From Candidatus Treponema merdequi (GTDB taxonomy: Bacteria; Spirochaetota; Spirochaetia; Treponematales; Treponemataceae): a stretch of 64,000 bases of DNA. The notes under the pieces were generated by a model. That model was not told the origin of the DNA, searched no databases, and saw only the letters and a list, made by a program, of their open reading frames with translations. Shown here in pieces: positions 1 through 64,000 of the stretch. Made by a program: the position numbers and the translations under genes. Position 1 is the first letter of the stretch, and the number at the start of each line of letters is the position of its first letter. The DNA lies in the NCBI GenBank assembly GCA_018064525.1, contig JAGHVB010000055.1:1-64000 (forward strand), written 5' to 3'.

Positions 1-61
1 AGTCCTTGTTTGTAAAGTTCAATACATCTTAATTTGAACTCAAATGTGTATCGCATAAAAA

Positions 62-124
62 TACCCCTCTTACTTTTGTCCAGTAAAAAGGGTACATATC
101 AATAACTGTAAAAGGGGTTTTTTT
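62..124. terminator. Possible bidirectional terminator
   Basis: ACCCC (63-67) and GGGGT (114-118) bracket a smaller hairpin (TTACT/AGTAA). A T-run follows on the + strand, and an A-run precedes the left arm, giving a T-run on the minus strand. It would end the minus-strand gene at 187-501 and a + gene lying left of the window. The pairing is imperfect, so confidence is modest. The rest of 1-186 shows nothing recognisable. Confidence 0.35.
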
Positions 125-186
125 ATATTTAAACTTTAATATTATATTTCAAATAAATCTGTATGCGTTTTTGTTTTACTTAAAAA

Positions 187-501
187 TCAGTTGGCAGTAA
201 TTACAACTGAGTTTTCTGCGTTTGAGTATGGTGCCGGAACGTATTTGTCGGCGTTCCAGTCGTTTTCCCATTTGTGGCCGTCTAAAAGATAGCGGAACTG
301 ATATTCGCGGTCTGCGTCGAGTGTGAGTTTTACTGAGAACGAACCGTCTTTTGCCTGTTTGAGTGGAGTTTCTGTTGAACTCCAGCTGTTGAAATCGCCT
401 GCAATGTTGATTGTTTTAGCTTCTCCTGCTGCTTCTTTTGAAACAGTAAAAGTTACTGTACACTTCTTTTTGTCCTTTGAAAAAGTCTTTTTTAAAGCCA
501 T
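187..501 (-). CDS. Small glycogen-binding (CBM48/AMPK-type) domain protein
   Basis: This 104-aa protein is essentially one early-set, CBM48-like glycogen-binding domain. Visible hallmarks are the AGDFNSWS segment near residues 34-41, the aromatic-rich RYLLDGHKWENDW stretch near 69-81, and a closing beta strand ending VVITAN. It has no signal peptide or catalytic domain, so it is probably cytoplasmic. Small free-standing proteins of this type are thought to bind glycogen or act as accessory modules of alpha-glucan enzymes. A good ribosome-binding site (AAGGAG) precedes the ATG. The gene is transcribed divergently from metK, with 194 bp between them. The domain call is firm; the precise role is inferred. 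Confidence 0.8.
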   Translation of the reverse strand: MALKKTFSKDKKKCTVTFTVSKEAAGEAKTINIAGDFNSWSSTETPLKQAKDGSFSVKLTLDADREYQFRYLLDGHKWENDWNADKYVPAPYSNAENSVVITAN

Positions 502-599
502 GATTAAACTCCTTTATAAATAAGTCCGGCCTTGGGAAAGTTCCACTTAAAATAATTGCCTAAACTTATCTAATAATATACTATATATTTGGCGTTTAG

Positions 600-690
600 T
601 ACAAGCAATTTTTGCTTTAAACGTTCGGGGGAATTTTTTCGCCCGGCATTAAATTTACATAGCGGTTTTACTGCCGCTTACAAAGAGGCC
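600..690 (+). promoter_or_regulatory. Structured leader in front of metK
   Basis: Two short GC-rich hairpins stand out in an AT-rich leader: an imperfect CGGG/CCCG stem with a T-rich loop near 623-643, and AGCGG (661-665) with CCGCT (674-678). The metK ribosome-binding site AAAGAGG follows at 682-688. I could not match this to any known SAM riboswitch class. It may be only an ordinary folded leader. Confidence 0.25.
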
Positions 691-695
691 ATTTT

Positions 696-1865
696 ATGGA
701 CAAAAATTATTTATTCACTTCTGAATCAGTTAGTGAAGGACACCCTGATAAGGTGTGTGATCAAATTTCGGATGCAGTATTAGATGCATGTCTTGCTAAA
801 GATCCTGAGAGTCATGTTGCCTGCGAATGTTTTACTTCAACAGGATTTGTTCTTGTCGGTGGAGAAATCACGACTAATTTTAAAGAACTTGATATTCAGA
901 ACATTGCCCGTGATGTGGCAAAAAAAATCGGTTACACTGATGCAGACTTTGGACTTGATTACAAGTCGATGGCTGTTTTCAATGCAATTCATACGCAGTC
1001 TCCTGACATCAATCAGGGTGTAGTCGGAAAAGGCCTCAAAAAATTCAAAGGTAAGCAGGGAGCCGGAGATCAGGGAATGATGTTCGGTTTTGCATGCAAT
1101 GAAACAAAAGAATTGATGCCTGCTCCAATCATGTATTCACATAATCTTCTTCTTGAAGCTGCAAAACTTCGTAAGAGTGAAAAAATCAAATGGATGAGAC
1201 CAGACTCAAAGAGCCAGGTAACAATTGAATATGACGGACACAAACCTGTTCGCATCGATACAGTTGTAATTTCTCATCAGCATAATCCTGATGTAAGTCA
1301 CGAACAGATTGAAAAAGATTTGATTTCAAAAGTAATCAAACCTGTTCTTGAACCTACAGGACTTCTTGATAAAAATACAAAATACTTTATTAATCCTACA
1401 GGAAAATTTGTTGTCGGTGGACCTCATGGCGACTCTGGTCTTACAGGACGCAAAATTATTGTAGATACTTATGGTGGAATGGGTCGTCATGGCGGCGGTG
1501 CATTCAGTGGAAAAGATCCTTCTAAAGTTGACCGCTCTGCAGCATACATGGCTCGTTACATTGCAAAGAATATCGTTGCAGCAAAACTTGCAGAACGCTG
1601 TGAAGTTCAGCTTGCATATGCAATCGGAGTTCCATTCCCGGTTTCAATCATGATTGATACATTTGGAACAGGAAAAGTACCGGAAGTAATTTTGAGCAAA
1701 GCAGTATCAAAAGTATTTGACTGTTCACCTGCTGGAATTATTTCTACACTTGATCTCAAGCGTCCAATTTATTCAAACACTGCTGCATACGGACACTTTG
1801 GCCGTAAAGAATTCCCTTGGGAAAAAACAGACAAAGTTAAGGCATTGCTGGCAGAAATTAAATAA
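696..1865 (+). CDS. metK: S-adenosylmethionine synthetase
   Basis: MetK makes S-adenosylmethionine from methionine and ATP in the cytoplasm, supplying methylation and polyamine pathways. The 389-aa length is normal for the family. Visible signatures are [17 protein letters not shown] near residues 15-31, the [12 protein letters not shown] nucleotide-binding hexapeptide region near 118-129, and [19 protein letters not shown] in the C-terminal third. The start is supported by AAAGAGG about 7 nt upstream of the ATG. A strong terminator follows, so it is probably monocistronic. metY, a methionine-forming enzyme gene, lies 55 kb away in the same window. Identity is certain at family level. Confidence 0.98.
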
Positions 1866-1883
1866 GCTGTAATTATTTTGAAT

Positions 1884-1946
1884 ACCTGTATTCAGATTTT
1901 AAAACCTGAAACTGTTTTGATGATCTGAATGCAGGTTTATTTTTTT
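1884..1946 (+). terminator. Intrinsic terminator of metK
   Basis: A 14-bp stem pairs 1884-1897 (ACCTGTATTCAGAT) with 1923-1936, with one G-U pair. TTATTTTTTT follows. It ends only 8 bp before the nth start, so nth is either expressed by read-through or has a promoter inside this short stretch. Confidence 0.85.
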
Positions 1947-1954
1947 CAAAAGAT

Positions 1955-2590
1955 ATGAAACTGAAGTCTGAAGAAATAATTGAAATTTTTGAAAGGTTTA
2001 AAAAACAGAATCCCGCACCCAGACCGGAACTGGAATATTCTGATAATTATACTCTGCTTGTTGCAGTAGTTCTCAGCGCTCAGACTACAGATAAAAGTGT
2101 AAATAAAGTTACAGAAAAACTTTTTAAACTTGCGCCAGTTCCGCAGAAGATGGTCAGACTTGGTGCTGAAAAAGTTGAAGAAATAATAAGGCCGATAGGA
2201 CTTTCAAAAAATAAATCTAAAAATGTTGTTGAACTTTCTAAGCAGCTTATAGAAAATTTTAACGGAACTGTTCCTGATACGATGAAAGAACTTCTGTCAC
2301 TTTCTGGTGTCGGGCGTAAAACTGCGAATGTTGTTCTGAATGTTGCCTTTGGTAAAAAAGTAATGCCTGTTGATACTCATGTATTAAGAGTGTCTCAGAG
2401 AATTGGATTTTCCGACTGTGATAACCCGGAAGAAATGGAAAAGGTTCTGGTCGAAAAAATTCCATCAGAATATATGAAGCACGCACACCACTGGCTTATT
2501 TTGCATGGACGGTATGTCTGTACTGCAAGAGCTCCAAAGTGTGAAGAGTGCATCATAAAAGATATTTGTAAATTGAACCGGATAAAATAA
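1955..2590 (+). CDS. nth: Endonuclease III (DNA glycosylase / AP lyase)
   Basis: Endonuclease III removes oxidised pyrimidines and cleaves abasic sites in base excision repair. The 211-aa protein is full length. It has the helix-hairpin-helix LSGVGRKTANVVL with catalytic Lys122, the essential Asp140 in PVDTHV, and the C-terminal [4Fe-4S] loop with Cys189, Cys196, Cys199 and Cys205 (C-x6-C-x2-C-x5-C). The upstream region is just the metK terminator followed by CAAAAGAT, a poor ribosome-binding site. The mscS gene follows after 32 bp. Confidence 0.97.
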   Translation: MKLKSEEIIEIFERFKKQNPAPRPELEYSDNYTLLVAVVLSAQTTDKSVNKVTEKLFKLAPVPQKMVRLGAEKVEEIIRPIGLSKNKSKNVVELSKQLIENFNGTVPDTMKELLSLSGVGRKTANVVLNVAFGKKVMPVDTHVLRVSQRIGFSDCDNPEEMEKVLVEKIPSEYMKHAHHWLILHGRYVCTARAPKCEECIIKDICKLNRIK

Positions 2591-2622
2591 TTTCGGTTTT
2601 AATTATTCGGAGGTTGAAAAAA

Positions 2623-3564
2623 ATGAATGAAGAAGTTGTAGAAAAGACTGCAGAAGCTGCAGGTGGAGAAGGTGTTCTTGATGTTGTTGTTGATGCAGGA
2701 CAGGATGCAGTTGAATCTGTAACTAAAACTGCAGGCGTTGTAATGACATGGATAAAGTCAAACCTTTTTCATATCATAACAACAGCAGTTATTGTTCTTG
2801 CAATTTATATTATTTATAAATTAATTGTCAGATGGATTAAGAAATTTCCTGCAGAAAAACTTTCGGCACAGCGTTCGATGATTCTTGTAAAAATCGTAAA
2901 ATACGTTGCATGGTTTTTAATGATCATGTATGTTTTGAATTTCTTTGGAATTAAACTTTCTGCTATCTGGGGCGCTGCAGGAGTTGCCGGTGTTGCTTTG
3001 GCTTTTGCTGCTCAGACTTCTGTAAGTAATATTATCAGCGGAATTTTTATCATGATAGAAAAAACAATGAAGCCGGGAGATCTTATTACAGTTGATGGCG
3101 AAACTGGAATTGTTGATATTGTCGGTCTTTTATCAGTTCAGATTCATACACTTGATAATCAGCTTATAAGAATTCCAAACTCAACAATTATTAATTCGAA
3201 TTTTAAAAATACATCTTTCTTTGATAAACGACGAATGACAATTAATGTTGATGTAAGTTATGACACTGATATGGAATATGCTCTTAAAACAATCCAGAAA
3301 GTTCCAGCACATTGTAAGACAGTATTAAAAGATCCTGCTCCTGCAGCATGGTTTGACGGTTTTGGTGAAAGTGGAATTACATTGACTCTCGCCGTATGGT
3401 TTAACAGTGCAGATTTTTTAACTACGAAGAATGATACTTTTATTGCAATCAAAAAAGTTTTTGATGAAGCAAAAATTGAAATTCCATACAACAAAATTGA
3501 TGTTAATTTTCCTGATTCAAAAATTACACAAAAAGCTGCAGCAAAAAAGGCAAAAAGAAAATGA
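2623..3564 (+). CDS. Small-conductance mechanosensitive channel, MscS family
   Basis: This membrane channel releases small solutes when turgor rises suddenly. From the ATG at 2623 it is 313 aa. An upstream TTG touches the Shine-Dalgarno CGGAGG (2608-2613) and cannot be used, while this ATG is 9 nt away. An acidic N-terminal tail precedes TM1 (about 47-68), TM2 (about 88-109) and pore helix TM3 (about 111-140, GAAGVAGVALAFAAQ). The beta domain begins with PGDLITV and contains the RIPNSTIINS motif. The C-terminus is very basic (KKAKRK). The stop overlaps the slyX start (ATGA). Confidence 0.93.
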   Translation: MNEEVVEKTAEAAGGEGVLDVVVDAGQDAVESVTKTAGVVMTWIKSNLFHIITTAVIVLAIYIIYKLIVRWIKKFPAEKLSAQRSMILVKIVKYVAWFLMIMYVLNFFGIKLSAIWGAAGVAGVALAFAAQTSVSNIISGIFIMIEKTMKPGDLITVDGETGIVDIVGLLSVQIHTLDNQLIRIPNSTIINSNFKNTSFFDKRRMTINVDVSYDTDMEYALKTIQKVPAHCKTVLKDPAPAAWFDGFGESGITLTLAVWFNSADFLTTKNDTFIAIKKVFDEAKIEIPYNKIDVNFPDSKITQKAAAKKAKRK

Positions 3565-3773
3565 GCGAAAAAGAAATCGAAGAAAAATTTATTGCACTTG
3601 AAACAAAAATTGCATATCTCGAAGAGTTTACTTCTGAACTTCAGAATGTTGTAGTTGAACATACAAAAACGATTGACCGTTTGACGACTGCAAACAGACT
3701 GATGTCAGAAAAAATTACAGAGCTCATCGAAAACTCAGAAGAAATTCCAAACAGAAAACCACCGCATTATTAA
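3561..3773 (+). CDS. slyX: SlyX family coiled-coil protein
   Basis: A 70-aa protein formed mostly of one coiled coil, with hydrophobic heptads through LETKIAYLEEFTSELQNVV and DRLTTANRLMSEKI, ending in the characteristic RKPPHY tail of SlyX proteins. The biochemical role of SlyX is not established. Its ATG overlaps the mscS stop codon by 4 nt, so the two genes are translationally coupled. Confidence 0.88.
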   Translation: MSEKEIEEKFIALETKIAYLEEFTSELQNVVVEHTKTIDRLTTANRLMSEKITELIENSEEIPNRKPPHY

Positions 3774-3882
3774 TTAGGAATTGGGAATTACGCGGCGCGG
3801 GTATTGGAGATGAAGTTGTTTTTGTTTGGGGAAATCTGCGCGATGGTTATGGAAAGTACCGGAAAATTTCGTGAGGAAATTT

Positions 3883-4626
3883 ATGGAAAGAGTTGAGATT
3901 CTTTATCAGGATAGGAATATTATTGTAATTTCAAAACCATGTGGTTTGATGTCGGTGGGGTTTGAAGGATTTCGCGGACGCACAGCTGAAAATCTGATTG
4001 AAAACATTCTCAGAAAAAAAGGTGAATATTCGCAGAAGTACAGACCGTTTGCGGTTCATCGTCTTGACCGTGATACGAGCGGCGTGATGATGTTTGCGAC
4101 AAATGAACGGGCTCAGAAAATCATAATGGACAGCTGGCATAAAATGGTAAAGCATCGGAAATATATTGCTCTTTCGGAAACTCCTGTTAATTTTACAAAA
4201 TATGGAATTTTACCCGAAAGCGGAATCATTGACGACAAGCTTTCTTACAATGCATACAACATCGGTTATGTTGCCGGTCACGATGAAAAGAAGAATGCAG
4301 ACAGAAGTCAGAAAACACGGACTGATTCCAGAAATCCTGAAAAAAAAGAAATCACTGCCAGAACACATTTTCGTATTTTAAAAAGTTCCACAAAATTTAC
4401 TCTCTTCGAACTTGAACTTGATACAGGAAGAAAAAATCAGATCAGGGCGCATCTTGCGTCAAAAGGATATCCGATTGCAGGAGATCAGAATTACCGTTCG
4501 CATGTAAATCCGTTTGACAGACTTTGCCTTCACGCAAGAACTCTTGAATATGTTGATCCGTGGTCTGATGAACTTCATTCGTTTGAAGTTGCAGAACCTG
4601 AAGAATGGCAAAAGATGGTAAAATAA
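3883..4626 (+). CDS. RluA-family rRNA/tRNA pseudouridine synthase
   Basis: Isomerises uridine to pseudouridine in structured RNA; the exact target cannot be read from sequence. The ATG at 3883 is preceded by GTGAGG at good spacing and gives 247 aa. An upstream in-frame TTG would add 19 poorly conserved residues and was not used. The catalytic motif HRLDRDTSG places the nucleophile at Asp62. KPCGLMSVGFEG near residue 18 and the late RKNQIRAHLASKGYPIAGD block are typical. There is a charged, Lys/Arg/Asp-rich insertion in mid-protein (near residues 125-150) that looks lineage-specific. No S4 domain is present. The kinase gene starts 3 nt after the stop. Confidence 0.9.
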   Translation: MERVEILYQDRNIIVISKPCGLMSVGFEGFRGRTAENLIENILRKKGEYSQKYRPFAVHRLDRDTSGVMMFATNERAQKIIMDSWHKMVKHRKYIALSETPVNFTKYGILPESGIIDDKLSYNAYNIGYVAGHDEKKNADRSQKTRTDSRNPEKKEITARTHFRILKSSTKFTLFELELDTGRKNQIRAHLASKGYPIAGDQNYRSHVNPFDRLCLHARTLEYVDPWSDELHSFEVAEPEEWQKMVK

Positions 4627-4629
4627 ATT

Positions 4630-6318
4630 ATGCGAAAATTTAATTTAAAATTTCCGAAATTAAAAATTCCAATCTCGATTCAGATTTCTATTTTTCTTGT
4701 CATCATTGCGTTTGTTCCTGTAGTTGTAATGATGGCATTAAAAACTTATGAAAAACAGCAGCTCGCAATGCTTGAAAGTTCCAATGTTCAGCAGGCGAGA
4801 ATTGTTGCTTCGAGTTTGTCTTCGTTTGGTGTAAATAATCAGAACGCAAAAAAGATTCTCGAAAACATGAACGGTCAGTTTGTGAGCCGTATCCGTGTGT
4901 TGAACAGTGACGGTGAACTGATTGCCGATTCTGCTTTGTGGAATGAAAATGAGCCTCAGACTTCCGCAGTGCAGGAAAATGTTATAAAAAGTCGTGACGA
5001 TGAAACTTATTCTGTTTTTGAAACAAATGCCGGCGAAGAAAATTCCACTCGAAAATATGCAGAAGAAACTTTTGTCTATAAATTATTTTCTTTTCCTGTC
5101 CGAATGATGAGAAAAGTACTCGGGAGGCCGACTCCATATCAGACTGCAGATTTTTACAGTGAGAAAAAAGTTTACGACGGCGAAGAAATTAAAGCTGCGT
5201 TAAATGGAACTTACGGAGCCGTGACCCGAATATCAAGCGGAGAACAGAGGAGTGTTACGCTTTATTCTGCAGTTCCGGTTCTTGATGAAAATGAAAAAGT
5301 TTGTGGTGTCGTTTTAGTAAGCCGTTCAACTTACAGAATTTTGAGAAATATTTATGAACTCAGACGAGATCTTGCGGTAATCTTTTTGAAATCTTTAGCT
5401 GCAGTCTTTGTGATTGCAGTTTTCTTTGCATTCAGAATAAGCCGTCCGTTGAAAAAATTGTCACGACAGGCAACTGACTGCGCTGATAAAAAAGGAAAAA
5501 TCATTTTTACAAAGTTTACGGGTTCAAAACGAATTGATGAAATCGGTGATTTGTCGCGTTCGTTTTCAAGTCTTATCGAAAGATTAAATAAAAAAATTCA
5601 GTTTGGTCAGGCTTTCTCTTCTGATATTTCACATGAGTTTAAAAATCCTCTCACAGTAATCAGATCTTCTGCAGAACTTTTGAATGATCCTGATTTGTCA
5701 AAAGAAGACAGAGATGAAATCTGTAAGGCTGTAATTTCAGAAGTGAACCATCTGCAGATGCTCTTAACCGGCGTAAGAAATATTTCTAAAATTGATGCAG
5801 GCGAAGAACTTGAGTGTGAACCGATTCCGGTTTGTGCATTTGTTGAAAATATTATTTCGAGAGTTCAGAAAAAGTATTCAGATGTAAAAGATGTTGATTT
5901 TATTTTTGAAAAAAATATTTCTGATGAGTTTGCACTTAAAATTCCAGAAGATTATTTTGACCGTGCAGCAGAAAATCTTATTGATAACGCCGCAAGTTTT
6001 GGAAGTAAAGTTAAGATAACCGTTGAATGCAAAAATAGTTTCGGAATTAAAAACGGCAACATTTCAAACACCACTGCTGATAGAAATAATTATTTTTCAC
6101 TCATTGTTGAAGACAACGGAAAAGGAATTAACCCTGATTCAATCGAAAAGATTTTTGACCGCTTCTATTCTGAACGCGATGATTCTGTAAAGACAAGTCA
6201 CACTGGACTCGGACTTTCAACTGTCAAAGCGATTGCAGATTCTCTTGAAGGCGAGATTTTAGTCGGTAAAAGTGAAACACTCGGCGGGGCTAAGTTTGAG
6301 ATGAGAATAAATTGTTAG
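4630..6318 (+). CDS. Membrane sensor histidine kinase (CreC-like)
   Basis: A 562-aa two-component sensor kinase. TM1 spans about 17-36. An extracytoplasmic sensor region of some 200 residues follows, then TM2 (about 248-268) and a HAMP-type linker. The dimerisation domain carries the phospho-acceptor His335 in SHEFKNPLTVIRS. The ATPase domain shows the N-box (ENLIDNAASFG), G1 (EDNGKGI), F-box (FDRFYSERDD) and G2 (HTGLGLSTVKAI). The ATG lies 4 nt after the rluA stop, without a Shine-Dalgarno, so translation is probably coupled. creD and a response regulator downstream suggest a CreC-like role; the stimulus is unknown. Confidence 0.9.
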   Translation: MRKFNLKFPKLKIPISIQISIFLVIIAFVPVVVMMALKTYEKQQLAMLESSNVQQARIVASSLSSFGVNNQNAKKILENMNGQFVSRIRVLNSDGELIADSALWNENEPQTSAVQENVIKSRDDETYSVFETNAGEENSTRKYAEETFVYKLFSFPVRMMRKVLGRPTPYQTADFYSEKKVYDGEEIKAALNGTYGAVTRISSGEQRSVTLYSAVPVLDENEKVCGVVLVSRSTYRILRNIYELRRDLAVIFLKSLAAVFVIAVFFAFRISRPLKKLSRQATDCADKKGKIIFTKFTGSKRIDEIGDLSRSFSSLIERLNKKIQFGQAFSSDISHEFKNPLTVIRSSAELLNDPDLSKEDRDEICKAVISEVNHLQMLLTGVRNISKIDAGEELECEPIPVCAFVENIISRVQKKYSDVKDVDFIFEKNISDEFALKIPEDYFDRAAENLIDNAASFGSKVKITVECKNSFGIKNGNISNTTADRNNYFSLIVEDNGKGINPDSIEKIFDRFYSERDDSVKTSHTGLGLSTVKAIADSLEGEILVGKSETLGGAKFEMRINC

Positions 6319-6369
6319 AGCGCACTCTCTCGAGCAATGTGAGTTACCCCAAAAGCTGAAATCATTCGA

Positions 6370-6402
6370 AATACCCGCGGGTATTGAAAGAGACCGCGGT
6401 CT
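6370..6402. promoter_or_regulatory. Two adjacent palindromes with CCGCGG cores
   Basis: A perfect 16-bp palindrome (AATACCCGCGGGTATT, 6370-6385) is followed by a perfect 12-bp palindrome (AGACCGCGGTCT, 6391-6402). Their centres are 19 bp apart, close to two helical turns. They lie between the kinase and creD, in otherwise AT-rich DNA. A dimeric regulator site or small stem-loops are both possible. Confidence 0.4.
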
Positions 6403-6419
6403 GGTAAATTCCAAAATAA

Positions 6420-6460
6420 CACAATCCTGCCACAATTTTGACACAATCTCTTAATACAAT
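6420..6460 (+). promoter_or_regulatory. Candidate response-regulator box and -10 of creD
   Basis: CACAAT occurs three times at exactly 11-bp intervals (6420-6425, 6431-6436, 6442-6447), followed by TACAAT (6455-6460), which could serve as a -10. OmpR/PhoB-type regulators bind direct repeats with about 11-bp spacing; E. coli CreB uses TTCAC repeats with the same period. A TTGACA at 6438-6443 lies inside the array but is not at a usable distance from the -10. Confidence 0.45.
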
Positions 6461-6525
6461 TTCCTTAACAAAGGCCGGAAGTATATGTGCTTCTAAAACA
6501 GGCTTTTTAGTTAAGGAGTTTTTTT

Positions 6526-7860
6526 ATGAAAAAATCATCATCGATTGCAGGAAAAATAGTTTTTATGTCTGCAATCATCGGAGCATTGCTTCTTGCAAAT
6601 CTTTTCATCGGGTTGAAATTAAATGACAGAGAAATCGCAAGAAATAATGCTAAAGAGAGTATTGCAAAAGCGGCAGGCGAAAAGTTCTGCATTCGAAAAG
6701 TTGAATTTGAAGTGCCTTATGAAAGAAATGTAAAAAAGATAAATTCAAAAGGTGCTGCTTATCTTGATAAAGAATTTGGAACTGTGCGCTTTTCTCCTGA
6801 AAATTTAAACTGTGAAGCAGAAATTAAATCTGAAATCAGACACCTTGGTATTTACAGCGCTCCAATCTTTACAGGTAAAATTAAACTTTCAGGTCAGTTT
6901 ACATATAATCAGAATAATAATTCTGAATATACTTATAAAACTGATAATGCAAAGTGCAGAGTTGTTTTATCAGATAAATCAGTTCTTGAAATACCTGTTT
7001 TTGAAATTAATGGAATTAAAAGTAAGCCGGAATTTGAAATTAACGCAAAATATTTGAATGAAATGGGAAATTATGAATATTCTAATCTAGTGATTTTAAA
7101 ATCAGATTTTAAATGTGTTAAAGGTACAAATGTTTTTTCAACAGAATTAAACATTCGTGGAGCAGAAAAATTTACATTGTTCCTTTCTGATAAACAGAAT
7201 AAACTTTCTGTTAAATCTGACTGGAAGAGCCCTGGTTTTACAGATTTTGATTATTTGCCGACAACACGCAATTTAACAGAAGAAGGTTTTACTGCTGACT
7301 GGTTTGTTCCGTTTACTGGAAATGATAATGATAGAATCGGATTTGAATTTAAAACTCCTGTTGATGTTTATAAAATGCTTGATCGTGCAGTTACTTATGG
7401 ATTTTTATTTATCATAGTTCCATTTATCGTACTTTTCCTTTTTGAAATATTCATGAAGATTTCACTTCATCCAGTAAATTATCTTTTGTGCGGTGCAGCA
7501 TCAATTGTATTCTTCTTACTCTTGATGAGTTTTTCAGAACATATTCCATTTACTGCAGCATATCTTATTTCAAGTTTTGCAAGTGGAATCGTAATATCGC
7601 TTTATGTTGCATCTATTACAAAGAATGTCAAAACCGGAATCGGAATGTGCGTAACTTTCATCTTGATGTACGGTTATCTTTTCTTCTCGCTCAAGTCAGA
7701 AGATTACGCACTTCTTATCGGTTCAATTTTTACATTCATCATTATCGCAGCATTGATGTTCTTTACAAGAAAAGTTGACTGGAACAATTTGAAAGGTGCA
7801 TCATCAAAAGCAGGAGATGATAAACCTGACAACTTGAAATTAACTGATAAAACTGAGTAA
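6526..7860 (+). CDS. creD: CreD family inner-membrane protein
   Basis: CreD is an inner-membrane protein controlled by the CreBC two-component system in enterobacteria, linked to envelope integrity and beta-lactam or colicin tolerance; its molecular activity is unknown. The 444-aa protein has the family layout: one N-terminal TM (about 11-30), a large beta-rich extracytoplasmic domain (about 31-285), then a cluster of TM helices (about 288-430) with the family segments HPVNYLLCGAA, SEHIPFTAAYLI and SEDYALLIGS. AAGGAG precedes the ATG. It lies between the kinase and regulator genes, unlike the E. coli order creABCD. Confidence 0.9.
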   Translation: MKKSSSIAGKIVFMSAIIGALLLANLFIGLKLNDREIARNNAKESIAKAAGEKFCIRKVEFEVPYERNVKKINSKGAAYLDKEFGTVRFSPENLNCEAEIKSEIRHLGIYSAPIFTGKIKLSGQFTYNQNNNSEYTYKTDNAKCRVVLSDKSVLEIPVFEINGIKSKPEFEINAKYLNEMGNYEYSNLVILKSDFKCVKGTNVFSTELNIRGAEKFTLFLSDKQNKLSVKSDWKSPGFTDFDYLPTTRNLTEEGFTADWFVPFTGNDNDRIGFEFKTPVDVYKMLDRAVTYGFLFIIVPFIVLFLFEIFMKISLHPVNYLLCGAASIVFFLLLMSFSEHIPFTAAYLISSFASGIVISLYVASITKNVKTGIGMCVTFILMYGYLFFSLKSEDYALLIGSIFTFIIIAALMFFTRKVDWNNLKGASSKAGDDKPDNLKLTDKTE

Positions 7861-7869
7861 AATAAAATT
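7834..7869 (+). promoter_or_regulatory. Possible leaderless promoter for the response regulator
   Basis: TTGAAA (7834-7839), an 18-bp spacer and TAAAAT (7858-7863) are followed 6 bp later by the ATG at 7870. There is no Shine-Dalgarno. The elements overlap the end of creD, so transcription from upstream is equally possible. Confidence 0.35.
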
Positions 7870-8583
7870 ATGATAGCGCTTGTTGATGATGAAAAAAATG
7901 TCCGTATGACAATTAAGACTGCCTTGAAAAAAGAAGGTTTTGAAACAGTGGAATTTGCAAACGGACAGGAGATTTATGATTCTGTGAAATCTGGTTTGAA
8001 TCCGGAGTTGATTGTAATGGATATAATGATGCCTGTTATGGATGGAATTATGTGCCTTAAAAAGCTTCGCGATGACGGAATTAAAACTCCAGTAATGTTT
8101 TTGACAAGCCGCGATGAAGAATTTGATAAAGTTCTGGGGCTCGAACTTGGTGCTGACGATTATCTTTGTAAGCCGTTTTCAATGCGCGAACTCGTTGCAA
8201 GAATTCATGTGCTTTTGAGAAGATGCAGCTATCATGAGTCAGCCTTAGATAATACAGATGCCGGCGGAGAAAATTCCAATAACAAAAACATTCTCCGCTC
8301 GGGCAGCCTTGAATTAAACCTGCTTTCATATACAGCAAAAATAAATCAGAAATCAATCGAACTTACTGTAACTGAGTTTCGTCTGCTTGAAGGTTTTTTG
8401 AAAAATCAGAATATCGTTTTATCAAGAGACCAGCTCATCGAAATCAGTTACCCCGAAGATACATATCTCAACGACAGGGCAATCGACTGTCACATCAAGC
8501 GACTGAGAAAAAAACTTTCGTGTGATGAAAATCTTTCTGAAAAAATCCAGACAGTATATGGCGCCGGTTATAAGTGGGAATAA
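7870..8583 (+). CDS. OmpR-family response regulator (CreB-like)
   Basis: This 237-aa DNA-binding response regulator is the likely partner of the upstream kinase. The receiver domain (1-115) has the acidic pair Asp6/Asp7, phospho-acceptor Asp51 in VMDIMMP and Lys101 in CKPFS. A linker rich in Asn/Gly (about 124-142) joins a winged-helix effector domain with the usual LELNLLSYTA start, TVTEFRLLEGFL and DRAIDCHIKRLRKKL recognition region, ending TVYGAGYKWE. OmpR-family proteins bind direct repeats, which fits the 11-bp-period repeats upstream of creD. The start has only an A-rich leader without a ribosome-binding site. Confidence 0.93.
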   Translation: MIALVDDEKNVRMTIKTALKKEGFETVEFANGQEIYDSVKSGLNPELIVMDIMMPVMDGIMCLKKLRDDGIKTPVMFLTSRDEEFDKVLGLELGADDYLCKPFSMRELVARIHVLLRRCSYHESALDNTDAGGENSNNKNILRSGSLELNLLSYTAKINQKSIELTVTEFRLLEGFLKNQNIVLSRDQLIEISYPEDTYLNDRAIDCHIKRLRKKLSCDENLSEKIQTVYGAGYKWE

Positions 8584-8616
8584 TTTAAGGCTGTCCTATT
8601 TTTGACAGGACTTGCT

Positions 8617-9345
8617 ATGAATCACATTAAAACATATTTTAAAAATATTTTTTCCATTCGATCGACAAAACTTCTTTGCGCGATTTCTGTATTTGCAGTT
8701 GTGATGGCATTGATGAGATTTTTTGTTACGGGTTATACGATTTATCTTTTTATGCTTACAAATCTTTTTCTTGCATTTGTTCCATGGTTTATTTCTTCTA
8801 TTATTCAGACACATGAAATTAAAAATCGTTTTCTTTTTGCTGTTTTGATTTTTTTCTGGATTATATTTTTCCCAAATGCTCCGTACATGCTCACAGATTT
8901 AATTCATCTTGGAAAGAATCGCGCAGCTCCGCTCTGGTATGATTTGATTATGCTTTTAACTTTTGGATTTGCAGGTTTGTATTATGCGTTTGTGAGCCTC
9001 GAAGTTATTGAAGAAAAATTGAAAAAGAGAATGTCTGGTAAGAATAAAATTGTGACAAATAAGTTTTGCATTTTTAATAATGATTGCAGAATATTTATTT
9101 TTCGAGTGATTTTTATTTATATTACCTGTTTTGGAATTTACCTCGGCCGTTTTCTCAGATGGAACACCTGGGATCTTTTAGGAAATTTTGGCGGAGTCAT
9201 GAATGATGTTTGTAAAAGAGTTCTACTTCCTTTTAATTATCCCGGAGCATGGGGATTTTCTGTTCTTGGCGGAACTTTTTTGAATTTGATTTACATGATT
9301 ATGAAAAATGGCGCGGACAGTGAAGTGATTCCGGTTGCAAAATGA
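8617..9345 (+). CDS. DUF1361 multi-spanning membrane protein
   Basis: A 242-aa integral membrane protein with the DUF1361 landmarks FFPNAPYMLTDLIHL, PLWYDLIMLLTFGFAGLYY and GIYLGRFLRWNTWD. Around six or seven hydrophobic helices are visible. The function of this family is unknown. The ATG at 8617 is preceded by AGGA at 7 nt; an earlier in-frame TTG at 8602 lacks a ribosome-binding site. It follows the response-regulator gene by 33 nt and may belong to the same transcript, which would place it in the Cre-like envelope response. Confidence 0.85.
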   Translation: MNHIKTYFKNIFSIRSTKLLCAISVFAVVMALMRFFVTGYTIYLFMLTNLFLAFVPWFISSIIQTHEIKNRFLFAVLIFFWIIFFPNAPYMLTDLIHLGKNRAAPLWYDLIMLLTFGFAGLYYAFVSLEVIEEKLKKRMSGKNKIVTNKFCIFNNDCRIFIFRVIFIYITCFGIYLGRFLRWNTWDLLGNFGGVMNDVCKRVLLPFNYPGAWGFSVLGGTFLNLIYMIMKNGADSEVIPVAK

Positions 9346-9359
9346 TGTCAGTAAAGAAG
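9344..9359 (+). repeat. 16-bp dispersed repeat, copy 1
   Basis: GATGTCAGTAAAGAAG occurs here and again at 16969-16984, both times on the + strand right at or after a stop codon. The following bases (a G then T-rich) are also similar. Its function is unknown. Confidence 0.5.
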
Positions 9360-9388
9360 CGGTTTTGGCATTAAATTATATCTCTTAA

Positions 9389-9433
9389 TTGACAAATTCC
9401 ACTTACGCATATAAACTAACAACAGGTAGTTTA
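9389..9433 (+). promoter_or_regulatory. Promoter and likely auto-operator of the TetR gene
   Basis: TTGACA (9389-9394), a 17-bp spacer and TAAACT (9412-9417) form a good promoter. An inverted repeat, TAAACTA (9412-9418) and TAGTTTA (9427-9433) with an 8-bp spacer, overlaps the -10 and ends 2 bp before the ATG. This is a plausible operator for self-repression. Confidence 0.6.
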
Positions 9434-9435
9434 AA

Positions 9436-10086
9436 ATGTCACGTCCGCTTATCACTCAGGAAAAAATCATAGAAGCCGCTCTCTTTTGTGCCTTTGAAAA
9501 AGGTATGGGAGAAACTTCGCTCAATGACATTTCTAATTACCTCACAATCAAAAAAGCCAGTCTCTACAATCATTTTGCGAGCAAAGAAGAAATGCTCAAA
9601 GCCATCTATACTTACTGCTCGGATTTTTATACAAAAGTAAATCTCGTTTCAGAAGATGATCTTGCTTCTGCTGGTGGAACTCAGATAGAAAAGATGTTCA
9701 AATCATGTGCTGCCAATTACATTAAAAAGCACGAAGTCGATCCGCTTTTTCAGATCTACACTTTTGTCCAATCAGAAAAATATTTTACAAAAGAAGTCCT
9801 CGACATCTATCTTGCTCAGTGCGCCAAAATCGAAAACCAGGCTTTTCTCTTTTTTAAGCTCATAAACAAAAACGATGACATGGATAACGCAGCAATCAAG
9901 CGTGAAGCTAAGTACTTTTCACAAGTCCTTTTAACTTCGCTCGACACATATCTTGCAGCCCGCAAAGAAACAATCCGCCAGAATCCTGAAAGCGGTGTCG
10001 GCGCCCTTTTTGTCCTCCCGAGTGATGACAAGTCTTTGACAGACATCTCAAAATTTGCCGAGATGACGGTTAAGAAGTTTCTCTAA
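9436..10086 (+). CDS. TetR/AcrR family transcriptional regulator
   Basis: A 216-aa repressor-type protein. The N-terminal three-helix DNA-binding domain is clear (about 8-55: TQEKIIEAALFCAFEKG, SLNDISNYLTIKKASLYNHFASKEEML). The C-terminal helical ligand domain shows no recognisable specificity. The ATG follows AGG at 9 nt. The inverted repeat across its own -10 suggests autorepression. The next gene is more than 500 bp away, so its targets are not obvious, though the inverted repeats at 10177-10351 are also candidates. Confidence 0.9.
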   Translation: MSRPLITQEKIIEAALFCAFEKGMGETSLNDISNYLTIKKASLYNHFASKEEMLKAIYTYCSDFYTKVNLVSEDDLASAGGTQIEKMFKSCAANYIKKHEVDPLFQIYTFVQSEKYFTKEVLDIYLAQCAKIENQAFLFFKLINKNDDMDNAAIKREAKYFSQVLLTSLDTYLAARKETIRQNPESGVGALFVLPSDDKSLTDISKFAEMTVKKFL

Positions 10087-10176
10087 GAAAATAGTCTTCA
10101 CTGAAATTCATCATTTTGATTAATTTGATGTATGTAATGATTTTTTATTTCTGGGCGAAAATCATTTTTTTAAAGT

Positions 10177-10215
10177 GGCTAATAAAAGAGGTTTGATTTG
10201 GTGGTTTTATTAGCC
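10177..10215. repeat. Inverted repeat IR1
   Basis: GGCTAATAAAA (10177-10187) and its exact complement TTTTATTAGCC (10205-10215) are separated by 17 bp. Confidence 0.7.
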
Positions 10216-10312
10216 AAAACTGAGAATTTTTTGTTTTTTTTAAGTGGAATTTGCACATTTTGCCTGTTTTGAAGTCTATATTTGCCAGGGATATCTGTTT
10301 TTTTTGTGAAAT

Positions 10313-10351
10313 AGCTAATAAAACAATGTCAATTAATGTAATTTATTAGCC
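10313..10351. repeat. Inverted repeat IR2
   Basis: GCTAATAAA (10314-10322) and TTTATTAGC (10342-10350) repeat the IR1 arms, with the same 28-bp distance between arm starts. The interior sequence differs from IR1, so selection seems to act on the arms. Confidence 0.7.
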
Positions 10352-10381
10352 ATTTGGAAAAAACGATCTTTTTGCCACTAC

Positions 10382-10446
10382 TACCATAGATCCCGGAATA
10401 AGAATTGACTCCTGATATTACCATAGACCCCGGAATAAGAGCTGAC
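10382..10446 (+). repeat. Two 28-bp direct repeats
   Basis: TACCATAGA-(T/C)CCCGGAATAAGA followed by a variable dinucleotide and TGAC occurs at 10382-10409 and 10419-10446, with 25 of 28 positions identical. The 37-bp period is not a whole number of helical turns. The origin is unknown. Confidence 0.65.
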
Positions 10447-10642
10447 ATCACGCACTATCAAATTCCACTTAAAAAAAATCCAAAAAAATTCAAAATTCTT
10501 ATTGTATAAAAGGGGGTAATAGGGTACTCTCTTATAACGCGCTGTATGAATTCAGCGTTACATAGACATAACGACATAGAAGCACTTGCAGTTTGCAAGC
10601 GGTTCGGCTATTTGTTTAACCCACTCGTAATGGAGAAAGTAG

Positions 10643-12001
10643 ATGGTTCAGAAAGACACTGAAATCACCAATCAGTATTACATTACCAGACAGGATTCCA
10701 CAGAGTCCAATGCTCGTAGTTACCCTAGAAAATTTCCTTTCGCTTTGGCAAAGGCACAGGGTTCTTGGCTGACGGATGTTGAAGGGAACAAATATCTGGA
10801 TTTTTTGTGCGGAGCTGGAACTCTCGCACTTGGCCATAATGATCCTGATGTAAATCAGGGCATGATGGATATGCTTACCGGTAATTTACCGTTACACACT
10901 TTGGACTTAACAACTCCAGTAAAAGATGAATTTGTGCACACACTTTTGAATCTCTTACCAGGTGAACTTAAGAACAACGCAAAGATTCAATTTTGCTCTC
11001 CAAGTGGAACTGACGCTGTAGATGCCGCTTTAAAGCTTTGCAAAACTGCAACTGGACGCAGCTCTGTTATTGCATTTACTGGTGGATACCATGGAATGGG
11101 ACACGGAGCACTCTCTTGCACAGGTAATCTCAACGCAAAGAATAAAGTAAATGGCTTGATGCCAGAAACTCACTTTTTCCCATACCCATATTCTTACCGC
11201 TGTCCTTTTGGGCTTGGTGGAGATGCTGGTGTGGATGCAGCATGTGCGTTCTTTGAACGCCAGCTTAAAGATCCGGAAGGTGGAATTACAAAACCTGCAG
11301 CCGTAATCCTCGAACCAATTCAGGGTGAAGGCGGAGTTGTTCCGGCACCTGTAAAATTTTTACAGACAGTTCGCCGCGTAACAAAAGAACTTGATATTCC
11401 ATTAATCTGTGATGAAATTCAGTGCGGCTTTGGTCGTTCTGGAAAATTCTTTGCATTCGAATATGCAGACATCGTTCCTGATGTAATCCTTTCGTCAAAG
11501 GCAATCGGCGGTTCACAGCCACTTTCTGTTGTAATTTACAACAAGAAGCTCGATGTCTGGACACAGGGTGCACACGCAGGTACATTCCGCGGAAACCAGC
11601 TCGCTATGAAAGCCGGAACAATCGTAATGAACAAAGTTTCAAAACCAGAGTTCCTTGCAGAAGTAGTTGAAAAAGGCGAAATATTTGCAAAAAGAATGGA
11701 AGCTATCAAAGCAAAAGTTTCTATCATCGGTGACCTTCGCGGAAAAGGTTTGATGCGCGGAATCGAATTTATCGATCCGAAATCAGAACCAGATCAACTC
11801 GGTGCAAAGAAAGCAAGCGGTGAAATCGCGGCACTTGTTCAGAAACGCTGTTTTGAAAATCATCTTGTAATGGAAAAAGGCGGAAGAAACGGATCAGTAA
11901 TGAGATGTCTCTGCGCTCTCAACGTTACAAAAGAAGATTTGAACACAGCCCTTGATATTATTGAAAAGGTAATCACTGAGGTTGACCTTGAATACAAATA
12001 A
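10643..12001 (+). CDS. dat: Diaminobutyrate--2-oxoglutarate aminotransferase
   Basis: A 452-aa class-III PLP aminotransferase. By similarity it converts L-aspartate semialdehyde plus glutamate to L-2,4-diaminobutyrate. Visible motifs are FLCGAGTLALGHNDP near residue 50, SPSGTDAVDAALKL, the CDEIQCGFGRSGKFF cofactor segment, and ILSSKAIGG with the PLP Lys286. GGAG stands 7 nt before the ATG. It overlaps the start of a 2,4-diaminobutyrate decarboxylase gene, the arrangement of the 1,3-diaminopropane pathway in Acinetobacter, Haemophilus and Vibrio. Without that neighbour it could be taken for an EctB-like or other omega-aminotransferase; no ectoine genes are nearby. Confidence 0.88.
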   Translation: MVQKDTEITNQYYITRQDSTESNARSYPRKFPFALAKAQGSWLTDVEGNKYLDFLCGAGTLALGHNDPDVNQGMMDMLTGNLPLHTLDLTTPVKDEFVHTLLNLLPGELKNNAKIQFCSPSGTDAVDAALKLCKTATGRSSVIAFTGGYHGMGHGALSCTGNLNAKNKVNGLMPETHFFPYPYSYRCPFGLGGDAGVDAACAFFERQLKDPEGGITKPAAVILEPIQGEGGVVPAPVKFLQTVRRVTKELDIPLICDEIQCGFGRSGKFFAFEYADIVPDVILSSKAIGGSQPLSVVIYNKKLDVWTQGAHAGTFRGNQLAMKAGTIVMNKVSKPEFLAEVVEKGEIFAKRMEAIKAKVSIIGDLRGKGLMRGIEFIDPKSEPDQLGAKKASGEIAALVQKRCFENHLVMEKGGRNGSVMRCLCALNVTKEDLNTALDIIEKVITEVDLEYK

Positions 12002-13442
12002 TATCTTTATCACAAACGATAAAGCGTCTTTAGATGTTTTCAAAGACACAATCGAGAAAACATCTAAAGCGATTATCGAAGCCTATAACAATGATAAAGC
12101 TTATACCGGACCACAGCCTTTTGATCTTAAAAAGGCTGTCAAAGGTTCGATCCTTCCGGACAACGGACTCGGATTTGATAAAGCTTTGGAAAATACAAAA
12201 CGCGTTGTACTGCCAAACTTCGTTCGTACAAGTTCCACTAACTACATGGCACATCTTCACAGCGCAACATTAATCGAAACAATCGCAGCAGAATTAATCA
12301 TTTCAACTTTCAATCAGTCGATGGACAGCTGGGATCAGTCACCTGTCGCAACAGAAATCGAAGTTGAAGTTGTACGCCAGCTCTGCAAGCTTTACGGTTA
12401 CGGTGAAGGTTCAGATGGAATTTTCACAAGCGGCGGCTCTCAGTCAAATACAAATGGAATTTTTCTTGCACGCGACTGGTTCTGCAAAGAAAAGTTAAAC
12501 TGGGACGTTAAAAAATTCGGACTTCCTGAAAATTACCGCAAGTTCAGAATGTACGCATCAGAAATTTCTCACTTCTCAATGGAAAAATCTACTCACATGC
12601 TCGGACTCGGTTACGATGCTGTAGTAAAAGTTCCTGTTGATGAAAGACAGAAGATGGATGTTGATGCTCTCAAATCACTCATCGAAAAAGATATCAAAGA
12701 CGGAAACATTCCGTTCTGTGTAGTTGCTACAGTTGGAACAACAGATTACGGCAGTATCGACCCGATTGAAAAAATTGCGGACATTGCAGAAAAATATGAC
12801 ATCTGGTTCCACTGTGACGCAGCATACGGAAGCGGCGCAATCATGTCAGATAAATATCGCTCGCGCATCGCAGGGCTCAACAGAGCAGACTCAATCACAG
12901 TCGACTTTCATAAAATGTTCATGATGCCGATTAGTGCAAGTTGCTCGCTCATCAAAGACGCAAAAGACTTTGAACCATTCGAACTTCACGCAGATTACTT
13001 AAACCGCGAAGAAGACGAAGAAGACGGATATACAAACCTTGTAAGTAAATCAATGCAGACTACACGCCGCTTTGATGCACTTAAAGTATGGCTTTCATTC
13101 CAGTGCCGCGGAAAAGACGGCTGGAATGCACTTATCGACACTTGTATCGAAAACGCAAAATATGTTTATGATGCTCTCGAACATCGCGAAGGTTTTGCCC
13201 GCACCTGCGAACCGGAACTTTCTTCAATCGTATTCAGACTGTATGACAAAAATCTTACAGACGAACAGAACGACGAAGTAAACAAAAAAGTTCGCCGCGC
13301 CCTCATTCACAAAGAAGGCGTAGTAATCGGTCAGACAGTTTTCGGCGGCCGCGTTCACCTCAAGTTTACGCTCATAAATCCGCTCACAACGCACGAGAAA
13401 CTCGACCAGCTTCTGGACTTGATTTATTCGCTCAAGGACTAA
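11988..13442 (+). CDS. ddc: L-2,4-diaminobutyrate decarboxylase
   Basis: A group-II PLP decarboxylase of 484 aa. It is expected to release CO2 from 2,4-diaminobutyrate to give 1,3-diaminopropane, a polyamine or norspermidine precursor. HCDAAYGSGA is the cofactor Asp region, and TVDFHKMFMMP carries the PLP Lys309. I chose the TTG at 11988 because GAGG (11978-11981) is 6 nt upstream; the in-frame TTG at 11982 touches that GAGG. No ATG is available near the N-terminus. The start lies inside dat (14-nt overlap), so translation is coupled. A terminator follows. Confidence 0.88.
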   Translation: MNTNNIFITNDKASLDVFKDTIEKTSKAIIEAYNNDKAYTGPQPFDLKKAVKGSILPDNGLGFDKALENTKRVVLPNFVRTSSTNYMAHLHSATLIETIAAELIISTFNQSMDSWDQSPVATEIEVEVVRQLCKLYGYGEGSDGIFTSGGSQSNTNGIFLARDWFCKEKLNWDVKKFGLPENYRKFRMYASEISHFSMEKSTHMLGLGYDAVVKVPVDERQKMDVDALKSLIEKDIKDGNIPFCVVATVGTTDYGSIDPIEKIADIAEKYDIWFHCDAAYGSGAIMSDKYRSRIAGLNRADSITVDFHKMFMMPISASCSLIKDAKDFEPFELHADYLNREEDEEDGYTNLVSKSMQTTRRFDALKVWLSFQCRGKDGWNALIDTCIENAKYVYDALEHREGFARTCEPELSSIVFRLYDKNLTDEQNDEVNKKVRRALIHKEGVVIGQTVFGGRVHLKFTLINPLTTHEKLDQLLDLIYSLKD

Positions 13443-13451
13443 GGGAAATGT

Positions 13452-13482
13452 AAAACTGGTAGTTATAGCTACCAGTTTTTTT
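13452..13482 (+). terminator. Intrinsic terminator of dat-ddc
   Basis: ACTGGTAG (13455-13462) pairs with CTACCAGT (13469-13476) around a 6-nt loop, and seven T follow. Confidence 0.9.
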
Positions 13483-13496
13483 ATGGACAAATTAAG

Positions 13497-13531
13497 TTGC
13501 AAATAGTACTATAAAGTGGTATTATAATTAT
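13497..13531 (+). promoter_or_regulatory. Leaderless-type promoter of hicA
   Basis: TTGCAA (13497-13502), a 17-bp spacer and TATTAT (13520-13525) end 6 bp before the hicA ATG. No Shine-Dalgarno can fit, so the transcript should begin at or next to the start codon. Confidence 0.65.
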
Positions 13532-13786
13532 ATGAATACGAAGCAACAAAAAGTATTTGATTTAATTTTCAAAAATCCAGTTCAGTCGAATATTGAATGG
13601 CAGGATATTGAAAATCTTCTGAAATCTTTAGGTGCTTCTATTTCAGAAGGAAATGGGTCTCGAGTACGTATAGAATTGAATGGTGAAAGGGCTGTCTTTC
13701 ATCGTCCGCATCCAGAAAAAGTTACAGATAGAGGTGCAGTAAAATCTATGCGAAAGTTTTTAGAAAATGCCGGGGTGAAGAAATGA
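13532..13786 (+). CDS. hicA: HicA-type toxin (mRNA interferase)
   Basis: An 84-aa HicA-family protein with a double-stranded-RNA-binding-like fold. HicA toxins cleave mRNA and are neutralised by HicB. The family N-terminus (KVFDLIFKNPVQSNIEWQDIENLLKSLG) and the NGSRVRIELNGERAVFHRPHP region with His57 and His60 are visible; the catalytic His is expected in this segment. The stop overlaps the hicB start (ATGATGA). The start codon sits 6 bp behind a -10 box, so low-efficiency leaderless translation of the toxin is likely. Antitoxin translation has a GGGG-containing site inside hicA. Confidence 0.88.
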   Translation: MNTKQQKVFDLIFKNPVQSNIEWQDIENLLKSLGASISEGNGSRVRIELNGERAVFHRPHPEKVTDRGAVKSMRKFLENAGVKK

Positions 13787-14124
13787 TGACATATAAAGGT
13801 TTTATTGGAACAGTTGAGTATGATGATGAGGCTCGTGTTTTTTCTGGAGAAGTTATTAACACAAGAACAGTTATAACTTTTCAGGGTACATCTGTTGATG
13901 AAGTTGAAAATGAATTTCATGCTTCTGTAGATGATTATCTTGATTGGTGCAAAGAAGATGGAATAGAACCTGAGAAGCCGTATTCAGGTAAATTTAATGT
14001 TCGGCTTACACCATTGTTTCATAGTCAGGTTGCTGTTGCCGCAAAAAAAATGGATATGTCTCTAAATAGCTTTGTGGAAAAATCTTTAAAGGATGAACTT
14101 TCTGCAATGCAGTTGACTTATTAA
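13783..14124 (+). CDS. hicB: HicB-type antitoxin
   Basis: A 113-aa antitoxin with a degenerate RNase-H-like HicB domain (about 1-65: YKGFIGTVEYDDEARVFSGEVINTRTVITFQG, ending near EFHASVDDYLDWC) and a C-terminal ribbon-helix-helix segment (about 68-105: FNVRLTPLFHSQVAVAAKKM, SLNSFVEKSLKDEL) that should bind its own promoter. It overlaps hicA by 4 nt. The last 4 bases overlap the end of the convergent XRE gene. Confidence 0.9.
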   Translation: MMTYKGFIGTVEYDDEARVFSGEVINTRTVITFQGTSVDEVENEFHASVDDYLDWCKEDGIEPEKPYSGKFNVRLTPLFHSQVAVAAKKMDMSLNSFVEKSLKDELSAMQLTY

Positions 14125-14327
14125 ATAAAAAAATCTTTTAATTCTAAATCCATTGCATGGGCGATTTTTGACAGAGTTTCAATGTTAGGAATCGTCTTTT
14201 TTGTTTCAATATAATATAAATGGCTTCGCGAAATTCCAGAATCTGCAGAAAGCTGGACTATTGAGATATTTTTATTTTTTCTAAAAGAAATCAGTGTATC
14301 AATAACTTTTTCTACTTCACTATCCAT
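14121..14327 (-). CDS. Small XRE-family helix-turn-helix regulator
   Basis: A 68-aa protein that is almost only a Cro/C1-type HTH (VDTLISFRKNKN-like helix, SIVQLSADSGISRSHLYYIETKKTIPNIETLSKIAHAM). It has no extra domain. It converges on hicB with a 4-bp overlap and diverges from the exported-protein gene at 14447. No Shine-Dalgarno is visible. The palindrome CTCTAAATTTAGAG and a half-site in the intervening promoter are likely operator sequences, so it probably represses the 14447 gene; a role in hicAB control is only a guess. Confidence 0.8.
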   Translation of the reverse strand: MDSEVEKVIDTLISFRKNKNISIVQLSADSGISRSHLYYIETKKTIPNIETLSKIAHAMDLELKDFFI

Positions 14328-14358
14328 TCTTAATACTCAAAATTACAATAAACAGGAC

Positions 14359-14414
14359 TTGTCCTATATTTAGAGTATTGGTATAATGGAAATATAGCGA
14401 CTCTAAATTTAGAG
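14359..14414 (+). promoter_or_regulatory. Promoter of the 14447 gene with putative XRE operators
   Basis: TTGTCC (14359-14364), a 17-bp spacer and TATAAT (14382-14387) form the promoter. A perfect 14-bp palindrome CTCTAAATTTAGAG (14401-14414) lies just downstream of the start point. The half-site TTTAGAG (14369-14375) is inside the spacer. The adjacent XRE gene is the obvious candidate binder. Confidence 0.65.
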
Positions 14415-14446
14415 CGTTTGGAATAAATCATTAGGAGTCAAAACTT

Positions 14447-15268
14447 ATGAAAAAACTTATCACTTTATTTGCAGCATTTATCACATCTGCTGCATTGTTT
14501 GCTGGAACACCTGCTAAAGATTTGCTTGCAGGCGTTTATGACTTTGCTACACAGGAATCTTCGACATGGAAGATTTATGACGGTTATTTCAAGACGATTG
14601 ATGTTTCGTCTGAAGAATATGTTTTTACAGGAAGCTTTATCGTTAAGATTTTAGTTGGAAATTCACGCTATGACTTTACTTGTACGGTAAAAAATGGAAG
14701 TGATGATTTTACTGTGGAACTTTCAGACATGACATCTTACGCATGTGACAAAAAAGGTTCTAAACTTCCAAAAGGAACAATCAACAATACCTCTGCAAAC
14801 GTTGCTTCTCAGTATGCGGCTCAGATGAAAGATGAAATCAATGCCAGAATCAAAGGATTTAAAGACATCGATGCCCAGTATACAAAAACTGTTACAAGTC
14901 CAGCATTCGTAGAAACTGCATCTAAATCAATGACTGACCTCGCGTTCAAGAAATTTGCAGAAGCAAATATTAACGGTAAGCCAGTGGAATTTGACGTTAT
15001 ATTAAGTTCCATCGACGAAAACCTCAACCCTATCACAAAAGACCCAATGGAACTCGCATACAAAGCAGTTGCCAGCTTCAAAACAAATAAAATTGATCCA
15101 CTCGGCATGACAGTTTCAGGAGGCAGCTTGATAACTATTTATTCCAACAACGAAAAACTGGTCAGCGCAAAAAAGGATTCAGTATATAGAGTTAAAGGTA
15201 CAGCCAAAGTTACCGCACTTGGTTCAACTTCGAACAGAATCTGGAGTTATTCCGTTGAAGAAAAATAG
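14447..15268 (+). CDS. Exported protein of unknown function
   Basis: A 273-aa protein I do not recognise. It starts with a signal peptide (MKKLITLFAAF..., cleavage likely after ALFA near residue 19) and continues as a beta-rich, Lys/Thr-rich soluble domain without lipobox or membrane anchor, so it is probably periplasmic. Residues 125-165 look helical. GGAG precedes the ATG. The promoter carries a palindrome that the divergent XRE protein may bind, so expression is probably switched. The next gene begins 31 nt later and may be co-transcribed. Confidence 0.75.
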   Translation: MKKLITLFAAFITSAALFAGTPAKDLLAGVYDFATQESSTWKIYDGYFKTIDVSSEEYVFTGSFIVKILVGNSRYDFTCTVKNGSDDFTVELSDMTSYACDKKGSKLPKGTINNTSANVASQYAAQMKDEINARIKGFKDIDAQYTKTVTSPAFVETASKSMTDLAFKKFAEANINGKPVEFDVILSSIDENLNPITKDPMELAYKAVASFKTNKIDPLGMTVSGGSLITIYSNNEKLVSAKKDSVYRVKGTAKVTALGSTSNRIWSYSVEEK

Positions 15269-15299
15269 TAATAGTTAATTTTTTTAGGAGTTTTTTATA

Positions 15300-16004
15300 A
15301 TGTTCTGTTCAAATTGCGGTAAAGAAATTTTAGAAGGAGCAAAATTTTGTCCGAGTTGTGGAACTCCAATTAATCAAATTGAAGTTTCTAAAACAAAAGA
15401 AATAAGTAATCCAAATGAGATTACTCAAGATTTAGAAAGATGTTATGATCATTTTTCTAAAATTGCTGATATTTATGACTTTTATCAGAAAGGCAAGAGT
15501 CTTGTAAATAATACAGTTTGGGTAAAAAAAGTTTCAAATGAATATGGCGTTGCAATGTTTTTTTTAATTGCAGGTATAATTGGATTAATTCCAACATTGT
15601 CTTCAGTATTCAAAGATCCAATTATGTTTGTTGTCTTATGGATGGTTTTGCTAATTGAAATTGTGTCAATTATTTCAGGTGGTATTTGTGCTGGTATTTA
15701 TGGAAAACATAAATCGACTATTGAACTTTATGAAGAAAAATTACCAATTATGGAAAATAAAATTATTGAGCATTATGCAAAATATGAAAATTGTCCATTA
15801 GCGATAGATTATACAAATCCTGTAATAATCAGTTCAATGATAACATATATAAAATCAGGGCGAGCTTCTTCTATTAAAGAAGCCATAAATATATATGAAG
15901 ATGAATGTCATAAAGTTCAAATGATTAGTGAAATGAAACAGATGAAAGCATTTGCAGAACAGGCTTCTGCTGCTGCAACACTTGCTGCAATTAATACATT
16001 ATAA
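15300..16004 (+). CDS. Zinc-ribbon membrane protein
   Basis: A 234-aa protein with an N-terminal zinc ribbon (Cys3, Cys6, Cys17, Cys20: MFCSNCGKE, KFCPSCGTPI). Two hydrophobic segments follow (about 82-98 and 104-127: VAMFFLIAGIIGLIPTL and MFVVLWMVLLIEIVSIISGGICAGIYG), then a cytoplasmic helical tail. Such free zinc-ribbon membrane proteins are common and functionally undefined. AGGAG precedes the ATG. It lies 31 nt after the exported-protein gene, suggesting an operon. Confidence 0.75.
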   Translation: MFCSNCGKEILEGAKFCPSCGTPINQIEVSKTKEISNPNEITQDLERCYDHFSKIADIYDFYQKGKSLVNNTVWVKKVSNEYGVAMFFLIAGIIGLIPTLSSVFKDPIMFVVLWMVLLIEIVSIISGGICAGIYGKHKSTIELYEEKLPIMENKIIEHYAKYENCPLAIDYTNPVIISSMITYIKSGRASSIKEAINIYEDECHKVQMISEMKQMKAFAEQASAAATLAAINTL

Positions 16005-16012
16005 GAAGAACA

Positions 16013-16047
16013 TTTACACCAATCCTTAAAACCATTACAATGTCACT
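16013..16047 (+). promoter_or_regulatory. Leaderless-type promoter of the ABC binding protein
   Basis: TTTACA (16013-16018), a 17-bp spacer and TACAAT (16036-16041) end 6 bp before the ATG at 16048. There is no Shine-Dalgarno upstream of that ATG. Confidence 0.6.
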
Positions 16048-16959
16048 ATGAAAAGATTTTTGACTTTCGTAGTGACATTTTTTTTGGTAATTTCTGGTTT
16101 AGTCAGCTGCGGTAGTATTGCTGACGATACAATTAAGTTTTCTGTTCTTCAGGGACCCAGCGCGCTTGCTTTCTGTGGAATGATAAACGAAGAGTTTTCT
16201 TTTGAATGTCCTGTCGAAATGAAAGTTGAGCCGTCTCCTGATATTGTTCTTCCGTATTTGATTAAAGGGGAACTTGACGGAACGATTCTCCCTTCTGATA
16301 AAGCAATTTCAATTCTTGAAAAAAATCCTGATCTTTTCGAAATCGTTGCCGTTTGCGGAAAAGGAAATCTTTCGTTTGTAACAAATGATTCATCAATCAG
16401 CAGCCTGTATGATATTGATTTTTCTAAAGATGAAGTTTATCTTCCGAAAGGAAGTACGATTCCTGAAACAATTTTCAGTTTTATCTGCATGGAATCGGCA
16501 ATGTTGAGTTCTGATTTGAAAGTTCACGATAATCTTTCAAATCCAGTTTACAACTATCAGCTCTTTCCGCCAGAAATGATTCAGGCATTTGCTGCAGGTA
16601 AAATTAAATATGCAGTTTTACCGGAACCATTTACAACTCTTGCAAAGCAGAAACTTGGTGACAAGATTTATATTCCGTTTGACATTCAGAAAGGTTATAC
16701 ACATTTTTCAAAAAGAGAAAATTATCCTTTCACTGTTGTAATCTTCAGAAAAGATTTTATCAAACATCATAAAAAACAGTATGAAAAATTTATGACAACA
16801 TGGCAGAAAAGTTTTGACTGGGTAATTTCAAATCCTCACGAAGCAGGAATCAATGCAGAAAAAATGCAGATCGGAATTCCGGCAAACCTATGTGAAGCAG
16901 CGATTCCAGTTTCGGCTCTCTGTGCAGAACGCGAGTTTGATCTTGCGATAACTGAATAG
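16048..16959 (+). CDS. ABC transporter substrate-binding lipoprotein (NitT/TauT-like)
   Basis: A 303-aa binding protein. The signal peptide ends in the lipobox LVSC (Cys21). The body has the NMT1/SsuA-type two-lobe pattern, with a hinge-proximal segment EMIQAFAAGKIKYAVLPEPFTTLA near 172-196 that is typical of nitrate/sulfonate/taurine/thiamine-precursor binders. The substrate cannot be decided. A permease and an ATPase gene follow in order, making a complete importer. The start codon directly follows a promoter-like sequence without a ribosome-binding site. A second in-frame start is not evident. Confidence 0.85.
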   Translation: MKRFLTFVVTFFLVISGLVSCGSIADDTIKFSVLQGPSALAFCGMINEEFSFECPVEMKVEPSPDIVLPYLIKGELDGTILPSDKAISILEKNPDLFEIVAVCGKGNLSFVTNDSSISSLYDIDFSKDEVYLPKGSTIPETIFSFICMESAMLSSDLKVHDNLSNPVYNYQLFPPEMIQAFAAGKIKYAVLPEPFTTLAKQKLGDKIYIPFDIQKGYTHFSKRENYPFTVVIFRKDFIKHHKKQYEKFMTTWQKSFDWVISNPHEAGINAEKMQIGIPANLCEAAIPVSALCAEREFDLAITE

Positions 16960-16968
16960 ATCGCGCGC

Positions 16969-16984
16969 GATGTCAGTAAAGAAG
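16969..16984 (+). repeat. 16-bp dispersed repeat, copy 2
   Basis: Identical to 9344-9359 (GATGTCAGTAAAGAAG). It lies between the binding-protein stop codon and the permease start. Confidence 0.5.
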
Positions 16985-17020
16985 TGATTTTTGTTTTAAC
17001 AAAAGACGGTAAATAAAATT

Positions 17021-17773
17021 ATGAATGAAAAAATTAAGAACAACATTTTCTTTTTCTCAGGAATTGCGGCACTCATAATTATCTGGGCTGTAGTTTCTGC
17101 TTTTGATAAATCGGGTTTCATTCTTCCGTCACCGAAAGCTGTGGTAGTGGAACTTGTGAAGAAAGCTGTTACAAAAGGTTTCTGGATTGATGCTGGTAAT
17201 ACTTTTGTGCGCGTGATTCTTGGATTTCTGCTTGCCTGTGTTCCGGCGTTTGTGTGCGGCGTGTGGTGGGGATTAAAGCCTGGAGCTCATTCATTTTTTA
17301 TTCCTCTTTTGACAGTAATCAAATCGACTCCGGTTGTTTCTGTAGTTCTGCTTTTTATTTTCTGGTTTGGAACTGATCTTGTTCCGATCGTGACCTGTGC
17401 GATTATGACTTTTCCGCAGGTGAGCAGCGCTGTTTATTCGAGCGTTAAAAATTATCCTTCTGATTATTTACTGATGGCAAAAGCTTTTCGTTTGAGTCTG
17501 TCTGCTAAAATAAAATATATGTTTGTTCCGCATGCGAAAAATGCTTTCTTAAGTTCTGCAGGTACTGCGCTTTCTCAGTCGTGGAAAATTGTCTGTGCTG
17601 CAGAGGTCTTGAGCCTTCCGCATTCTGGACTTGGAAGTTCTCTTTTTGCTGCAAAGACGACTGTAGAAGTTGCGGCGATGTTTGCAGATACGATTGCAAT
17701 TATTGTTCTCTGCGGTCTTTGTGACTGGTGCTTCTCGCTCATTGTGAAAAAGTTTTCAAATAGAAGTGTCTGA
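17021..17773 (+). CDS. ABC transporter permease (NitT/TauT-like)
   Basis: A 250-aa inner-membrane permease with about six TM helices and the family features ILPSPKAVVVELV near residue 34, a proline-rich STPVVSVVLLFIFWFG segment, and the EAA-type loop (LLMAKAFRLSLSAKIKYMFVPHA) that contacts the ATPase. The leader is A-rich (GGTAAATAAAATT) and has no Shine-Dalgarno. It is sandwiched between the binding protein and ATPase genes. Confidence 0.9.
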   Translation: MNEKIKNNIFFFSGIAALIIIWAVVSAFDKSGFILPSPKAVVVELVKKAVTKGFWIDAGNTFVRVILGFLLACVPAFVCGVWWGLKPGAHSFFIPLLTVIKSTPVVSVVLLFIFWFGTDLVPIVTCAIMTFPQVSSAVYSSVKNYPSDYLLMAKAFRLSLSAKIKYMFVPHAKNAFLSSAGTALSQSWKIVCAAEVLSLPHSGLGSSLFAAKTTVEVAAMFADTIAIIVLCGLCDWCFSLIVKKFSNRSV

Positions 17774-17797
17774 TTATTAAAGGTGGAATTAATAAAA

Positions 17798-18556
17798 ATG
17801 AAAATCGTAAACTTACATGCAGAATATATCGAAAAAGCAAATACAGCTTCAAACTCAAGTAACGCATCTTCCGAAAGTGCAATACATAATTCCACAAACG
17901 TAAACATAAAAATCGCCGTACAGAATTCCACGGTAAAAATCTTTGAAAACTTTTCGTTCGAAGTTGCTGACGGTTCAACTGTCGCAATACTCGGCGCAAG
18001 CGGAACGGGAAAATCAACTATGCTTTCGTGCATATCGGGACTTGGCGCAGAAAATCTTTCTTATTCTTTTGAAGAAAGTTCTTTTCCGCAGTTCTGTTCG
18101 GTTGATTTTCAGAAGAGTCTTTTGCTGCCTCATCTTTCAATTTTAGAAAATACAGCACTGCCTCTTTACGATATGTACGGTAAAAAAACTGCACTTGAGG
18201 CTGCCGAAAAATATCTTGAAAAAACAGGACTTTCTCAAAAGGCAAAAAGCCTTCCTTCTGAATGTTCCGGCGGAGAATGCGGAAGGGCGGCGCTCGCAAG
18301 AGCTTTTGCCTTTCTTGAAAACTGCTGTCCTGATGATGAAGTTCCGCTTCTTCTTCTGGACGAACCTTTTAAATCACAGGATGTTAAAACAAAAGAAGTT
18401 TTATTAAAATATTTTCTGGAGCTTAAAAATTCATCCAAAAATCAGATTACGACTCTTTTTGTTACGCATTCCGCAGAAGAAGCAGAAAAAGTTTCTGACC
18501 GGATAATTACCCTCGAAGGCCGCCCTGCTTTTATAAAAGATGACCGTAAGAATTAA
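17798..18556 (+). CDS. ABC transporter ATPase (NitT/TauT-like) with an Asn/Ser-rich insert
   Basis: The energy subunit of the importer, 252 aa from the ATG at 17798, with AAAGGTGG upstream; an in-frame GTG at 17783 lies within that site. Walker A is GASGTGKST, the signature is CSGGE (atypical first residue), Walker B is LLLLDEP, and the H-loop is VTHS. Between the first strand (MKIVNLHAEY) and the usual second strand there is an extra segment of about 35 residues rich in Asn and Ser (NTASNSSNASSESAIHNST), absent from typical family members. A hairpin terminator follows. Confidence 0.88.
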   Translation: MKIVNLHAEYIEKANTASNSSNASSESAIHNSTNVNIKIAVQNSTVKIFENFSFEVADGSTVAILGASGTGKSTMLSCISGLGAENLSYSFEESSFPQFCSVDFQKSLLLPHLSILENTALPLYDMYGKKTALEAAEKYLEKTGLSQKAKSLPSECSGGECGRAALARAFAFLENCCPDDEVPLLLLDEPFKSQDVKTKEVLLKYFLELKNSSKNQITTLFVTHSAEEAEKVSDRIITLEGRPAFIKDDRKN

Positions 18557-18579
18557 GCTCCCGGTCAAACTGGAATGTC

Positions 18580-18607
18580 CTGGTATGTAGAAAATACCGG
18601 CATTTTT
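18580..18607 (+). terminator. Probable terminator of the ABC operon
   Basis: CTGGTAT (18580-18586) pairs with ATACCGG (18594-18600), with one G-U pair, followed by CATTTTT. Confidence 0.55.
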
Positions 18608-18686
18608 AAGATTCCGGATTTTGAAATTCCACTTAAAAAAAAATTTGTTTCGGCTTCTAAATATAGAAAATGGGGTTGTTTTAATA

Positions 18687-18722
18687 TATACATACATTGA
18701 AAAACTCTTTATAATAGATTTT
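18687..18722 (+). promoter_or_regulatory. Leaderless-type promoter of parA
   Basis: TATACA (18687-18692), a 17-bp spacer and the perfect -10 TATAAT (18710-18715) end 7 bp before the ATG at 18723. No Shine-Dalgarno is present. Confidence 0.55.
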
Positions 18723-19478
18723 ATGGCTAAAACATTTGTCTTTGTAAATCAGAAAGGAGGGGTTGGTAAAACCACTTCTGCAATTAATATCGGTGCTTAT
18801 ATCGCACTTGCCGGAAAAAAAGTTCTTCTTGTAGATTTTGACTCACAGGGAAATATGTCGAGCGGTGTTGGTGTTTCAAAAGATAAACCGACAGTTTACG
18901 AACTTTTAAGCGGTGAATCAGAACCGGAAGACACAGTTAAACATACAATGATTAAAAATCTTGATGCAATCAGTGCATCAATTGATCTTTCTGGTGCTGC
19001 AATCGAACTTGTTGATCAGGATAAGCGTGAATACTTTCTGCGCGATGCATTAGAGCCATTAAAAGACAAATATGATTATATTCTCATCGACTGTCCTCCA
19101 TCACTTGGAATCTTAACTCTTAACGGACTTGCTGCGGCCGATGCAGTTCTCGTTCCGATGCAGTGTGAATATTTTGCGCTTGAAGGAATTACTCTTCTGC
19201 TTCAGACTGTTAAAAAAGTTCAGAAGAGCATCAATCCTGATCTGGTTATCGGTGGAATTTTCTTTACTATGTACGATTCAAGAACACGTCTTGCTCAGGA
19301 TGTTGTTCTTCAGGTTAAATCATATTTTAAAGAAGTTGTTTTCAACACAATTATTCCAAGAAACATCCGTCTTTCAGAAGCTCCTTCACACGGGCTTCCA
19401 ATCTGTAAATATGATCCTGAATGTGCAGGTGCAAAGAGTTATGAAAAATTAGCAGGTGAGGTAATCAGCCGTGGCTAA
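18723..19478 (+). CDS. parA: Chromosome-partitioning ATPase ParA/Soj
   Basis: A 251-aa ParA ATPase that segregates chromosomes together with ParB. The protein begins MAKTFVFVNQ, with the deviant Walker A KGGVGKTTS at about 10-18, LVDFDSQGN (Walker A') and LIDCPPSLG (Walker B). An open frame upstream to 18621 would add 34 residues unlike the family, so the ATG at 18723 is preferred. That ATG follows a TATAAT box by 7 bp and lacks a Shine-Dalgarno. The stop overlaps the parB start by 8 nt. Confidence 0.95.
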   Translation: MAKTFVFVNQKGGVGKTTSAINIGAYIALAGKKVLLVDFDSQGNMSSGVGVSKDKPTVYELLSGESEPEDTVKHTMIKNLDAISASIDLSGAAIELVDQDKREYFLRDALEPLKDKYDYILIDCPPSLGILTLNGLAAADAVLVPMQCEYFALEGITLLLQTVKKVQKSINPDLVIGGIFFTMYDSRTRLAQDVVLQVKSYFKEVVFNTIIPRNIRLSEAPSHGLPICKYDPECAGAKSYEKLAGEVISRG

Positions 19479-20436
19479 AACTACAAAGAGACTTGGAAAA
19501 GGGCTCGGCGCTTTGATGGCTGAGATTCCTGAAGATGATGTAATCGAAGCAGCTCCAAAAGTATCAGAAAAAAAATCTGCTTCTGTAAAAATTAAAACTC
19601 CTGTTCCTCAGGAACTTCCTGATGGAATTAAAGCTGATGACAATGGAACTTTGTGGATTGATCCTAAAAAACTTAAACCAAATCCACATCAGCCTCGTCA
19701 GACTTTTTCAGAAGAAGCATTAAACGAACTTGCAGATTCAATTCGTGAACACGGCGTTTTACAGCCGATTACTATCGAAGATGCCGGCGACGGAATGTTT
19801 TACATTATCGCCGGAGAACGCAGAACCCGCGCATCTCTTATTGCCGGAATTACAAAAGTTCCTGTTCAGCTTAGAAAATATTCCGAAGAAAAGAAACTTG
19901 AAATTGCCCTTATCGAAAATATTCAGAGAGCAGATCTTAATGCAATCGAAGAAGCTCAGGCATATTATAAGTTGATGGAACTTTCTGGTCTTACACAGGA
20001 TGAAGTTGCCGGACGTGTCGGAAAACAGCGTTCGACTGTAGCAAATGCACTTCGTCTTTTGAAACTCCCGGAAGATATGCAGAATTCTCTTATGACAGGT
20101 CAGATTACTGCAGGTCACGCAAGAGCAATCCTTTCTGTAGAAAATGCAGCTAACCAGCGTACTCTCTTTGGAAAAATCGTAGGTGAAACTCTTTCTGTAC
20201 GCAAGGCAGAAGAACTTGCAAAGAGTCTTAATGAAGGTCGTGTTCAGAAAAAAGAAAAACCGACAGATGCTAAAAAAGATGACCGCGATCCTGATGTCAT
20301 CAGCATTGAACAGCAGTTTATCAATGCACTTGGAACAAAAGTAACTTTGAAAGGAAATTTAAATACAGGTTCTGTAGTAATCGACTTTTTCTCAAGAAGT
20401 GACCTCGACAGAATATACGATATTTTAACAAAATAA
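19471..20436 (+). CDS. parB: Chromosome-partitioning protein ParB
   Basis: A 321-aa ParB/Spo0J protein, expected to bind parS and slide as a CTP-dependent clamp. The N-terminal KRLGKGLGALMAEI motif contacts ParA. The ParB/sulfiredoxin domain includes NPHQPRQTF, GERRTRAS and ALIENIQRADLNAIEEA. The HTH follows (LTQDEVAGRVGKQRSTVANALRLLKLP), then a C-terminal dimer domain after a Lys-rich linker (255-272). The GTG start has GGTGAGG 9 nt upstream and lies within the parA end. I found no parS-like 16-mer in the window. Confidence 0.95.
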   Translation: MAKTTKRLGKGLGALMAEIPEDDVIEAAPKVSEKKSASVKIKTPVPQELPDGIKADDNGTLWIDPKKLKPNPHQPRQTFSEEALNELADSIREHGVLQPITIEDAGDGMFYIIAGERRTRASLIAGITKVPVQLRKYSEEKKLEIALIENIQRADLNAIEEAQAYYKLMELSGLTQDEVAGRVGKQRSTVANALRLLKLPEDMQNSLMTGQITAGHARAILSVENAANQRTLFGKIVGETLSVRKAEELAKSLNEGRVQKKEKPTDAKKDDRDPDVISIEQQFINALGTKVTLKGNLNTGSVVIDFFSRSDLDRIYDILTK

Positions 20437-20477
20437 TCTGGATTGCAATAAAAAATTTTGACAAAGTAACATAAATA

Positions 20478-20538
20478 AAAAATCCCGGATGGTTGTAACA
20501 GTTTTTAATTGAACTGCTTTACTGTCCGGGATTTTTTT
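20478..20538 (+). terminator. Terminator of parAB
   Basis: AAATCCCGGA (20480-20489) pairs with TCCGGGATTT (20525-20534), with an inner CAGTT/AACTG hairpin, then a T-run. Confidence 0.85.
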
Positions 20539-20553
20539 ATGATGATTAAGTTT

Positions 20554-20727
20554 TTATAATTTTTTTAGACATGGTACATACAGATATCTGTAAAAAGTAC
20601 CTTTGATTTCTGTTTCAGATGGAGCATTTTCATAATTAACAGATGTGGATATTTTTACGGCAGATTTGTCACTGTTTACAAGAAATTTATAAGTGATATT
20701 TTTTTCATATTTACCTCTTTGTGGCAA
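20554..20727 (-). CDS. Possible short protein or gene remnant (57 codons)
   Basis: On the minus strand an open frame reads coherently to a TAA, containing NITYKFLVNSDKSAV and GTFYRYLYVPCLKKL. It has no ATG; the only candidate start is the TTG at 20725-20727, with GGGA upstream. It lies 24 nt beyond the diguanylate cyclase stop, on the same strand. It may be a degraded C-terminal fragment of a larger exported protein or a chance frame. Apart from this and the parB terminator I see nothing else in 20437-20751. Confidence 0.25.
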   Translation of the reverse strand: MPQRGKYEKNITYKFLVNSDKSAVKISTSVNYENAPSETEIKGTFYRYLYVPCLKKL

Positions 20728-20751
20728 ATAATCCCGTTAATAACAGTAATT

Positions 20752-22800
20752 TTAAAGTACAATCTGATTTTTTCCGCTCTGTTTTCCTTTGTAAAGATTG
20801 TCGTCGGCTGTTGCAAAAAGTTCCTGCCATGTTATGCCCGGACGGTATACGGCAAATCCCATTGTCGCTGTTATTTTTATTTCTTCATTTTTATAAATTA
20901 AAATATTGTTTTCAATTGTGTGTCTTATTCTTTCTGCTGCGTTATAGGCATTGTTTGGAGTTGTGTTGAATATTACAAGAATTTCTTCTCCACCCCAGCG
21001 GAATGCGTAGTCATTGCTGCTTATTCCATGTGTGATTATTCTGGCAACGGTTTTTAAAACTTCGTCACCGCAGGCGTGACCGTATGTGTCGTTGACTTTT
21101 TTAAAATCATCAAGATCCATAATCATTATGCAGAATGCTGAATTTGATTTTTCTGAATTCCGTTTGCTGCTGTTGTAGCAGGATTGAAGGGTTTTTCTGT
21201 TTAAAAGATGTGTGAGTGCATCAAAATTGATGTAATCTTTAATTTTGGTTACAGCAAGTAAAAGAGATGCACAGAGCGCAAAGAAAATTACGCATATAAA
21301 TACAATGATCCAGAAATATGAATTTATAAAATCCTGTACAGTAAACTGTAAAGCTTTTGCTGCATGCACTGCCAGAATCTGGTTTGCTTCATTTTCTGAA
21401 ATTGTAGAAATTAATTTATTGAAAATTGAAAGTAAAACTAAGTTGTCTCTTTTTATACCAAAAGAAAGATTGCATTCCTGTGGAAGCTGAATATGTTTTA
21501 AATCTTTATATTTTTTATTTTTATAAAGCATGCTTGTAAGTTTATAGGAATTGATGATGGTAACTTTTTCTGTTTCCTGTAAAACTGCAGATATGCATGT
21601 GTCACGGTTTTTGTAATAGTGAATCTGTGCGTCCGGAATTATTTCGTAAATAAAAGAGTCTTCAATATTTGAAGAAGATACGGCAATTGATTCTTTCCAG
21701 TTTGTATCAAGATTGTTTTTATATAAAAGGTCAATCGGTGTTCTTATAACGGTGTCTGTTGGAAAAAATCCTTGAATTTCGCCTTCGTAATAATTATTTA
21801 CAATCGGAAAGATAACATCAATTTCTTCTTTTTTTAACGAGTTTATCATATCGTTGTAAGAACTGAATGAGATGAACTGTGGAACAACTTTTTGTGTTTT
21901 CAATTTTGAAGAAATCAGTTCTATAAAGTCTGTGACAAAACCTTCTGCTTTGAACGTTGTTTCATTTTTGTTGCTGAAAGGAAGGTCGTTGTCCAGATAT
22001 CCGATTTTTAAAACAGGATGTGAAATAAAAAAATCATTTTCCAGATCTGTAAACTGTTTGTTTTTTCCTGTCTGCAGATTGTGTCTGCTCCATAATTCCA
22101 TGAAAAAATCAGGATTGAAATTTCTGATTTCGTTAAAGGCTATTTCAATCTGATTAAGAATGTCAGGTCTGTTTTTATTAACGGCAAGATAAACTTCGAG
22201 AGAAGAAATATAACTTATTGGGATCCAGTCTGGTTTTGCAGTTATGTTCGGGTGAACGATTGCAGAGATTCTGGAATTTTCAAAATCGTCATACATTTTT
22301 TCGTTGGAATCGTAAGCCTTTACTTCTGTGTGCAGGTTATTGAGCGTAAGGAAAATATTGAGTTCGTCTTTTACAGGAGAGTCTGCGTATATTCCGATTT
22401 TTTTATTTTCAAGTGACTGAAAGTTACTGCCTGATATAGTTGTATCATCAGGGCGTTTGTACAGGTAATAACCGACATCTGCCATTTTGTCCTGCGGAAA
22501 TAAAATATATCCGCATTTTTCATCTGTGTATGAAACTTCCGGCAGAATATCAATCTGTCCGTTTTCCAGTTTTGAATACAGTTCTTTATAAGTTCCATAT
22601 ACATATTCAATATTCCAGCCGGTGTACGAAGCGAGTGTCTGAATATAATCATAGGAATACCCGTTTCGAATTTTGTTTTTCTGACTGTATGAAGAAAGTG
22701 CAGCACCTTCTGTCAGATAGCCGGCTTTGACTGTCTGAGCGAAAGTGGTAAAAGCGAATGATAAAAAAATAAAACTGAATAATCTGAAAACTCTCTTCAT
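20752..22800 (-). CDS. Periplasmic-sensor diguanylate cyclase
   Basis: A 682-aa c-di-GMP synthase. A signal peptide (about 1-22, ending TFAQ) precedes two tandem extracellular-solute-binding (SBP_bac_3-like) domains (about 24-250 and 260-490), one TM near residue 500 (FWIIVFICVIFFALCASLLL) and a GGDEF domain. The active-site loop is GGEE (RWGGEEILVIF, near 601-606), a permitted variant. NRKTLQ, DLDDFKKVNDTYGH and TATMGFAVY are typical. The allosteric RxxD site five residues before GGEE is not present (SSND instead), so product inhibition is probably lost. It likely senses a small periplasmic ligand. It is divergent from an HD-GYP phosphodiesterase gene. Confidence 0.92.
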   Translation of the reverse strand: MKRVFRLFSFIFLSFAFTTFAQTVKAGYLTEGAALSSYSQKNKIRNGYSYDYIQTLASYTGWNIEYVYGTYKELYSKLENGQIDILPEVSYTDEKCGYILFPQDKMADVGYYLYKRPDDTTISGSNFQSLENKKIGIYADSPVKDELNIFLTLNNLHTEVKAYDSNEKMYDDFENSRISAIVHPNITAKPDWIPISYISSLEVYLAVNKNRPDILNQIEIAFNEIRNFNPDFFMELWSRHNLQTGKNKQFTDLENDFFISHPVLKIGYLDNDLPFSNKNETTFKAEGFVTDFIELISSKLKTQKVVPQFISFSSYNDMINSLKKEEIDVIFPIVNNYYEGEIQGFFPTDTVIRTPIDLLYKNNLDTNWKESIAVSSSNIEDSFIYEIIPDAQIHYYKNRDTCISAVLQETEKVTIINSYKLTSMLYKNKKYKDLKHIQLPQECNLSFGIKRDNLVLLSIFNKLISTISENEANQILAVHAAKALQFTVQDFINSYFWIIVFICVIFFALCASLLLAVTKIKDYINFDALTHLLNRKTLQSCYNSSKRNSEKSNSAFCIMIMDLDDFKKVNDTYGHACGDEVLKTVARIITHGISSNDYAFRWGGEEILVIFNTTPNNAYNAAERIRHTIENNILIYKNEEIKITATMGFAVYRPGITWQELFATADDNLYKGKQSGKNQIVL

Positions 22801-22884
22801 TTATAATAATTTTAATACTTTTGGTTGTTTTTTTCTAGATATGATGTATAATTGTAATGATAAGTGGGAGAAAGGGTTTATGCT

Positions 22885-24471
22885 ATGGAGAGTGTTAATC
22901 AGAAAGTAGACAGGGAAGCTTTTTGCCGGCAGGAAGCTGTAATTTCAAGTCTCGCAATTGAGTATGATTACGTTGCGTGTGTAAATATGAAAGCACATGA
23001 CGTAATTCTTTATCGTGTAAGTAAATTATTTGAGACATTATACAATGAGATTGATCCCAGTCTTTCAGAAGACGAAAGACTCAGAATGTTCTTTAAGCAG
23101 GTCGTTTATGAAGAAGACTGGCCTGGTTTTCAGCGTTCTGTAGAAGATGAAAAAATCAAATCTGAACTTTCCGTATGCCCATCTTATGAAGTTTTCTTCC
23201 GAATCAAGATTTCAGATGAACTTTATTATTATAAACTCCGTTTTACTGCTTCAGAAGCTGATCCTGACAGTGTAGTTGTAGGTCTTATCAGTTTTGATGA
23301 ACAGACCCGTGCCCAGATTCGTCATAAAGAAGATGCGGATGCACGCTCGCTGATAGAAAAGCAGTTTGAAGTTCTTATTACAGAGCGTACTTCAGAAATT
23401 CAGTCAAAGAATAAGGCTTTAAATCGAATCAACGAAGATATTATTGAACTTTTGGGTGATGTGACAGAAGCCCGCGATGCAGAAAGCGGCCAGCACATCA
23501 GAAGAGTAAAAGGTTTTACACATATTCTTGCAGAACAGGTGATGAGAGACTGGCCTGAATATAAGCTTACACAGAATAAAGTTGAGCTTATTACTTCTGC
23601 CAGCGCTCTTCATGATATCGGTAAGATTACAATTCCAGATGCAATTTTACTAAAACCTGGACGCCTTACCCCTGAAGAATTTGATATAATGAAAATGCAC
23701 AGTATAAACGGCTGTGGTATTTTACAGCGTGCTCCAAAAGACTGGAGTGAAGCTTACCTGACAACCAGCATGGAAATCTGCCGTTCTCACCATGAAAAAT
23801 GGGACGGAAGGGGTTATCCGGACGGGTTAAAAGGAAATCAGATACCAATTTCGGCTCAGATTGTTTCTGTTGCCGATTGTTATGACGCGCTTACAGCAAA
23901 ACGCGTATATAAAGATGCTTTTTCGCCTGATAAAGCCTGTAACATGATTCTTGGAGGAGAATGCGGGGCTTTTTCTGACATGATTTTGCAGTCATTTGAA
24001 AAAAGCAGGGACAAATTTGTAGATTATTTCAACAGGGGTCTTTCCGGACTAAAGACTTCAATTTCGGTTGGAATAAATGCAGAACGCCTTGCAGGGGTCA
24101 GAATTCTTCTTGTAGAAGATAATGAGATGAGCCGTTTGATTGCAAGAGAAATGCTCGAAGGTGAAGGTGCTACAGTAATAGAAGCTAAAACTGGACCAGA
24201 AGCCCTTGATATGTTCAATGCGGTTGTAGCTGGTACGTTTAACGCGATTCTTATGGATGTCATAATGCCTGGAATGAGCGGACCTGATGTCGCTAAGGCA
24301 ATCCGGCAGATAGACAGCCCGCACGCAAGAGCGATTCCGATTATCGCCCTTACATCTTCAACAGATGAAAAAGACGTACGGGACTGCTTCTTGAGCGGTA
24401 TGAATTCTTATCTTACAAAGCCTGTAAAGATTTCTTCTTTAACAGATGCGCTTTTGAGTTTAATCAACTAA
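22885..24471 (+). CDS. HD-GYP phosphodiesterase with C-terminal receiver domain
   Basis: A 528-aa cytoplasmic enzyme predicted to hydrolyse c-di-GMP. The N-terminal 150 residues look like a PAS-type domain, followed by a coiled linker. The HD-GYP domain is intact: His243-Asp244 (ALHDIGKI), LLKPGRLTPEEFDIMKMH, His302-His303, and GRGYP at 308-312. A receiver domain fills about 405-528, with the acceptor Asp458 (LMDVIMPG) and a KP motif near the end. The order HD-GYP then receiver is reversed from the common RpfG layout. The ATG at 22885 has AAAGGG upstream; an in-frame GTG at 22864 is less likely. TATAAT (22848-22853) is a probable -10. Confidence 0.92.
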   Translation: MESVNQKVDREAFCRQEAVISSLAIEYDYVACVNMKAHDVILYRVSKLFETLYNEIDPSLSEDERLRMFFKQVVYEEDWPGFQRSVEDEKIKSELSVCPSYEVFFRIKISDELYYYKLRFTASEADPDSVVVGLISFDEQTRAQIRHKEDADARSLIEKQFEVLITERTSEIQSKNKALNRINEDIIELLGDVTEARDAESGQHIRRVKGFTHILAEQVMRDWPEYKLTQNKVELITSASALHDIGKITIPDAILLKPGRLTPEEFDIMKMHSINGCGILQRAPKDWSEAYLTTSMEICRSHHEKWDGRGYPDGLKGNQIPISAQIVSVADCYDALTAKRVYKDAFSPDKACNMILGGECGAFSDMILQSFEKSRDKFVDYFNRGLSGLKTSISVGINAERLAGVRILLVEDNEMSRLIAREMLEGEGATVIEAKTGPEALDMFNAVVAGTFNAILMDVIMPGMSGPDVAKAIRQIDSPHARAIPIIALTSSTDEKDVRDCFLSGMNSYLTKPVKISSLTDALLSLIN

Positions 24472-24703
24472 CAGATTTTACATTATCATTTGTCTCAATT
24501 AAAGTAAAATTGTCGCATGTTTGATGATTTCCAGACAGGGATGTTATGTTTGGAAAATTAAACATTTTTGATATTTATGCCGAAACTAAAGGTGGAGAAT
24601 TGTTTTAATCTTCGGAACTTCTAGTTTAGGGGTTGTAGATTTTGGAGAATTTGGATAAATTAGACTATGAGAGAGTCTGATTAATCATCCAGGATGAAAA
24701 AGT

Positions 24704-27700
24704 ATGAATAGTCTTAGAATGTGCGAGTATGCAAAAAAAATTGCGATGGTTCTCTTAGTTGGAATGTTTGCCTTATCAAATGTTCTTGCCCGTGATGTTA
24801 CAGAAGTCAAAGTTGAACAACTTGACAGCTGGCAGGAAACTTTTGATATTAATGAAAAAAAAGGCAAATATAATGTCATTGTAACTGTAACAGATCTTGG
24901 AGGTAATACTTCACTTGGTGGACCTTACAATATCTGGGTAGATCCAAAATCGGATCTTCCAATCTGCAGAATTACGAACCCTGTTTCAAAAATGCGTGTT
25001 CCGGGTAATCTGAATATTGTCGGTACATGTGTTGATGATGATGCAGTTGAATATGTAGAACTTATTCTTGATGGTGACGCTGAAAATCCTGTCCGCGCAT
25101 CTGGAAAAGAATTCTGGTCATACTTTTTGAATACAGAACAGCTTTCTGAAGGTCCTCATACAATTGAAGTTTACGGCGTTGATATAAACGGTCTGAAAGG
25201 CGAGTCAGTAAAAACTAGCTGGGTACTCGACAGAAACAGACCTGTTACAGAAGTAACAAATGTCGGAATCGGAACTATCATTTCTGGAACTGTAAATTTT
25301 GCCGGAGTTGTTTCTGATGGAAACGGTATTAAAGCAATGGCTTATTCACTCGATCAGGGTGAACATTTTACAGATGTAAAAGTTTCAAACAATAAAAAGA
25401 CTAATTCAGCAAATTTCAAATTTGCAATTGATACAAAAAAACTCGAAGAAGGACCTTTCGTAATCTGGTTTAAGGCAACAGACTTACAGGGTTCTGTCGG
25501 ATACTATTCATTCCTCTGTTTCATCGATAATACAAAACCTGATGTTAAGATTGTTTACCCTGTAGAAAAACAGGTAGAAAACGGAATCTTTACAGCAGCA
25601 GGTTATGCAAAGGATGGAATCGGACTCAAATCTCTCACATGGGAATATAACGGTGAAAAAGGCGACTTTGAAATTATTCCCGGTAACCCTTACTGGACAA
25701 AAGAATTTAATTCTGAAAAAGGAAATAAAAGCGGAAAGCTTGTTATCACAGCAGTTGATGTTGCAGGAAACATAACAAAAGCAGAACGCAATATTACAAT
25801 TAATCCGGAACTTGATAAACCGGTTGTCAATCTTCAGTGGCCGCAGAATGGCAGTGCATTAAAGGAAGGTGAATTTTTTGTACGTGGTATTGCAAAAGAT
25901 GATGACGCTGTTTCAAGTGTAATTGTTTCGGTTGATGGAACTGAAGTAGAAACCGTTGAGACACATGGTGTGTTTACAGTTCTTCTTAATGATGACAAAT
26001 TCAAAACAATTGGAAAACATACAGTATCTGTAAAAGCTGTTGACCGCTATGGAATTGCTGGAAATGATACAAAAGCAGAATATACATCAAGCGGAATTAA
26101 ACCTAAATTTACAGATGCAGTTTTAAAAGGCGGAACAGATGCCGGCGAATTTACTTTTGGAAAAGTTGTAAATCCTGAAGGCGGTTCTGTATTGTCTGTA
26201 GAAGCTTCTTCTCTTTCTGGAATTAAGAGTGCATCTTATTCGATTGAATGGACTCCGGACAGACTCGGAAGATCAAACGATGAAAAACGCGAAGAAAAAG
26301 TAATCGATATTAAAAATCCTCAGCCTAAAGTTGTTTTCGACATTCCTGTTGAAACTCTTCCATGGGGAATTGTAAATGTAAGATATACTGTTACAGATAC
26401 TCTTGACCGCGTTTCGAATTATTCAACATGTTTATATGTAAATAACTTTACACGCGTTGTAGAAAAAGCTGCCGCAGGTTTTGAACCTTCATTTACAGAT
26501 GAAAATGCCAGCGTAAAAATTACAGATGTTGCAGGTTCGGCATACAGCAAAGGAATGAACGTATACGTTCCATCAACTTCAAAATCAGCAGCAGCACGAT
26601 GGAATAAAAACAGAAATCTTGCAGAAAAAAATCCGTCTGTCGGAATTAATCTTGAAATTACTTCTGAATTAAAAGATCTTGCACTTTCATATAAGATTTT
26701 TGCCGGAAACGGAACAGAAGGAAAAGTTCTTGCAGAAGGAAAACCTGTCGTTGCAAGACCAGATAAAACAACTGCAAATGGAACTTCTTACATTCCTCTT
26801 GATGGAATGAGTGCAGGACTTGTAACAGTTGAAATTACTGCAGTCAGCGGAAAAGAATATTCAAATAAACTTTATGCTCAGCTTGGAATCATCCGTGAGT
26901 GTGATGCTTCTGATATTAACGATGCAAGAATGGGACAGTGGCTTTCTTCTTACGATACAGTATGGTCAGCATCGAATGTGGCATATATTCTTGGTGAGAG
27001 CGGAAAGTTTGCAGGCATTGCAAATCTTGATGGTGAAGTTTCTGCAAACTTCCTTGCAAATTATCCAGGTCTTGAACTTTCTGTAGCAGGGAAAGCTGTA
27101 ATCATTACTGCGACACGCGGTGGTGTATTCAGAGATGTTATGGTTCGTGCGACAGATTCTACCGGAGCCCGTGTAGACTTTGCTCCTGTTACAATCATCA
27201 ATGACAATGAAGGTCCTGCATTTAATATTTCACGTCCGACAGTTTACGAATGGGTACGCGGAAAACTTACAGTTACAGGAACTGCTGTTGATGCAACAGG
27301 AATTGAATCAGTTGAATATTCGGTTGACGGTGGTGCAAACTGGAAGTCATTCGGAGCAACAGGAAAGAGAACAACTGTTCAGCTTTGGGCAGAAGAAAAT
27401 CTTGCTTCTTTTGAAGAAGGTTTGATTCCATTTGATATCAGGGCAACAGATTTAAGCGGACATGTTTCTTATTACAGAGGAGCTGTTCACCATGATACAG
27501 TTGCTCCGCTCGTTCAGGTTATCGTGCCTGGAGTTGAAGAAGTTGTAAACGGAAAAAATGCAATTGCATTTATGGCAACTGATGACGGATATCTTAATAA
27601 AATTGATTATGTAGACATCAATACAGGAAAGAGACTTCCTGTAGAAAATAAATCAATGGTAACAACATTTGTCGGAACACCGGAACAGCCAATCAATAAG

Positions 27701-29932
27701 TTTATGAGATTTGACTTTTCAGATGCAGCCGGAAATGTTACAACTTTAAATTCATGGGAATTCATCATCGATTCAAAATCGGATCTTCCGGTTGCTACAA
27801 TTCAGCTTCCGACAGATAACGAAGTAATTACAAAAGACTTTGTAGTTTCTGGTGTCGTACTCGATGATGATGGTCCTTCAAAAGTATTCTACAGAATCGA
27901 TCAGGGAAAATGGAATCAGATCGAAGGAGAAGGATACAGCTTTAAAGTTGATATTCCGCTCAATACTTTGACAGATAATGAACACACTGTATCAGTTTAC
28001 GGTGTTGATATTAACGGAGTTAAAGGTCCGGAATTTGTACGCAAGTTCAGAGTATCTCTTGCAGAACCTGTCGGCCGCATGGTTCTTCCAAAAATTGAAA
28101 CAACTCAGAAAGGAATTGTTACTTTAAGTGGAACTGCATTTGACCGCAACGGAATTTCTAAAGTTGAAGTTTCTGTTGATAACGGTTTGACATACAATCT
28201 CGCAACAGGAAAAGAAAACTGGACTTATGTTTTTGATACACGCGTATTGCCGGACGGAACTCATGTAGTATTCTTAAGAACAACTGACGGATACGGAATT
28301 GAAAGCATTTATTCAAGCTTGATCAACATTGATAATACAAAACCTGAAATTTCGCTCGAGCTTCCGCTTGATGACTCAAAGACAACAGGACCTGTGTTCT
28401 TCTCTGGATTTACTCTTGATAATATTGGTCTTACAGATCTGTACATCACAGTAACAAGTCTTGAAGGAAAATATGTAAGTCCAAAACTTGCAAAGACAAA
28501 TCTTACACCAGATAAAATTATTACAACAACAGTTGATATCAGTTCACTTGAAAGCGGACGCTACAATGTTCAGCTTACAGGAAAAGATGCAGCAGGCAAT
28601 GAATCGAGTGTAAGCCGCAATATTTCTCTTGATAAGAGAATTGCAGAAGCAGATGTAAATATTTACTATCCGCTTAATGGTGAAACAAAGAACGGCGACT
28701 TTAACATTTATGGTGCCGTAGTTACAACCCGCAAAGTTAATGAAGTAACTCTCTTTGTAGATGGAAAAGCTGCAGAAACTGTTACTTTGACACAGGCCGG
28801 ATACTTTAAGTTTGAAATGAATGCAGAAAAGCTCTCTGAGGGGGTTCATTCGTATAAAGTAAGGGCTGGCCTTGAAGGCGGAATGGCAGTTGAATCCATC
28901 AACCAGACTGTTGATTACAAAGCAGTTGGTCCGTGGATTACAATTGATAATTTTGATTATGGAAGTTTTGCAATAGATCGTCCTTTCATTAAAGGTAGAG
29001 CAGGTTATACAGTTTCTCAGGAAGAAATTGATGCCGCTAAAGCAAAAGGTGCTACTAAAGAACAGAAAGATGCTCTTGCTGCAAAATCTTTAAGCTACAT
29101 TGAATTGAGTCTTGATAATGGAAAAACATTTACAAGACTTGGAAACAAAGACAAATGGAAATACAGAGTTGAAAATGAAGATATGCCTGAAGGATATCAC
29201 TTCCTTCTTCTTCGTGCCGTTATGAAAGACGGAAGCTCTGCAATTAACAGATGTATTGTTCAGATTGATAAAACTGCGCCATTTGTAAAAATGATTGCTC
29301 CAAGTATTGGAGGTCGTTACAATCAGACACTTGAGTTCTCAGGACTTGCAAGTGATGCTGTCGGTTTGAACAGTGTAACTCTTGCCCTTCGTAAGGGTGA
29401 TAAAGCTGGATATGAAGTACCAGGATTTATTCAGGGATTGTATCTTGATGGTTCATTCTGGGGTTCAACATTATTCAGTGTTGGTGCTGGTCTTACTTTC
29501 TTTGATGACAATGTAAAATTACAGTTCCAGTGGGGACAGTTTACACAGGCTCAGAGAAATATGTTCAGTAAGACAAACCTTCGTTATGGTGGAAATGTAT
29601 TCGGTGCAAAATTACTTGCTAACATTGCTTACATTCCATTCAGAAGCTTCCTTGGTCCGGACTGGGACTGGTTAAGTATGGGATTTGCTCTTGGTGCAAA
29701 CTTTAGCGTATTCACAGAAACAGCAAGCGGAAAAACTCAGACATTGTCTGCAGTTCTCGCTCAGATTGAATTCCCTCGCTGTACATTCAGAAAAGCAAAA
29801 GCATTCAGAACAATTTCACTTTATACAGAATTCCAGTTATGGTTTATTCCAAGTGATGTTACTGCAGGAACTATGGATATTAAAAACTTAATATTCCAGT
29901 TTGCAGAAGGAATTCGAATTAATATTTTCTAA
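24704..29932 (+). CDS. Large Ig-repeat surface protein with a barrel-like C-terminus
   Basis: A 1742-aa exported protein. The signal peptide ends near VLA at about residue 29. Roughly 12-13 Ig-like modules of about 100 residues follow, each opening with a motif like DNTKPDVKIVYP and then GTAxDxxGIxxVExSxDxG. Similar arrays are annotated as OmpL47-type or bacterial Ig-like domains in spirochaetes. Two modules (near residues 80-180 and 1025-1125, both starting KSDLP) are closely related. The last about 165 residues (1575-1742) are different: alternating aromatic strands such as LFSVGAGLTFF and LSMGFALGANFSVF, ending in Phe, as expected for an outer-membrane barrel. It lies 39 nt upstream of the giant lipoprotein gene, probably in one transcript. 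Confidence 0.85.
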   Translation: MNSLRMCEYAKKIAMVLLVGMFALSNVLARDVTEVKVEQLDSWQETFDINEKKGKYNVIVTVTDLGGNTSLGGPYNIWVDPKSDLPICRITNPVSKMRVPGNLNIVGTCVDDDAVEYVELILDGDAENPVRASGKEFWSYFLNTEQLSEGPHTIEVYGVDINGLKGESVKTSWVLDRNRPVTEVTNVGIGTIISGTVNFAGVVSDGNGIKAMAYSLDQGEHFTDVKVSNNKKTNSANFKFAIDTKKLEEGPFVIWFKATDLQGSVGYYSFLCFIDNTKPDVKIVYPVEKQVENGIFTAAGYAKDGIGLKSLTWEYNGEKGDFEIIPGNPYWTKEFNSEKGNKSGKLVITAVDVAGNITKAERNITINPELDKPVVNLQWPQNGSALKEGEFFVRGIAKDDDAVSSVIVSVDGTEVETVETHGVFTVLLNDDKFKTIGKHTVSVKAVDRYGIAGNDTKAEYTSSGIKPKFTDAVLKGGTDAGEFTFGKVVNPEGGSVLSVEASSLSGIKSASYSIEWTPDRLGRSNDEKREEKVIDIKNPQPKVVFDIPVETLPWGIVNVRYTVTDTLDRVSNYSTCLYVNNFTRVVEKAAAGFEPSFTDENASVKITDVAGSAYSKGMNVYVPSTSKSAAARWNKNRNLAEKNPSVGINLEITSELKDLALSYKIFAGNGTEGKVLAEGKPVVARPDKTTANGTSYIPLDGMSAGLVTVEITAVSGKEYSNKLYAQLGIIRECDASDINDARMGQWLSSYDTVWSASNVAYILGESGKFAGIANLDGEVSANFLANYPGLELSVAGKAVIITATRGGVFRDVMVRATDSTGARVDFAPVTIINDNEGPAFNISRPTVYEWVRGKLTVTGTAVDATGIESVEYSVDGGANWKSFGATGKRTTVQLWAEENLASFEEGLIPFDIRATDLSGHVSYYRGAVHHDTVAPLVQVIVPGVEEVVNGKNAIAFMATDDGYLNKIDYVDINTGKRLPVENKSMVTTFVGTPEQPINKFMRFDFSDAAGNVTTLNSWEFIIDSKSDLPVATIQLPTDNEVITKDFVVSGVVLDDDGPSKVFYRIDQGKWNQIEGEGYSFKVDIPLNTLTDNEHTVSVYGVDINGVKGPEFVRKFRVSLAEPVGRMVLPKIETTQKGIVTLSGTAFDRNGISKVEVSVDNGLTYNLATGKENWTYVFDTRVLPDGTHVVFLRTTDGYGIESIYSSLINIDNTKPEISLELPLDDSKTTGPVFFSGFTLDNIGLTDLYITVTSLEGKYVSPKLAKTNLTPDKIITTTVDISSLESGRYNVQLTGKDAAGNESSVSRNISLDKRIAEADVNIYYPLNGETKNGDFNIYGAVVTTRKVNEVTLFVDGKAAETVTLTQAGYFKFEMNAEKLSEGVHSYKVRAGLEGGMAVESINQTVDYKAVGPWITIDNFDYGSFAIDRPFIKGRAGYTVSQEEIDAAKAKGATKEQKDALAAKSLSYIELSLDNGKTFTRLGNKDKWKYRVENEDMPEGYHFLLLRAVMKDGSSAINRCIVQIDKTAPFVKMIAPSIGGRYNQTLEFSGLASDAVGLNSVTLALRKGDKAGYEVPGFIQGLYLDGSFWGSTLFSVGAGLTFFDDNVKLQFQWGQFTQAQRNMFSKTNLRYGGNVFGAKLLANIAYIPFRSFLGPDWDWLSMGFALGANFSVFTETASGKTQTLSAVLAQIEFPRCTFRKAKAFRTISLYTEFQLWFIPSDVTAGTMDIKNLIFQFAEGIRINIF

Positions 29933-29971
29933 TTTCGAAAAGTTTATTCGTAATTAGAAAGAGGGGTTTAT

Positions 29972-32900
29972 ATGAAACACTTGATGAAGAAAGGATTGTT
30001 AAAATTAACATATGCATTTCTTTGCTTGTCATCATTGATATTATTCTCAAACTGTGAGGTAGGTCTTGGAGAGGCTGTCGATACGCAGGCTCCGACACTG
30101 AGTGTGACCTATCCTCCGGCATCAAGTGTCATTCGTGAAGACTTTACAATTGCCGGTGTTTGTGCTGATGATACGAAAGTAACATCTGTCGTAATTGAAG
30201 TTAAAAACACCGACGAAAATAATGCGTTGTACGGAACATATTTTGGTGTTGTTTCGGGAAATGAATGGACTGCAACGTTAAATCCGAAAGCAGGCGACAG
30301 CTGGAGCCTGAAAGATGGAAGATATGTTGCAGAAGTTTATGCAACTGATGCGGCTGGCCGAAAATCCGGTACTAATACTCTTCCTTTTGACGTCGACAAT
30401 ACGGCGCCTCTATTTATTTTAAGTTCTCCTGCATCAAAAGATAAAGACAATCCGACAGCATACGGTTCATGTTTTAAAATCTCAGGAACAATTGCTGATG
30501 ATCATACAGTCAGCGAAATGACTGTAAAACTTTTTGACAAAGATGCAGACCCTGAAACAGCTCAGCCGTTGAACGGAGAAGTCTGGACAGAAACAAATAT
30601 TGAAACTGCCGGCGGTACTGAAATTGAATTTGCAAATCAGAAAGGTAAAGCTGTTACAGATGAAAAAACAAGAGCACAGTCAGAAGAATTAAAACGCCGT
30701 TATAATTCAATTTATACAGCAACTTCCGGCGATATGGAATTTTTATGCAAGGTCGTTACATCTGACAGTGCAAGAATTTATAGAAACCCAAAAGAAGGTT
30801 TTAATAATACAAGCGGAAATACAACAGAAACTTTTTATCTGTATGATGATGTTTATGATGACTGGCTCAGCAGTGCGAGCGGTCTTGATGCTTCTAAAGT
30901 TAAGAAAATTATAAATGGAACTTCGACAGATACTTCAATCTCAGAAGATACAAAAATATATGTTAAGAATGTTTTTGATTCAAAGAAAAGTTCAAAAGCA
31001 TATTTCACTTTAAATCCTGATGCAAATCCAAAATATCAGATTTTCGGTTTTGGAACTAACAACATTAATACAACATGTGCAAAAGCTTCTGGCGGACAAG
31101 GTGTAACAGTTAACCTTTGTGCTGGAAGAAACGGAATAAAAGTAAGTCCTGAAACAATCGCAGTATATCAGTTTGGTCCATACGATGAACCTCTTTCTGA
31201 TGCTGATGTAAATAAACTTTATGGTGCTTTAGATAAATTTACAGAATTCTATAATACAGAAAAAGCAGCTTCAAGAGCAGTAACACTTGCCTATAACGGT
31301 GACTCTGCTCCGGAAAAAGTTCCTGCATATCCTGTAGATATTGATCCGGCAGAATTTGGAAATTATGCGAGCGGCTCTGTAGAAAGCTATAACTATCAGG
31401 TAAACCTTTCTCCTATGCTTGAGCCTTCGCTTTACTATTACCTTGCTGTAATTGGAAAAGATAAAGAAAATTCTTATGCTGATCCTCTTACAAAACTTTA
31501 TGTATTCCAGGGAATGACTTCAAGTAAGCCTCCAAGATTATTCTGGCCTTCAGAAAAATCTTCTTCTGCAGAAGTCGGCGGAGTGACACTCAGCTTTACA
31601 AATGACGCAGCAGAACAGGGCGTTGTAGTAAATAAAGGAAATGAATTAAAACCTGGAGTTAAAGGTTCGGGTGATATTCATTTTGAAGGTTATATTGAAA
31701 ATGATGACGGCTGGGGAAAAATCAACAAGATTATTTTAAGCGGTTCTCGAAAAGATCTGACAGATCCTGCTGCAACTCCTGATAATTATAATATTGATAT
31801 TACCGGCAGTTTTGACAAATCAAACGGTAAGTGGTCTTATGATTTCAGCGGAGTATCTGTTGCAGATAAACTTTACAGCTATGAATTGACTGTTACAGCA
31901 ACAAATGATTCTAAACTTACAGATTCAAAAACTCGTAAGTTCTATGTTGATACAAAACTTCCTGAAATTGAATATAACGATATTACTCCTTATGTAACTG
32001 CAGATAAAGATGGTACTCCGGAATGTGCATACAGAACAGATGATTATCTCCTTAATGGAACATTTAAACTTTCCGGAAGTGTAGAAGATGATTATCTTGA
32101 AGATGTATGGTACGAAATTCAATCTTCTGATGAAAGTGGAAATACAGTCCGTGCCAAGTCATTTGAATTTGACGGTGATAACGGACATGGTTTGTGGTAT
32201 TCATTCCTTGATAAAGTAAAAATCGATTCAACTGATGTCAATAAATTTAAGACTTACAACAATAAGGAAGTTGTAATCGAACTTCATGCAAAAGATAAAG
32301 CTGGAAACGAAGCTGTAAAAACTCTGACAGAATATATTAACGAACCTTCTGTTTCTGGTGCGCCTGCAACAAATAAGAAATGCTGGATTAATCAGATTTC
32401 TGATGCACCTGTTTTGACAGGAAGTAATGTTGATTTTGATCTTAATGATGTTTCAAAGCTTTCTGCAAATCCACAGGGCGGAGGAGCAGGAAATGTATTT
32501 GATACAAAAACTTCCATCATGGGTGTTGCAACTGATGATGATGGAATTAAGACAATTGAAGTTGAAATTAAGAAACCTTCTGAGTCATGGGGAATTCCTG
32601 ATTCAACAAATTACGGCAAAAAACTTACAACTCAGTCATTCAGCTACAGCAATATGCCGACAGAAGCAGGCGTTTATGACGCAAGAGTAATTGCAATCGA
32701 TTCAACTTATGAAAATCCTTCCAGTCTTACAGAGGCAGAAAAAAATCTTTACCGCAGAACAGAAAAGATTTTCAAAATTGCTATTGATGCAGAAGCTCCG
32801 ACTTTGACAGAGACTGTTGCTGGTGACAGTGAAACAAAGTATACAAAGAAAGGCGGTACTGTAAAATTTGGCGGTACAATCAGTGATGATTATAAACTTG

Positions 32901-35900
32901 CAAAACTTGAAACATCTTCTGGAACTTTAGTAAAGAGTCCTCTTACTTTGACAGTAAAAACACCTGCTGATGCAAGCGGAAATAAAGATTACCTCAACGC
33001 TGCAGGACAGAGAATAAAGAAAGACGTAAGTGGAAAATATATCAATCAGGTTACACACGCAGAAGAAAATCCTGAGTTTATGCTTGATGTAAATTATACA
33101 GGAACTGGTCTTGTACAGGATAAGGACGGAAACTGGAATGTCGATTTTGTAATGCCTTCCGGTGATGATGTTCAGACTGGAATGTATGAACTTACATTTA
33201 CTGCATGTGATGAATTTGGAAGAACTTCAAGCGTAATACGCAGCGTTTATATTGATACTCAGGCTCCTGTTGTAAAAATTACATCTGTAACTCCGTCTAT
33301 TATGAAAGACGGTGATATGTACCTTAATGGTACAATCAGAGTAAACGGAACTGTAGAAGAAAGTTATCTTGATGATGTATGGTATGAAGTATGGGTTGAT
33401 GGAGTTATCAAGGGAACTTATCCGGAAATCGGTTCTTCTGGAAAACGCTTTGGCGCAAAATATGCAATTTCCGGTGATGATATTAAAATTGATACAACCG
33501 GACTTTGTGAACTTAATGAAGTTAAAGAAATTAACATCAAGGTGATGGCAAAAGATAAAGCCGGAAACGAAACAATTTATACTTTTGCTGATCTTCTTAA
33601 TGCAGAAAATTCAACTTCGTATAAAGCTTATATTTCACAGGAAACAGACAAACCTGCATTTACAAGCAGCAACTTCCACAAGGTTACTGATAAAGATAAT
33701 CTTAACAAAGTTTCTTCAAGTGATGTAACAGGAAATATTTTTGATGGAACAGTAAGTGGAATTTCAATTAACTGTAATATCAAAGATGATGATGGAATTG
33801 GAACAGAAAGCGGTGCTGTCAGTGTTAATATTACAGATGAAGCTGGAACTTCTATTTCCGGCTATCCGAAAAATCAGACGATAACATCAGAAAGCACAAA
33901 CCAGCAGTTTGAAATTCCAATGCCGACAGAAGGCGGATTCTATAAAGCAACAATAACTGCTAGAGATGTTACTTATAATGAAATAACTTCCCGCGATGCA
34001 AAAGCATATCGTAATGTAAGTTATGGCCCATACCTTTTTGCAATTGACAGTCAGCTTCCTGTTCTTCTTTTGAACGAAGCAGCAGATACAACTCAGTTTG
34101 TAAAGAAAGGTGATTCAATTACTTATACAGGTACGGTCAGTGATGATCTTCTTCTTCCTGCAAACAACAGCACAGAACCGAATAAGGGTGCGCTCAAAGT
34201 TCTTGTTAAAGGCGGAAGTGTTAATGAAACAAATCCGGTAACTGTAAGTTTTGCAGATTCAGACAGAAAGAACGGAACATGGTCATATACTTATTCAATT
34301 CCTGCCAATGCAACAGATGGAACATACACATTTACATTTACTGCAACAGACAGCTATGGACGCATAACTACAGAAACAAGAAGTGTAATTGTCGATACAA
34401 CAGAACCTGAAGTTACAATCAGATCTGTAACTCCATCTGTATCAAAAGAAAATGATTCTAACCTTTATCTCAACGGTACGGTTTCTGTTACAGGAACTGT
34501 AAATGAAATGTATCTTGAAGATGTATGGTATGAAGTCTGGGTTGACGGAATTAAAAAGACAAATGTCGTTGGTCTTGATGTAAACGGTGAAAAACATCTT
34601 GGCGTTAAAAATGACATTAAAAATGAAATTTCAATCGATACAACTGCATTCGGAAATCTGGCATCAAGAAAATTAATTGATGTAAAAATCAAGGCAAAAG
34701 ATAAAGCAGGAAATATCGGTGAAACTGATTTTGTAAAATATCTTAATGAAACCGGAAATGCAAATAAAGCTTATATTGATCAGCCTACAGATAATCCTGT
34801 ATTTACATTCAGTAATTTCTACAGAGTAACTAACCAGCAGAATTGTCAGAAGACATCTGTAAGTGATGAAACAGGAAATATGTTTGATGGAACTTCTGGA
34901 ACTATCCGCATCAATGGTACTGTAACAGACGATGATGGAATAGCTGCAGGTGATTCTTCCATTACAATTTATGTAACTGATAAAAACGGAATTAATATTC
35001 CTGAATATTCTAATCAGAAGTTTACAGTTAACGCTGCAACAACAAATCAGCAGTTTGCATTTACACTTCCTAAAAACGGCGGTTTTTATAAAGCTTATGT
35101 AACTGCAACAGATAAGACTTATAATGAAACAACTGTAAATGATGCAAAGAAATACCGTCAGACAATTTATGCCGCTGACACAAGTTCTGCAGTTCCAGTC
35201 GGATACTGGTTTGCTGTTGATACAGATACACCTGTTGTAAAATTTGACGGTGAATCAGAGACAGTAACAGAAATTGAAAAGTTTGCAAAACCTGGAGATG
35301 TAATTACTTATACAGGTACAATCAGTGATGATCTTCTTCTTCCGACAGAAAATGCTCTTAAAGTTCAGATAAAGGGTGGAAATGTCAATGAAACAAATCC
35401 TGTTACAGGAATAACATTTGATTCAGAACATAAAACAGCCACATGGAGTTACAGCTATACAGTTCCATCTGATGCAACTGATGGAAAATATACATTTACA
35501 TTTACTGTAACAGACAGTTTTGAAAGAACTTCTACAGAAGCAAGAAGTGTAATTGTAGATACAACAGATCCTGTTGTTGCAATCCGCTCTGTTGTTCCGG
35601 AAGTTGAATCTGAAGGAAATAAATATCTCAATGGTAAAGTAAAAATTACCGGTACTGTAAATGATACTTATCTTTCTGATGTATGGTATGAAGTAGTAGT
35701 TGACGGAACAAAAGTTGTAAATCTTACAGGTGCTGATACAAACGGAAATGTAAAACTCGGTCCTGTTACTGCAATCAATGATAATATTGAAATTGATACA
35801 ACTAAACTTACAGACGGTAAATCAATTGATGTTATCATTCATGCTGTAGATAAAGCCGGAAATGAAGGTTCAAAATCTATAAAAGAATTTAACAGTAATC

Positions 35901-38900
35901 AGATTTATACAATCAGTCAGGAAACTGACAGACCGAAGATTGAAGCAAGTAACTTTTATAACGTAACAGATAAAGCTAAACTTATGAGAACACCTTCAGA
36001 AGGTGCAACTGATGAAGGAAATATTTTTGATGGTTCGTCTGCAACAAAACTTATGGGAAGTTTTACTGATGATGACGGAATTGAAAATGCATGGATTTAT
36101 CTCTACAAAGAAAATGGAAGTGATTATATTGAAGAAGGACGCTCTTCCAACAGATATAATCTTTCAATCAAACAGGGAGCAACAACAACAGCATTCTCAT
36201 TTGACGGACTTCCTTCAAAAGATGGAATCTATAAAGCAAAAATTGTTGTACAGGATGTAACATATTCTGATGCAACAGATAATTTAATCAGAAGTTACAG
36301 AGAAGCAACTCTTGGTGAGTTCTATTTTGGTATTGATGCAAAACCACCTGTTATCTCTGAATTTAAAGTAAACGATCTTGATAATGATGAACAGGTATTT
36401 GCAAATAATTCTAAAGAAATAAAATTTACAGGAAAAGTTTCTGATCTCTTAAAACTTGAACAGTCTCCAAAGACATTAAAACTTGATATTAAATCAGCTG
36501 GACGAATTATAAAAACAATTCCATTTGAGCCTGGAGCTGGAAAACAGATTACATGGGATGATGGAAAAGATTACAACAGCGGTTCATTTGAATACAAATT
36601 TAAGTTTGAAGAACATACTGATGTTACATGGTCAGACGGTACTTATGAATTTGCATTTACAGCAGAAGATATTTACGGAAGAACATGTTCAGTTTCTAAG
36701 AATGTCGTAAGAGATACAAGTGTTCCTGTAACAGACATCAGTTCTGTAACACCTTATGTTAAAAAGACAGTTGATGTAAGTGGAATTCTTACAGAAAAAA
36801 CTTTCTTGAACGGAACATTTAAAGTATCCGGAACTGTTGATGAAGTTAACCTTGAAAACGTATGGTTTGAAGTTAAGTGTGACGGAAATACTGTAAGTTC
36901 TAAAAACTTAACTCCACCAAAACAGGGAAAATGGTATTCATTCAGTGAAGAAGTTAAAATTGATTCAACTGACATAACTACATGGAAAACTACAGATGAA
37001 AAACCTGTAGAAGTAGTCGTTCACGCACTTGATAAAGCAGGAAACGAATCAACAGTATCTACAACTGAATATAACAATAACGAATCATTCGAAATCAATC
37101 AGTCTACAGATAAACCTGAAATTACAGGTAACAATTTCTGTTTAGTTACGGATCTTGATAATCTTTCTACTTCTACTGATTTTGCAAACAACAAAGGTAA
37201 TATCTTTGACAAGACAAGTAATAATAAACTCATTGGAAAAGTAGAAGATGATGATGGAATTGCAGAGATAACAGTAGTTGTTTATAACAGAGATGGAAAC
37301 GTTCAGATTTCATCAACTCCTGTAACAGGATTTACTCATGGTACAACAACTGCCGCATTCACATTTGCAGGATTGCCAGAAGTATCTGGTGTTTACAAAG
37401 TTCAGATTGTGGCAAGAGATATTACGTACAGCAGTTCACTTCCTGCAGCAGTAAAAGCAAACCGTGAAACAATTTACGGTCCGTTCTATGTTGCAGTCGA
37501 CAGTGAAAATCCTGACCTCGAAGAAACAAAAGTAAATACATCTGATACTCAGTATGTAAGTAATATTAAGAGCAGTATTGAATTTGGAGGAACAGTTTCT
37601 GATGACTGGGAACTTGCATCTTCTGATAAACTTGTTGTAAGCGTTACTTACAAAGCAACAGAAGCTTCAACTCCATCTCCGGTAACAAGCCTTGCAGAAA
37701 CAATATCTGTAAGTGATGAAGGTACATGGGTTCATCCTGTAGATCTTAAAGATGTTGCTGCAGATCCTTCACATGGAATTGATGCAAAAACATACGGCTC
37801 TGGACTTTATACATTTGTATTTACAGCAACAGATAAAGCCGGAAAAACAAATTCAATTACAAGAAAAATATATAAAGATACAATCGCTCCTCAGTTTGGA
37901 ACAAGTACTATTACCAATCCGGAAGAATCTGGATATGTAGCAGCAAATGTAAAACCATATATTTCAACTGCTAAAAATGGTGAATGGTATAATACAACCA
38001 CATTGAATGTTACTGGTGGAGTAAGTGATGTTGGAAGTGGTGTTGCAAAAGTTGAATATACTCTTAATGCAGCAATGGCTTCTCCGTTATGGACAGAACT
38101 TGCAGGAACATCTTCGTTTGGCGGTGTAATTGCGGGAGTATTAAATGGCGGAACAATTACTTTGCGTGTAACAGATGTCGCAGGAAATACAGCGCAGACA
38201 AGCATCACAGGAATTAAAATTGATATTGATGTACCGACAGCTGTCGTAACAGAAATTGACGGCAACACAGAAGGTCTTGGAAATATTCTTACAAACGGTC
38301 AGAAAGACATGGTTGTAAAAGGTACTGCAAGTGATGCTTTGAGTGGAATTTCTTCGATTAAGATTAAAGTAGGCGACAAAGTGTTTACTTCTCCTGATGT
38401 AACTGTTACAAGTTTTGTTCAGGCTAAAGACACTGAAGGCGTCGATATTCCAGGAACATTTACATGGGAAGCAACAATTACAAGTTCTCATTTGACAGCT
38501 TCTGGAACTGTATGGGCACAGGTTTCCGATGGTGCTGGAAATACATCTGATGTAAATCTCTTCTCTTTACAGGTTGATAATGTTGATCCTGAAGTAAACT
38601 TTGCAGATTCAATTATTGATGCAACAGTAAATAAAAAGATTACAGTTTCAGGAACGGGTGCTGATGACCAGAAACTTTCATTGATAAAACTTGAATACAA
38701 GTCTGGTGAAACAGAATGGAAAGAAGTTACTCACAATGGTAAGCCTGTAGACGATACAACTGATCCGGGGCTTACAGTTACAGGAACATACAACTGGAAA
38801 CTTGATGAACTTGATACTGAAAAAGCATTCGGAGCAGAAATATACGACTGTGATTCTTCAAAAGACGGTGTACAGGTTCTTCTTCGTGCAACTGCAACAG

Positions 38901-41900
38901 ATGCTGCAGGAAACACAGAATCAACTGAATGTACAATTACAGTTGATCAGGATACTGACCGACCAAACATTATATTTACAAACCTCGGTGACCTTACTGG
39001 AATGTCGTCATCAAGTTACATCTTCTTTAATAACACTACAATGATGGGCAATATCGAAGACGATGATGGAAACGTTTCTGATTTTAAGGTTATCATTAAA
39101 AAGGTAACAGAATCAGAACCAGACCCTGATTATCCGACAGAAGCTGAATGGACAACAGCCGCAGCAATCAATGTTCCGGTAACAAACGGTTCATTCAAGT
39201 GTGATAAACTTGGACAGGGAAAGCAGGCTGTATATTTTAGAGTTACGGATAAGAAAGGCAGCGTATTTGTTTCAAAAGCATCAAAGGCAGATGACGCAGT
39301 ATATCTGAAAGATGAAACAAATACATTTGGAGATGCAGTACATGGAGACAGTGCACTTTATCTCAAAGTCGACACAGTAGACCCTTCACTTTATGATGGT
39401 CTTGAATATAACCTTAAACTTAACTCTGACGGAGTTTACGAATTAATTCCATCAACTGATACATCAACACCATGGACAATATCAATTGAAACAGTAACAT
39501 TCGGTGGAATCAGACCAAGCTTTAAACTCAGAGTATTTGCCCGTGATGATAACGGAATTAAATCCGTAGTTGCAACAATGGGTGACAGTGAAGAAACTCA
39601 GGGTTACAGAATTTATGACGGTGAAGAAACTTCTGCAGGTTCTGGCGTATTAAAAGCAGGTCACGGACCGAAGTTTGTAAAGAAAGCAGAAACAAGAATC
39701 TTTAATATCAAAGGTCAGGATACAGAGTACGAAGTATGGGAAAGCCCTGATCTTTTGACAGGAAAAGATGAAGATAAAGGAAATCTTAAAGATGGAATCA
39801 TTAATCTTAAACTCGAAGTATTTGATAACGGTTTGAGAAATTCATCTAAGACACTTCAACTTAGTATTGATAACACAGCTCCGGTTGTTAATGTAACAAG
39901 TCCAAAGAGTACTATTACAGTCAGCGGAGAAGTTAATTCATACGGTGATGTTTCAGAAGCAAGTAAGATGTATTATGCACTTTCTACAAGTTCAACTATA
40001 TCACCTGATTCTGATGCTCCTGTAACAAAGTGGTTTGAAAATGGAGTTGCAGAAGGATACAACATTGCAGATATTTCATCAAAAGTGAAATATGAAGAAA
40101 TGAAAGATGCCGGAAAAATCTGGTATCTCTATTTTGACAATGACGCAGATCCAAACCAGCTTTATACTCACACAGGAAAAACTCTTAATGAGTACATCAT
40201 TGATTATGGAATTACAGATGCAGATGCATTGAACAGAGAAACAAATCCATTCTCAAAAATCGTAGAACTTTATCTCTGGATTAAAGCAGTTGATGAAACA
40301 GCAGGAAATGTAAGTGAAACATGTCATAAAATTCTTCTTGATCCTCAGGGAGACAGACCGATTGTTGAAATTACATATCCTGTAAAAAAACCGGAAAAAG
40401 ATGAAATTGTAATCGGTGGTGGACACATCAAAGTTTACGGTGGTTCAGAAGCCCGCAATGCAAAGACAATCCAGAGTGTCTGGGTACAGCTTGTTGCAAA
40501 GAGCGTTCACTCTGGTACAGTTAAATATCCATCTGACAGCGGAATTGTTTCTTACCGTGGTCAGACTAAAAATCATAACGATGACTGGTCTTCAAATATC
40601 CAGTATGAAACTCTTTCAGACGGTTATAAATTTACAAAATTTGAATTTACAAAAGAAGACCTCGATTATCTTGCAGATGCAGGTTATAAAGTTTATAAGA
40701 TGAGCTCTTATAATCCGGAAACAAGTGTTCAATGGGTTTCTGGAAACAGTTTGCAGCCGGGAGAAAGTGCTTCTGATTATGCAGCTCTTGTTAATATTTC
40801 CGGTACAACATGGAATATTACAGTAAACCAGAGCGGTGAATTTAACCCTCTTAAGAACAGTGACAATCCAGGTCTTGATGATACAAACAAAGTTGCAATG
40901 CGTGTCTTTGCAAAAGACAGTGCAGTTAAGTTCAGTATTCCATCAGATATAATTTTCGAAGTTGATAACGGTACTCCTTATTACGGTGCTTACCAGAATA
41001 TTTATCTTGTTCAGTCAGATGAAACTGGTACAGTAAACTGGGATGCTCCTTGGACAGCATCACGCGAATATACAGAAGATATGTTCATCCGCGGAAACTG
41101 GTATGTAATCGGAAGTATTGAAGATGACCAGAATATCAAGAACTTTGCTGTATTCAATCATAAAACTAATACAACAGATAATCTTGTTGTAGATAATGTT
41201 AAACAGGCTTCTTCGGCAAACTTTGATGTCGTTAATATTACTGCAGAAGGACACAACGGTTACTTCTTCAAATACAAGCTTGATACATCAGCTGAGGTTG
41301 GTGAAGTTCAGCTTACATTTACGGCAGATGATAATGCTGATCCTGTTCATACTGGTACAAAAGAAATCAAATTAAAATTTGATAACCTTAAACCAGAATT
41401 GATAACAGATGCTGCAAAAGGTTATAACCTTAAACCAGCAGTTAACAATACAGATAATTTCTATAAACTTAGTTCTGCGGTAAAAGAAGATAATAAATCT
41501 GGAAACAAGCAGTCTGGATTTGATTACGTTGCATTCTACTTTATGCGCCGTACAACAGGAAATGTAATTTATGATGTAATGCAGTCACGCTATGAAACAG
41601 GCGATACAACTGCAAATATAGCAAACAAGATAACAATTCCAGATAATCTTGAATCTGCTGAATGGATTTTTGAAGATGGAATTTACTGGAAAAAACTTTC
41701 TGTAGAACGTGACCCTGCCGGAAACCTTCTTGGAAAACTTATTCTCTCTGCTTCAGATGAAAATATTCATACAGGCGGACTTGTAAAAGTCGGCGGAACA
41801 AATTATTTAATCAGTTCTATTTCTGCAGACGGAAAAGAAATTTCGATTGCCGGAAATCCTCCGCTCACATACAGAGAAGCTTATTTTGCACGCGGTGTTA

Positions 41901-44900
41901 TGGTTTGTAATAATACTGTAACAGAAAGCTCTGGTGGAACTTTACAGTCTGCGGCTCACGGTTATGGATACGGATACTATTCTGCTCCTGCAAATGATGA
42001 CGGCGACCGAATGATTGAAAGCGTTTCAAATGAAGGAACAACATGGAAATGGGAATCAAGCATCAACTCTAAGAATATTCCTGACGGTCCAATCGAACTG
42101 CATTACATTGCATTTGATAAAGCCGGAAACTACAGTGTAGGAATTATGTCAAATGTTGATAAGACAACATTCAGCACATATACAACTCCAGACAGACCAT
42201 CTACAGCTTCAGAACTTGATGCAATTGCTTATACATATGATTCAGCAAGCCCTGCATTCGTAAGCAACAACAGACCTCGTATTGCCGGTGTAATTTTTGG
42301 AACAGATAACGACGGTGATGGAAATGTAACAGAAGAGTCTTATGATCCAGTTAATAAAAAATGGAATGATGGCGAAATGATTACAGCATTTGCCGGATGG
42401 TACATGGCTGATTCTGAATCTGATTTCTATGACAGCGATTATGATTTTGGAAACCGCGTAAAAGGTGTTGAACATAACGGAAAACTTGCAAACGGTGATG
42501 ACGTATTTGAATTTAACGTTCCAAAAGAATTATCAGAAGCACAGTTTACAATTAAAGGCCGCACAGTTGTTAAACCAGAAGTTGTCGGTGGTAACAACGG
42601 AATCAAATATACATACGAAGTCAGAGCAACAAATGATATTACAACATTGCCAGAATATAGATCTGGAGCAAAAGAATTTGCAAATGTTGCAGGAGCTCAG
42701 ATCAATAATGACTCTGTAACAGAAGCAATCCGTAAAAATGTAAAGATCGATCTTTCTCTTGAGGAACTCATAAAGAATGAAATCTCAGATGGTCAGAATA
42801 AAATGTTTACATTCAAAATCTGGGATATGACAGAAGGAACAACAGCCGGAACAACAAGCCAGTATGCAACTGTAAATATTATGGCTGATGTACTTCTTCA
42901 TGATGAAGTTCCTCCGACAGCATGCATTACTCCATTCTTCTGGAGAAGAAATGCAAATACAGGTGCACTTGAAAATTCACTTTATCAGAATTCAAAAGAT
43001 AATGGTCATATTGAACTTGAAGATGACTGGAAAAAGTCTTCGCTTTGTACTCCTGCTGACGGTGGAATTTATGACGAAGATCCAAAGGTTTCTGGAACAG
43101 TTGTCATTCGTGGAATTGCGACAGACAATGTCCGTGTAAATACAATTAAACTCCGTGTTAAAAAATCTGGCAGCGATGGTACAAATCCAATATTTAACGG
43201 TGATGCATTTGTAACAGTTGCGGAGCGTGTTGGTACAACATGGCAGTCTAAAACAACACTTGTTGATGACGGAATTGAACTTGTTCCGTTTGACAGTTCT
43301 GATGAATGTGCAGTAAAACTTGTTAAAGAAGAATTTACCCGCGAAGCAAATACTGTTTACTTTGCAATTGCATGGGACACAGCAATGATTGCTGATGTTG
43401 CACAGAGTGATGTTGAAGTAGAAGTACAGGCTCTTGATGCCGGAAAAATGACAACATGGAACAATTCAACAGGAAAACCAAATGTCACAGTAAATGCAGC
43501 AAGTGCTGCAAGTACAACACAGACAGTAAAAACATCTGAGACACCATATTACAAAATGGATGTTGTTCCATATATAAGTTCCATTGAGACAAATATGAGA
43601 CAGTCAAGCGGACTTAAGAAAAACAACATTCGTTCTGCAAGCGGAAAGTATTCTGTAATCAAAGGAAGTACTGCAGACTTTATTACAGTTTACGGATTTA
43701 ACTTAAAGCCAACGGATGCAAGAATTGTAAACAGTTCAACTGTTTCTACAGGAATATCAGCTGAAAGCGGTGTTGCACTTACAAAAGGTAATGTAAACGT
43801 TGACGCTAAAAAAGGTGCATATCAGAGCTGTGGAATTTCAAATAACGGATCAAAATCAGGCTATCTCGAATTGTTCGTAAACGGTATCCGCACATTGAAC
43901 AATGTAAACTGGAACGACGCATCAGGTGAATACGCAGCTAAGACAGATTCAAATAATAAGATTCTCATATCTGAATACGAATATCTTTCAAACCGCGAAG
44001 CCGATTACAACAGCACAAAGAATGTTCAGTTAACTGATGACAGATATTTGAGATTCTTTGATATGAAAAAGACAAATACGAAAAATGGATATTATCCTGT
44101 AATGATTATGGATGGCAATGATCCGGTATTTGGATATGTGGATTCGAATGGATGTACTGATGGAACTTGTACATATGTTCCTCAATCATTCCAACCACAG
44201 CGAAGAAAATTCAATGGTTCTAATGGAAATACTATTTCTACTGAATACTTAGTAGGTGGTATTACATTTGATCAAATGGCAATGGCTAAGGATAGTGCAG
44301 GTAGATATTACCAAGTATCAGTTTATAATCAGAATGGTGGATCAATGGCATTATACTATGATAAATATGCTTCCTTGTATAACAATGTTCAATGTGGTTA
44401 TGGTGATAACACAGGGGATTATAGTACTTACAATAATGTTGGTTGGCAACTTGGTACACGTTATACTGGATATGTAGGTAATTATACTTATAATTCAAAT
44501 AATAATGCATTATCTTTGGATGGTATGAATATTGATGGAGTTCTTGTCGACCGTTTCCAGAATATAAAATTAATAGCAGATGGAGATTCTACAACAACTA
44601 CTGGTGCAAGAGTTTACCATGCTTATTATGATGATAAAGATGGAAAACTATATTTCAGACAGTTTATTATTGGTAAAAAAGTAAATAATAAAGTAACAAA
44701 ACAATTATATAGTGGCTCTGGATATGAACAATATACAAATCTAACTGAAGGAACAAGTTATACTGCAACAGTAAACAGAAAAGAAGTTATTTCAGGTTCT
44801 AAACATTACGATTTCGGCATTGTAAAGAATAACAACAATTCTTATGCAGTATTTGTTTATTATGATTTCTCTGCAGGAAAACTAAAACTTAGATATTCTT

Positions 44901-45439
44901 CTGCTTTAGATGGTACTCCAAATCAAGCTATTACTTGGACAACAAGTTCTTTAGATTTACCGGAATATGTAGGTCAGTATATTTCGATGGTTGTAAGTGG
45001 AAAGAGTTTGCATATTGCAGCATTTGATGCTAATGACAGTGATTTGAAGTATATTTATGTACCAGATTATTCAACATCTAATAAAAATGGATTTACAGCA
45101 ATGACTGTTGATGCAGCTGGTTCTGTCGGTAACTGGACTCAGATTAAGATCCATGATAATAAGCCATATATTGCTTACTATAACGCAACTGAAACAGGTG
45201 GACGTGATGCAATTAAACTTGCATATGCAAACAATGTTCTTGGAAGTGTAACAGAAGGTGTAGATAAATCAGGTTATACAACAACTGGTTGGGAATATAT
45301 GACAATACCGTCAGTAGATCCAGCACAGGGTGGAAGTTTGAAGTTCCAGAATGTATGTCTTGACTTTGACTCTGCCGGTCGTCCGGTTGTCGGTTATCTC
45401 GGAACTAACCTTGAGTTTGGTAAGTGGATTGATGAATAA
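29972..45439 (+). CDS. Giant (5155-aa) Ig-repeat surface lipoprotein
   Basis: One uninterrupted 15.5-kb frame. The N-terminus has a signal peptide with a spirochaete-type lipobox LFSNC (Cys28), so it is lipid-anchored and probably surface exposed. The body is built of Ig-like modules with recurrent DTxxPVVxIxSVTP, YLNGTVxVTGTVxExYLxDVWYEV and KDKAGNE motifs. Several modules form supra-repeats of about 385 residues between 32.4 and 37.9 kb. From about 43.6 kb the sequence changes to a Tyr/Asn/Gly-rich beta-repeat region (HAYYDDKDGKLYFRQF, FVYYDFSAGKLKLRYSS), resembling a propeller-like C-terminal domain. A strong GAGGGG site precedes the ATG and a terminator follows. A role as adhesin or stalk is inferred. 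Confidence 0.85.
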   Translation: MKHLMKKGLLKLTYAFLCLSSLILFSNCEVGLGEAVDTQAPTLSVTYPPASSVIREDFTIAGVCADDTKVTSVVIEVKNTDENNALYGTYFGVVSGNEWTATLNPKAGDSWSLKDGRYVAEVYATDAAGRKSGTNTLPFDVDNTAPLFILSSPASKDKDNPTAYGSCFKISGTIADDHTVSEMTVKLFDKDADPETAQPLNGEVWTETNIETAGGTEIEFANQKGKAVTDEKTRAQSEELKRRYNSIYTATSGDMEFLCKVVTSDSARIYRNPKEGFNNTSGNTTETFYLYDDVYDDWLSSASGLDASKVKKIINGTSTDTSISEDTKIYVKNVFDSKKSSKAYFTLNPDANPKYQIFGFGTNNINTTCAKASGGQGVTVNLCAGRNGIKVSPETIAVYQFGPYDEPLSDADVNKLYGALDKFTEFYNTEKAASRAVTLAYNGDSAPEKVPAYPVDIDPAEFGNYASGSVESYNYQVNLSPMLEPSLYYYLAVIGKDKENSYADPLTKLYVFQGMTSSKPPRLFWPSEKSSSAEVGGVTLSFTNDAAEQGVVVNKGNELKPGVKGSGDIHFEGYIENDDGWGKINKIILSGSRKDLTDPAATPDNYNIDITGSFDKSNGKWSYDFSGVSVADKLYSYELTVTATNDSKLTDSKTRKFYVDTKLPEIEYNDITPYVTADKDGTPECAYRTDDYLLNGTFKLSGSVEDDYLEDVWYEIQSSDESGNTVRAKSFEFDGDNGHGLWYSFLDKVKIDSTDVNKFKTYNNKEVVIELHAKDKAGNEAVKTLTEYINEPSVSGAPATNKKCWINQISDAPVLTGSNVDFDLNDVSKLSANPQGGGAGNVFDTKTSIMGVATDDDGIKTIEVEIKKPSESWGIPDSTNYGKKLTTQSFSYSNMPTEAGVYDARVIAIDSTYENPSSLTEAEKNLYRRTEKIFKIAIDAEAPTLTETVAGDSETKYTKKGGTVKFGGTISDDYKLAKLETSSGTLVKSPLTLTVKTPADASGNKDYLNAAGQRIKKDVSGKYINQVTHAEENPEFMLDVNYTGTGLVQDKDGNWNVDFVMPSGDDVQTGMYELTFTACDEFGRTSSVIRSVYIDTQAPVVKITSVTPSIMKDGDMYLNGTIRVNGTVEESYLDDVWYEVWVDGVIKGTYPEIGSSGKRFGAKYAISGDDIKIDTTGLCELNEVKEINIKVMAKDKAGNETIYTFADLLNAENSTSYKAYISQETDKPAFTSSNFHKVTDKDNLNKVSSSDVTGNIFDGTVSGISINCNIKDDDGIGTESGAVSVNITDEAGTSISGYPKNQTITSESTNQQFEIPMPTEGGFYKATITARDVTYNEITSRDAKAYRNVSYGPYLFAIDSQLPVLLLNEAADTTQFVKKGDSITYTGTVSDDLLLPANNSTEPNKGALKVLVKGGSVNETNPVTVSFADSDRKNGTWSYTYSIPANATDGTYTFTFTATDSYGRITTETRSVIVDTTEPEVTIRSVTPSVSKENDSNLYLNGTVSVTGTVNEMYLEDVWYEVWVDGIKKTNVVGLDVNGEKHLGVKNDIKNEISIDTTAFGNLASRKLIDVKIKAKDKAGNIGETDFVKYLNETGNANKAYIDQPTDNPVFTFSNFYRVTNQQNCQKTSVSDETGNMFDGTSGTIRINGTVTDDDGIAAGDSSITIYVTDKNGINIPEYSNQKFTVNAATTNQQFAFTLPKNGGFYKAYVTATDKTYNETTVNDAKKYRQTIYAADTSSAVPVGYWFAVDTDTPVVKFDGESETVTEIEKFAKPGDVITYTGTISDDLLLPTENALKVQIKGGNVNETNPVTGITFDSEHKTATWSYSYTVPSDATDGKYTFTFTVTDSFERTSTEARSVIVDTTDPVVAIRSVVPEVESEGNKYLNGKVKITGTVNDTYLSDVWYEVVVDGTKVVNLTGADTNGNVKLGPVTAINDNIEIDTTKLTDGKSIDVIIHAVDKAGNEGSKSIKEFNSNQIYTISQETDRPKIEASNFYNVTDKAKLMRTPSEGATDEGNIFDGSSATKLMGSFTDDDGIENAWIYLYKENGSDYIEEGRSSNRYNLSIKQGATTTAFSFDGLPSKDGIYKAKIVVQDVTYSDATDNLIRSYREATLGEFYFGIDAKPPVISEFKVNDLDNDEQVFANNSKEIKFTGKVSDLLKLEQSPKTLKLDIKSAGRIIKTIPFEPGAGKQITWDDGKDYNSGSFEYKFKFEEHTDVTWSDGTYEFAFTAEDIYGRTCSVSKNVVRDTSVPVTDISSVTPYVKKTVDVSGILTEKTFLNGTFKVSGTVDEVNLENVWFEVKCDGNTVSSKNLTPPKQGKWYSFSEEVKIDSTDITTWKTTDEKPVEVVVHALDKAGNESTVSTTEYNNNESFEINQSTDKPEITGNNFCLVTDLDNLSTSTDFANNKGNIFDKTSNNKLIGKVEDDDGIAEITVVVYNRDGNVQISSTPVTGFTHGTTTAAFTFAGLPEVSGVYKVQIVARDITYSSSLPAAVKANRETIYGPFYVAVDSENPDLEETKVNTSDTQYVSNIKSSIEFGGTVSDDWELASSDKLVVSVTYKATEASTPSPVTSLAETISVSDEGTWVHPVDLKDVAADPSHGIDAKTYGSGLYTFVFTATDKAGKTNSITRKIYKDTIAPQFGTSTITNPEESGYVAANVKPYISTAKNGEWYNTTTLNVTGGVSDVGSGVAKVEYTLNAAMASPLWTELAGTSSFGGVIAGVLNGGTITLRVTDVAGNTAQTSITGIKIDIDVPTAVVTEIDGNTEGLGNILTNGQKDMVVKGTASDALSGISSIKIKVGDKVFTSPDVTVTSFVQAKDTEGVDIPGTFTWEATITSSHLTASGTVWAQVSDGAGNTSDVNLFSLQVDNVDPEVNFADSIIDATVNKKITVSGTGADDQKLSLIKLEYKSGETEWKEVTHNGKPVDDTTDPGLTVTGTYNWKLDELDTEKAFGAEIYDCDSSKDGVQVLLRATATDAAGNTESTECTITVDQDTDRPNIIFTNLGDLTGMSSSSYIFFNNTTMMGNIEDDDGNVSDFKVIIKKVTESEPDPDYPTEAEWTTAAAINVPVTNGSFKCDKLGQGKQAVYFRVTDKKGSVFVSKASKADDAVYLKDETNTFGDAVHGDSALYLKVDTVDPSLYDGLEYNLKLNSDGVYELIPSTDTSTPWTISIETVTFGGIRPSFKLRVFARDDNGIKSVVATMGDSEETQGYRIYDGEETSAGSGVLKAGHGPKFVKKAETRIFNIKGQDTEYEVWESPDLLTGKDEDKGNLKDGIINLKLEVFDNGLRNSSKTLQLSIDNTAPVVNVTSPKSTITVSGEVNSYGDVSEASKMYYALSTSSTISPDSDAPVTKWFENGVAEGYNIADISSKVKYEEMKDAGKIWYLYFDNDADPNQLYTHTGKTLNEYIIDYGITDADALNRETNPFSKIVELYLWIKAVDETAGNVSETCHKILLDPQGDRPIVEITYPVKKPEKDEIVIGGGHIKVYGGSEARNAKTIQSVWVQLVAKSVHSGTVKYPSDSGIVSYRGQTKNHNDDWSSNIQYETLSDGYKFTKFEFTKEDLDYLADAGYKVYKMSSYNPETSVQWVSGNSLQPGESASDYAALVNISGTTWNITVNQSGEFNPLKNSDNPGLDDTNKVAMRVFAKDSAVKFSIPSDIIFEVDNGTPYYGAYQNIYLVQSDETGTVNWDAPWTASREYTEDMFIRGNWYVIGSIEDDQNIKNFAVFNHKTNTTDNLVVDNVKQASSANFDVVNITAEGHNGYFFKYKLDTSAEVGEVQLTFTADDNADPVHTGTKEIKLKFDNLKPELITDAAKGYNLKPAVNNTDNFYKLSSAVKEDNKSGNKQSGFDYVAFYFMRRTTGNVIYDVMQSRYETGDTTANIANKITIPDNLESAEWIFEDGIYWKKLSVERDPAGNLLGKLILSASDENIHTGGLVKVGGTNYLISSISADGKEISIAGNPPLTYREAYFARGVMVCNNTVTESSGGTLQSAAHGYGYGYYSAPANDDGDRMIESVSNEGTTWKWESSINSKNIPDGPIELHYIAFDKAGNYSVGIMSNVDKTTFSTYTTPDRPSTASELDAIAYTYDSASPAFVSNNRPRIAGVIFGTDNDGDGNVTEESYDPVNKKWNDGEMITAFAGWYMADSESDFYDSDYDFGNRVKGVEHNGKLANGDDVFEFNVPKELSEAQFTIKGRTVVKPEVVGGNNGIKYTYEVRATNDITTLPEYRSGAKEFANVAGAQINNDSVTEAIRKNVKIDLSLEELIKNEISDGQNKMFTFKIWDMTEGTTAGTTSQYATVNIMADVLLHDEVPPTACITPFFWRRNANTGALENSLYQNSKDNGHIELEDDWKKSSLCTPADGGIYDEDPKVSGTVVIRGIATDNVRVNTIKLRVKKSGSDGTNPIFNGDAFVTVAERVGTTWQSKTTLVDDGIELVPFDSSDECAVKLVKEEFTREANTVYFAIAWDTAMIADVAQSDVEVEVQALDAGKMTTWNNSTGKPNVTVNAASAASTTQTVKTSETPYYKMDVVPYISSIETNMRQSSGLKKNNIRSASGKYSVIKGSTADFITVYGFNLKPTDARIVNSSTVSTGISAESGVALTKGNVNVDAKKGAYQSCGISNNGSKSGYLELFVNGIRTLNNVNWNDASGEYAAKTDSNNKILISEYEYLSNREADYNSTKNVQLTDDRYLRFFDMKKTNTKNGYYPVMIMDGNDPVFGYVDSNGCTDGTCTYVPQSFQPQRRKFNGSNGNTISTEYLVGGITFDQMAMAKDSAGRYYQVSVYNQNGGSMALYYDKYASLYNNVQCGYGDNTGDYSTYNNVGWQLGTRYTGYVGNYTYNSNNNALSLDGMNIDGVLVDRFQNIKLIADGDSTTTTGARVYHAYYDDKDGKLYFRQFIIGKKVNNKVTKQLYSGSGYEQYTNLTEGTSYTATVNRKEVISGSKHYDFGIVKNNNNSYAVFVYYDFSAGKLKLRYSSALDGTPNQAITWTTSSLDLPEYVGQYISMVVSGKSLHIAAFDANDSDLKYIYVPDYSTSNKNGFTAMTVDAAGSVGNWTQIKIHDNKPYIAYYNATETGGRDAIKLAYANNVLGSVTEGVDKSGYTTTGWEYMTIPSVDPAQGGSLKFQNVCLDFDSAGRPVVGYLGTNLEFGKWIDE
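32400..37900 (+). repeat. Five tandem supra-repeats (about 1.15 kb each)
   Basis: Units begin with a TDxPxxTxSNF-like motif near 32402, 33648, 34790, 35929 and 37108. They continue with GNxFDGT, DDDGI, an FYKAxxTAxDxTYNE-like block, the KxGDxITYTGTxSDD-like block and the DVWYEV block. The middle copies are most alike, which suggests recent duplication or gene conversion. Boundaries are approximate. Confidence 0.75.
44060..44960 (+). other. Segment of atypical codon use inside the giant gene
   Basis: Between about 44180 and 44930 I count 9 CAA and 4 CAG glutamine codons, and TTA/CTA leucines are frequent. The rest of the gene uses CAG almost exclusively and CTT for Leu. The reading frame is continuous across both edges. 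This fits a recombined or imported C-terminal cassette. Confidence 0.5.
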
Positions 45440-45525
45440 TATCATCAGAGTGTGGAATTGTGAAATTCCATCTGTAAAAAATTAAAAAATGCTATTTTAA
45501 TTAATAACTTTTTTATATCTCCCTT

Positions 45526-45560
45526 GCAGCTCGTCACGTTGTGGCGGGCTGCTTTTTTTT
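45526..45560 (+). terminator. Terminator of the giant surface-protein gene
   Basis: GCAGCTCG (45526-45533) pairs with CGGGCTGC (45545-45552), with an inner CAC/GTG pair, followed by eight T. CTCCCT and AGGGAG could extend the stem outside. Confidence 0.88.
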
Positions 45561-45592
45561 GAGGGAGCTTTGATTGTGAAGTTCCACTTGAA

Positions 45593-46756
45593 TTATTTCA
45601 GGTATTCTCTGATTTTATCGGCGTAGAGTTTTACGCGGTCTGGTGTGATGAAGCTTGCTTCTTTGAGTGAAGGAACAGGGCCTGATGGTGTTGCGGCTGA
45701 CCAGAAGCGGACGTCGTCTGCGAGTGTGTCATGTGATTCACCGGTTGAGGCTGCGGGAGCGAGCATTGTGTTTTTTGAAAGTTCTTTCTGAGAGTCAGGT
45801 GTTGAAAGATTCTGTAAAATGGAATTTATAAAGTTTCCGTTTTTCATTTTAACTGCAACAATTTCTGGAGCGATGATTGCTGCTGTTTCTTTCTGTTCCT
45901 GTGGAAACATTGTAATGTTGTAATATTTATTGAGTACATATGGAAATGTTCTGTGAAGTGAAAGTGAAGTAACGGCAGATCCCATGTGATGTTCTTTCAT
46001 TAAAAATTCCATTTGTGACTGAGTAAGTGTTGTCCATTTTGCAAAAAGCAATCCGATTTTTTGAAGTGATTTAATTTCGTCGAGAACTTTTTTTAGTTCG
46101 TATGGTAAATCAGAAAGAGTACTTTGTGCTTTGTTGAGTTCGGAACAGAGTGCAAAATATTCATTGATTGTCATCATGCTCTGTGCGTATGAACTTACAA
46201 AACCGAAAAGTTCTGTGTCATCTGCACCGCATACTGCAAGTGGAACTGATGCTTTTGTGTTTATATCAGTAAGAAACTGTTTTAAGTTTGTGAGTGATTT
46301 TGGTTCTGCAAGATTCAGCATGTTCTGATAAGAAGTGTAAATTGAAAATCCAAAGTGGTCGAGTAAAACAGGCATTGCATAAAACTTGTTGTTGGAAATT
46401 ACGCTGTATCTGATTTTTGTCGGAAATGCCTGCATGATTGAAACTGGAATCTGTTTTGAATTGAGCTCAATTATTGAACGCGAGTTGTAAGAAAAGATGA
46501 CTGCATATTTTTTTGTATTCTGTTCAAAAAGAGGTTTTGTTTCGCTCAGTGTTGTAAAGTGAACGCGCGATTTTTTATCTGCAAGACTTTTTGTAATCTG
46601 ATCTTCGATTGCTTTTTGAATTTCTGGTGTGAGCTGATAGAAAGCAATTTGTGTTGTGTTTGTTCTGATAAAGTGTGTGATGATTGCTGCTGTTGTCAGA
46701 AGAAGTGCTGTGATAACTGAGATTAAAATAATGTGAGCTTTTTTTGTAAATTCCAT
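45593..46756 (-). CDS. Membrane-anchored solute-binding-like protein
   Basis: From the ATG at 46756 this is a 387-aa protein with an uncleaved-looking N-terminal TM (about 7-27, AHIILISVITALLLTTAAII) and an extracytoplasmic body. The body resembles a type-I ABC solute-binding fold (YAMPVLLDHFGFSIYTS, hinge-like TPSGPVPSL near the end). It has no lipobox and no transporter genes nearby. AAGGA lies about 11 nt upstream; the longer frame to 46867 runs across the promoter region of this gene and overlaps the metal operon operator, so it was not used. It converges with the giant gene. Function unknown. Confidence 0.7.
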   Translation of the reverse strand: MEFTKKAHIILISVITALLLTTAAIITHFIRTNTTQIAFYQLTPEIQKAIEDQITKSLADKKSRVHFTTLSETKPLFEQNTKKYAVIFSYNSRSIIELNSKQIPVSIMQAFPTKIRYSVISNNKFYAMPVLLDHFGFSIYTSYQNMLNLAEPKSLTNLKQFLTDINTKASVPLAVCGADDTELFGFVSSYAQSMMTINEYFALCSELNKAQSTLSDLPYELKKVLDEIKSLQKIGLLFAKWTTLTQSQMEFLMKEHHMGSAVTSLSLHRTFPYVLNKYYNITMFPQEQKETAAIIAPEIVAVKMKNGNFINSILQNLSTPDSQKELSKNTMLAPAASTGESHDTLADDVRFWSAATPSGPVPSLKEASFITPDRVKLYADKIREYLK

Positions 46757-46849
46757 ACTGAGTCCCGTCCTTTTTGATATTAACAGTATAATTTTTTTGG
46801 TGGAATTTGGAAAGACTGGAAATGTAAGTGTAAAATCATGTATTTTTTT

Positions 46850-46924
46850 ATTTGAACAGTTGTTCAAATGTTGACAAAAGGAAGGATGATGGATATATTA
46901 ATACTTGAACAAATGCTCAAGTAT
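46850..46924 (+). promoter_or_regulatory. Metal-operon promoter flanked by two ArsR-type operators
   Basis: Operator 1 (46850-46869) has perfect 9-bp arms, ATTTGAACA and TGTTCAAAT, around GT. The promoter is TTGACA (46871-46876), a 17-bp spacer and TATATT (46894-46899). Operator 2 (46901-46924) has 11-bp arms, ATACTTGAACA and TGCTCAAGTAT, with one mismatch around AA. The TTGAACA-N2-TGTTCAA core is the kind of 12-2-12 repeat bound by SmtB/CzrA zinc sensors. Operator 2 covers the transcription start. Confidence 0.85.
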
Positions 46925-46959
46925 ACAATTATGAGCCTTTTTTGTTTAACGGAGGTTTT

Positions 46960-47295
46960 ATGCCGCAGACTGCAAATCTTGCAAAACAGATTAAATCAAA
47001 GATTCCTGATGAAGATACAATTAATGAACTTGCAGAACTTTTTAAGGTTTTCGCAGATTCCACCAGAACAAAAATAATGAGCTGTCTTGAGGTTAAAGAT
47101 CTTAATGTGGGTGAACTTGCTGAGATTTTGGGAATGACTGTTTCGGCTGTTTCACATCAACTTCGTGTGCTGCGAAGCGCAAAGCTTGTCAAAGGAACAA
47201 AAGAAGGAAAAGAAGTTAAATATTCTCTTGATGACAATCATGTTGCGATGATTATCGAATGCGGATTGTCACACTTAAGGGAAGAGGAGAAATAA
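46960..47295 (+). CDS. ArsR/SmtB-family zinc-type metal-sensing repressor
   Basis: A 111-aa winged-helix repressor. The HTH is VGELAEILGMTVSAVSHQLRVLRSAKLV. The C-terminal helix carries the exact alpha5 metal-site pattern D-x-H-x10-H-x2-E (Asp92, His94, His105, Glu108), which in SmtB/CzrA binds Zn(II) or Co(II). The cysteine-rich alpha3N site of CadC is absent. GGAGG lies 4 nt before the ATG at 46960. It is the first gene of the metal operon and should repress it through the two operators just upstream. Confidence 0.93.
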   Translation: MPQTANLAKQIKSKIPDEDTINELAELFKVFADSTRTKIMSCLEVKDLNVGELAEILGMTVSAVSHQLRVLRSAKLVKGTKEGKEVKYSLDDNHVAMIIECGLSHLREEEK

Positions 47296-47296
47296 A

Positions 47297-47515
47297 ATGA
47301 AAAAAACTTATAACATTGAAGTAGACTGCGCTAACTGTGCAAATAAAATGGAAGACGCTGCAAAAAAGACAGAAGGCGTTGTAAATGCAACTGTTAATTT
47401 CATGCTTTTGAAAATGACTGTAGAATTTTCTGACGTCGCAGATGAAAAAGAAGTAATGAAGCGTGTTTTGAAAAACTGCAGAAAAGTGGAAGATGACTGC
47501 GAAATTGAATTTTAA
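47297..47515 (+). CDS. Free-standing heavy-metal-associated (HMA) domain protein
   Basis: A 72-aa HMA/CopZ-like ferredoxin-fold domain with the metal-binding CANC motif (YNIEVDCANCANKMEDA). It has an unusually acidic, Cys-containing end (KNCRKVEDDCEIEF). It begins 1 nt after the arsR-type stop with GAGGAG upstream. The neighbouring P-type ATPase lacks an N-terminal HMA domain, so this protein probably acts as its detached metal-binding domain or chaperone. Confidence 0.88.
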   Translation: MKKTYNIEVDCANCANKMEDAAKKTEGVVNATVNFMLLKMTVEFSDVADEKEVMKRVLKNCRKVEDDCEIEF

Positions 47516-47567
47516 TTCTGTATAAAAAATATGAAAAGCAGAATTTGAAATTGAATAAGAGGGTGTT

Positions 47568-49496
47568 ATGACTAAGAAGCAGAAAAAAGTTTTTATCAGA
47601 ATTATTATTTCTATAATTCTGATGACATTGATTTTGTTATGTCCTGAAAAAATCGATGAGTATAAAATATTAAACCGTGGGCTTAAATTCTGGCTTTGTC
47701 TTATTCCTTATTTTGTAATCGGCTATGACATTTTGATAAAAGCTTTTAAAGGAATTATTCACGGTCAGCCTTGTGATGAAAATTTTCTGATGGCACTTGC
47801 AACTGCCGGAGCTCTTGCTCTCGGTGAAAAAACAGAAGGTGTTGCGGTCATGCTCTTTTATCAGATTGGAGAACTTTTTCAGTCGATTGCTGTCGGTAAA
47901 AGCCGTAAAAGTATTTCAGCTCTTATGGATATCCGTCCTGATTATGCAAACCTTGAAACAGAAAACGGTAAATGTGAAATCGTTGATCCAGAAAGTGTTG
48001 TTCCGGGAAGTACAATTGTTGTAATGCCCGGCGAAAAAATTCCGCTTGATGGAAAAATCATTGAGGGAACAACTACACTTGATACTTCTGCTCTTACTGG
48101 CGAAAGTATTCCGCGTGAAGTGAACGGCGGTGATGAAGTTTTAAGCGGTTGTATTAATTTAAGTGGAATGATAAAAGTCTGCACTTCGAAAGCAGCAGGT
48201 GAATCTACTGCTTCAAAAATTCTTGAACTTGTTCAGAATGCCGGAAGCAGAAAATCAAAATCTGAAAATTTCATTTCTAAATTTGCAAAAATTTATACAC
48301 CGGCTGTCTGCATTGCAGCACTTGCGCTTGCAATAATTCCACCTGCTGTAAATTTTATTTTCTTTAGCCAGAACGAAAATTTTTTCAACGCACTTCGTTC
48401 TCAATATACATTGACCTGGGTTTACCGTGCTTTGACTTTTCTTGTAATAAGCTGTCCTTGTGCACTAGTTATAAGCATTCCGCTTTCGTTTTTTGCCGGA
48501 ATCGGAGCTGCTTCTTCAAATGGAATTCTCGTTAAGGGTTCTTCTTTTATTGAAGCGCTTTCAAAAGTTAAATATCTTGTCTTTGATAAAACCGGAACAA
48601 TGACAAAAGGTGTTTTTGAAGTAACGGGTGTTCATCACAGTACTCTTGAAAATGAAAAGCTTCTTGAGTATGCAGCACTTGCAGAAAGTTTTTCAAATCA
48701 TCCGATAAGCAGAAGTCTTGCAAAAGCATTTGGCCGCGAAATTGATAAATCTCGTGTAAAGGATGTCAAAGAAATCAGCGGTCATGGTGTAATGGCTTTT
48801 GTTGACGGTAAAGAAGTTCTTATCGGAAATGATAAACTTATGAAACGTGAAAACATCGCGTTTATCGACTGTCATCATGAAGGAACAATTGTTCATATCG
48901 CAATTGAAAAACAATATGCAGGTCACATTGTAATTTCTGATGTGATAAAGCCAGATGCAAAAGATGCTGTAAAAAAATTAAAGGAAAATGGAATTTTAAA
49001 AACTGTAATGCTTACAGGAGATACCGAATCTGTAGCAGAAAAGGTTGCTCAGGAAATTCAGATAGATGAAGTTTATTCAGGGCTTTTGCCTTGTGATAAA
49101 GTTTCAAAAGTAGAAGAACTTCTTGCAGAAAAAAAAGCAGGAAGTCTTCTTGCGTTTGTCGGAGACGGAATTAACGATGCACCTGTCTTAACCCGAAGTG
49201 ATGTCGGTATTTCGATGGGTGCAATCGGAAGTGACGCTGCGATTGAAGCAAGTGATGTTGTGTTGATGGATGACAGTCCTTTAAAGATTGTTAAAGCGAT
49301 CAAAATTGCAAAACAGTGTATGCGCATTGTTTATGAAAATATCGGTTTTGCACTTTTTATAAAAGCTTTATGTCTTGTATTGGGTGCATTCGGCATCGGT
49401 TCAATGTGGTTTGCAATTTTTGCTGATGTCGGTGTCATGGTTTTGTGTGTAATAAATGCAATAGGAGTTTTTTTGTGGCAAAAGAAAATATCTTGA
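47568..49496 (+). CDS. P1B-type heavy-metal ATPase (Zn/Cd/Pb type)
   Basis: A 642-aa metal-exporting P-type ATPase. It shows the TGES actuator loop (ALTGESIPREV), the transmembrane SCPCALV motif (Cys296-Pro-Cys298), phosphorylated Asp340 in DKTGT, the SNHPIS motif of the nucleotide-binding domain, and GDGINDAP near 532. The Asp in the last TM helices (FADVGVMVLCVINA) matches the conserved Asp of ZntA-like pumps, pointing to Zn(II)/Cd(II)/Pb(II). The N-terminal HMA domain usual in ZntA is missing and is encoded by the preceding gene. GAGGG precedes the start. Its 3' end overlaps the next gene by 22 nt. Confidence 0.93.
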   Translation: MTKKQKKVFIRIIISIILMTLILLCPEKIDEYKILNRGLKFWLCLIPYFVIGYDILIKAFKGIIHGQPCDENFLMALATAGALALGEKTEGVAVMLFYQIGELFQSIAVGKSRKSISALMDIRPDYANLETENGKCEIVDPESVVPGSTIVVMPGEKIPLDGKIIEGTTTLDTSALTGESIPREVNGGDEVLSGCINLSGMIKVCTSKAAGESTASKILELVQNAGSRKSKSENFISKFAKIYTPAVCIAALALAIIPPAVNFIFFSQNENFFNALRSQYTLTWVYRALTFLVISCPCALVISIPLSFFAGIGAASSNGILVKGSSFIEALSKVKYLVFDKTGTMTKGVFEVTGVHHSTLENEKLLEYAALAESFSNHPISRSLAKAFGREIDKSRVKDVKEISGHGVMAFVDGKEVLIGNDKLMKRENIAFIDCHHEGTIVHIAIEKQYAGHIVISDVIKPDAKDAVKKLKENGILKTVMLTGDTESVAEKVAQEIQIDEVYSGLLPCDKVSKVEELLAEKKAGSLLAFVGDGINDAPVLTRSDVGISMGAIGSDAAIEASDVVLMDDSPLKIVKAIKIAKQCMRIVYENIGFALFIKALCLVLGAFGIGSMWFAIFADVGVMVLCVINAIGVFLWQKKIS

Positions 49497-51823
49497 CTTT
49501 AAAAGAATTAAAACCTGGTGAATCTGCAAGAATTAAATCTGTCGGAGGAACAGGCGGTCTCAGACAGCATTTTCTTGATATGGGAGTAATTCCGGGAGCG
49601 GTAATTACACTTGTTAAATTTGCACCGATGGGAGATCCGATGGAACTTATGATTCACGGATATTCTCTCACTCTCAGACTTGCAGATGCTGCAAAAATTA
49701 AGGTTGTAAAAATTTCGAAAGAAGAAAAAGATAAAGAAGTTGTTCAGCAGCTTTTGAATGTTGCTCACCCTGGTCTTGGTGAAGACGGAAAATATCATGT
49801 AAAAGAATCAGAAAATCCGCTTCCTAAAGACTTTACATTATCTTTTGCACTCGTTGGAAATCAGAACTGCGGAAAAACAACTTTGTTCAATCAGCTTACA
49901 GGCAGCAACCAGCATGTCGGAAATTTTCCGGGTGTTACGGTTGACCAGAAAAGCGGACCTGTCAGAGAAATTTCAAATACTCTTGTGACAGATCTTCCCG
50001 GCATCTATTCTTTAAGTCCTTACACGGCAGAAGAAATTGTTTCCCGCGATTTTATTCTCAACAATCATCCTGCCGGAATCATCAATATTGTTGATGCGAC
50101 AAACATCGAACGTAATCTCTATCTGACTTTGCAGTTAATGGAACTTGATGTGCCGATGGTCCTTGCACTTAATATGATGGACGAAGTAAAAGGCAATGGC
50201 GGAACAATTAAAATCAATGCGATGGAAGAGATGCTCGGAATTCCTGTCATTCCAATCAGTGCAAACAGAAATGAAGGTGTTGATGAATTGATTGAACATG
50301 CGCTTCATGTTGCAAAATATCAGGAACGTCCAGGACGAACTGATTTTTGTGACAAAGAAAATGATGCTCCTGTTCACCGTGCAATTCACTCGATGATGCA
50401 TCTTATCGAAGATCATGCGGCGTCTCATGCAATTCCAGTAAGGTTTGCCGCAACAAAAATTATTGAAGGCGATGAAATCATTTTAAATAAACTCGACTTT
50501 TCAAAAAACGAACTTGAAATGATAGAACATATCATCATTCAGCTTGAAGAAGAACGCTGTCTTGACCGCGCTGCCGCAATTGCTGATATGAGATTTGGTT
50601 TTATCAGGAATCTCTGTAATAAAACAGTTGTAAAACCGCGCGAAAGCCGTGAACACAAAAGAAGCCAGGTGATTGATAAAGTCCTGACCGGAAAATTTAC
50701 AGCGCTTCCATTTTTTGCAGCAATAATGTGTCTTGTATTTTATCTTTCATTCCATTTAATCGGCGGAAACTTACAGATACTTCTGCAGCGTGCAATTGAT
50801 TTCTGTGTTTCAAAATTGAACGGACTTTTAATTTCTACTGGTGTAAATGAAGTTCTTCGTTCTCTTGTCATCGACGGAATCTGTGCCGGTGTCGGAAGTA
50901 TTCTTTCGTTCATTCCGATTATTCTTGTTCTGTTTCTATTTCTTTCTCTTATGGAAGATTCGGGGTATATTGCGCGCGTTGCATTTTTTATGGATAAGCT
51001 GCTCCGTAAAATCGGTCTGTCAGGAAGAAGTATTGTTCCGCTTTTGATCGGTTTTGGCTGTACAGTTCCAGCTGTAATGTCTACAAGAACACTGCCTTCA
51101 AAACGCGACCGAAAGATGACAATTCTTCTGACTCCGTTTATGAGCTGTACTGCAAAACTTCCGGTGTTTGCATTTTTTGCAAGCGCATTTTTCCCGAAGG
51201 TTGCAGGATTTGTGATGGCAGGTCTGTATCTTTTCAGTATTGTGATTGGAATTGCTGTTGCGTTTTTATTCCGTGCGACAATTTTTAAAGGTGAACCTGT
51301 TCCGTTTGTAATGGAACTTCCGAATTACAGAATGCCTGGTATAAAAAATACTGTTCAGCTTTTGTGGGAAAAAGCAAAAGATTTTATTTACAAAGCGTTT
51401 ACAGTAATTTTCATTGCATCTATTGTAATCTGGATTCTGCAGAATTTTGATCTGAGCTTTACTTTGACAGATGACATCGATAAAAGTATTCTTGCAAAGA
51501 TTGCGGGAATGCTTGTTCCTGTTTTCAAACCGATCGGACTTGGTGACTGGAGAATCGTAACTTCTCTTATCACTGGTGTCATGGCTAAAGAAAGTGTAGT
51601 TGCAACATTACAGATTCTGTTCGTCGGAATTCCACTTACATCTGTTTTAACAACAGCGAGTGCTGTGAGTATGATGATTTTCTGTCTTTTGTATGTTCCG
51701 TGTGTTGCATCGATTGCTGCAGTCGGTCGCGAGCTTGGAAAAAAGACTGCGGCATGGCTTGTTGTCTGGCAGTGCTTTGTTGCCTGGGTGTGTGCACTTG
51801 CAGTTTATTTGATTTTACTTTAA
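49475..51823 (+). CDS. feoB: FeoA-FeoB fusion ferrous iron transporter
   Basis: A 782-aa fusion. Residues about 5-75 are FeoA (SH3-like: LKPGESARIKSVGGTGG, LRQHFLDMGVIPGA). A linker leads to the FeoB G domain with G1 GNQNCGKTT (128-136), G3 DLPGIYSLSPYT, G4 NMMD and G5 SANRNEG. The membrane part has the SGYIARVAFFMD and GFGCTVPAVMSTRTL blocks. The GTG at 49475 has AGGAG 7 nt upstream; the longer frame from 49445 was rejected. It is coupled to the zinc-type ATPase by a 22-nt overlap and so is expected to be controlled by the zinc-type repressor, an unusual setting for an iron importer. Confidence 0.93.
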   Translation: MAKENILTLKELKPGESARIKSVGGTGGLRQHFLDMGVIPGAVITLVKFAPMGDPMELMIHGYSLTLRLADAAKIKVVKISKEEKDKEVVQQLLNVAHPGLGEDGKYHVKESENPLPKDFTLSFALVGNQNCGKTTLFNQLTGSNQHVGNFPGVTVDQKSGPVREISNTLVTDLPGIYSLSPYTAEEIVSRDFILNNHPAGIINIVDATNIERNLYLTLQLMELDVPMVLALNMMDEVKGNGGTIKINAMEEMLGIPVIPISANRNEGVDELIEHALHVAKYQERPGRTDFCDKENDAPVHRAIHSMMHLIEDHAASHAIPVRFAATKIIEGDEIILNKLDFSKNELEMIEHIIIQLEEERCLDRAAAIADMRFGFIRNLCNKTVVKPRESREHKRSQVIDKVLTGKFTALPFFAAIMCLVFYLSFHLIGGNLQILLQRAIDFCVSKLNGLLISTGVNEVLRSLVIDGICAGVGSILSFIPIILVLFLFLSLMEDSGYIARVAFFMDKLLRKIGLSGRSIVPLLIGFGCTVPAVMSTRTLPSKRDRKMTILLTPFMSCTAKLPVFAFFASAFFPKVAGFVMAGLYLFSIVIGIAVAFLFRATIFKGEPVPFVMELPNYRMPGIKNTVQLLWEKAKDFIYKAFTVIFIASIVIWILQNFDLSFTLTDDIDKSILAKIAGMLVPVFKPIGLGDWRIVTSLITGVMAKESVVATLQILFVGIPLTSVLTTASAVSMMIFCLLYVPCVASIAAVGRELGKKTAAWLVVWQCFVAWVCALAVYLILL

Positions 51824-51841
51824 ATTTCAGAGGGGTAAGTT

Positions 51842-52762
51842 ATGGATCATAAGAGCTATTTGTTTTTTGACTGCGAGTGTGCAAACTGTTTTGATGGAAT
51901 CGGTAAAATCTGCAGTCTCGGTTATGTTTTGACAGATGATGAATTTAATGTTCTCGAAAGCGAAGATATCGTTATGAATCCAGAAACAGAATTTGACTGG
52001 TATCTTTTCAGTCCGAAAAATACATGTCAGCTTGCATACAGCAAAGATTTTTTCAGGGCAAATCCAAACTTTGATGCATATTATAAAAGAATAAAAAAAC
52101 TTTTTACAAACGGAAATACTTATGTTCTCGGATTTGCAGTTGGCAATGATGTCGGATTTGTAAACAGCGCTTGTGAAAGATATTATCTTGATTACATTAA
52201 TTACCGTGCATTTGATGTCGAAAAGCTCCTTTCTTCAACTTTTGATACAAGAAAAAAACTTTTTGAATGGGCAGAATTTCTTGAATGTGACACATCTGCT
52301 CTGGCATCTCATAAAAGCGTTGATGATGCGATGACTACTATGCTTGTTTTAAAAAAAGCGCTTGAAAAACACGGTAAATCAGCAGAAGAAATTTTCAAAG
52401 AATACAAAGATTTCTTTATTACAACAGAACAGGTTGTTCAGCAGGCAGAAGAAAGAAAATACAAAAAAGAAATGACTGCAAAAATAAAGGAATATTACAA
52501 CAAGCGTTCTCCAAATCCGATCAGAAAAACATGGGCCGGTCAGAAATTTGAAATCAACAAAAAGGTTTTTACCGACCTTGACCGTGCGTTAAATATTGCA
52601 AAAAGAATTTATGAGGGCGGCGGAGTTATTTTTGAACGCCTTAAAGACAAAGGAAATGTTGTTTTTCTTGATGATAACATAGAGCCGGAAAAAAAGGCTT
52701 CGATGGAACGAAAAGGCCTTAAAATCATTCTTGCAGAAGAAATTGAGCGTATCATCAAATAG
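51842..52762 (+). CDS. DEDDh 3'-5' exonuclease-like protein with a BRCT-like tail
   Basis: A 306-aa protein. The N-terminal DnaQ-like fold has the first motif FFDCECAN (Asp10, Glu12) and the late HKSVDDA motif near 156-162. GFAVGNDVGFV supplies the central motif. After a basic helical linker (about 195-225), the last about 75 residues (GQKFEINKKVF, then IYEGGGVIFERL and ERKGLKIILAEEI) look like a BRCT domain with its GG turn. Such proteins may process DNA ends, but the function is not established. GAGGGG precedes the ATG. It lies 18 nt after feoAB and may be read from the same transcript. Confidence 0.72.
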   Translation: MDHKSYLFFDCECANCFDGIGKICSLGYVLTDDEFNVLESEDIVMNPETEFDWYLFSPKNTCQLAYSKDFFRANPNFDAYYKRIKKLFTNGNTYVLGFAVGNDVGFVNSACERYYLDYINYRAFDVEKLLSSTFDTRKKLFEWAEFLECDTSALASHKSVDDAMTTMLVLKKALEKHGKSAEEIFKEYKDFFITTEQVVQQAEERKYKKEMTAKIKEYYNKRSPNPIRKTWAGQKFEINKKVFTDLDRALNIAKRIYEGGGVIFERLKDKGNVVFLDDNIEPEKKASMERKGLKIILAEEIERIIK

Positions 52763-52854
52763 AAGTCTTTTATAAATAAATTCATAAAAAAATCAGAAAA
52801 AGTAACAGAAAAAATAGTTTTAAGTGTTAAATTATAGACGGAGTTATAAAGTCA

Positions 52855-53343
52855 ATGCAAACTTTAACAAATCGCGATTTTGCAGAACTCTATCAAAAGT
52901 TTGGACCAATGGTATTAAGAAGATGCCGCTTTATCCTTAAAGATGAGGAAAAAGCACTCGATGCGATGCAAGATGTTTTTCTTCGTATCATGGAACATAA
53001 AGAGTCAGTTACTAATGTATGTGCAAGCTTGTTTTATGTTACGGCAACTCGTATTTGCCTGAATAAAATCAGATCTGATAAGTTGAGGAGCGGACCTGAT
53101 TTTGAAACAATTGCACAGGTCATGGTTGATGATTTTTCGTCAAAAGAAACTGATAAAGTAGAAGCTGCATTCATTCTGGAAAAGATTTTTGATTCGAGGG
53201 ATCAGAAAGATAAAATGATTGCAACGCTTCATTATGTTGATGGTCTTACACTGGAAGAGACTGCAAATGAAGTAGGAATGTCTGTATCTGGTATTCGAAA
53301 ACGGTTGTCAGAATTACAGAAGTATGCACGAAAAACAAATTAA
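52855..53343 (+). CDS. ECF-type RNA polymerase sigma factor
   Basis: A 162-aa alternative sigma factor with region 2 (about 8-72: FAELYQKFGPMVLRRCRFILKDEEKALDAMQDVFLRIM) and region 4 (about 108-158: LHYVDGLTLEETANEVGMSVSGIRKRLSELQKYAR). GGAG lies upstream of the ATG. AGTAACA at 52801-52807 with an AT-rich stretch about 16 bp downstream could be an autoregulated ECF promoter, but this is weak. An anti-sigma-like membrane protein and a secreted caspase gene follow with short spacings (10 and 18 nt), which defines a three-gene operon. Confidence 0.9.
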   Translation: MQTLTNRDFAELYQKFGPMVLRRCRFILKDEEKALDAMQDVFLRIMEHKESVTNVCASLFYVTATRICLNKIRSDKLRSGPDFETIAQVMVDDFSSKETDKVEAAFILEKIFDSRDQKDKMIATLHYVDGLTLEETANEVGMSVSGIRKRLSELQKYARKTN

Positions 53344-53353
53344 GGAGTTTTAA

Positions 53354-54112
53354 ATGATTCCACAATTATTATTAGAAGAAATTAATCTTGGTGAAAAAAA
53401 AGCAGAAGATTATTACGATAAATATGGAAAAGAAGAACTTGAAGCTGCGTTAAAGGAACTCAGAAAATCTGATGAAGAAATTCTTTTGCAGTATCCTTTT
53501 GAAAAGGTGATACCGGAAAAATTAAAATCAGAAGAGAGTGCGGATAAGAATGTTAAGATTGTTGATTTTGCAAAATTCCGAAAAGTTGGTTTTGCAGCAG
53601 CTGCAGCACTTGCTGTTCTTGTAAGTGCTCCGATTGTTATCCGTTCGTTAAATTCAGATACTGCTCAGAATGATTCAATCAGATTAAAAGGCGCAGAATC
53701 AAAACAGACTCTTAAACTTTACAAACAGGATGGCGGTTCCGCAGTTTTATTGAATAATGGTGCAAAAGTAAAATCTGGTGATGTAATTCAGATTTCTTAT
53801 GTAGCCGGCAAAAATGATTATGGACTTATTTTCAGTATTGATGGAAATGGAAATGTAACTAAACATTTTCCAGATTCAACATGGAAAGCTGCAAAATTAA
53901 ATCATAATATGATTGAAGTTCCGCTTGATTTTTCTTATGAACTTGATGATGCACCAAATTATGAATGTTTTGTTTTTGTAACTGGAGATAAGCCTTTTGT
54001 TCTTGATGAATTGAGTATGATTGATTCTAAAGATGCAAAACTTGATATTATTAAAGATTCTCAGTATGTTCCAAAAACTTGCGTAAAATCAATTTTTATG
54101 TTGAAAAAATAA
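53354..54112 (+). CDS. Membrane anti-sigma-like protein with an extracytoplasmic beta domain
   Basis: A 252-aa single-span protein. An acidic cytoplasmic part (1-75) is helical and could bind the sigma factor. TM is about 77-96 (GFAAAAALAVLVSAPIVI). The outer part (about 110-252) is beta-rich (SGDVIQISYVAGKNDYGLIFSIDGNGNVTKHFP), resembling DUF4384-type domains that accompany bacterial caspase-like proteins. No zinc-binding HxxxCxxC anti-sigma motif is visible. AAGGAG lies just before the ATG. Its position between an ECF sigma gene and the caspase gene is the main argument for an anti-sigma role. Confidence 0.65.
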   Translation: MIPQLLLEEINLGEKKAEDYYDKYGKEELEAALKELRKSDEEILLQYPFEKVIPEKLKSEESADKNVKIVDFAKFRKVGFAAAAALAVLVSAPIVIRSLNSDTAQNDSIRLKGAESKQTLKLYKQDGGSAVLLNNGAKVKSGDVIQISYVAGKNDYGLIFSIDGNGNVTKHFPDSTWKAAKLNHNMIEVPLDFSYELDDAPNYECFVFVTGDKPFVLDELSMIDSKDAKLDIIKDSQYVPKTCVKSIFMLKK

Positions 54113-54130
54113 TCCAGGGAAAAGATTAAT

Positions 54131-56425
54131 ATGTTGTTTAATAATAAAAAAATCATATCTTTTTGTGCTGCATGTTTTACTTCATTCTGCGTTTTTGCAG
54201 AAGGTGTAGAAAGATTTGCTCTTTATATCGGATGTAATTCCGGTGGAAAAAATAATGCGCGTCTTATGTATGCCGGAACAGATGCGTCTTCTTTTCAAAA
54301 GACAATGTCAGAAATCGGAGGTATCCCGAATTCAAACAGCATTCTTTTAATTGATCCGACAAAAGATGATGTTGATAATGCATTGAATGCAATTACAGAT
54401 GCAATAAAAAGAAATTCAAATGCAAGCCGCCGTTCGGAATTTATTTTTTACTATTCCGGACACTCGAGTGAGACAGCTTTACTGCTTGGAAAAACTTCAT
54501 ACGAATATACAATATTAAAAGAATCAATTTCTCAGGTTCCAAGTGATGTTCATGTTGTAATTCTTGATTCATGCTATTCAGGAAATTTCATCAGGACAAA
54601 AGGCGGTTCAAGACAAAAACCGTTTTTAGTTGATGATTCAACTGTTGTAAAAGGTCACGCTTATCTTTCATCAAGTTCTTCTCAAGAGACTTCTCAGGAA
54701 TCTGATGAAATCGGTTCATCATTTTTTACAAATGCAGTTTTAACAGGGCTCAGAGGAGCAGCTGATACAACTGGTGATAAAAAAGTTACTCTTAATGAAT
54801 TGTATTCTTATGCTTTTAATGAAACTCTTTCTAAAACAGAAAGCAGTGCGTCAGGTCCGCAGCATCCTAATTACAATATTACTCTCGTAGGTTCCGGAGA
54901 TCTTGTTCTTTCTGATATTTCAACTTCTGAATGTCTTGTAAAAGTTTCAAAAGAAACAGACGGAAGAGTAATCATCAGAAATAATGCCGGAAAACTTGTT
55001 TCTGAAATTCAAAAGACTTATGGAAGTCCAGTTTTTCTTGCTCTTGAACGCGGAAGATATTCTGCAACTGTCATCACACAGGAAAATACATATCAGGGCA
55101 ATTTTGAACTTTCTCCGAATAAAGTATATGTAGTACAGACGAACAGTCTTTCTGCAATCAACAGAACTTCAAACAGAACTCGTGGTGAAGGAAACGGAAA
55201 TGCATCTGATTCTGGTGAAGAGTTTGCAGATGTTGTTGAAGCACCGCAAAGTGAAGTTGTGTATGTTCCTTTTTGTTTTTCAGTATTTAATGGAATAACA
55301 AAATATTTTGGTAACAAAAATATTAATAAAGATGTCATTGCGACAATTGCTTTAGGTTTAATAGGATCTGATGTATACGGAATAAGAGGTGCACAGGTTT
55401 CAATCGGTGTAAATCATGCAGAGTCTGTATCGGGTGTACAGGGAGCTGCTATTGGTAATATTGCTTCTGATGTTAAAGGCGTTCAGGGATCGGCTGTTTT
55501 TAATATGGCAAAAAAAATAACCGGTGTACAGGGGACTGCAGTCTTTAATCTTTCACAGGATGTTGTCGGTGTACAGGGATCTGGAGTTTTTAATATTGCT
55601 GATGATATTAAAGGTGTTCAGGGATCCGGTGTTTTTAATGTTGCGCGTGGAATTATCGGAGCACAGGGAACAGGTGTCATAAATGTTGCCCGTGATGTTA
55701 TCGGTGTGCAGGGTGCTGGAGTTGCAAACTTTACACAGAAAAATCTCAAGGGTGTACAGGGATCCGGAGTTGTCAATATAGCCGGTGGAAATGTCATCGG
55801 TGTACAGGGAGCTGCAATTGCAAACTATGCACATAGCGTTACAGGTGTACAGGCAGGTCTTGTAAATATCTGTTCGGGGGATTGTTATGGAATTCAGGTT
55901 GGATTGATTAATTATTCCAGAAACGGTGTCTGTGAAATCGGTGCTTCTTATACAACTGACAGTAATTTAAGATTTACATTTAATACGGGTTCGAGATATC
56001 TGTATGCCATTGTGGGATGCTGTGCGGATGTAAAAAACTTTGATTCTTCGGTTGATAATTCTCAAAAGTATGCACATCTTCTTATGGGACTTGGAACAAG
56101 AGTCAGAGCATGGCTTTTCAATTTTGATTTTGAAATACTTGCAAATGAAATCCTTTATGACATGAATTTTAAGACTGATACTGATGAAAAAGATGATTTT
56201 AATTTCAGTATAAAAAAATCATGGTATCCTTCTTTAAGAATGTGTGTCGGATTTACTCCTGTAAAACATCTTCAGCTTTTTGCAGGTGCTGCGTTATCAT
56301 TTGAATTCAAAGAAAATAACGAAGCGTTTAATTTGAAACATAATAATTTTGTAATTGAAACAGATGATCCGCATTTCAAATTACATCCGGAATTTGACTT
56401 TGGTTTGAGATTTAGTTTTAATTAA
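54131..56425 (+). CDS. Secreted caspase-family protease with GVQG repeats and a barrel-like end
   Basis: A 764-aa exported protein. The signal peptide ends at about residue 23 (CVFA). A peptidase C14 caspase domain (about 27-255) has both catalytic residues: His111 in FYYSGHSS and Cys148 in LDSCYSG. A beta segment (265-335) and a Gly/Asn/Ser-rich linker (345-372) follow. About eleven repeats with a 15-residue (sometimes 16) period run from 435 to 600, built on GVQGxxVxNxAxxxx. They resemble the LA_2272-type surface repeats of spirochaetes. The C-terminal 150 residues are beta-rich (barrel-like). It is third in an operon with an ECF sigma and an anti-sigma-like gene. Confidence 0.85.
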   Translation: MLFNNKKIISFCAACFTSFCVFAEGVERFALYIGCNSGGKNNARLMYAGTDASSFQKTMSEIGGIPNSNSILLIDPTKDDVDNALNAITDAIKRNSNASRRSEFIFYYSGHSSETALLLGKTSYEYTILKESISQVPSDVHVVILDSCYSGNFIRTKGGSRQKPFLVDDSTVVKGHAYLSSSSSQETSQESDEIGSSFFTNAVLTGLRGAADTTGDKKVTLNELYSYAFNETLSKTESSASGPQHPNYNITLVGSGDLVLSDISTSECLVKVSKETDGRVIIRNNAGKLVSEIQKTYGSPVFLALERGRYSATVITQENTYQGNFELSPNKVYVVQTNSLSAINRTSNRTRGEGNGNASDSGEEFADVVEAPQSEVVYVPFCFSVFNGITKYFGNKNINKDVIATIALGLIGSDVYGIRGAQVSIGVNHAESVSGVQGAAIGNIASDVKGVQGSAVFNMAKKITGVQGTAVFNLSQDVVGVQGSGVFNIADDIKGVQGSGVFNVARGIIGAQGTGVINVARDVIGVQGAGVANFTQKNLKGVQGSGVVNIAGGNVIGVQGAAIANYAHSVTGVQAGLVNICSGDCYGIQVGLINYSRNGVCEIGASYTTDSNLRFTFNTGSRYLYAIVGCCADVKNFDSSVDNSQKYAHLLMGLGTRVRAWLFNFDFEILANEILYDMNFKTDTDEKDDFNFSIKKSWYPSLRMCVGFTPVKHLQLFAGAALSFEFKENNEAFNLKHNNFVIETDDPHFKLHPEFDFGLRFSFN

Positions 56426-56426
56426 C

Positions 56427-56455
56427 TTCAATAAATTCGGGCTGGATTTATTGAA
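56427..56455. promoter_or_regulatory. Inverted repeat overlapping the metY -35 box
   Basis: TTCAATAAAT (56427-56436) and ATTTATTGAA (56446-56455) are perfect 10-bp arms with a 9-bp spacer. The right arm contains most of the -35 TTGAAA (56451-56456). No T-run follows, so an operator is more likely than a terminator of the caspase gene. Confidence 0.55.
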
Positions 56456-56479
56456 AATTCCATAAAAATCAAATATACT
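56451..56479 (+). promoter_or_regulatory. Promoter of metY
   Basis: TTGAAA (56451-56456), a 17-bp spacer and TATACT (56474-56479). The predicted start is about 56485-56488, at the first base of the leader stem. Confidence 0.65.
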
Positions 56480-56487
56480 GTGCTCTT

Positions 56488-56534
56488 GTGAAAAGACGTG
56501 GGCAAATGCCTATTTTCAACCTTTTCACGGAGCA
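56488..56534 (+). ncRNA. Candidate RBS-sequestering leader RNA of metY
   Basis: GTGAAAAG (56488-56495) pairs with CTTTTCAC (56521-56528), immediately before the ribosome-binding site GGAG (56529-56532). Inside, GGC-AAAT-GCC forms a small hairpin. TTTTCA at 56513-56518 is a second, competing partner for TGAAAA, which would leave the ribosome-binding region free. The whole predicted 5' leader is about 55 nt. I could not match it to a known SAM riboswitch class. Confidence 0.5.
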
Positions 56535-56540
56535 TAAAAA

Positions 56541-57818
56541 ATGAAATTTGAGACTAAATGTTTGCATTCCGGATATAAACCGGAAAATGGCGGTCCTGGA
56601 ACAATTCCAATTGTACAGTCAACAACTTATCGTTTTGATTCCTGCGACCATGTAGCAGCGCTTTTTGACAAACCGACAGAATACATGTATTCAAGATTTG
56701 CCAATCCTACTTGTGATGCAGTTGAAAAGAAAATTGCAGATATGGAAGGCGGCGTCGGCGCAATGCTTACTTCAAGCGGACAGGCAGCTTCGTTATGTTC
56801 CATTTTAAATATCTGCTCGGCAGGTGACAGCTTTATCGCAAGTACTTGTATTTATGGTGGAACAGTAAATCTTTTTAGTGTCACTCTTAAAAAACTTGGA
56901 ATCGAATGCATCTGGGTAAAAGCAGACGCAACAGATGACGAAATCAAAGCAGCTTTCAAACCGAATACAAAATGTGTTTTCGGTGAAACAATCGCAAATC
57001 CTGCTTTGACAGTTTTCGATATTGAACGCTGGGCAAAAGTTGCTCATTCTAAAAATGTTCCACTTATCGTAGACAACACTTTTGCAACTCCATATCTTTG
57101 CAGACCATTTGAATGGGGTGCAGACATCGTAATTCACTCGACAACAAAATATATGGACGGACATGCAGTTCAGGGCGGTGGTGTAATCGTTGACTCTGGA
57201 AAATTTGACTGGGAAGCAGCAAGCAAAGTTAACGGTCACTTCAAAGATATGTTCGAACCAGATGAAAGCTATCACGGACTTTCATATAAAAAAGAATTCG
57301 GAAACGCAGCATACATCATCAAAGCACGTACTCAGCTCATGAGAGACTTTGGCTGTTATCCTGCTGCTCAGAGTGCATTCTATCTCAACCTCGGACTTGA
57401 AACTCTCGCAGTTCGCATGGACCGCTACTGTTCAAATGCAATCAAGGTTGCAGAACACTTTAAAAAATCTGACAAAATCGTAAGCGTAACTTATCCGGCA
57501 CTTCCTGGTGATAAAAGTTATGACCTTGCAAAAAAATATCTTCCAAAAGGATGCTGCGGTGTAATTTCCATCAGCATCAAAGGCGGAAGAGCAGCTGCAG
57601 TCCGCTTTATGGATGCACTTGAACTTGCAAGTGATGAAGTTCATGTTGCAGATATCAGAACTTGTGTATTACATCCGGCAAGTGCAACTCACCGTCAGCT
57701 GACAGATGAACAGCTTGTAGCAGCTGGAATCGACGGTGGTCTTGTCCGCTTTAGTTGTGGTTTGGAAAATGTCGACGATATCATCGCTGACATTGATAAA
57801 GGTCTGGCAGCTATCTAA
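56541..57818 (+). CDS. metY: O-acetylhomoserine sulfhydrylase-type Cys/Met metabolism enzyme
   Basis: A 425-aa PLP enzyme of the trans-sulfuration family. The length and the CLHSGYKPENGGPGTIPIVQSTTYRF start favour O-acetylhomoserine sulfhydrylase, which makes homocysteine from O-acetylhomoserine and sulfide. YSRFANPTCDAVEKKIADMEGG, SSGQAASL, IVDNTFATPYLCRPFEWGADIVIHSTTKYMDGH (split here: Lys203 binds PLP) and the C-terminal VRFSCGLEN are visible. Methionine gamma-lyase is an alternative. The gene has its own promoter, an inverted repeat over the -35 and a structured leader, consistent with methionine-responsive control. A terminator follows. Confidence 0.85.
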   Translation: MKFETKCLHSGYKPENGGPGTIPIVQSTTYRFDSCDHVAALFDKPTEYMYSRFANPTCDAVEKKIADMEGGVGAMLTSSGQAASLCSILNICSAGDSFIASTCIYGGTVNLFSVTLKKLGIECIWVKADATDDEIKAAFKPNTKCVFGETIANPALTVFDIERWAKVAHSKNVPLIVDNTFATPYLCRPFEWGADIVIHSTTKYMDGHAVQGGGVIVDSGKFDWEAASKVNGHFKDMFEPDESYHGLSYKKEFGNAAYIIKARTQLMRDFGCYPAAQSAFYLNLGLETLAVRMDRYCSNAIKVAEHFKKSDKIVSVTYPALPGDKSYDLAKKYLPKGCCGVISISIKGGRAAAVRFMDALELASDEVHVADIRTCVLHPASATHRQLTDEQLVAAGIDGGLVRFSCGLENVDDIIADIDKGLAAI

Positions 57819-57831
57819 CTGTCATTTATAG

Positions 57832-57855
57832 TCCGGCAGCGATGCCGGATTTTTT
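57832..57855 (+). terminator. Terminator of metY
   Basis: TCCGGCA (57832-57838) and TGCCGGA (57843-57849) with a GCGA tetraloop, then a T-run. It lies just ahead of the ribosome-binding site of the next gene. Confidence 0.9.
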
Positions 57856-57866
57856 GAGGGAATTTT

Positions 57867-59345
57867 ATGTCGCAAATTGGTTTTGATTCGAAAAAGTATT
57901 TGAAGTTACAGTCTGAACATATTCAGGAACGAATAGATGCATTTGAAAAACTGTATCTTGAGTTTGGTGGAAAATTATTCGACGATTATCATGCGTCGAG
58001 AGTTTTGCCAGGATTTGCTCCGGACAATAAACTCAAAATGCTTGAAAAATTAAAAGACATTGCAGAAATCATCATCGTTGTAAGTGCCGATGCAATCGAA
58101 CAGAATAAGATTCGAGGTGACCTTGGAATCACTTATGATGAAGAAACTCTCCGTCTTAAAAAAGAATTTGAAAAGCGCGGATTTCTGGTAAGTGGAATTG
58201 TAATTACTCAGTACACCTGTCAGCCGGCTGCGGATAAATTCCGTGCAAAATGTACAAACCTTGGAATCAAAACTTATCTTCATTACATCATTCAGGGATA
58301 TCCTGGAAACATTCCGTTAATTGTAAGCGACGACGGTTACGGAAGAAACGATTACATTGCAACAAAAAGAAAGCTCTGCGTAATTACAGCTCCTGGTCCT
58401 GGTTCTGGAAAAATGGCAACATGTCTTTCAAACCTCTATCACGATCACAAGCACGGAATCAAAGCCGGATACGCAAAGTTTGAAACATTCCCGATCTGGA
58501 ACCTTCCGCTTCAGCATCCGGTAAACCTTGCATACGAAAGTGCGACAGTTGACCTTGATGACGTAAACATGATTGACCCGTTCCACCTTGAAGCATACGG
58601 ACAGACGACTGTTAACTATAACCGCGATGTTGAAACATTCCCGGTATTGAAAGAAATCTTCAAGCAGATTCTTGGCGAGAGTCCTTACAAGTCTCCGACT
58701 GACATGGGTGTTAACATGGTTGGAAATGCAATCATTGATGACGAAGTCTGTCAGAAGGCTGCAAAAGAGGAAATGCTCCGCCGTTATTATCAGACTGCGT
58801 GTGCAGTGCGAAGAGGGGATGCTCCGAGAGTGGAACTTGATAAGCAGGAATTCCTTTTGAAGAGAGCTGACCTCAAACCGGAAGACCGCGCCGTAGTTCC
58901 TGCTGCGTTAAAGCGTCAGGAAGAAACTGGAAATCCATGTGCTGCAATTCAGCTTGAAGATGGAACTGTGGTTGTCGGAAGAACATCCCGTCTTCTTGGT
59001 GCGGCAGCTTCTATTGTTCTTAAGGTTTTGAAACAGCTTGCAGGACTCCCGCACGAAGAAAAACTTCTGACAGAAGAATATGTAAAGCCTATTCAGCAGC
59101 TTAAAACTCTCGATTTTAAGAGCAAAAATCCGCATCTCCATGTAGAAGAAGCACTTGTAGCACTTGCATGCTGTTCCTCAACAAATGACAAGGCAAAATT
59201 AGCCCTTGAACAGCTTCCAAAGCTTTCAGGCCTTGAATTCCATTCAAGTGTAATTCTTTCACCTGTAGATGAAGTTACAATCAGAAGACTTGGACTTCAT
59301 TTGACCTGTTCGCCTGAATACGAAGTAAAAGAAACTTCAAAATAG
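57867..59345 (+). CDS. DUF1846 family protein
   Basis: A 492-aa protein matching the DUF1846 (COG4868) family over its full length. Features include GFDSKKYLKLQSEHI at the start, ITAPGPGSGKMATCLSNLYHD near 175-195 (a phosphate-loop-like segment), DVNMIDPFHLEAYG, and a CCSSTNDKAKLAL block near 433. Structural relatives exist but the enzymatic function is not established. GAGGG stands before the ATG, directly after the metY terminator. It ends 18 nt before a strong terminator hairpin that runs into the next gene. Confidence 0.88.
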   Translation: MSQIGFDSKKYLKLQSEHIQERIDAFEKLYLEFGGKLFDDYHASRVLPGFAPDNKLKMLEKLKDIAEIIIVVSADAIEQNKIRGDLGITYDEETLRLKKEFEKRGFLVSGIVITQYTCQPAADKFRAKCTNLGIKTYLHYIIQGYPGNIPLIVSDDGYGRNDYIATKRKLCVITAPGPGSGKMATCLSNLYHDHKHGIKAGYAKFETFPIWNLPLQHPVNLAYESATVDLDDVNMIDPFHLEAYGQTTVNYNRDVETFPVLKEIFKQILGESPYKSPTDMGVNMVGNAIIDDEVCQKAAKEEMLRRYYQTACAVRRGDAPRVELDKQEFLLKRADLKPEDRAVVPAALKRQEETGNPCAAIQLEDGTVVVGRTSRLLGAAASIVLKVLKQLAGLPHEEKLLTEEYVKPIQQLKTLDFKSKNPHLHVEEALVALACCSSTNDKAKLALEQLPKLSGLEFHSSVILSPVDEVTIRRLGLHLTCSPEYEVKETSK

Positions 59346-59363
59346 TATTCTAAAGAATAGAAG

Positions 59364-59421
59364 AAAGGCTGCCGATAATAAGAGTATGAAAATTTTACTC
59401 TTTATTATGGCAGCCTTTTTT
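59364..59421 (+). terminator. Strong terminator hairpin spanning the next gene's start codon
   Basis: The left arm AAAGGCTGCC-G-ATAATAAGAGT (59364-59385) pairs with ACTCTT-T-ATTAT-GGCAGCCTTT (59395-59416), about 21 bp with two single-base bulges, followed by TTTTT. The ATG of the DUF4015 gene (59386) is the first base of the loop. The right arm and T-run encode part of its signal peptide. Confidence 0.88.
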
Positions 59422-61755
59422 ATGTCGATGCCTGTTTTCTCTGAAAGTACGGAGAAATCAATAAACCCTTTATATACTTTACCAAAGATTGTTCCTCAGG
59501 CGGAAAATTCTTCAGTAAAAAATTCCACTGTACAGACAGGTTCTTTTGAAAACAATAAACCTCTCCTTGCTACAGAAAGCGGTATTTATAAAATAGTAAA
59601 TTCAAAAACAATTTTACCTCTCTGGACAGAAGGAAAAGCAAAACAGATTCTTCGTGTTGAACAGACTGTTGCACAGAATAAGATGGCAGAAGCATTTTAT
59701 TTTGTTACAACAAAGGGAATTATTTATACAAAAGATTTAAGAAACTTTGAAGCACGAAACGAAGGACTTCCGGTTTTGACAATCAAGAACTATGACGGAA
59801 CGGAAGCTACTTTTGAAAAACAGGTTGCTGATATAAAAGATATTTCATTTAATCCTGAAAAACCGTCGCAGATGGTATGTGCGACAAAAGATAAAATTTT
59901 CATTTCGGAAGATGCCGGTGCTACATGGGAATATTTTAATGCGCCCAGAACTGGTACAAGCGGAATTAAAGCAGTTGCAGTTGTTTCGCTTAATGTGACA
60001 AATGGTGAAGAAACAGTTAAAGAAGATTATGTTTTCTGTTCACATGCGACTTTAGGATTTTTTTATGCAAAGGTAAGCAATAAAAAGTTGATTACAGCAG
60101 TGACAGGACTTGCTGGGGCTGATCCGAATGTCGGTTCTGATGAAGTAAGTGATATTCTTGGCGTTCTTTGTAAAGATGAAGATGGAAATATTTATACTGA
60201 GATTTTTCTTTCGCAGACATTTATGCCGCGGCTTTACAGATTTGATTTTGAAAAAAAGAAATCAGTATGTATTTATAAAGGAACAGAACCTGCAGACACA
60301 ATTGACGGACTTTATCTTGCAGATTCTTCGATTGTTTACATGAGTCCTAAAGGTATTAATGAATTTGATATCTCTGAAGGCGGAAGCGTAAAACAGATTT
60401 CAAAATATGATGACATAGAAAAAATAAATGAATTGTCACCATCGACACTTTATGCTGCATGGATTCCACAGGGAGAAAGCGGATTTAAAACAAGCATCAC
60501 ATTAAATGAAATGTGGCTTTTAAATTCAGATCAGGTAAGTTCTCCGTATGCAGCACAGATTTCATCGCAGAAAAGTCTGTATGTTCCGTGTTATCAGGCT
60601 TATCTCAAAGATGGAATTTCAAAGTTTAAGAAAATAATTCTTGAAAATGATTTGAACAGTCTTGTAATCGATATGAAAGATGATTATGGACTTTTAAGAT
60701 ATAATTCAAAAGATCCTCTCGTTCTTAAAAAAGGACGGATAAGTTCTTATGCAATTGATCTTGAAAAATTTGTAACTGAATTTAAGAAAGATGACATTTA
60801 TCTTATTGCACGAATCGTTGTATTTAAAGACCGCAATCTTTCTAAATATGCAAATGGAAAATATGCAGTCTGGAATAAGGCAACAGATTCTGCATGGGTT
60901 GGAACCCGCGGATATGAAACAGATGAAGAAGGTAATAAGACGATGACTTATTACGATGAAAACTGGGTTGATCCTTATTGTCCAGAAGTCTGGGAGTACG
61001 ACGTTGCAATTGCAAAAGAATTGATTTCACGCGGATTTGATGAAGTTCAATTTGATTATATAAGATTCCCGACTGATGGAACAAATCTTTCAAATGCTCA
61101 GTTCCGATGGCAGAGCAAGGGAATGGACAAAGAAAGTGCATTAATCAGCTTTTTGAAATATGCACGTGAAAATATCAATGCTCCGATCGGAATTGATATT
61201 TATGGAGCGAACGGCTGGTATAGAACTGGTGCAAGAACTGGTCAGGATGTTGAAACTCTTGCTGAATATGTTGATGTTATTTGTCCGATGTTCTATCCGT
61301 CTCATTTTGAAAACTGTTTCTTAAATTATGAACCCTATGAAGAGCGTCCATATCGAATCTATTTTTATGGAACTTATCGCAATACAATTATTTCCAGAAA
61401 TCAAATTGTAGTTCGTCCGTGGATTCAGACTTTCTTCTTGAATGTTCCTTATGATAAAAAATATTACGATGCTGAATATGTCAGAAAAGAAATGTTTGGT
61501 GTGCGCGACAGTGTAAACCGTGGTTATATGCATTGGAATAATGGTGGAAATTATTCAAAACTGTCTCCAGATCCAAAACCAGAGGAAGAGTATGACGGAA
61601 AATCTTATGAAGCAGATTCAAAATTCCGTAAACCGGCAATTGGCATTAAAGAAGAATCTCTTAATACAACTGCAGTTTCAGAAAATTTGATTGAAGATAC
61701 AAATAATGTAAAAGTCTGGGATTATCTCTGGAGCCTTGAAAAAGATAATCTGTAA
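59386..61755 (+). CDS. Secreted DUF4015 (putative glycoside hydrolase) protein with a BNR repeat
   Basis: A 789-aa exported protein. The signal peptide (KILLFIMAAFFMSMPVFS) ends at about residue 20. The N-terminal half (about 40-390) is beta-propeller-like and has a clear Asp-box (ISEDAGATWE) near 175. From about 398 (SLYVPCYQAYLKDG) to 700 it matches the DUF4015 putative glycosidase barrel, with LVIDMKDDYGLL, FDEVQFDYIRFPTDG, IGIDIYGANGW and DVICPMFYPSHF. The acidic residues in these strands are likely catalytic or metal-binding. The ATG at 59386 is required for the signal peptide, but it lies in the loop of a terminator hairpin, and only TAAGAG precedes it. Confidence 0.8.
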   Translation: MKILLFIMAAFFMSMPVFSESTEKSINPLYTLPKIVPQAENSSVKNSTVQTGSFENNKPLLATESGIYKIVNSKTILPLWTEGKAKQILRVEQTVAQNKMAEAFYFVTTKGIIYTKDLRNFEARNEGLPVLTIKNYDGTEATFEKQVADIKDISFNPEKPSQMVCATKDKIFISEDAGATWEYFNAPRTGTSGIKAVAVVSLNVTNGEETVKEDYVFCSHATLGFFYAKVSNKKLITAVTGLAGADPNVGSDEVSDILGVLCKDEDGNIYTEIFLSQTFMPRLYRFDFEKKKSVCIYKGTEPADTIDGLYLADSSIVYMSPKGINEFDISEGGSVKQISKYDDIEKINELSPSTLYAAWIPQGESGFKTSITLNEMWLLNSDQVSSPYAAQISSQKSLYVPCYQAYLKDGISKFKKIILENDLNSLVIDMKDDYGLLRYNSKDPLVLKKGRISSYAIDLEKFVTEFKKDDIYLIARIVVFKDRNLSKYANGKYAVWNKATDSAWVGTRGYETDEEGNKTMTYYDENWVDPYCPEVWEYDVAIAKELISRGFDEVQFDYIRFPTDGTNLSNAQFRWQSKGMDKESALISFLKYARENINAPIGIDIYGANGWYRTGARTGQDVETLAEYVDVICPMFYPSHFENCFLNYEPYEERPYRIYFYGTYRNTIISRNQIVVRPWIQTFFLNVPYDKKYYDAEYVRKEMFGVRDSVNRGYMHWNNGGNYSKLSPDPKPEEEYDGKSYEADSKFRKPAIGIKEESLNTTAVSENLIEDTNNVKVWDYLWSLEKDNL

Positions 61756-61778
61756 ATCAGAAAATGTGAGATGAATAT

Positions 61779-63305
61779 ATGAATGTGAAGATAAAAATTC
61801 CTGTAAGAAAAAAAATACCTTATGCTGTATCTAAAATTTTATCCGGCTTTGGTGTTCTTGTGTTTATTGCAATCGGTGTTTTACTTCTTATTGCACCTAC
61901 GCCGTTGTTTTCTGCTCCAAAATCAGATAAAACAAAACAGGAACTTGAAGTAAGTCAGAAAACTGATGATATCGTAATTGAAAAAACAAATTATTTATAT
62001 AATAAAGGTTTGTATTATAAAGCCGTAGAAGAAATAAATATTGCAATTGAAAATCATCAGGGAAAAAATGACATACCGGATAATGTTCAGCTTATGGGAG
62101 AAGCATCTTACTTTGCATGGATTAATTCTCTCTACAAAACTTATTCTGTTGTACCGGTTTCAAAATATAATTCTGTAATCAGTTGTTTAACTTTGCATCC
62201 GGAAGTAATGAGTTCCAGAATTATTTCTCTCGTTGATGAGATGTTCAATAAAGAAAAAATTGTCTTAGAAAATGACAAGCTTGTAGAAGTTGAAAAAAAT
62301 AATCGTAATTCAATCGAAAAAATTCAGAAAAAAATTTATAAACTTGAACAGGCTAAAAAAGATCTCGAAGAAGTTGTTGCTGGAAATAAGACTGTAAAAG
62401 ATATTAAACTTTCCATTCAGGTTGAAAAAGAATATCAGAAAGCAAGAACAATAAAGTATCTTATGATTACTCTGTATGTTCTTATTTTCATAAGTATTGT
62501 CATTCTTATTTTCATTATTCATAAAAATCATGTAAAAACAATTCAGGCTCAGGCTCAGTTTGAAACTACAATGAAAGTCGTTGCAATTTTACAGCGTGAT
62601 ACAGAAATTGAAAGTCCGTATTCTCCGCTGAGTACTCCTGGAAAAGATCTTCTTTCTAAATCAAAAACAAGAGGTGGTAAAAAATCTGGGCTTACTGATT
62701 TTGAATCAGAACAGATTGCATTGGAATATTTTACAGATGATGATTCAAAAAAGAAATTTCTTGAACTTCAGAATGCATGTATTGAACTCGGAGAACGGAT
62801 TGACCGTGCAACAGGAAGAAAAAGAAATTCCAAAAAGGTCAGCGAACTTGTATTTAAACTTTGTAAAGTTTCCGGCGTAGATGATGAACTTTCATTAATT
62901 TATTATTGTGCAGGTATGGTTTATGATGCAGGATTTTTATCTGTTCCAAGAAATATTCTGCAGGGAGAACATCTTACAATCAAAGAACGGTATGAAGTCA
63001 GAAGTCATGTTCAGAAAGCTGGAGAATATTTCGTATTTATTCCGGAAGATGTCAGAAGAATATTCCTTGATGCAGCAGAATTTCATCATGAAAATGTTGA
63101 TGGAAAAGGTTATCTTGCAGGACTTACAAGAAATAAAATTCCACTTATCGCAAGATTTATCCGCGTAGCAGAAAGTTATATCTCGCTTATAAATTCCCGC
63201 TCATATAAAAAAATTATGGATGCTGATTCTGCACTTAAGGAAATGCAGAGAAAAAATGGAATTTATGATCCGAACATTCTCGCTTTGCTTGAAAAAGTAA
63301 TCTAA
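61779..63305 (+). CDS. Membrane protein with a degenerate HD-GYP domain
   Basis: A 508-aa protein with an N-terminal TM (about 22-42), an extracytoplasmic helical region (50-225) including a coiled coil near 155-205, a second TM (about 227-247) and a C-terminal HD-GYP-like domain. Key catalytic positions are altered: the HD pair reads YD (GMVYDAGF, near 380), and the GYP position reads GYL (HHENVDGKGYLAGL). HH and the following AESYISL part are retained. It is therefore probably a c-di-GMP binder or structural regulator rather than an active phosphodiesterase. GAG-rich sequence precedes the ATG. It lies 23 nt after the DUF4015 gene, probably the same operon. Confidence 0.8.
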   Translation: MNVKIKIPVRKKIPYAVSKILSGFGVLVFIAIGVLLLIAPTPLFSAPKSDKTKQELEVSQKTDDIVIEKTNYLYNKGLYYKAVEEINIAIENHQGKNDIPDNVQLMGEASYFAWINSLYKTYSVVPVSKYNSVISCLTLHPEVMSSRIISLVDEMFNKEKIVLENDKLVEVEKNNRNSIEKIQKKIYKLEQAKKDLEEVVAGNKTVKDIKLSIQVEKEYQKARTIKYLMITLYVLIFISIVILIFIIHKNHVKTIQAQAQFETTMKVVAILQRDTEIESPYSPLSTPGKDLLSKSKTRGGKKSGLTDFESEQIALEYFTDDDSKKKFLELQNACIELGERIDRATGRKRNSKKVSELVFKLCKVSGVDDELSLIYYCAGMVYDAGFLSVPRNILQGEHLTIKERYEVRSHVQKAGEYFVFIPEDVRRIFLDAAEFHHENVDGKGYLAGLTRNKIPLIARFIRVAESYISLINSRSYKKIMDADSALKEMQRKNGIYDPNILALLEKVI

Positions 63306-63324
63306 TATCCGTAAAATATATTTT
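63289..63324 (+). promoter_or_regulatory. Leaderless-type promoter of mnmE
   Basis: TTGAAA (63289-63294), a 17-bp spacer and TAAAAT (63312-63317) end 7 bp before the ATG at 63325. No Shine-Dalgarno is present. The -35 lies within the end of the HD-GYP-like gene. Confidence 0.55.
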
Positions 63325-64000
63325 ATGGATAACACTTCTTATACACCAGAAGAGCCGATTGCAGCAATCGCAACGGCTCTTGCACCAAGCGCACTGGGCA
63401 TTATCAGAATGTCCGGAAAAAAATCAATTGAACTTCTGTCAAAATTATTTTCCCGTCCTAAAGCTCTTTTGGAAGCAGCCGGAAATACAATTGTTTACGG
63501 CTGGATCAAAGACGGTGATAAAAAAATTGATGAAGTGCTTGTAAGTGTTTTTCGCGCACCAAAAAGTTTTACCGGCGAAGATATGGCAGAAATTTCATGC
63601 CATGGTGGAACTGCAGTAATTACGACAATTTTTAATCTTCTTTTAAAAAATGGATTCCGCCAGGCTGAACGCGGGGAATATACATTCCGTGCTTACATAA
63701 ATGGAAAAGCTGATTTGACAAAAGCAGAAGCAATCCGTGAGATTATTGAAAGCCGTACAGATTCTGGTCGTGGAAGAGCTGCAGGTCGTCTGGCCGGAAG
63801 TTTATTTGAAGAAATCAGTTCGATTAAAAAACTTGTGGTCGACACACTCGCTGCAATCGAAGTAGAAATAGAATATCCGGAAGATGAAGAAACAATTGCA
63901 GATGCATTTGACCGTGCTGGAATTGTCGAAGCAATTGAAAGATTAAAAAATCTCCGCGACTCGTGGAAAAGTGAAAAACTTTTTCAGGACGGCGCACGTC
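63325..64000 (+). CDS. mnmE: tRNA modification GTPase MnmE (5' part)
   Basis: The first 225 codons of MnmE (TrmE), which with MnmG modifies the wobble uridine of certain tRNAs. The N-terminal tetrahydrofolate-binding domain is clear: PIAAIATALAPSALGIIRMSG, the EDMAEISCHGG motif, and ERGEYTFRAYINGKADLTKAEAIREII. The helical domain then begins (EVEIEYPEDEETIA). The GTPase domain and the C-terminal FC(I/V)GK motif lie beyond the window. The start follows a -10-like box by 7 bp with no ribosome-binding site. Confidence 0.96.
   Translation, partial: MDNTSYTPEEPIAAIATALAPSALGIIRMSGKKSIELLSKLFSRPKALLEAAGNTIVYGWIKDGDKKIDEVLVSVFRAPKSFTGEDMAEISCHGGTAVITTIFNLLLKNGFRQAERGEYTFRAYINGKADLTKAEAIREIIESRTDSGRGRAAGRLAGSLFEEISSIKKLVVDTLAAIEVEIEYPEDEETIADAFDRAGIVEAIERLKNLRDSWKSEKLFQDGAR

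Follow-up and report, generated by a model that had tools for sequence, protein, structure and literature searches.

The window, a stretch of 64,000 nucleotides from Candidatus Treponema merdequi, carries on its + strand three closely packed genes that encode an ECF sigma factor, a single-span membrane protein whose outer domain is DUF4384-like, and an exported protein of the caspase family (Table 1). This trio is a real, strongly conserved module, and its genetics and regulon are well supported. We think it rather probable that the caspase processes itself and then acts as a site-1 protease on the membrane protein, a presumed anti-sigma factor, thereby freeing the sigma factor for an autoregulated envelope switch. 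Bacterial caspase homologues have been discussed mostly as death or defence effectors. Here an exported caspase is tied to the transcriptional control of the envelope by its operon, promoter and regulon and by a sequence motif shared with its presumed substrate. Because a substrate, a cut site and a regulon can all be named, it becomes possible to test directly what an exported bacterial caspase does. A literature search, with most subscription papers outside its scope, found no description of a module composed of a sigma factor, a DUF4384 protein and a caspase.

Table 1. Features of the operon and of the proteins it encodes; a slash within a motif marks the candidate cut.
Feature	Positions	Strand	Basis
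ECF-type promoter GTAACA-N16-GTGTTAA of the operon, candidate autoregulation site	52802..52830	+	conserved dyad; exact match in own genome
ECF sigma factor, 162 aa	52855..53343	+	TIGR02937 (sigma70-ECF, NCBIfam) 1.5e-15 over residues 8-157; Sigma70_r2 (Pfam) 1.9e-6; orthologue 5' of nearly every caspase
Anti-sigma-like single-span membrane protein with predicted periplasmic DUF4384 domain, 252 aa	53354..54112	+	DUF4384 in 27 of 62 orthologues at E<0.01 (best 1.5e-5); AF2
Helical N-terminal cytoplasmic domain, presumed anti-sigma	53363..53527	+	residues 4-58; AF2, high confidence
Transmembrane helix of the membrane protein	53567..53653	+	residues 72-100; AF2, sequence
R110-L-K112/G113, candidate cleavage motif in the disordered juxtamembrane linker	53681..53692	+	aligned loci; AF2 disorder 105-111
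Exported caspase-family protease with predicted C-terminal beta-barrel, 764 aa	54131..56425	+	PF00656 1.8e-10; AF2, mean pLDDT 89.6
Caspase (C14) domain	54206..54889	+	residues 26-253; H111 at 54461-54463, C148 at 54572-54574
R155-T-K157/G158-G159, candidate autoprocessing motif in the activation loop after Cys148	54593..54607	+	disorder 158-170
Beta domain between caspase and linker	54905..55165	+	residues 259-345; AF2
R349-T-R351/G352, candidate autoprocessing motif at the start of the disordered linker (349-373) to the barrel	55175..55186	+	conservation; AF2 disorder
C-terminal domain, about 20 antiparallel strands with 15-residue LA_2272-type repeats, probable outer-membrane beta-barrel	55256..56422	+	NF047436 2.2e-7; AF2; Foldseek

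The three-gene module

The operon of ECF sigma factor, single-span protein and caspase noticed in a preliminary description of this DNA was confirmed by gene calls, by Pfam and NCBIfam matches and by AF2 models; the gaps between the three genes are 10 and 18 bases. The sigma protein matches Sigma70_r2 above the Pfam cut-off and r4_2 just below it and so has, as defines an ECF factor, the sigma2 and sigma4 regions and no others. Orthologues were drawn from a one-genome-per-species collection and from 393 genomes of the phylum, 95 of which gave caspase matches at E 0.001 or better, more than half of these being close members of the caspase family; distinct sequences were counted, because some loci in the two collections come from the same genome. 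The 106 distinct caspase loci span Spirochaetota, Aminicenantes, FCPU426 and two gammaproteobacterial MAGs, and in 97 of them the order ECF sigma, single-span DUF4384 protein, exported caspase is kept, which rules out a chance neighbourhood of the three genes. Co-occurrence in relatives was one of the two points on which the preliminary description had made its proposal depend, and on these figures it holds strongly.

Among the exceptions, five are contig ends, long overlapping reading frames complicate two others (L225 and L232), and one (L224) has the order caspase, sigma, anti-sigma. At a further locus (L104) the caspase stands alone with a promoter-like site directly upstream; the same genome carries a sigma and anti-sigma pair on another contig, and no caspase was seen within the 5.5 kb read there. 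One genome (G163) has four copies of the module, with a sigma and an anti-sigma of its own beside each caspase paralogue. Many Spirochaetota carry the module, as do one FCPU426 MAG, Gynuella and Pseudomonadales MAGs and, in the phylum to which the Aminicenantes genome belongs, 7 of 247 sampled genomes. Within the genus sample the caspase is present in 33 of 98 genomes. The closest relative that the searches gave, Candidatus Treponema scatequi, is 87% identical over the caspase.

The membrane protein of the window matches DUF4384 (PF14326) weakly (0.0087, below the curated cut-off). In its AF2 model (pLDDT 86) the N-terminal helices and the transmembrane span are followed by a disordered segment (105-111) and a beta-sandwich (115-252). 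A single transmembrane span, an extracytoplasmic domain and a gene adjoining that of the sigma factor are the features expected of a membrane anti-sigma factor. The cytoplasmic part is acidic, as had been stated earlier (19 D/E versus 12 K/R in residues 1-71). Since the N-terminal domain matched no anti-sigma family in Pfam searches with the window protein and its orthologues, its anti-sigma role is a presumed one, and we infer that the protein sequesters the sigma factor. Searching PDB sequences with the anti-sigma profile brought no helpful match; a structure search with the model retrieved common beta-sandwiches through the outer domain only, and no anti-sigma factor was among the matches listed.

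Promoter and regulon

A two-box motif, GTRACA-N16-KTGTYWA, lies upstream of the sigma gene in 68 of 92 orthologous regions at a single fixed spacing. At the other spacings from 8 to 27, one alone gives matches (2 regions), and the shuffle mean is 0.24; several of the non-matching regions carry, as judged by eye, near variants such as CTGTTA. The same motif stands about 20 bases before the start codon of a TonB-dependent receptor gene in relatives. In 23 aligned loci this gene lies directly 3' of the caspase, followed by an exbB gene with the same promoter motif, and in most relatives the receptor gene and an ExbB-ExbD-ExbD-TonB operon adjoin the caspase module. In the genome from which the window comes, these genes lie on contig C20, away from the module, and have kept the promoter; the exact promoter matches in this genome are three, namely the sigma operon, the receptor gene and the ExbB-ExbD-ExbD-TonB operon. 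Matches with a single mismatch were not clearly above control in the same genome (26 versus 19), and therefore only exact or relative-supported matches were used. Elsewhere among the relatives the motif stands before genes for small outer-membrane-like proteins, for an exported beta-helix-like protein and for an M16 peptidase.

The caspase and the receptor gene tend to occur together in the 98 genus genomes (26 with both, 7 with the caspase only, 3 with the receptor only and 62 with neither; p 3e-14), this p-value and that for covariation given below treating the sequences as independent of shared ancestry. These data support the view that the sigma factor autoregulates its own operon together with an envelope regulon, as far as promoter sequences can indicate.

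The caspase and the shared R-x-[K/R]-G motif

The caspase has the intact His111 and Cys148 ascribed to it in the preliminary description, and this dyad is invariant across 68 sequences, as are the S1-type residues D51, S109 and D146. The domain superimposes on Arabidopsis metacaspase 4 (Z 21.4, rmsd 3.0, 205 residues aligned). D51, S109 and D146 align with metacaspase positions and agree with the pocket residues of TbMCA2 (PMC4357240). The caspase fold with its His/Cys dyad and the acidic S1 residues for a basic P1 are those of the metacaspases and orthocaspases (C14B), and the S1-type residues are in line with cleavage after Lys or Arg. A PDB sequence search with the caspase alone gave nothing useful.

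Beyond the beta domain and the disordered linker, the AF2 model continues into the C-terminal strands, many of which are 13 residues long and made of 15-residue repeats. Foldseek with this model gave weak matches of partial coverage to Ail (1.1e-3), NspA (1.6e-3), OmpX and OmpA, which we take to fall in the strand region, and many of the caspase C-termini finish in an aromatic or alternating strand. The repeats are predicted to form an outer-membrane beta-barrel, and hence the caspase is probably located in the periplasm. What had been described as surface repeats is, on the AF2 and Foldseek evidence, better read as the strands of such a barrel, and the protease as periplasmic rather than extracellular. 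We infer the export and topology of the protein from the predicted barrel and from an N-terminus that, judged by eye, resembles a signal peptide.

The caspase and the anti-sigma-like protein of the window have only three R-x-[K/R]-G sites between them, two in the former and one in the latter, all at the edges of AF2-disordered segments. The linker between the transmembrane helix and DUF4384 is variable apart from R-x-K-G: of 125 aligned loci, 123 have KG at this site and 109 have the P3 Arg. The activation loop of the caspase, with R-x-K-G-G, has KG in 125 of 126 loci and the P3 Arg in 118, while of 103 distinct sequences 101 have [RK]G in the linker ahead of the barrel. There are 1.74 R-x-[K/R]-G motifs per caspase compared with 0.25 in shuffled caspases. 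In two distant genomes of unrelated lineages (L219 and L236), and nowhere else, the Arg is replaced by Leu in both the caspase and the anti-sigma (p 2e-4). Several other pairs have lost the P3 Arg from one partner only (in L033-L035 and L221-L223, for example, the anti-sigma has G-x-K-G and the caspase R-x-K-G), so the P3 rule appears to be a loose one. The motif ahead of the DUF4384 domain was found in none of 17 DUF4384 proteins from outside the system (17 parsed out of 30 fetched), which rules it out as a general DUF4384 feature. The TonB-dependent receptor has three conserved K/R-G sites, one of which is the usual plug motif.

It had been proposed that the caspase may cleave the outer domain of the membrane protein. 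The shared motif favours a cut in the outer part of that protein, and it moves the likely site from the DUF4384 domain itself to the juxtamembrane linker, where the caspase may act after a basic residue.

A proposed cascade, its alternatives and its analogues

In the course of events that we favour, the ECF sigma factor would be held at the inner membrane by the single-span DUF4384 protein, and the exported caspase would be tethered to the outer membrane via its C-terminal barrel, with the protease in the periplasm. An envelope signal, perhaps failed barrel assembly or the state of TonB and the receptor, would lead to autoprocessing after Lys157 in the activation loop and after Arg351 in the linker, the latter cut releasing the protease from the barrel. 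The caspase would then cut the anti-sigma after Lys112 in the exposed juxtamembrane linker, like DegS on RseA at site 1, and a site-2 protease, a PF02163 homologue of which is encoded in the genome, would complete the breakdown of the anti-sigma together with cytoplasmic proteases. The freed sigma would transcribe its own operon and the TonB-dependent receptor and ExbB-ExbD-TonB set. That the barrel-fused protease reports failed barrel assembly is our speculation. More tentatively, the module may represent a general periplasmic switch in which a tethered caspase frees itself and cuts an anti-sigma at R-x-K/G, its barrel sensing outer-membrane assembly or the TonB state. Some points count against cleavage by the caspase: the outer-membrane tether may be too short to reach the inner membrane before release, the K-G-G of the caspase loop could have a structural role, and substitutions of the basic residue are tolerated at metacaspase maturation sites (PMC9622860).

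The caspase might instead be only an output of the sigma factor, a tethered protease that processes itself and other envelope proteins, with the anti-sigma being released by another protease or by a ligand. The operon does have a sigma-type promoter, as do envelope genes, and two of the three conserved sites lie within the caspase itself; nevertheless, we consider this unlikely, since the motif in the anti-sigma linker is of the kind seen at the caspase's own sites, is lacking in the other DUF4384 proteins tested and, in two lineages, covaries with the caspase. A disordered linker with a near-invariant motif is also more in keeping with a protease site than with a binding surface, which makes it improbable that the system works by negative feedback, the DUF4384 domain binding or inhibiting the caspase and the membrane protein, normally uncut, reporting the level or export of the caspase to the sigma factor. 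Such feedback would agree with the constant pairing of the DUF4384 protein and the caspase and with the invariant residues that the DUF4384 domain has in addition to the linker motif. The arrangement of a sigma factor, a single-span regulator and a predicted outer-membrane barrel in one unit, with TonB genes in the regulon, resembles FecI/FecR/FecA, and one could imagine the membrane protein as a FecR-like sigma activator and the caspase barrel as a surface receptor of the FecA kind that signals by contact. This seems very improbable to us: the regulator has DUF4384, the FecR domain being matched neither in it nor in its orthologues, and the barrel bears an intact caspase instead of a plug and a signalling domain.

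Cleavage of the anti-sigma by the caspase, the reading that we prefer, would have its closest analogue in type III-E CRISPR, where Csx29 cuts Csx30, the inhibitor of CASP-sigma (PMC10028731). In both cases a caspase-clan protease is set against the inhibitor of a sigma factor encoded adjacently and sigma-binding motifs are present at the own locus, the cut being only predicted in ours. The Csx29 system is cytoplasmic, RNA-triggered and CHAT-type and has a soluble Csx30, whereas in the present case we predict an exported protease tethered by a barrel, and the inhibitor-like partner sits in the membrane with a domain of the DUF4384 type outside. A member of the Csx29/Csx30 system would have a CRISPR effector and a TPR-CHAT protease; neither CHAT nor TPR is listed for the caspase in Pfam or NCBIfam, and the reading frames adjoining the operon include no Cas-like genes, as judged by their translations, which does not agree with this assignment. 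In placing a site-1 cut in the periplasmic portion of an anti-sigma with one membrane span, and in its envelope regulon, the proposed cascade recalls DegS-RseA-sigmaE and regulated intramembrane proteolysis. DegS, however, is an inner-membrane serine protease, while the site-1 protease here would be an operon-encoded C14 caspase fused to an outer-membrane barrel. If this is true, an anti-sigma of the DUF4384 type would have gained its site-1 protease, sigma release triggered by a caspase would be seen outside CRISPR, and a caspase-type protease would be linked to the control of outer-membrane uptake genes in spirochaete gut bacteria and some distant relatives.

ECF sigma factors of the ECF54 group have CHAT-domain proteins in their genetic context, and proteolytic control has been proposed for them without an anti-sigma (review PMC8999054); our module may be likened to this group in its gene neighbourhood, in that an ECF sigma lies near a caspase-type protease with proteolytic control proposed. 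With the metacaspases and orthocaspases the caspase shares the fold, the His/Cys dyad, the acidic S1 residues and the expected basic P1. It differs from them in its predicted export, in the added beta-domain and barrel and in being encoded in one operon with a sigma factor.

Receptor genes and the divided operon

In most relatives the genes for the TonB-dependent receptor and ExbB-ExbD-ExbD-TonB adjoin the sigma operon, whereas in the genome of the window they lie apart from it, on contig C20, and despite this separation have kept the sigma-operon promoter. In genome G466 a lone caspase gene has a sigma-type promoter of its own, with the sigma and anti-sigma pair on a different contig; a second, intact copy (L219) in the same genome is of the Leu type.

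Promoter sites and the genes that accompany them
Locus	Position	Strand	Feature
L088	7245		promoter
L088	7302-10307		M16 (PreP-like) exported peptidase gene
L139	1269-1806		promoter-like site, exported-protein gene downstream
L171	540-1481	-	promoter-like site, exported-protein gene downstream
L104	4905-7244		split system, G466
L218			split system, G466
L137 (C20)	5547-10177	-	receptor and ExbB-ExbD-ExbD-TonB genes
L098	2672		motif before small outer-membrane-like protein gene
L099	2612		same
L101	6551		same
L092	7160		same
Window	24468		weak, low-scoring promoter-like match; the reading frame downstream has 1742 aa and looks exported

Other genes behind promoter or promoter-like sites

At L088 the peptidase gene, preceded by the sigma-operon promoter, sits between caspase and receptor. 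Judged by eye, the exported proteins behind the promoter-like sites at L139 and L171 look like DUF4097-type beta-helix proteins and may represent another member of the regulon; in the window's genome the site has one mismatch. The match in the window itself is probably due to chance. In non-Treponema spirochaetes (L098, L099, L101, L092) the outer-membrane-like proteins downstream of the motif are of about 220 aa.
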